This document shows, one piece after another, positions 1 to 12,256 of a stretch of DNA of 12,256 nucleotides. The stretch comes from Lachnospiraceae bacterium OF09-6 (lineage in GTDB: Bacteria; Bacillota; Clostridia; Lachnospirales; Lachnospiraceae), in assembly GCA_003435055.1 (NCBI GenBank), contig QUMM01000050.1, positions 1 to 12,256 on the forward strand, given 5' to 3'. Position 1 is the first letter of the stretch, and every line of letters begins with the position of its first letter. The notes under the pieces are model-generated. The model did not search any database. It saw only the letters and a program-made list of their open reading frames with translations, and was not told the origin of the DNA. A program made the position numbers and the translations under genes.

Positions 1-20
1 CTATACCCATTCTCCTGTCA

Positions 21-96
21 TTCCATTTTCGATTTTAAAAACTATACTTGACACAAAATTCCATTTTCGATTTTAAAAACTATACTTGACACAAAA
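21..96. repeat. 38-bp direct tandem duplication in the blaI-like promoter region
   Basis: Two identical 38-bp units lie head to tail at 21-58 and 59-96, with one more matching base at 97. Each ends in TTGACACAAAA and so carries a perfect TTGACA -35 box (48-53 and 86-91). Only the second has a good -10 at the right distance, so the first is probably a passive duplicate. The absence of any difference between copies suggests a recent slippage or recombination event, or an assembly duplication. Confidence 0.9.
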
Positions 97-143
97 TGAC
101 TATTGTAGTAATATAATCATATGATTACTATTTCAGTAGTCAT
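86..143 (+). promoter_or_regulatory. Promoter and palindromic operator of the BlaI/M56 operon
   Basis: A TTGACA -35 at 86-91 is followed after 17 bp by TAATAT (109-114); TATAAT at 112-117 is an alternative with 20-bp spacing. Over the -10 sits a perfect 14-bp palindrome TAATCATATGATTA (114-127), nested in the wider dyads TAGTAAT (106-112)/ATTACTA (124-130) and ATGACTA (96-102)/TAGTCAT (137-143). BlaI/MecI proteins bind as dimers to such TA-rich dyads over their own promoter, so negative autoregulation is inferred. The exact operator half-site is not proven. Confidence 0.7.
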
Positions 144-167
144 TTCATGCATGAAGGGAGTTTTTAA

Positions 168-527
168 ATGAACGTTAAATTATTTGATTCTGAACAAAAA
201 GTAATGGAAGTATTATGGCGGGAGGGAAATCTGCATGCAGGCCAAATTGCAGAAATCCTAAAAGAAGAAATTGGCTGGAACCGGAATACCACCTACACCG
301 TGATCAAAAAGTGTATCGAAAAAGGCGCAATTGAACGACAGGAACCAAAGTTTTTCTGCAAAGCGCTGATTACCAGGGAGCAGATACAGAAAGCAGAAAC
401 CAATGAACTGATCAATAAACTTTTTGATGGTTCTAAAATGCAGTTTTTTTCTGCTTTTCTTTCAGAAGACAAACTTTCCAAAGAGGAGATCTCTGAATTA
501 AAAGAACTGGTCAACAAGCTGAAATAA
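168..527 (+). CDS. BlaI/MecI/CopY-family winged-helix repressor
   Basis: This 119-residue protein has the length and pattern of BlaI/MecI. A winged helix fills about residues 4-70: the E-x-x-VMEVLW first helix, then WNRNTTYTVIKKCIEKGAI as recognition helix and wing. A C-terminal dimerisation helix pair follows, with FFSAFLSEDKLSKEEISELK at about 93-112 matching the segment where BlaI/MecI are cut in induced staphylococci (near Phe97 here). The start is ATG with AAGGGAG seven bases upstream. It lies 22 nt before an M56 peptidase gene, the standard repressor/sensor-protease pairing. By family analogy it represses this operon and perhaps others until cleaved. There is no beta-lactamase or mecA-like gene here, so the inducer may not be a beta-lactam, and I give no gene symbol for that reason. 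Confidence 0.92.
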   Translation: MNVKLFDSEQKVMEVLWREGNLHAGQIAEILKEEIGWNRNTTYTVIKKCIEKGAIERQEPKFFCKALITREQIQKAETNELINKLFDGSKMQFFSAFLSEDKLSKEEISELKELVNKLK

Positions 528-549
528 ATCAGATGGAGGTACTATAATA

Positions 550-2220
550 ATGAGACAGTTATTATCAATGAATCTCACAGCCAGTTTCCTGATTCTGGTG
601 ATATTACTGCTTCGACACTTTTGCGGCAGAATACTGTCGAGAAGATGTTTTGTATGGCTGAGTATGATCGTGATACTTCGTCTCCTGTTTCCACTGCAGT
701 TTGACGTATTTCCGTCACAGATACCAACAGTCACAGGTATTATGAAGATGTTTTCCGAAAAAGAGTCTGATCCGGTTTCGACAGTTTCCGAACATTCTTG
801 GGCTGCAAATTCTTCCCAGAATACGGGCAAAACAATATCGAAAGGTTTGGACGGAAATTCTGTCACCGGTACAATGCCATCATTAGAAACTTTTTCGAAA
901 CAGCTGGCAGCTTTTTTCAGGTTTAAAACTCCTGGGCTGTTTCTCTTCTGGATAGGCGGTATTCTTTTCACTGCAGCAGTCTTTTCTCACAGACTGTGGA
1001 AAGAATACCGGATTCTACGTCAGGCATTGCCGCTTGATACCAGGATTGTGACTTGGAACGGCCGCAGCTTTTCACTGCCACTTTTTTACTCTGACCAGAT
1101 CACATCCCCTGTGACCTTTGGATTTTTTCATTGCAGTATTGTTTTGCCAAAATCTATGCGAAGTGAGGATACGTCCAGACTGGATCTCATTCTGCTTCAT
1201 GAAGCCATGCATATACAGCATCGGGACAACCTGCGTAAAATATTTGCTCTTTTCTGTGTCTGCATTCACTGGTTCTCTCCGCTTGTCTGGATCTGGATGA
1301 CAGTCTTTTTCCGTGATCTGGAACTTTCCTGCGATGAAGCTGTTCTGTCTTTCCTCGGAAGTCAGAACAGGGAATCTTATGCCCTTACCTTAATTACTTT
1401 TATGGAACAAAATCAAACACCGTCAATTATGAACAGCGGCTTTGGACAGACCGCCGTAAAGGAAAGGATTGTGTCTATTATGAATTACAGAAAAAAAGGA
1501 TTCTTAAGTATTACATTAAGTGCTGTTTTACTTTGTTCTTCCATAACCGTATTTGCCGGAAACAGTACAACCGACATTACTGCAAAAAAAGACTCCACCG
1601 AAGCGCAGACAAAATCATCTTCGGATTCCGACATTGCTTACGAAATGGGCGAACTGGAAATTTCAGAGCATTACTCTTCTGCCGATGAGCTGATGCATTC
1701 TCCTTACTATCCGGAATATGAGAAACTTGGGCTGACTTATGATAAAACCAGTGATTCACTGATGTACCAGGGAAAAAGTGTGGTATTTTTGGAAGACTTT
1801 ATAAATGAAACCAATGTTTTACTTTATGAAGATAAAAACTATTTTACTTTTGATGGTGAAACAGTTACTTCCGATGTGTTCATTTCTAATATATACGATT
1901 CCGACAAATATGATGAAGAAGATACGCCTGATGATGATTCTGAGCAAACACATGAAACTGAAACAGAAATTCTTACAGAAAACGCAACTCCTCTGGAGGA
2001 TGATTCCGTTGTCTTTCTTTTCACCCTGAGAGATGAAAACGGAAAACTGACTGAACTTCAGATCCCTGAAGTATCTTATGGTGATTCTGTCACGGAGGAA
2101 AACAGCTCAACCGATGAACCGGATGAAGCGACAACAGAAGATGATCTTGCATCTGCTGCTGTCATAGGCGGTGCAGATGGTCCGACCAGTATCTTTCTTG
2201 CTGGGAAATTGGGATCGTAA
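550..2220 (+). CDS. M56-family (BlaR1-like) membrane metallopeptidase with unusual sensor domain
   Basis: This 556-residue membrane protein has hydrophobic segments at about 8-23, 32-50, 126-146 and 317-337. The M56 zinc peptidase core contains HEAMH (217-221; His and Glu as zinc ligand and catalytic base), then HRDNLRK and ELSCDEAVL (258-266), the usual second ligand region. In BlaR1/MecR1 the protease acts on the cytoplasmic side and triggers inactivation of the partner repressor; here the partner would be the BlaI-like protein 22 nt upstream. The extracytoplasmic part (about 338-556) is not a penicillin-binding domain: I see no SxxK or KTG pattern. It is an acidic Ser/Thr/Asp/Glu-rich region with a segment YEKLGLTYDKTSDSLMYQGK (about 390-409). 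It ends in GGADGPTSIFLAGK, a motif otherwise typical of Na+-translocating decarboxylase beta subunits. The ligand is unknown. A GGAGG lies 10 nt before the ATG. Confidence 0.9.
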   Translation: MRQLLSMNLTASFLILVILLLRHFCGRILSRRCFVWLSMIVILRLLFPLQFDVFPSQIPTVTGIMKMFSEKESDPVSTVSEHSWAANSSQNTGKTISKGLDGNSVTGTMPSLETFSKQLAAFFRFKTPGLFLFWIGGILFTAAVFSHRLWKEYRILRQALPLDTRIVTWNGRSFSLPLFYSDQITSPVTFGFFHCSIVLPKSMRSEDTSRLDLILLHEAMHIQHRDNLRKIFALFCVCIHWFSPLVWIWMTVFFRDLELSCDEAVLSFLGSQNRESYALTLITFMEQNQTPSIMNSGFGQTAVKERIVSIMNYRKKGFLSITLSAVLLCSSITVFAGNSTTDITAKKDSTEAQTKSSSDSDIAYEMGELEISEHYSSADELMHSPYYPEYEKLGLTYDKTSDSLMYQGKSVVFLEDFINETNVLLYEDKNYFTFDGETVTSDVFISNIYDSDKYDEEDTPDDDSEQTHETETEILTENATPLEDDSVVFLFTLRDENGKLTELQIPEVSYGDSVTEENSSTDEPDEATTEDDLASAAVIGGADGPTSIFLAGKLGS

Positions 2221-2241
2221 TTCTCTTTTACCGTTGAAATT

Positions 2242-2270
2242 TTTGAGGGGCTTTACTACTGCCCCTCAAA
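2242..2270. terminator. Hairpin between convergent M56 and anti-sigma genes
   Basis: TTTGAGGGGC (2242-2251) and GCCCCTCAAA (2261-2270) form a perfect 10-bp GC-cored stem with a 9-nt loop, 22 nt after the M56 stop codon. The A/T ends of the stem supply short U runs on either strand, so it may terminate in both directions between the convergent operons. There is no long T tract outside the stem, hence moderate confidence. Nothing else recognisable lies between 2271 and 2334. Confidence 0.55.
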
Positions 2271-2334
2271 TCATATCCTGTTATAGTCCTTATGAAACAC
2301 AAGCTCATACTGTGAGATTTGTGTCATTTCCAAC

Positions 2335-3518
2335 TTATTTCACTGCTACTTCATAATATTCTGGTTCTTCTGTCACGTCTCCATTGCCATTTGTTGTTTT
2401 ATAGAAAAGTACAGACGCAACCTGATCTGGATCTATCACACGGTCAAATGCAAAGCCTGAGATATATTCATCACTGTCTTCTGAAATATATCCTTCTGTT
2501 CCAGGTCCTCCATACAGATTCATGATGGTTGTCCCATCCTTATATTTTACTCCGCTGACCATTGGTGCTTCTTCATAATAGGTAGTTACCTGCGTTTCTC
2601 CATTTTCATCTTCATATTCCTCATTTTTTCAATCCGTGGAAAATCATAAGACACACGGATAGATACCGGAGAGAGTTCCACACCGGTCACAGTTGCCCCA
2701 GAATCTCCCAACTTCTGTTCCGTTTCTGTGAATCTGGATACATCTGCACCACCAAGCGTCATATCCAGTGCCCATGTTCCATCAATATCCGGTGTATAGT
2801 CTGCTTTTGCCACAGTTCCAAGATTTTTAAATTCCACATGCAGATTCTTTCCCATAAAAAAGCCTTTTTCATCACTCTTGGCCAGTACCATATGGTATTC
2901 CAGACTGCCATCATCCATCACGTAATTTTCGATAATGGAACCATCTTCCTCTGTCTCCAGTTCTGATCCGTCAGCATGAACTGCCATTCCATTTTCATCT
3001 GATATCATTCCATTGTAGAAACTGCCTCCCCAACTGAAATCATCCTGTCCATCCACTGTAACAGATATAGTTTCAAAATCTGGCTGAACTCCCTGTTCCA
3101 CCGAATAACCGTCTATCTTAAAGGAAAGATAGGTATAGTAATTATCCGTAATGCTCTGCTGTGCAGTCACTGTCACGCCTGCATCGGTTACGGTTGCATC
3201 GGAAAATGCCGCCATTCCATTTTCCTCCATATGATTCTGCTGATCCACGGAAATACGCAGTTCTTCTTTTAGACCTTTACTCCATCCGGTATATGCTGCA
3301 TAGGCTGTTGCTGTTCCTACTGCCAGGGTTGCTGCCAGTGCAATTACCATATATCTCTTTCTGCATTTTCTTTCCGGTTTCTGGTATGTAACCATTTTGT
3401 CATTTTTCATATCGGCATCCTTTCTGATCTGTTCCAATATCTTATTTGCTTTGTCCGTTACGATTTTAGGTATTTCGATATCCTGCTGTAATGTATAGAT
3501 AGTATCATTCCTACTCAT
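2335..3518 (-). pseudogene. DUF4179-type membrane anti-sigma factor, frameshifted near the 3' end
   Basis: The frame opening at 3518 runs 310 residues. It has a cytoplasmic N-terminus (about 1-55), a basic CRKR stretch, one membrane helix (about 56-77), then an extracellular domain with repeated beta-rich segments such as DATVTDAGVTVTAQQSITD, as in DUF4179 proteins that partner ECF sigma factors. At an A6 run (T6 at 2624-2629) the frame shifts, replacing the natural C-terminus with MRNMKMKMEKRR and a stop at 2586. Adding one A restores a continuous reading frame, ...PRIEKNEEYEDENGETQ..., down to a TAA at 2335-2337, for a total of about 394 residues. The start ATG overlaps the sigma-factor stop (ATGA), so the two are translationally coupled. 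The truncated form keeps the membrane anchor and sigma-binding end and may still work. A sequence error, slippage rescue or true truncation are all possible. Confidence 0.8.
2624..2629 (-). other. A6 frameshift site in the anti-sigma gene
   Basis: On the coding strand the context is TGAAAAAATG. With A7 the frame is continuous into the downstream 3' segment; with A6, as written, it terminates 44 nt later. The downstream frame keeps coherent codons (ending YYEVAVK), showing the shift is recent or artefactual. Confidence 0.85.
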
Positions 3519-4030
3519 ATGTTTGCCCTCCTCTTCCGCAAATCGTAGATATCCGTCAGGCTGTCACGCCCTCTTGCCAGCCGGCTTTTTACGGTTCCCT
3601 CTGATATTTCCAGTATCTGACTAATTTCGCTGACCGTAAATCCTTCCACATAATGAAGCATCATCACCAGCCGGTATTTTTCTGAAATGGAATCTAAAGT
3701 CTCTTTCCATTCAATATTTTCATATGCTATTTCCTGATATCCCTGCTCTGGAAACTCTGCATCAACAGTGATATTCCTGTTTTTTCGAATCAACTCATAA
3801 CATTTATTAATCAATATCCTTGTCATCCAGGTTCGAAAATAACTGTTATATTTTAGACTCCCCAACCGCTCCCAACATATCAGTATGGTCTCTGAAATAG
3901 CATCTGCCACATCAGCATCCTGGGATAAAATAGATCTGGCTGTTTTGTACATGTTCTGCATCTGTGACTGTATCAGATCCGTAAAGGCATCCGGATCTCC
4001 TTTTTTTGCTTTACTTACTAAATCATCCAC
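3515..4030 (-). CDS. ECF-type sigma-70 family RNA polymerase sigma factor
   Basis: This 171-residue two-domain sigma factor has region 2 at about 12-83 (ADVADAISETILICWERL and YFRTWMTRILINKCYELIRK, covering -10 recognition and core binding). Region 4 lies at about 110-160 with the helix-turn-helix FTVSEISQILEISEGTVKSRL for -35 recognition. The short linker and absence of regions 1 and 3 are typical of ECF factors. The start is GTG at 4028-4030, preceded directly by an in-frame TAA and by AAAGGGG seven bases upstream, so no longer N-terminus is possible. Its stop overlaps the start of the membrane anti-sigma gene by four bases. The pair should respond to an envelope signal and usually drives its own promoter. 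An A7 run early in the gene (KAKKGD) is intact. Confidence 0.93.
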   Translation of the reverse strand: MDDLVSKAKKGDPDAFTDLIQSQMQNMYKTARSILSQDADVADAISETILICWERLGSLKYNSYFRTWMTRILINKCYELIRKNRNITVDAEFPEQGYQEIAYENIEWKETLDSISEKYRLVMMLHYVEGFTVSEISQILEISEGTVKSRLARGRDSLTDIYDLRKRRANI

Positions 4031-4052
4031 TTAACTGCCCCTTTCTTTTTGT

Positions 4053-4081
4053 CTGTACGTACAGGAACATTTTTCATGTTC
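4053..4081 (-). promoter_or_regulatory. Candidate autoregulated ECF promoter with two adjacent palindromes
   Basis: Upstream of the sigma gene two dyads abut: CTGTACGTACAG (4053-4064, a perfect 12-bp palindrome) and GAACAT (4065-4070)/ATGTTC (4076-4081). On the minus strand, AGAACA and CGTA can be read about 17 bp apart, resembling ECF promoters of the GAAC...CGT class. The promoter reading is inference; the palindromes are directly visible and could instead be a repressor operator. Confidence 0.4.
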
Positions 4082-4224
4082 TATCTATTAGATGCATGAG
4101 AATGCAATTTTGTTCCATTTATTTTAAATAATTTGGAAAAAAGTTGAATGAGTTGGAAATTTAGAACCGAAATAGCGTATTCAGACTGAAGAGATAAAAA
4201 GAAAAGAAGTTTTAAAAGAAAAAT

Positions 4225-4249
4225 GGTGCTGGGCATAATCCCCAACACC
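4225..4249 (-). terminator. Rho-independent terminator of the propeller operon
   Basis: Read on the minus strand, GGTGTTGGG and CCCAGCACC pair (one G-T wobble) around a short loop and are followed by ATTTTTCTTTT. It lies about 50 nt after the stop of the secreted propeller gene, giving a standard intrinsic terminator for that transcript. From 4082 to 4224 I see only AT-rich sequence with no other feature. Confidence 0.75.
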
Positions 4250-4252
4250 AAG

Positions 4253-4268
4253 TTTGTCTACAGTCTGG
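4253..4268 (-). repeat. 16-bp motif shared with the 11.9-kb terminator region
   Basis: On the minus strand this reads CCAGACTGTAGACAAA, identical to 11898-11913 on the plus strand. In both places it sits downstream of a stop codon and just before an intrinsic terminator hairpin. It may be a dispersed intergenic element, a conserved pre-terminator motif, or an end sequence of the IS1182-type element near 11.9 kb. Confidence 0.8.
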
Positions 4269-4295
4269 GGGCTGTCAATGACAGCCCTTTTTTTT
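4269..4295 (+). terminator. Plus-strand hairpin with T8 tail, facing the propeller gene
   Basis: GGGCTGTC (4269-4276) and GACAGCCC (4280-4287) form an 8-bp stem with a 3-nt loop followed by T8, a textbook terminator for rightward transcription. No rightward gene is upstream, so it would stop antisense transcription entering the 3' end of the propeller gene, or act as one arm of a two-hairpin bidirectional terminator. Confidence 0.7.
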
Positions 4296-4296
4296 A

Positions 4297-6345
4297 TTAT
4301 GCTCCAAGAATTGCGGATATCTTTATTTCTTTTTCTGTTTCACTTAGATCCATGGTTCCACCATCTTCTACTGTCATATACACTTCATATAATTCATTTT
4401 CAGACAGTGTCTCTGGTATCTCACCATTTTCTTTCTGAATATGCCACAGTTCAGCAGCAACTTCCTGTAAGGTTCCATTTGCATCATATGCATACAGCTT
4501 CATTTCTTCTGCGCTGCCTGAAATTCCTTTCATTCGCAGAACTACTGTCGTATTCGGATGTACATTTTCAATGGTTACGGTATTGAGCCATCCTGCCACA
4601 CTGCCCTGTCCGCCGTCTGCTTCAAACTGTTCCTGCGACAGTACGTTGCGTATTGCCTGATCCAGATCTACTTTACGATATGGCATATCCGGAAGATAGA
4701 CGAATCGATCCTGCAATCTCAGCAATTCCAGATAGCCGGTCGGACAGTAAAGAGCATTTCCACTATTTCCGGCATACATACCGATTGCCATATTGTTATA
4801 TCCCGGCTTGTTTGCAACATCCATGGAAAATACAGTTTCCCCTGTTTCAAAATCCAGCATGATATACTGCCACATTCCGGTTTCCAGATTCTGAACATAG
4901 CCATAAACATAGCCTGTTGCAGTAGAAAGCTTCATCATAGAAGTATCTGACAAATCACTTCTGCACCAAATACTCTTCATTTCATACCCATCCTCTGTTT
5001 TTATCGTATCTACACGTTCCACACCTGGCATGATCATTTTATTTCCCTGTCTTAACCAGTTCACATCATAGATATTCTCATAGCTCTGCACGGAAGAGTC
5101 ATTATCTTCCTTTGCCAGATTGGCACTTCCGGCGCCAAACCAGTTACATACAATCGTACTTACCGTACCTTCTCCATTGTCATATACAATGGCTGAATTT
5201 TCTACTGACACCTGTACATCTTCCGGCAGTTCGTCAATTACCGGCATACTTGCCACCACTTCTCCAGTCTTCATATCCAGTGCCATCAGACTTACTGTTT
5301 TCTGATTATCCGTAAACATCACAAGATCTCTGGTAATGGATGGTGAGCATCCGCTGCCCCATGCCAGACCGCCGCCTGTTGTTTCATCTCCCTCATGGCT
5401 GTCTTTTGCTCCCACGCTTTCATATGGTGTCTCCCACACCTTCTTCACGCCATTATCCGCCTGAAGCAGATAACAGTTTAAATTGGTCAAAATCACTGCA
5501 CCGTCTTTGGATGCTGCGATTCCATTTTCAGCGCCTTCCCCAGGAGCCAGTTCATATACGAACACGCTGTCCGACAGATCCTTCTCTTCTCCATTTAAAA
5601 TCGCATCAATTGCAGAGCGGGAAATATATCCGAAGGTTCCCTGCTGCTTTCTGTCCGGATAAATTCTGAAGCCTCCCGTTGCAAACCAGAGATTTCCATC
5701 ATAATCAAACACAACTGACAACAGATTCTGATCCAGTGTCTTTCCAAGTGCTTTTTCTGCTGCTGCCTTGATATCAATATCTAATACTTTTTCAAATTCC
5801 GGAAGTACATTTCCTTCTTCATCGGTTGCCTTCAGCATTAGCACATGATTGTTGCTGGTCGGGCACACCAGGCGATTGCTCTCATCCACAAATGAATAAG
5901 AACTCTGTATCAGATAACCGCCTCCATCCTGCTGCTTCGGTGAAAAGTATCCTTCGGTCTGTGTCTCTTCTGCGTTAATATCCCGGATGGCAAGCCCTCC
6001 AAGAAACGGAACAACTGCATGTCCATATGTATCAAAAAAGACAGCCGGTGATGCATTCGGATTTACCTTCTCATATGAAACATTGATTTCTGAATAAATA
6101 TCAACCGGCAAAACTGCATCCGTAGTATCTGAATTGTAGCAGTCATGATGAATATTTGAGTCACTGTTCGCCATATAAGGATTCTCATCAATCGCTTTCG
6201 GACTGAGTGACTTAATCGGCACCTGCACTTCTGCTGTACTGTTTTCCTTCGCTTCATCTTCTGCATGCACCATACCTGCAGTACCGTTTGATGCCATTGT
6301 CAGCATAAGTGCCGTAAGTGCAAGCATTGCCATTCTCTTCTTCAT
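4297..6345 (-). CDS. Secreted beta-propeller-like (PQQ-like repeat) protein of unknown function
   Basis: This 682-residue protein has a clear signal peptide: KKR, a hydrophobic core at about 6-24, and a VHA site near residue 28, then an acidic linker. After NPYMANSDSNIHHDCYNSD come recurring short beta-blade-like segments with alternating aromatic and Gly/Asp turns (GNLWFATGGFRIYPD, GAVILTNLNCYLLQADNG, MALDMKTGEVVASMPV, YIMLDFETGETVFSMDV), typical of PQQ/WD-like propellers. A C-terminal part (about 560-682) looks like a separate beta-sandwich. I see no lipobox, LPXTG motif or membrane anchor, so release or non-covalent surface retention is likely. The start has GGGAGG at good spacing and lies 33 nt after a receiver-like gene, probably in one transcript. 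The function is not recognised; binding, scaffold or sensory roles are more plausible than catalysis because no active-site signature stands out. Confidence 0.75.
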   Translation of the reverse strand: MKKRMAMLALTALMLTMASNGTAGMVHAEDEAKENSTAEVQVPIKSLSPKAIDENPYMANSDSNIHHDCYNSDTTDAVLPVDIYSEINVSYEKVNPNASPAVFFDTYGHAVVPFLGGLAIRDINAEETQTEGYFSPKQQDGGGYLIQSSYSFVDESNRLVCPTSNNHVLMLKATDEEGNVLPEFEKVLDIDIKAAAEKALGKTLDQNLLSVVFDYDGNLWFATGGFRIYPDRKQQGTFGYISRSAIDAILNGEEKDLSDSVFVYELAPGEGAENGIAASKDGAVILTNLNCYLLQADNGVKKVWETPYESVGAKDSHEGDETTGGGLAWGSGCSPSITRDLVMFTDNQKTVSLMALDMKTGEVVASMPVIDELPEDVQVSVENSAIVYDNGEGTVSTIVCNWFGAGSANLAKEDNDSSVQSYENIYDVNWLRQGNKMIMPGVERVDTIKTEDGYEMKSIWCRSDLSDTSMMKLSTATGYVYGYVQNLETGMWQYIMLDFETGETVFSMDVANKPGYNNMAIGMYAGNSGNALYCPTGYLELLRLQDRFVYLPDMPYRKVDLDQAIRNVLSQEQFEADGGQGSVAGWLNTVTIENVHPNTTVVLRMKGISGSAEEMKLYAYDANGTLQEVAAELWHIQKENGEIPETLSENELYEVYMTVEDGGTMDLSETEKEIKISAILGA

Positions 6346-6378
6346 GATGTTTTCCTCCCAATTTTCCCAATATTTTTA

Positions 6379-6753
6379 TTATACTTTTCCTATACGTTCC
6401 AGCCAGGCCTTAAGCCCTTCTTGTATTTTTTCATGTTCCACCGGTTTCATAAAAAAATATTCCACACGTAATCTGAAAGCATGAAGCGAAAAATCCAAAT
6501 CACTGCACCAGATAATTCCACATCTGGGATATAATGAACGAAGATGTTCTGCTGCATTTAACCCACCCACTCCCGGCAATGAGAGAAATACCATAGATGG
6601 AACTCTTCTCTGTATCTGCTTAAAAAAGACTTCCTGATTTTGATAAATCTCAATCAGCGGAACGATTCCTTTTTCCATGCAGTAATCTGATATATATTTT
6701 GCATAATCATGACCATCCTGATCTCTGTCAGTTAATACAGACATACAATACAC
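6379..6753 (-). CDS. Stand-alone receiver-like protein lacking the phosphoacceptor Asp
   Basis: This 124-residue protein has the length and fold pattern of a single response-regulator receiver domain. An acidic loop follows strand 1 (SVLTDRDQDG, 5-14). MVFLSLPGVGGLNAAEHLR (54-72) matches the usual FLD-I-x-M-x-G-x-x-G segment but has Ser58 where the phosphorylated Asp belongs. IIWCSD (80-85) follows strand 4, and YFFMKPV (99-105) keeps the conserved Lys-Pro after strand 5. No DNA-binding or output domain follows. It is most similar in style to LytTR-type receivers (DFSLHAFRLRVEYFF). The start is GTG, with AAGGAGG seven bases upstream. It is inferred to be the first gene of the operon with the secreted propeller protein. 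It probably cannot be phosphorylated and may act by protein contact with the neighbouring kinase or regulator. Confidence 0.75.
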   Translation of the reverse strand: MYCMSVLTDRDQDGHDYAKYISDYCMEKGIVPLIEIYQNQEVFFKQIQRRVPSMVFLSLPGVGGLNAAEHLRSLYPRCGIIWCSDLDFSLHAFRLRVEYFFMKPVEHEKIQEGLKAWLERIGKV

Positions 6754-6794
6754 AGAACCTCCTCCTTTCTATTTTCACTCCATTTGTTGTCCCC

Positions 6795-6822
6795 ATTATA
6801 AAATAAACAGATTCTTTTTCAA
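6795..6822 (-). promoter_or_regulatory. Promoter of the pseudo-receiver/propeller operon
   Basis: On the minus strand TTGAAA (6817-6822) is separated by 16 bp from TATAAT (6795-6800), a good sigma-A type promoter about 40 nt upstream of the GTG start. Its -35 lies 6 bp from a pair of direct repeats, fitting regulated activation. Confidence 0.75.
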
Positions 6823-6828
6823 TTGTTC

Positions 6829-6858
6829 TGGCACGAATCACCAAATATTGGCACGAAT
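6829..6858. promoter_or_regulatory. TGGCACGAAT direct repeats: candidate LytTR regulator binding site
   Basis: TGGCACGAAT occurs exactly at 6829-6838 and 6849-6858, start to start 20 bp, about two helical turns. LytTR proteins (AgrA, ComE, PlnC type) bind paired direct repeats about 21 bp apart, typically just upstream of the -35. Here the pair ends 6 bp from the -35 of the minus-strand promoter and lies about 90 nt before the LytTR gene itself, so the adjacent regulator is the obvious candidate binder. The repeat sequence is not the classic ACAGTT form, so specificity is inferred from position. Confidence 0.65.
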
Positions 6859-6893
6859 TGTAAAGCCATATCATAGCCCATGACATCTTTTTG

Positions 6894-6902
6894 TGTTATA
6901 CT
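6894..6902 (+). promoter_or_regulatory. Extended -10 promoter element for the LytTR/GHKL operon
   Basis: TG-T-TATACT at 6894-6902 is an extended -10 about 40 nt upstream of the regulator start. No good -35 lies 17 bp upstream, which suggests modest or assisted expression. The direct repeats at 6829-6858 lie 36 bp upstream of it and could also influence this promoter. Confidence 0.45.
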
Positions 6903-6944
6903 TTCTATATGAATGAAATCAGCTTTGTATGAGAGGTATGTACA

Positions 6945-7667
6945 ATGAGAATTGCAATTGTTGACGATATTGCCGAAGAACGTATTCTGCTTCGCAGCAG
7001 ACTTGAATGTCAGCTCTCCCGGCGTGGAATCCATTCAGATTTCACTGAATTTGAAAATGGTGAAGATTTTTTGCTTGCATCCAAAGAACGCCCTTTTACC
7101 GTGTTGTTTCTGGATATTTACATGAATGGTGCGAACGGCATAGAAATAGCAAGAGAATTACGCAAATCAGACACTTCCTGTCTGCTTATTTTTACTACTA
7201 CATCCACGGATCATGCTCTTGAGGGGTTTCAGGTACGCGCCATGCATTATCTTGTCAAACCGTATCATGAAAATGAGATTTCTGCTTTAACAGACGAAAT
7301 TCTTTCCCGCATTCCGAATTCCGGGAAATATATAGACGTTAAAATAAACGGAAGTAATGTAAAAGTCCCATTTCAAAGTATGATTTATGCCGAGCATTTT
7401 TCTCATATGATGCATATTTATACGACAAATAAAAAAGAACTGATTACACGTCAGTCTTTTGAATCTTTTCTGTCTGCTTTGAAGATGGATACCCGGTTTT
7501 ATCAGTGCAACCGCGGGATTGTTATTAATCTGGATCATGCTCTTGATTTCGACGGCACGGTTTTTACCCTGGATAACGGAAATCAGATTCCGGTTAGTCG
7601 TAAGTTGAGTAAACATGCCCGACAGACTTTTATGGATTACCTTTTTCAAAGGAGGACTTCATCATAA
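6945..7667 (+). CDS. LytTR-family response regulator (AgrA type)
   Basis: This 240-residue protein has a receiver domain at about 1-120 with the acidic pair Asp7-Asp8, phosphoacceptor Asp57 in VLFLDIYMNG, the Thr region IFTTTS (82-87) and Lys105 in LVKPY. A LytTR DNA-binding domain at about 125-235 includes IYAEHFSHMMHIYTTNKKELITRQSF, FYQCNRGIVINLDHA and the terminal IPVSRKLSKHARQTF. All phosphotransfer residues are present, unlike the divergent receiver-like neighbour. The start is ATG behind a weak GAGAGG. Its stop overlaps the kinase start by one base (TAATG), so the two are co-translated. It should activate target promoters when phosphorylated by the kinase. The best local target is the divergent operon with paired repeats at 6829-6858. 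Confidence 0.95.
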   Translation: MRIAIVDDIAEERILLRSRLECQLSRRGIHSDFTEFENGEDFLLASKERPFTVLFLDIYMNGANGIEIARELRKSDTSCLLIFTTTSTDHALEGFQVRAMHYLVKPYHENEISALTDEILSRIPNSGKYIDVKINGSNVKVPFQSMIYAEHFSHMMHIYTTNKKELITRQSFESFLSALKMDTRFYQCNRGIVINLDHALDFDGTVFTLDNGNQIPVSRKLSKHARQTFMDYLFQRRTSS

Positions 7668-9001
7668 TGCTTTTTTTCAGACCTGTTTTGGAACTTACTG
7701 TTCTCCTTCCCGGCATGCTGCTTGCTTATCTTCCGGTAAAAACTTATCTGAAGCTGACACCGTTGAAGCTGACTTGCTGGATGCTCCCTTTACTCACAGG
7801 CATCTGTATTTCCGGCGGTTTATTGTGTTATTTTCTTCAAATTTCCACAAAGTTTGTTCTGCCATTTATGCTTCTTGTGGCACTGCTTCTTTACCACAAT
7901 ACTCTGCGTATTTCCCTGTGGAAATCCGGAAGTATTTTTTTTGCAGTCTGCGCTGTTTTTGCATGTATCAACAGTTTTTCCAGGGCAATTGATGCCATTA
8001 TTACTGCAGATCAGACCATTTCCAGTCAAACTCTGTGGTTTCATACCAAAACCTGTATTTTATACAATCTGATTTGTCTGTCTTTTGTTTTGGCTGCATG
8101 GTTTCCTGCTTCTCACACTGCTAAAAAACTGGTGGAAGACGAAAACTTTGCACAAACCTGGTATATTTTCTGGATTCTGCCACTGCTGTTTATTGGACTG
8201 AATCTGTTTATAGCACCAAAATATCGCAATACATTGTATACGGGACGTATTTTAAAAATATATATAGTCATGAGCCTGGTTCTTTTTCTGATTCTCATCC
8301 TCTTTTATGCCATGTTTCTTTTAATGGCAAACAGTTTGAACCGGAATGTCAGACTCCAACAGGAGAATCATCTTCTCACTTTACAGCAGACAAGATACGA
8401 AAATCTCTGTAACGCCATTGAAGAAGCAAGACAGGCCAGACATGATATCCGGCATCAATATCTTCAACTTTCTTCACTTGCGGAACAAGGAGATCTTGAG
8501 AAAATAAAAGACTATATTTCCAGTGCTGTCAGTAAAATCCCCAGTCAGGATCTGCACTTTTGCGAAAATCAGGCTACTGACAGCATCGTAGGCTATTATT
8601 CTGCCCTTGCCGCACGAGATCAGATTCCTTTTCTTTCCAGACTGGATCTGCCGGCACAGATGTCTATTGACGAAATGGATCTCTGTATCATTCTTTCCAA
8701 TCTTCTGGAAAATGCTATCGAGGCCAGCCTGAAGACTGAACCTGCAAGACGGGCTATCTCCGTAACTGCTTACCTGCATCATAATCATCTTCTCCTTCTT
8801 CATGTAGAAAATGCGTATGACACTCAAATTTCAGAAAAGAATCATATCTTTCAGTCATCCAAGAGACGCGGAAATGGTGTCGGTGTTCAATCTGTGCGCC
8901 ATATTGCCCAAAAAAATGGCGGAGACAGTGATTTTTCTTACGAGAATGGGATATTCACCGCAAACATCATGCTCCGCCTTCAACTAGCAGAAATGCAATG
9001 A
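7667..9001 (+). CDS. GHKL-domain membrane sensor histidine kinase (AgrC-like)
   Basis: This 444-residue protein has about six or seven hydrophobic segments over residues 8-220, then a coiled-coil linker (about 222-255). The phosphoacceptor region is ARQARHDIRHQY, with His259 the likely site. A GHKL ATPase domain follows: N-box IILSNLLENAIEAS (341-354, Asn349) and G-box RGNGVGVQSVRHIAQKNGG (401-419). This is the arrangement of AgrC/peptide-sensing kinases partnered with LytTR regulators. The ligand is unknown: no AgrB protease or AgrD propeptide gene is present in the window. AAAGGAGG inside the end of the regulator gene gives strong translation. A T8 run and an A7 run inside it keep frame. 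Its 3' end is convergent with the ATPase pseudogene. Confidence 0.93.
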   Translation: MLFFRPVLELTVLLPGMLLAYLPVKTYLKLTPLKLTCWMLPLLTGICISGGLLCYFLQISTKFVLPFMLLVALLLYHNTLRISLWKSGSIFFAVCAVFACINSFSRAIDAIITADQTISSQTLWFHTKTCILYNLICLSFVLAAWFPASHTAKKLVEDENFAQTWYIFWILPLLFIGLNLFIAPKYRNTLYTGRILKIYIVMSLVLFLILILFYAMFLLMANSLNRNVRLQQENHLLTLQQTRYENLCNAIEEARQARHDIRHQYLQLSSLAEQGDLEKIKDYISSAVSKIPSQDLHFCENQATDSIVGYYSALAARDQIPFLSRLDLPAQMSIDEMDLCIILSNLLENAIEASLKTEPARRAISVTAYLHHNHLLLLHVENAYDTQISEKNHIFQSSKRRGNGVGVQSVRHIAQKNGGDSDFSYENGIFTANIMLRLQLAEMQ

Positions 9002-9158
9002 TTTCTATCGCAGAACTGTTCACAATTCCGTTATACATATAATTGAAGAAACCTGTTTCTCCATCTCCACTGAATAACGTAACAAAATCATGACGCCCTG
9101 TTATCATTTTTTATTTATTCAGAATAATATCCTCTCTTTTATCGAAACAGTCATATTA

Positions 9159-9204
9159 AAATAGGGTTAGTAAAACTTGATTCTATGATTTACTAACCCT
9201 ATTT
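9159..9204. terminator. Perfect 16-bp inverted repeat between convergent genes; probable bidirectional terminator
   Basis: AAATAGGGTTAGTAAA (9159-9174) and TTTACTAACCCTATTT (9189-9204) are exact complements around a 14-nt loop. They lie between the kinase and the minus-strand ATPase pseudogene. The A/T ends give U-rich 3' arms on both strands. A small transposon-derived repeat is an alternative. In the rest of 9002-9244 I see only a short AGAAAC/GTTTCT dyad (9048-9061) and AT-rich sequence. Confidence 0.6.
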
Positions 9205-9244
9205 CGCAACTATTGTTATGGCAAAAGAAAAAACAGACATTGTC

Positions 9245-11101
9245 CTAAAGTAATTCTTCATCTACTCTTCTGGCTGATTTCACTGCCACATCCTTCCCGG
9301 CAAATGCTATCCCCAGTTTATAGATATGTTCTTCTGCAATCCCTGCTGCCAGCAGATCTGCATCATAACGTTTTTCTTCTATTTGACGCAGGGCATTTTC
9401 TGCTGCTTTTTCAAGTGTTCCATCTTCTTTTTCGTCGCATACTTTAAATTCTATGATAAATGCATCTTCTCCTTCACTCAGTGGATACATGGCAATGTCA
9501 TACCGACCACGTCCGCTCTCCCGGTTAGATACAATACGGTATCTGTCTCGAAGAGATACGATCAGTCCCAATACCAGACCATGATAAAAATTCTCCGGAG
9601 CACGTTCTGAATGTCTTCTTCCCACATCAAAATAACTCATAGACGTATAGGATATATCCATCAGAATATCTGTCAGTTCTTCTGTTCTGTGTGACAATAA
9701 TGCCTCTACAAAATCATAATAGACCGCATTCCCATTTTCAAACATTGCCAGTATTTCATACCGGAACATCTCCATGACTTCCTGATTTGTGACAGATACA
9801 TCGCACTCTGTAATCCCCTGCATTTTTTCACATTATCTGCTTTGATATATCCGACAGCGAGAAGCAACGACCAAAGACTGTTCTCATCACCGTCCAGATA
9901 CTGGAATGTAATATGTTCATTTATTTTTTTGTGCACTATGGCGCCTTTCATAAGCTGCTCGATTTCATACTTACTTCGAGCCGGATACTTACGAATAATA
10001 TCGCCTATCAGCTTGTTACTGCTGGTGTTGGTCCAATAAGACAGCAGTTCTCCCTGCCGCAGATAATTACAAATGGACCATGGATTATACATATCTTTCC
10101 GCTTTCCAAAAATGAAGCCATCATACATGGCTTTCACATCCTGCAGACTATCCATATTCTGGCACTTTAATGCATCTGACACCAGTAAATCCAAAACAGT
10201 CACTGTATGGCTCACAGGTTACTGTGTCCACCTCGATATTATTCAGATCAGAAAATAAAGAATTTTTAGTTACCCTCGTTACTCCCGTAATGATTGCCCT
10301 GCTGTAATAAGGATTCTCTTTTAATGCGCGATGAAATAACTGACGGCATGTTCCGATCATCTCATTCCAGTATCCATCCGTATATGCTTCCAGTAGAGGT
10401 GTATCATATTCATCAATTAAAATAATGGGCTTACAGTTATAATGTCTGTAAAGAAGATAACATAATCTTGATATAGCTTTCTCCACTTTTTCCTCTGCAC
10501 CATTCCATAGAGCTTTACAAAAAAAACTATATTCATTTCTGTCATCCTCTCCCAGATACTCACTGCAACGCAGATAATCATGTGCTTCATAAAGCATAAA
10601 CAGACTGTCCATCATACCGCGCAAAGCCTGCCTGTAATCATTCCCCTTACAGCTTCCAAAGCTGACTGAGATCACCGGAATCTTGCCAAACCATTCTCTG
10701 CTTTTATCATCTCGCCAGACTTTAAACTTTTCAAAATGTTCTGGATGATCTGAAAATTTCGGATCCAGAAAATTCTCAACTGTACTGAGCAGTGTTGTCT
10801 TGCCAAAACGTCTTGGTCTGGTAATCAGGGTTACCTTTGCTTCGCTCTGCAGCCATTCTGTAATAAAATGTGTCTTATCCACATAAAACTGCCTGCCACA
10901 TGCGAAATCCTGAAAGTCCTGATAGCCACACCCTACCTTTTCCGCCAGATAAGGATTATCCTTCAGGATCTCCTGCCGCCCATTTCTATAAGCAAGCAAA
11001 TGTTTCTTTTCTTTCGATCCTTGCTTTCTTTCCTCAAATCTAATAATTCTTACTAAAGAAATTCTTCTATCAGCTTTTTCCCTGTATGCCTTGGCCTTCA
11101 C
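9245..11101 (-). pseudogene. AAA-ATPase-like/PD-(D/E)XK nuclease-family protein, broken by two frameshifts
   Basis: Three frames together encode one protein of the AAA-ATPase_like plus PDDEXK_9 type. First segment (10148-11101): YVDKTHFITEW, a Walker A variant LITRPRRFGKTTLLS, Walker B PIILIDEYDTPLLEAY and ITGVTRVTKNSLFSDLNN. At 10180-10186 the frame moves (FGFT then one stray base before VSDALK); the usual family sequence has a few extra acidic residues here, so a small deletion is likely. The second segment (VSDALK... down to ...ADNVKK) includes VKAMYDGFIFGKRKDMYNPWSICNYL. At the A6 run 9823-9828 one missing A throws the frame. The third segment (MQGITE... to ...DEELL) carries the nuclease-like core GRYDIAMYPL...AFIIEFK, with Asp and Glu-x-Lys in place. 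Family function is unsettled. The breaks argue for a decayed copy, though artefact is possible at the A6 site. The start is uncertain (GTG 11099-11101 lacks a ribosome site). Confidence 0.85.
9823..9828 (-). other. A6 frameshift site in the ATPase/nuclease gene
   Basis: The coding strand reads TGAAAAAATG, the same ten bases as at the anti-sigma frameshift. With A7 the reading continues V-K-K-M-Q-G-I-T-E-C into the nuclease domain; with A6 it drifts to a stop at 9706. Confidence 0.85.
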
Positions 11102-11148
11102 AAAGAAATTCTTCTATCAGCTTTTTCCCTGTATGCCTTGGCCTTCAC
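11055..11148. repeat. 47-bp tandem duplication over the start of the ATPase gene
   Basis: Units at 11055-11101 and 11102-11148 are identical. Each holds the same GTG-initiated codons (coding MKAKAYREKADRRIS). Because 47 is not a multiple of three, the upstream copy ends in a TGA that overlaps the downstream GTG (GTGA). The duplication separates the gene from an excellent ribosome site at 11168-11179 (AGGAGGGAGGAG, minus strand) with ATG at 11159-11161, whose frame now closes after 14 codons. Confidence 0.9.
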
Positions 11149-11319
11149 AGCTCTTCTGCATTCTTCGCTCCTCCCTCCTGCCGGTAATTGATCTGTGTAT
11201 TTTTCATTTTAGTCGCATTTCGTTTTTCAGTCAATCTCTTTTTGTTTATATAATATTTCCTTTTATTTTTAGTTCTCATAAGATTTATTCCATAAAAATA
11301 ATTCTTCTGGTAATTTTTG

Positions 11320-11328
11320 TGCTATACT
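11320..11328 (+). promoter_or_regulatory. Extended -10 promoter element of the THEP1-like gene
   Basis: TGC-TATACT (11320-11328) is an extended -10 about 37 nt upstream of the ATG at 11365; no strong -35 is visible. Between the duplication (ends 11148) and this site the sequence is AT-rich, with only the minus-strand ribosome site at 11168-11179. Confidence 0.5.
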
Positions 11329-11364
11329 GTTTTTGTTTCTAATATTCAAACAGGAGATGTTTTT

Positions 11365-11892
11365 ATGCATACACTGATTATCAGTCCCCGTGACTGCCTG
11401 AAACATGACTTTATCCGCCGTATTACAGATGCCCTTGGCCGCCCTGTCTATGGCTATGAGACTCAAAGAGAACCGGAAATAAAGATTTCCTCACTGGGGG
11501 ATCCAATCTATATCCATCCATTTGGCGGGAAACATCATTTTTCTGAGGATAACCTGGTTGGCTACTGTATTAACCACAAACCTCACACAGTTCCTGGTGT
11601 GTTTAACCGCTATGCCCCGCAGCTTCTTCTGCCGGTTCCAGAAGTCAGTATTCTGGCATTTGATGAGATCGGTTTTATGGAATCTCAGGAAGAAGATTTC
11701 TGTAACGCCATCCGCACCAGACTGGATGGTGACATTCCTGTTATTGCTACTATGAAAGACAAACAGATTCCTTTTCTGATGGAACTGCGCAGTCATCCCA
11801 AATGCCGTTGCTTCTTCCTTGAAAAAGACAATCAGGATAATCTTTTTCAGGAGATCATGGATTATATGAAAAATGATGCCTTCAAAGACTGA
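11365..11892 (+). CDS. THEP1-like NTPase-fold protein with a degenerate P-loop
   Basis: This 175-residue protein has ILAFDEIGFMESQEEDFCNAI at about 97-116, closely matching the Walker B region of THEP1-type nucleoside-triphosphatases (DEIGxME...F). IPVIATMKDKQIPFLMELRSHPKCRCFFL follows, as in the family C-terminus. At the N-terminus, where GPxGxGKT is expected, it reads HTLIISPRDCLKHDFIRRI: only the lysine-like position survives, so ATP/GTP hydrolysis is doubtful. The middle region (GDPIYIHPFGGK, VPGVFNRYAPQLL) is consistent with the family layout. The chosen start is ATG at 11365 with CAGGAGA nine bases upstream. A TTG 16 codons earlier is rejected because the promoter -10 lies inside that stretch. 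Substrate and partners are unknown; it is flanked by a pseudogene and an IS relic and may stand alone. Confidence 0.6.
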   Translation: MHTLIISPRDCLKHDFIRRITDALGRPVYGYETQREPEIKISSLGDPIYIHPFGGKHHFSEDNLVGYCINHKPHTVPGVFNRYAPQLLLPVPEVSILAFDEIGFMESQEEDFCNAIRTRLDGDIPVIATMKDKQIPFLMELRSHPKCRCFFLEKDNQDNLFQEIMDYMKNDAFKD

Positions 11893-11897
11893 AGGCA

Positions 11898-11913
11898 CCA
11901 GACTGTAGACAAA
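11898..11913 (+). repeat. Second copy of the 16-bp CCAGACTGTAGACAAA motif
   Basis: It lies 5 nt after the THEP1-like stop and directly before a terminator stem, identical to the minus-strand copy at 4253-4268. It could mark the left end of the IS1182-type element, whose boundary I cannot define. Confidence 0.8.
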
Positions 11914-11914
11914 G

Positions 11915-11934
11915 CCCTGCTTTTGCAGGGTTTT
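11915..11934 (+). terminator. Intrinsic terminator after the THEP1-like gene
   Basis: CCCTGC-TTTT-GCAGGG followed by TTTT forms a tight 6-bp GC-rich stem with a 4-nt loop, 22 nt after the stop codon. The tail is short but the structure is typical. Confidence 0.8.
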
Positions 11935-11946
11935 GCTATTGTTGGA

Positions 11947-11991
11947 ACCGCTTTTCTGATATAATAAATATCAGAAGGGCGGTGTTTTTTT
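11947..11991 (+). promoter_or_regulatory. Leader hairpin with T tract and embedded promoter before the transposase
   Basis: ACCGC (11947-11951) plus TTCTGATAT (11954-11962) pair with ATATCAGAA (11968-11976) plus GCGGT (11979-11983), followed by a T7 run ending just before the transposase ATG at 11992. TATAAT (11960-11965) lies inside the stem and loop, with TTGTTG 15 bp upstream. A full-length readthrough RNA would fold into a terminator, while a transcript from the inner promoter lacks the left arm. That would shield the element from outside transcription, as in other insertion sequences. Confidence 0.55.
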
Positions 11992-12256
11992 ATGATGACC
12001 AAAAACGCAGATAAAAAAGAGAACAAATGATGATGTTTTCCATGGATGACATGGTACCTCAAAACCATATGCTGCGATTAATTGATAGGGCAATCGATTG
12101 GAATTTTATTTATGATCTGGTTGAAGAAAAATACTGTCCGGATAACGGGATGGTTTCGAAAGGGTGAACATAAACACGTTTTTGCATATGCAGTAGAAAC
12201 TGCTTGTGATAAACATGGCTGGATCCTTGGATATACAGTACATCCTGGTAATGAGC
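11992..12256 (+). pseudogene. IS1182-family transposase remnant: frameshift, internal deletion, cut by window end
   Basis: The N-terminus MTKNADKK shifts at the A6 run 12013-12018; one more A would give KKREQMMMFSMDD. From 12027 the frame reads MMMFSMDDMVPQNHMLRLID, then DWNFIYDLVEEKYCPDNG, the conserved start of IS1182-type transposases. At about 12147-12150 it jumps to GWFRKGEHKHVFAYAVETAC (another frame), which in intact relatives lies well inside the DDE catalytic part, on the order of 150 residues further on from memory. The junction sits in a short GGATxxCGGGATGG sequence, suggesting deletion between short repeats. The remainder GWILGYTVHPGNE runs off the window end. No functional transposase can be made from this copy. 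Confidence 0.85.
12013..12018 (+). other. A6 frameshift site in the IS1182 transposase
   Basis: GAT-A6-GAGAACAAATG stops at 12028-12030 as written; GAT-A7-GAGAACAAATG reads D-K-K-R-E-Q-M, matching the family. This is the third A7-to-A6 type lesion in the window. Confidence 0.8.

Follow-up and report, generated by a model that had tools for sequence, protein, structure and literature searches.

What does a phosphorylation-dead receiver do when it is encoded divergently from an intact LytTR/GHKL two-component pair and directly ahead of a predicted exported protein? This question is raised by a locus of Lachnospiraceae bacterium OF09-6, on contig QUMM01000050.1 (positions 1-12,256, forward strand); this whole 12,256-nucleotide stretch is referred to below as the window. 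The following features were distinguished within it:

4224-4250, minus strand: terminator-like hairpin with a T run, 46 bp past the stop of the propeller gene
4297-6345, minus strand: predicted exported protein of 682 aa; residues ~77-542 predicted as an 8-bladed beta-propeller, followed by a beta-rich C-terminal region
6379-6753, minus strand: free-standing pseudo-receiver of 124 aa, initiated at GTG; the phospho-acceptor position holds Phe56, and the Asp pair lacks its first member
6795-6822, minus strand: promoter of the pseudo-receiver/propeller operon, TTGAAA-16-TATAAT (promoter scan; -35 and -10 also in relatives)
6829-6858, minus strand: putative LytTR-type operator of two repeats, with its geometry kept in relatives
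6894-6902, plus strand: TGTTATACT, extended -10-like element of the regulator/kinase operon (read from the sequence)
6945-7667, plus strand: LytTR response regulator of 240 aa with an intact receiver (profile search)
7667-9001, plus strand: AgrC-like GHKL sensor kinase of 444 aa with several predicted TM segments and H259 (profile search, motifs)

Gene content and conservation of the cassette

All four genes were confirmed, and together they make up a conserved cassette. The regulator matches the Response_reg profile with 56.6 bits against a cut-off of 30.2 and the LytTR profile with 42.2 bits against one of 22.6, and its Asp7, Asp8, Asp57 and Lys105 are invariant in 12 aligned sequences, including that of the window, as expected for the intact regulator of the original prediction. 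The GHKL kinase named there was likewise recognized, through a PF14501 match of 70.2 bits, H259 and the NLLENA and GNGVG motifs (N and G boxes). On the opposite strand, the hairpin at 4224-4250 is likely, judging by its sequence, to mark the end of the two-gene transcript.

Wherever the pseudo-receiver is full-length (22 loci), it is followed without exception by a gene whose product is predicted to be exported, namely a propeller (17 loci), a giant surface protein (four) or a ricin/PI-PLC protein (one). The LytTR gene is divergent from the pseudo-receiver gene in 21 of these 22 loci, the remaining one being a contig end, and an intact kinase gene follows it in 19. No kinase lies beside the LytTR gene at L018, the kinase is cut after ~84 residues at L091, and no LytTR match was found within the 18 kb of L094. 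The same gene order was found across genera and orders. In a sample of the genus Blautia, the propeller occurs in 9 of 64 genomes and the same nine carry a close LytTR orthologue; the two genes are neighbours in eight of them, and in the ninth (G002) contig ends, which overlap, intervene. Homologues lying routinely away from LytTR/GHKL genes, which would have refuted the original prediction, were thus not found in this sample.

The cassette is not invariable. The draft assembly G334 has lost the pseudo-receiver but keeps the kinase, regulator, operator and propeller, which fits a modulator rather than an essential part; G370 has the LytTR gene, kinase and operator, with another gene of 572 aa and no propeller, and in G338 both the pseudo-receiver and the propeller are broken. 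The proposed four-gene module therefore holds with regard to the conserved order and the shared operator, but the set was drawn too narrowly, as outputs vary and the pseudo-receiver can be lost. Frameshifts were also observed in the R. faecis loci L014 and L022-L024; these are likely assembly errors, since rpoB there and in the Roseburia assembly is also broken.

The 682-aa protein has a Sec-type N-terminus (read by eye), and its residues ~77-542 are predicted to form an 8-bladed beta-propeller, in a model from 38 sequences with a mean pLDDT of 60 (an earlier model from 12 sequences reached 49). The exported propeller of the original prediction is hence backed by a signal-like N-terminus and a fold of modest confidence, although its gene lies outside the region which that prediction delimited. 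The first Foldseek matches listed for the model, cytochrome cd1 and thiocyanate dehydrogenase, were taken as a guide to fold only and not to function. No relatives were found by sequence among solved structures, Reg_prop (PF07494) scored 14.3 bits against a cut-off of 20.4, and no Pfam propeller family reached its cut-off. The 8-bladed propellers BamB and YxaL show 11-13% identity among the matches listed and differ also in that the protein described here has an extra C-terminal part. In public sequence data, all 7949 of the 7949 scored candidates had an E-value of at most 0.001. A search for distant relatives among 398 genomes sampled from the phylum returned only the genome of the window (1/398), and a search for plasmid carriage gave no match.

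The operator and its outputs

The 10-mer TGGCACGAAT occurs twice without mismatch on the plus strand, at 6829-6838 and 6849-6858 (20 bp start to start); read in the direction of the effector operon, the half-site is ATTCGTGCCA. The two 10-bp repeats are separated by a 10-bp gap and end 6 bp before the -35 of the pseudo-receiver operon, whose TTGAAA-16-TATAAT scores 11/12 and is the best promoter-like site in the scanned region. This direct-repeat operator had been overlooked in the original prediction. Canonical LytTR sites are described in PMC11347149 as pairs of 9-bp repeats, spaced by 10-13 bp, which for the most part lie upstream of the -35 and activate; the window operator likewise consists of paired direct repeats with a spacing in this range, upstream of the -35.

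Among 25 intergenic regions, which are not 25 independent events because the loci are related, a 9-bp repeat (at least 8 of 9 positions) at a spacing of exactly 20 bp is present in 20, and every other spacing from 12 to 31 bp in at most 4. When anchored to a -35-like TTG, the repeat outdoes single-base shuffles (at most 4 of 200 reaching its score) in 23 of the 25 regions, the misses being L008 (31/200) and L014 (10/200). The half-sites drift with the spacing constant, e.g., to TTCGGGACA in L088, CATCTTGTG in L093 and CCGCTTGCG in L095. The combined operator and -35 pattern (up to one mismatch) was found in 12 of 14 module genomes and its reversed control in none of the 14. Four genomes have several sites, 13 together, of which 12 were inspected and one (G014:C9, one mismatch) was left out; the two sites of G002, located at contig ends, probably represent a single site counted twice, since those ends overlap.

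In 299 genomes of the family, the operator with up to one mismatch matched in 16 genomes and the reversed control in 12. As this is at control level, only perfect matches were used, and they occur in four genomes: G006 and G014, both with the module, as well as G281 and G276, in which the repeat is followed by a different LytTR gene (truncated in G276). From the sequence, it is likely that the regulator binds the operator and activates the divergent operon.

Extra operators precede genes for GGDEF proteins (L016, L021), a hydrolase (L017), a propeller standing alone (L022) and a ricin/PI-PLC protein (L023), which indicates that the outputs are swappable. Where an operator still stands ahead of a GGDEF gene, only a remnant of the pseudo-receiver is left behind it. 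With RpoB compared alongside the propeller (Faecalibacterium and Flavonifractor being among the genera covered), the module has likely moved between orders.

The pseudo-receiver and its role

The pseudo-receiver matches PF00072 with 25.1 bits, under the cut-off of 30.2. In ordinary receivers, the phospho-acceptor Asp is located four residues ahead of the conserved Pro; the Pro60 anchor thus places Phe56 at this site, and the phmmer alignment agrees (Phe56 against Asp). The loop is two residues shorter than in the LytTR receiver. The original prediction correctly recognized a single-domain receiver that has lost its Asp, but Ser58, which it took for the replaced residue, was rejected on these grounds. 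The site is occupied by F, V, L or I in all 22 pseudo-receivers (21 loci compared together and L019). Among 20 sequences, the first Asp of the pair is missing in every one, the second is kept in 9 and the conserved Lys in 6, the window being included in both of the latter groups. The designation as phosphorylation-dead stands, mainly because the Asp site is lost, and the protein falls within pseudo-receivers (PsR) defined by the absence of at least one of five key residues. Across the 22 loci its length is 119-140 aa, with no sequence beyond the receiver. In a search of 295 genomes of the order, 47 contained matches with an E-value of at most 0.001, six of these below 1e-43; of the weak matches, L093, L094 and L095 were inspected and the remainder left out. 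A search for phage carriage of the pseudo-receiver matched a single unannotated 4.3-kb faecal contig at 50% identity, which was not counted as evidence of a phage gene.

In 13 representatives, conservation is low in alpha1 (26%, the least conserved element), beta3 (30%) and alpha5 (35%), intermediate in beta5 (57%), and high in alpha3 (79%), the beta4-alpha4 loop (90%) and alpha4 (84%); the LytTR receivers of the same loci show 47%, 55% and 87% for alpha1, alpha3 and alpha4, respectively. The variable alpha1 and nearly fixed alpha3 and alpha4 favour a partner other than the kinase, and the LytTR regulator is the likely one. It should be stressed, however, that receiver dimers usually form through the alpha4-beta5-alpha5 face, whereas the surface conserved here is alpha3-beta4-alpha4, and the partner may for this reason be other than the regulator.

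Our preferred explanation of the whole, which we hold to be nearly as likely right as wrong, is as follows. The kinase would feed the LytTR regulator, which would bind the repeat pair (20-bp spacing) immediately upstream of the operon promoter and activate the operon; the pseudo-receiver would then use its conserved alpha3-alpha4 side to bind the receiver of the regulator and so restrain further activation, and the second product, the predicted exported 8-bladed propeller, would be the likely cell-surface output.

Kinases are docked by receivers through alpha1 with the beta5-alpha5 loop, and the variability of alpha1 (and of alpha5) therefore disfavours the titration of the kinase by the pseudo-receiver that the original prediction put forward; a receiver homologue adjoining a kinase invites this reading, and kinase competitors are hypothesised in PMC12632262, and yet we consider it improbable. 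Far less credible still is that the LytTR/GHKL pair is an ordinary one and its neighbours are unrelated to it: such pairs are common in these bacteria, and L002/L016 and L011 have unrelated pairs close to the module, but this reading was rejected as contradicted by the same order across genera and orders, the shared presence in the same 9 of 64 genomes and the conserved shared operator.

By pairing with the receiver of the regulator, the pseudo-receiver might instead hold its active form and provide positive feedback or memory. The conserved surface and the operon position are equally compatible with such co-activation, stimulation is listed as possible for CmrT/CmrR heterodimers (PMC12632262), and these heterodimers were found in pull-downs, though not in two-hybrid assays (PMC12548384). 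However, the pseudo-receiver is lost in G334 with the rest kept and persists only as a remnant ahead of the GGDEF genes, and a mixed dimer, as the pseudo-receiver is without a DNA-binding part, would bring a single DNA-binding domain to a two-repeat site, so that we regard this role as unlikely. A comparably low probability is given to the pseudo-receiver being the output itself, a scaffold or adaptor on a target outside the system, with the two-component system setting its amount. The strong conservation of alpha3-beta4-alpha4, by which FrzS binds SgmX, speaks for it (FrzS, with its non-receiver partner, is the example given in PMC12632262, by whose account no ordinary receiver is known to use this surface), as does its place as the first gene ahead of a predicted exported protein in all 22 full-length cases. 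Against it, the constant neighbours are the LytTR gene, mostly the kinase gene, and the output gene, and a reading of these loci brought no further constant partner to notice.

Relation to known systems and significance

AgrC/AgrA-type systems share with the module a LytTR regulator with a receiver, a PF14501 kinase and paired repeats upstream of the -35 (PMC11347149); the output operon described here differs in opening with a free pseudo-receiver, and no AgrB-like domain was found among the 10 window proteins scanned. In LytTR regulatory systems (LRS), direct repeats are also located just upstream of the -35, but the LytTR protein is accompanied by a membrane inhibitor (PMC6193735), in contrast to the receiver and the PF14501 kinase, with its H259 and N/G boxes, found here. 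In CmrRST of Clostridioides difficile, as in the proposed circuit, the regulator of a kinase pair raises the expression of a pseudo-receiver protein; CmrT, however, is a complete regulator of the OmpR family, carries Glu in place of the Asp and is encoded in the same operon as its partners (PMC12548384). The pseudo-receiver of the window ends with its receiver at 124 aa, without a DNA-binding output domain, has a hydrophobic Asp site and lies in a divergent operon with a predicted exported protein. FrzS likewise lacks the Asp site and uses alpha3-beta4-alpha4, the surface conserved here, but is a larger motility protein (PMC12632262) and not a stand-alone domain in a LytTR-linked operon. A literature search of titles and abstract openings, with most subscription papers beyond reach, found no description of the module.

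It is possible, though we would sooner doubt than assert it, that the module is a travelling cassette of gut Clostridia, in which a free-standing dead receiver works with a kinase and a LytTR regulator as a feedback switch, with anti-activation via alpha3-beta4-alpha4 and with outputs exchanged between genes of the propeller, giant adhesin-like, lectin/PI-PLC, cyclic-di-GMP and hydrolase types. The propeller is frequent, with 70-88% identity in the cross-genus pairs that were compared, and domain scans gave it no family name; a likely surface function common to Blautia, Roseburia and Faecalibacterium therefore awaits discovery. The operator motif allows likely targets of the regulator to be read from sequence. 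The way in which pseudo-receivers are turned on or off was described as a mystery in a review from 2025 (PMC12632262). The recurrence of the same pseudo-receiver and regulator across several genera of the gut, together with the shared operator, the swapped partners and the loss in G334, constitutes a natural series in which the role of a pseudo-receiver is directly testable.

The divergent module and its putative operator

The module comprises two divergent gene sets, and its parts are of already known kinds:

6945-7667, + strand, LytTR response regulator
7667-9001, + strand, AgrC-like GHKL kinase
6379-6753, - strand, receiver-like protein of 124 aa (pseudo-receiver)
4297-6345, - strand, 682-aa protein with a Sec-type N-terminus (predicted propeller), 33 bp behind the receiver-like gene

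Active residues are retained in both the regulator and the kinase, and a terminator-like hairpin closes the 682-aa gene. At 6829-6858, between both gene sets, TGGCACGAAT is perfectly repeated with a start-to-start distance of 20 bp, forming a candidate operator; read with the minus-strand operon, the repeats stop 6 bp before TTGAAA-16-TATAAT, the top promoter-like site within the scanned region. Excerpts of a study concerning another LytTR protein (PMC11347149) describe a canonical site that consists of a pair of 9-bp repeats separated by 10-13 bp and is mostly located upstream of the -35 element and activating.

The repeats were searched for (9 bp, at least 8 of 9 matching) in 25 LytTR/divergent-operon intergenic regions, i.e., that of the window and 24 from relatives, which are related and not independent. 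The spacing of 20 was found in 20 regions, and the next best spacing in four. With a -35-like TTG anchor, the observed score was matched by at most 4 of 200 single-base shuffles in 23 regions; the test failed in loci L008 (31/200) and L014 (10/200). In distant loci, the half-site differs and the spacing is unchanged. Upstream of a different LytTR gene, the identical half-site and spacing were seen in L033 and L038, which points to autoregulation; this gene is followed by a GHKL-type kinase in L033 and is itself cut off in L038.

The window also contains a BlaI/BlaR1-like pair (168-2220, +), in which the terminal 24 residues (531-554) of the M56 protein match the oxaloacetate decarboxylase beta subunit profile (partial match, E 5.6e-4, below the cut-off). 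An ECF sigma factor and, behind it, a DUF4179 protein together occupy 2335-4030 (-); the C-terminal part of the DUF4179 protein seems to run on in another frame (2335-2562). An NTPase_1 family protein (11365-11892, +) is located close to the window's edge. The AAA-ATPase_like gene (PF09820; 9245-11101, -) is split across three overlapping frames (10148-11101, 9706-10215, and 9245-9823), reflecting either decay or sequencing errors.

Conservation and probable movement between lineages

One species-genome scan with the pseudo-receiver alignment yielded 14 loci, in Blautia (3), Roseburia, Lachnospiraceae GAM79, Faecalibacterium (3), Flavonifractor (2), three MAGs, and [Ruminococcus] faecis. Adding the window and the loci that came later brought the full-length pseudo-receivers compared to 22, several of them from close relatives and two (L018 and L019) from one genome; broken or partial ones (L004/L020, L014/L024, and L053/L132) were left out. 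The next gene encodes a propeller in 17 of the 22, a surface protein of at least 2370 aa in four (L013, L087, L088, and L089), and a ricin/PI-PLC protein in L008 (domain calls were made for L008 and L013). A divergent LytTR gene is present in 21 loci; the exception, L002, begins at a contig end, and in its genome LytTR and kinase lie on another contig, which terminates in the identical operator sequence. The kinase behind LytTR is intact in 19 loci, the others being L018 (none), L091 (cut), and L002 (other contig). In L091 (genome G325, 7838-8083), the kinase match ends after about 84 residues; this genome retains regulator, operator, and outputs.

In the Blautia genus (64 genomes), the propeller and a LytTR orthologue (E < 1e-120) occur in the identical nine. 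A pseudo-receiver lies upstream of the propeller in eight of them, one of which, G338, has a broken copy; the ninth is G334. Elsewhere, L094 contains a degenerate pseudo-receiver ahead of a secreted-protein gene, with no LytTR match nearby.

GAM79 and Flavonifractor share RpoB at 62-64% identity, propeller at 86%, LytTR at 85%, kinase at 79%, and pseudo-receiver at 59%; for GAM79 and Blautia, the values are 83%, 70%, 57%, 58%, and 48%, respectively. Judging by these sequence identities, the module was likely transferred as a unit. A carrier was not found in a plasmid search with the propeller or a phage search with the pseudo-receiver. MT839367.1, an unannotated 4.3-kb human-faeces record named Bacteriophage sp., encodes a pseudo-receiver at 50% identity (1251-1607, -).

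Surface and possible role of the pseudo-receiver

The place of the phosphorylated Asp is taken by F, V, L, or I in all 22 pseudo-receivers; compared with LytTR, two residues are missing from the loop that follows beta3. Of the Asp pair, the first residue is missing in 20/20 and the second retained in 9/20; Lys is retained in 6/20 (the window has both). Mean pairwise identity over 13 representatives is low in alpha1 (26%) and alpha5 (35%) and high in alpha3 (79%), the beta4-alpha4 loop (90%), and alpha4 (84%); LytTR receivers of the same loci show 47% (alpha1), 55% (alpha3), 87% (alpha4), and 88% (beta5). The original prediction that the pseudo-receiver titrates the kinase fits this pattern poorly, as a kinase competitor would be expected to retain alpha1.

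The conserved surface is alpha3-beta4-alpha4. According to excerpts of a 2025 review (PMC12632262), FrzS exemplifies pseudo-receiver binding via this surface, through which no ordinary receiver is known to bind. The pseudo-receiver may bind the regulator's receiver via alpha3-beta4-alpha4, and would then lower activation, because it lacks a DNA-binding part for the two-repeat site.

The nearest logic is that of CmrRST of C. difficile, in which a kinase and a regulator control a pseudo-receiver protein, CmrT; the latter is a full regulator, unlike the window's protein, which has no DNA-binding part. CmrR-CmrT heterodimers were detected in pull-downs and not in two-hybrid assays (excerpts of PMC12548384). 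Literature searches turned up no LytTR pair with a free pseudo-receiver among the titles and abstract starts listed.

Outputs behind the operator

The operator pattern (repeats with -35, at most one mismatch) occurs in 12/14 module genomes, and its reversed control in 0/14. Eight of the 12 have a single site; the remaining four, R. faecis and three from Blautia, have two to four. In the R. faecis assembly, which contains frame errors, the regulator, kinase, and outputs lie at three separate places (L022, L023, and L024) with an operator at each.

In multi-site genomes, the genes behind 12 of 13 sites were read (G014:C9 was left out), with domain calls for L017, L021, and L023. Extra operators precede GAF-GGDEF genes in L016 and L021, where a remnant of the pseudo-receiver's end persists. 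The gene behind the extra operator encodes an alpha/beta hydrolase in L017, a propeller that stands alone in L022, and a ricin/PI-PLC protein in L023. G334 carries the operator directly before the propeller; a pseudo-receiver was not found in this genome, and the frame with the best match has 263 aa, like that of an ordinary regulator. In G370, regulator, kinase, and operator accompany another gene, of 572 aa. As far as sequence comparison indicates, the outputs behind the operator are swappable.
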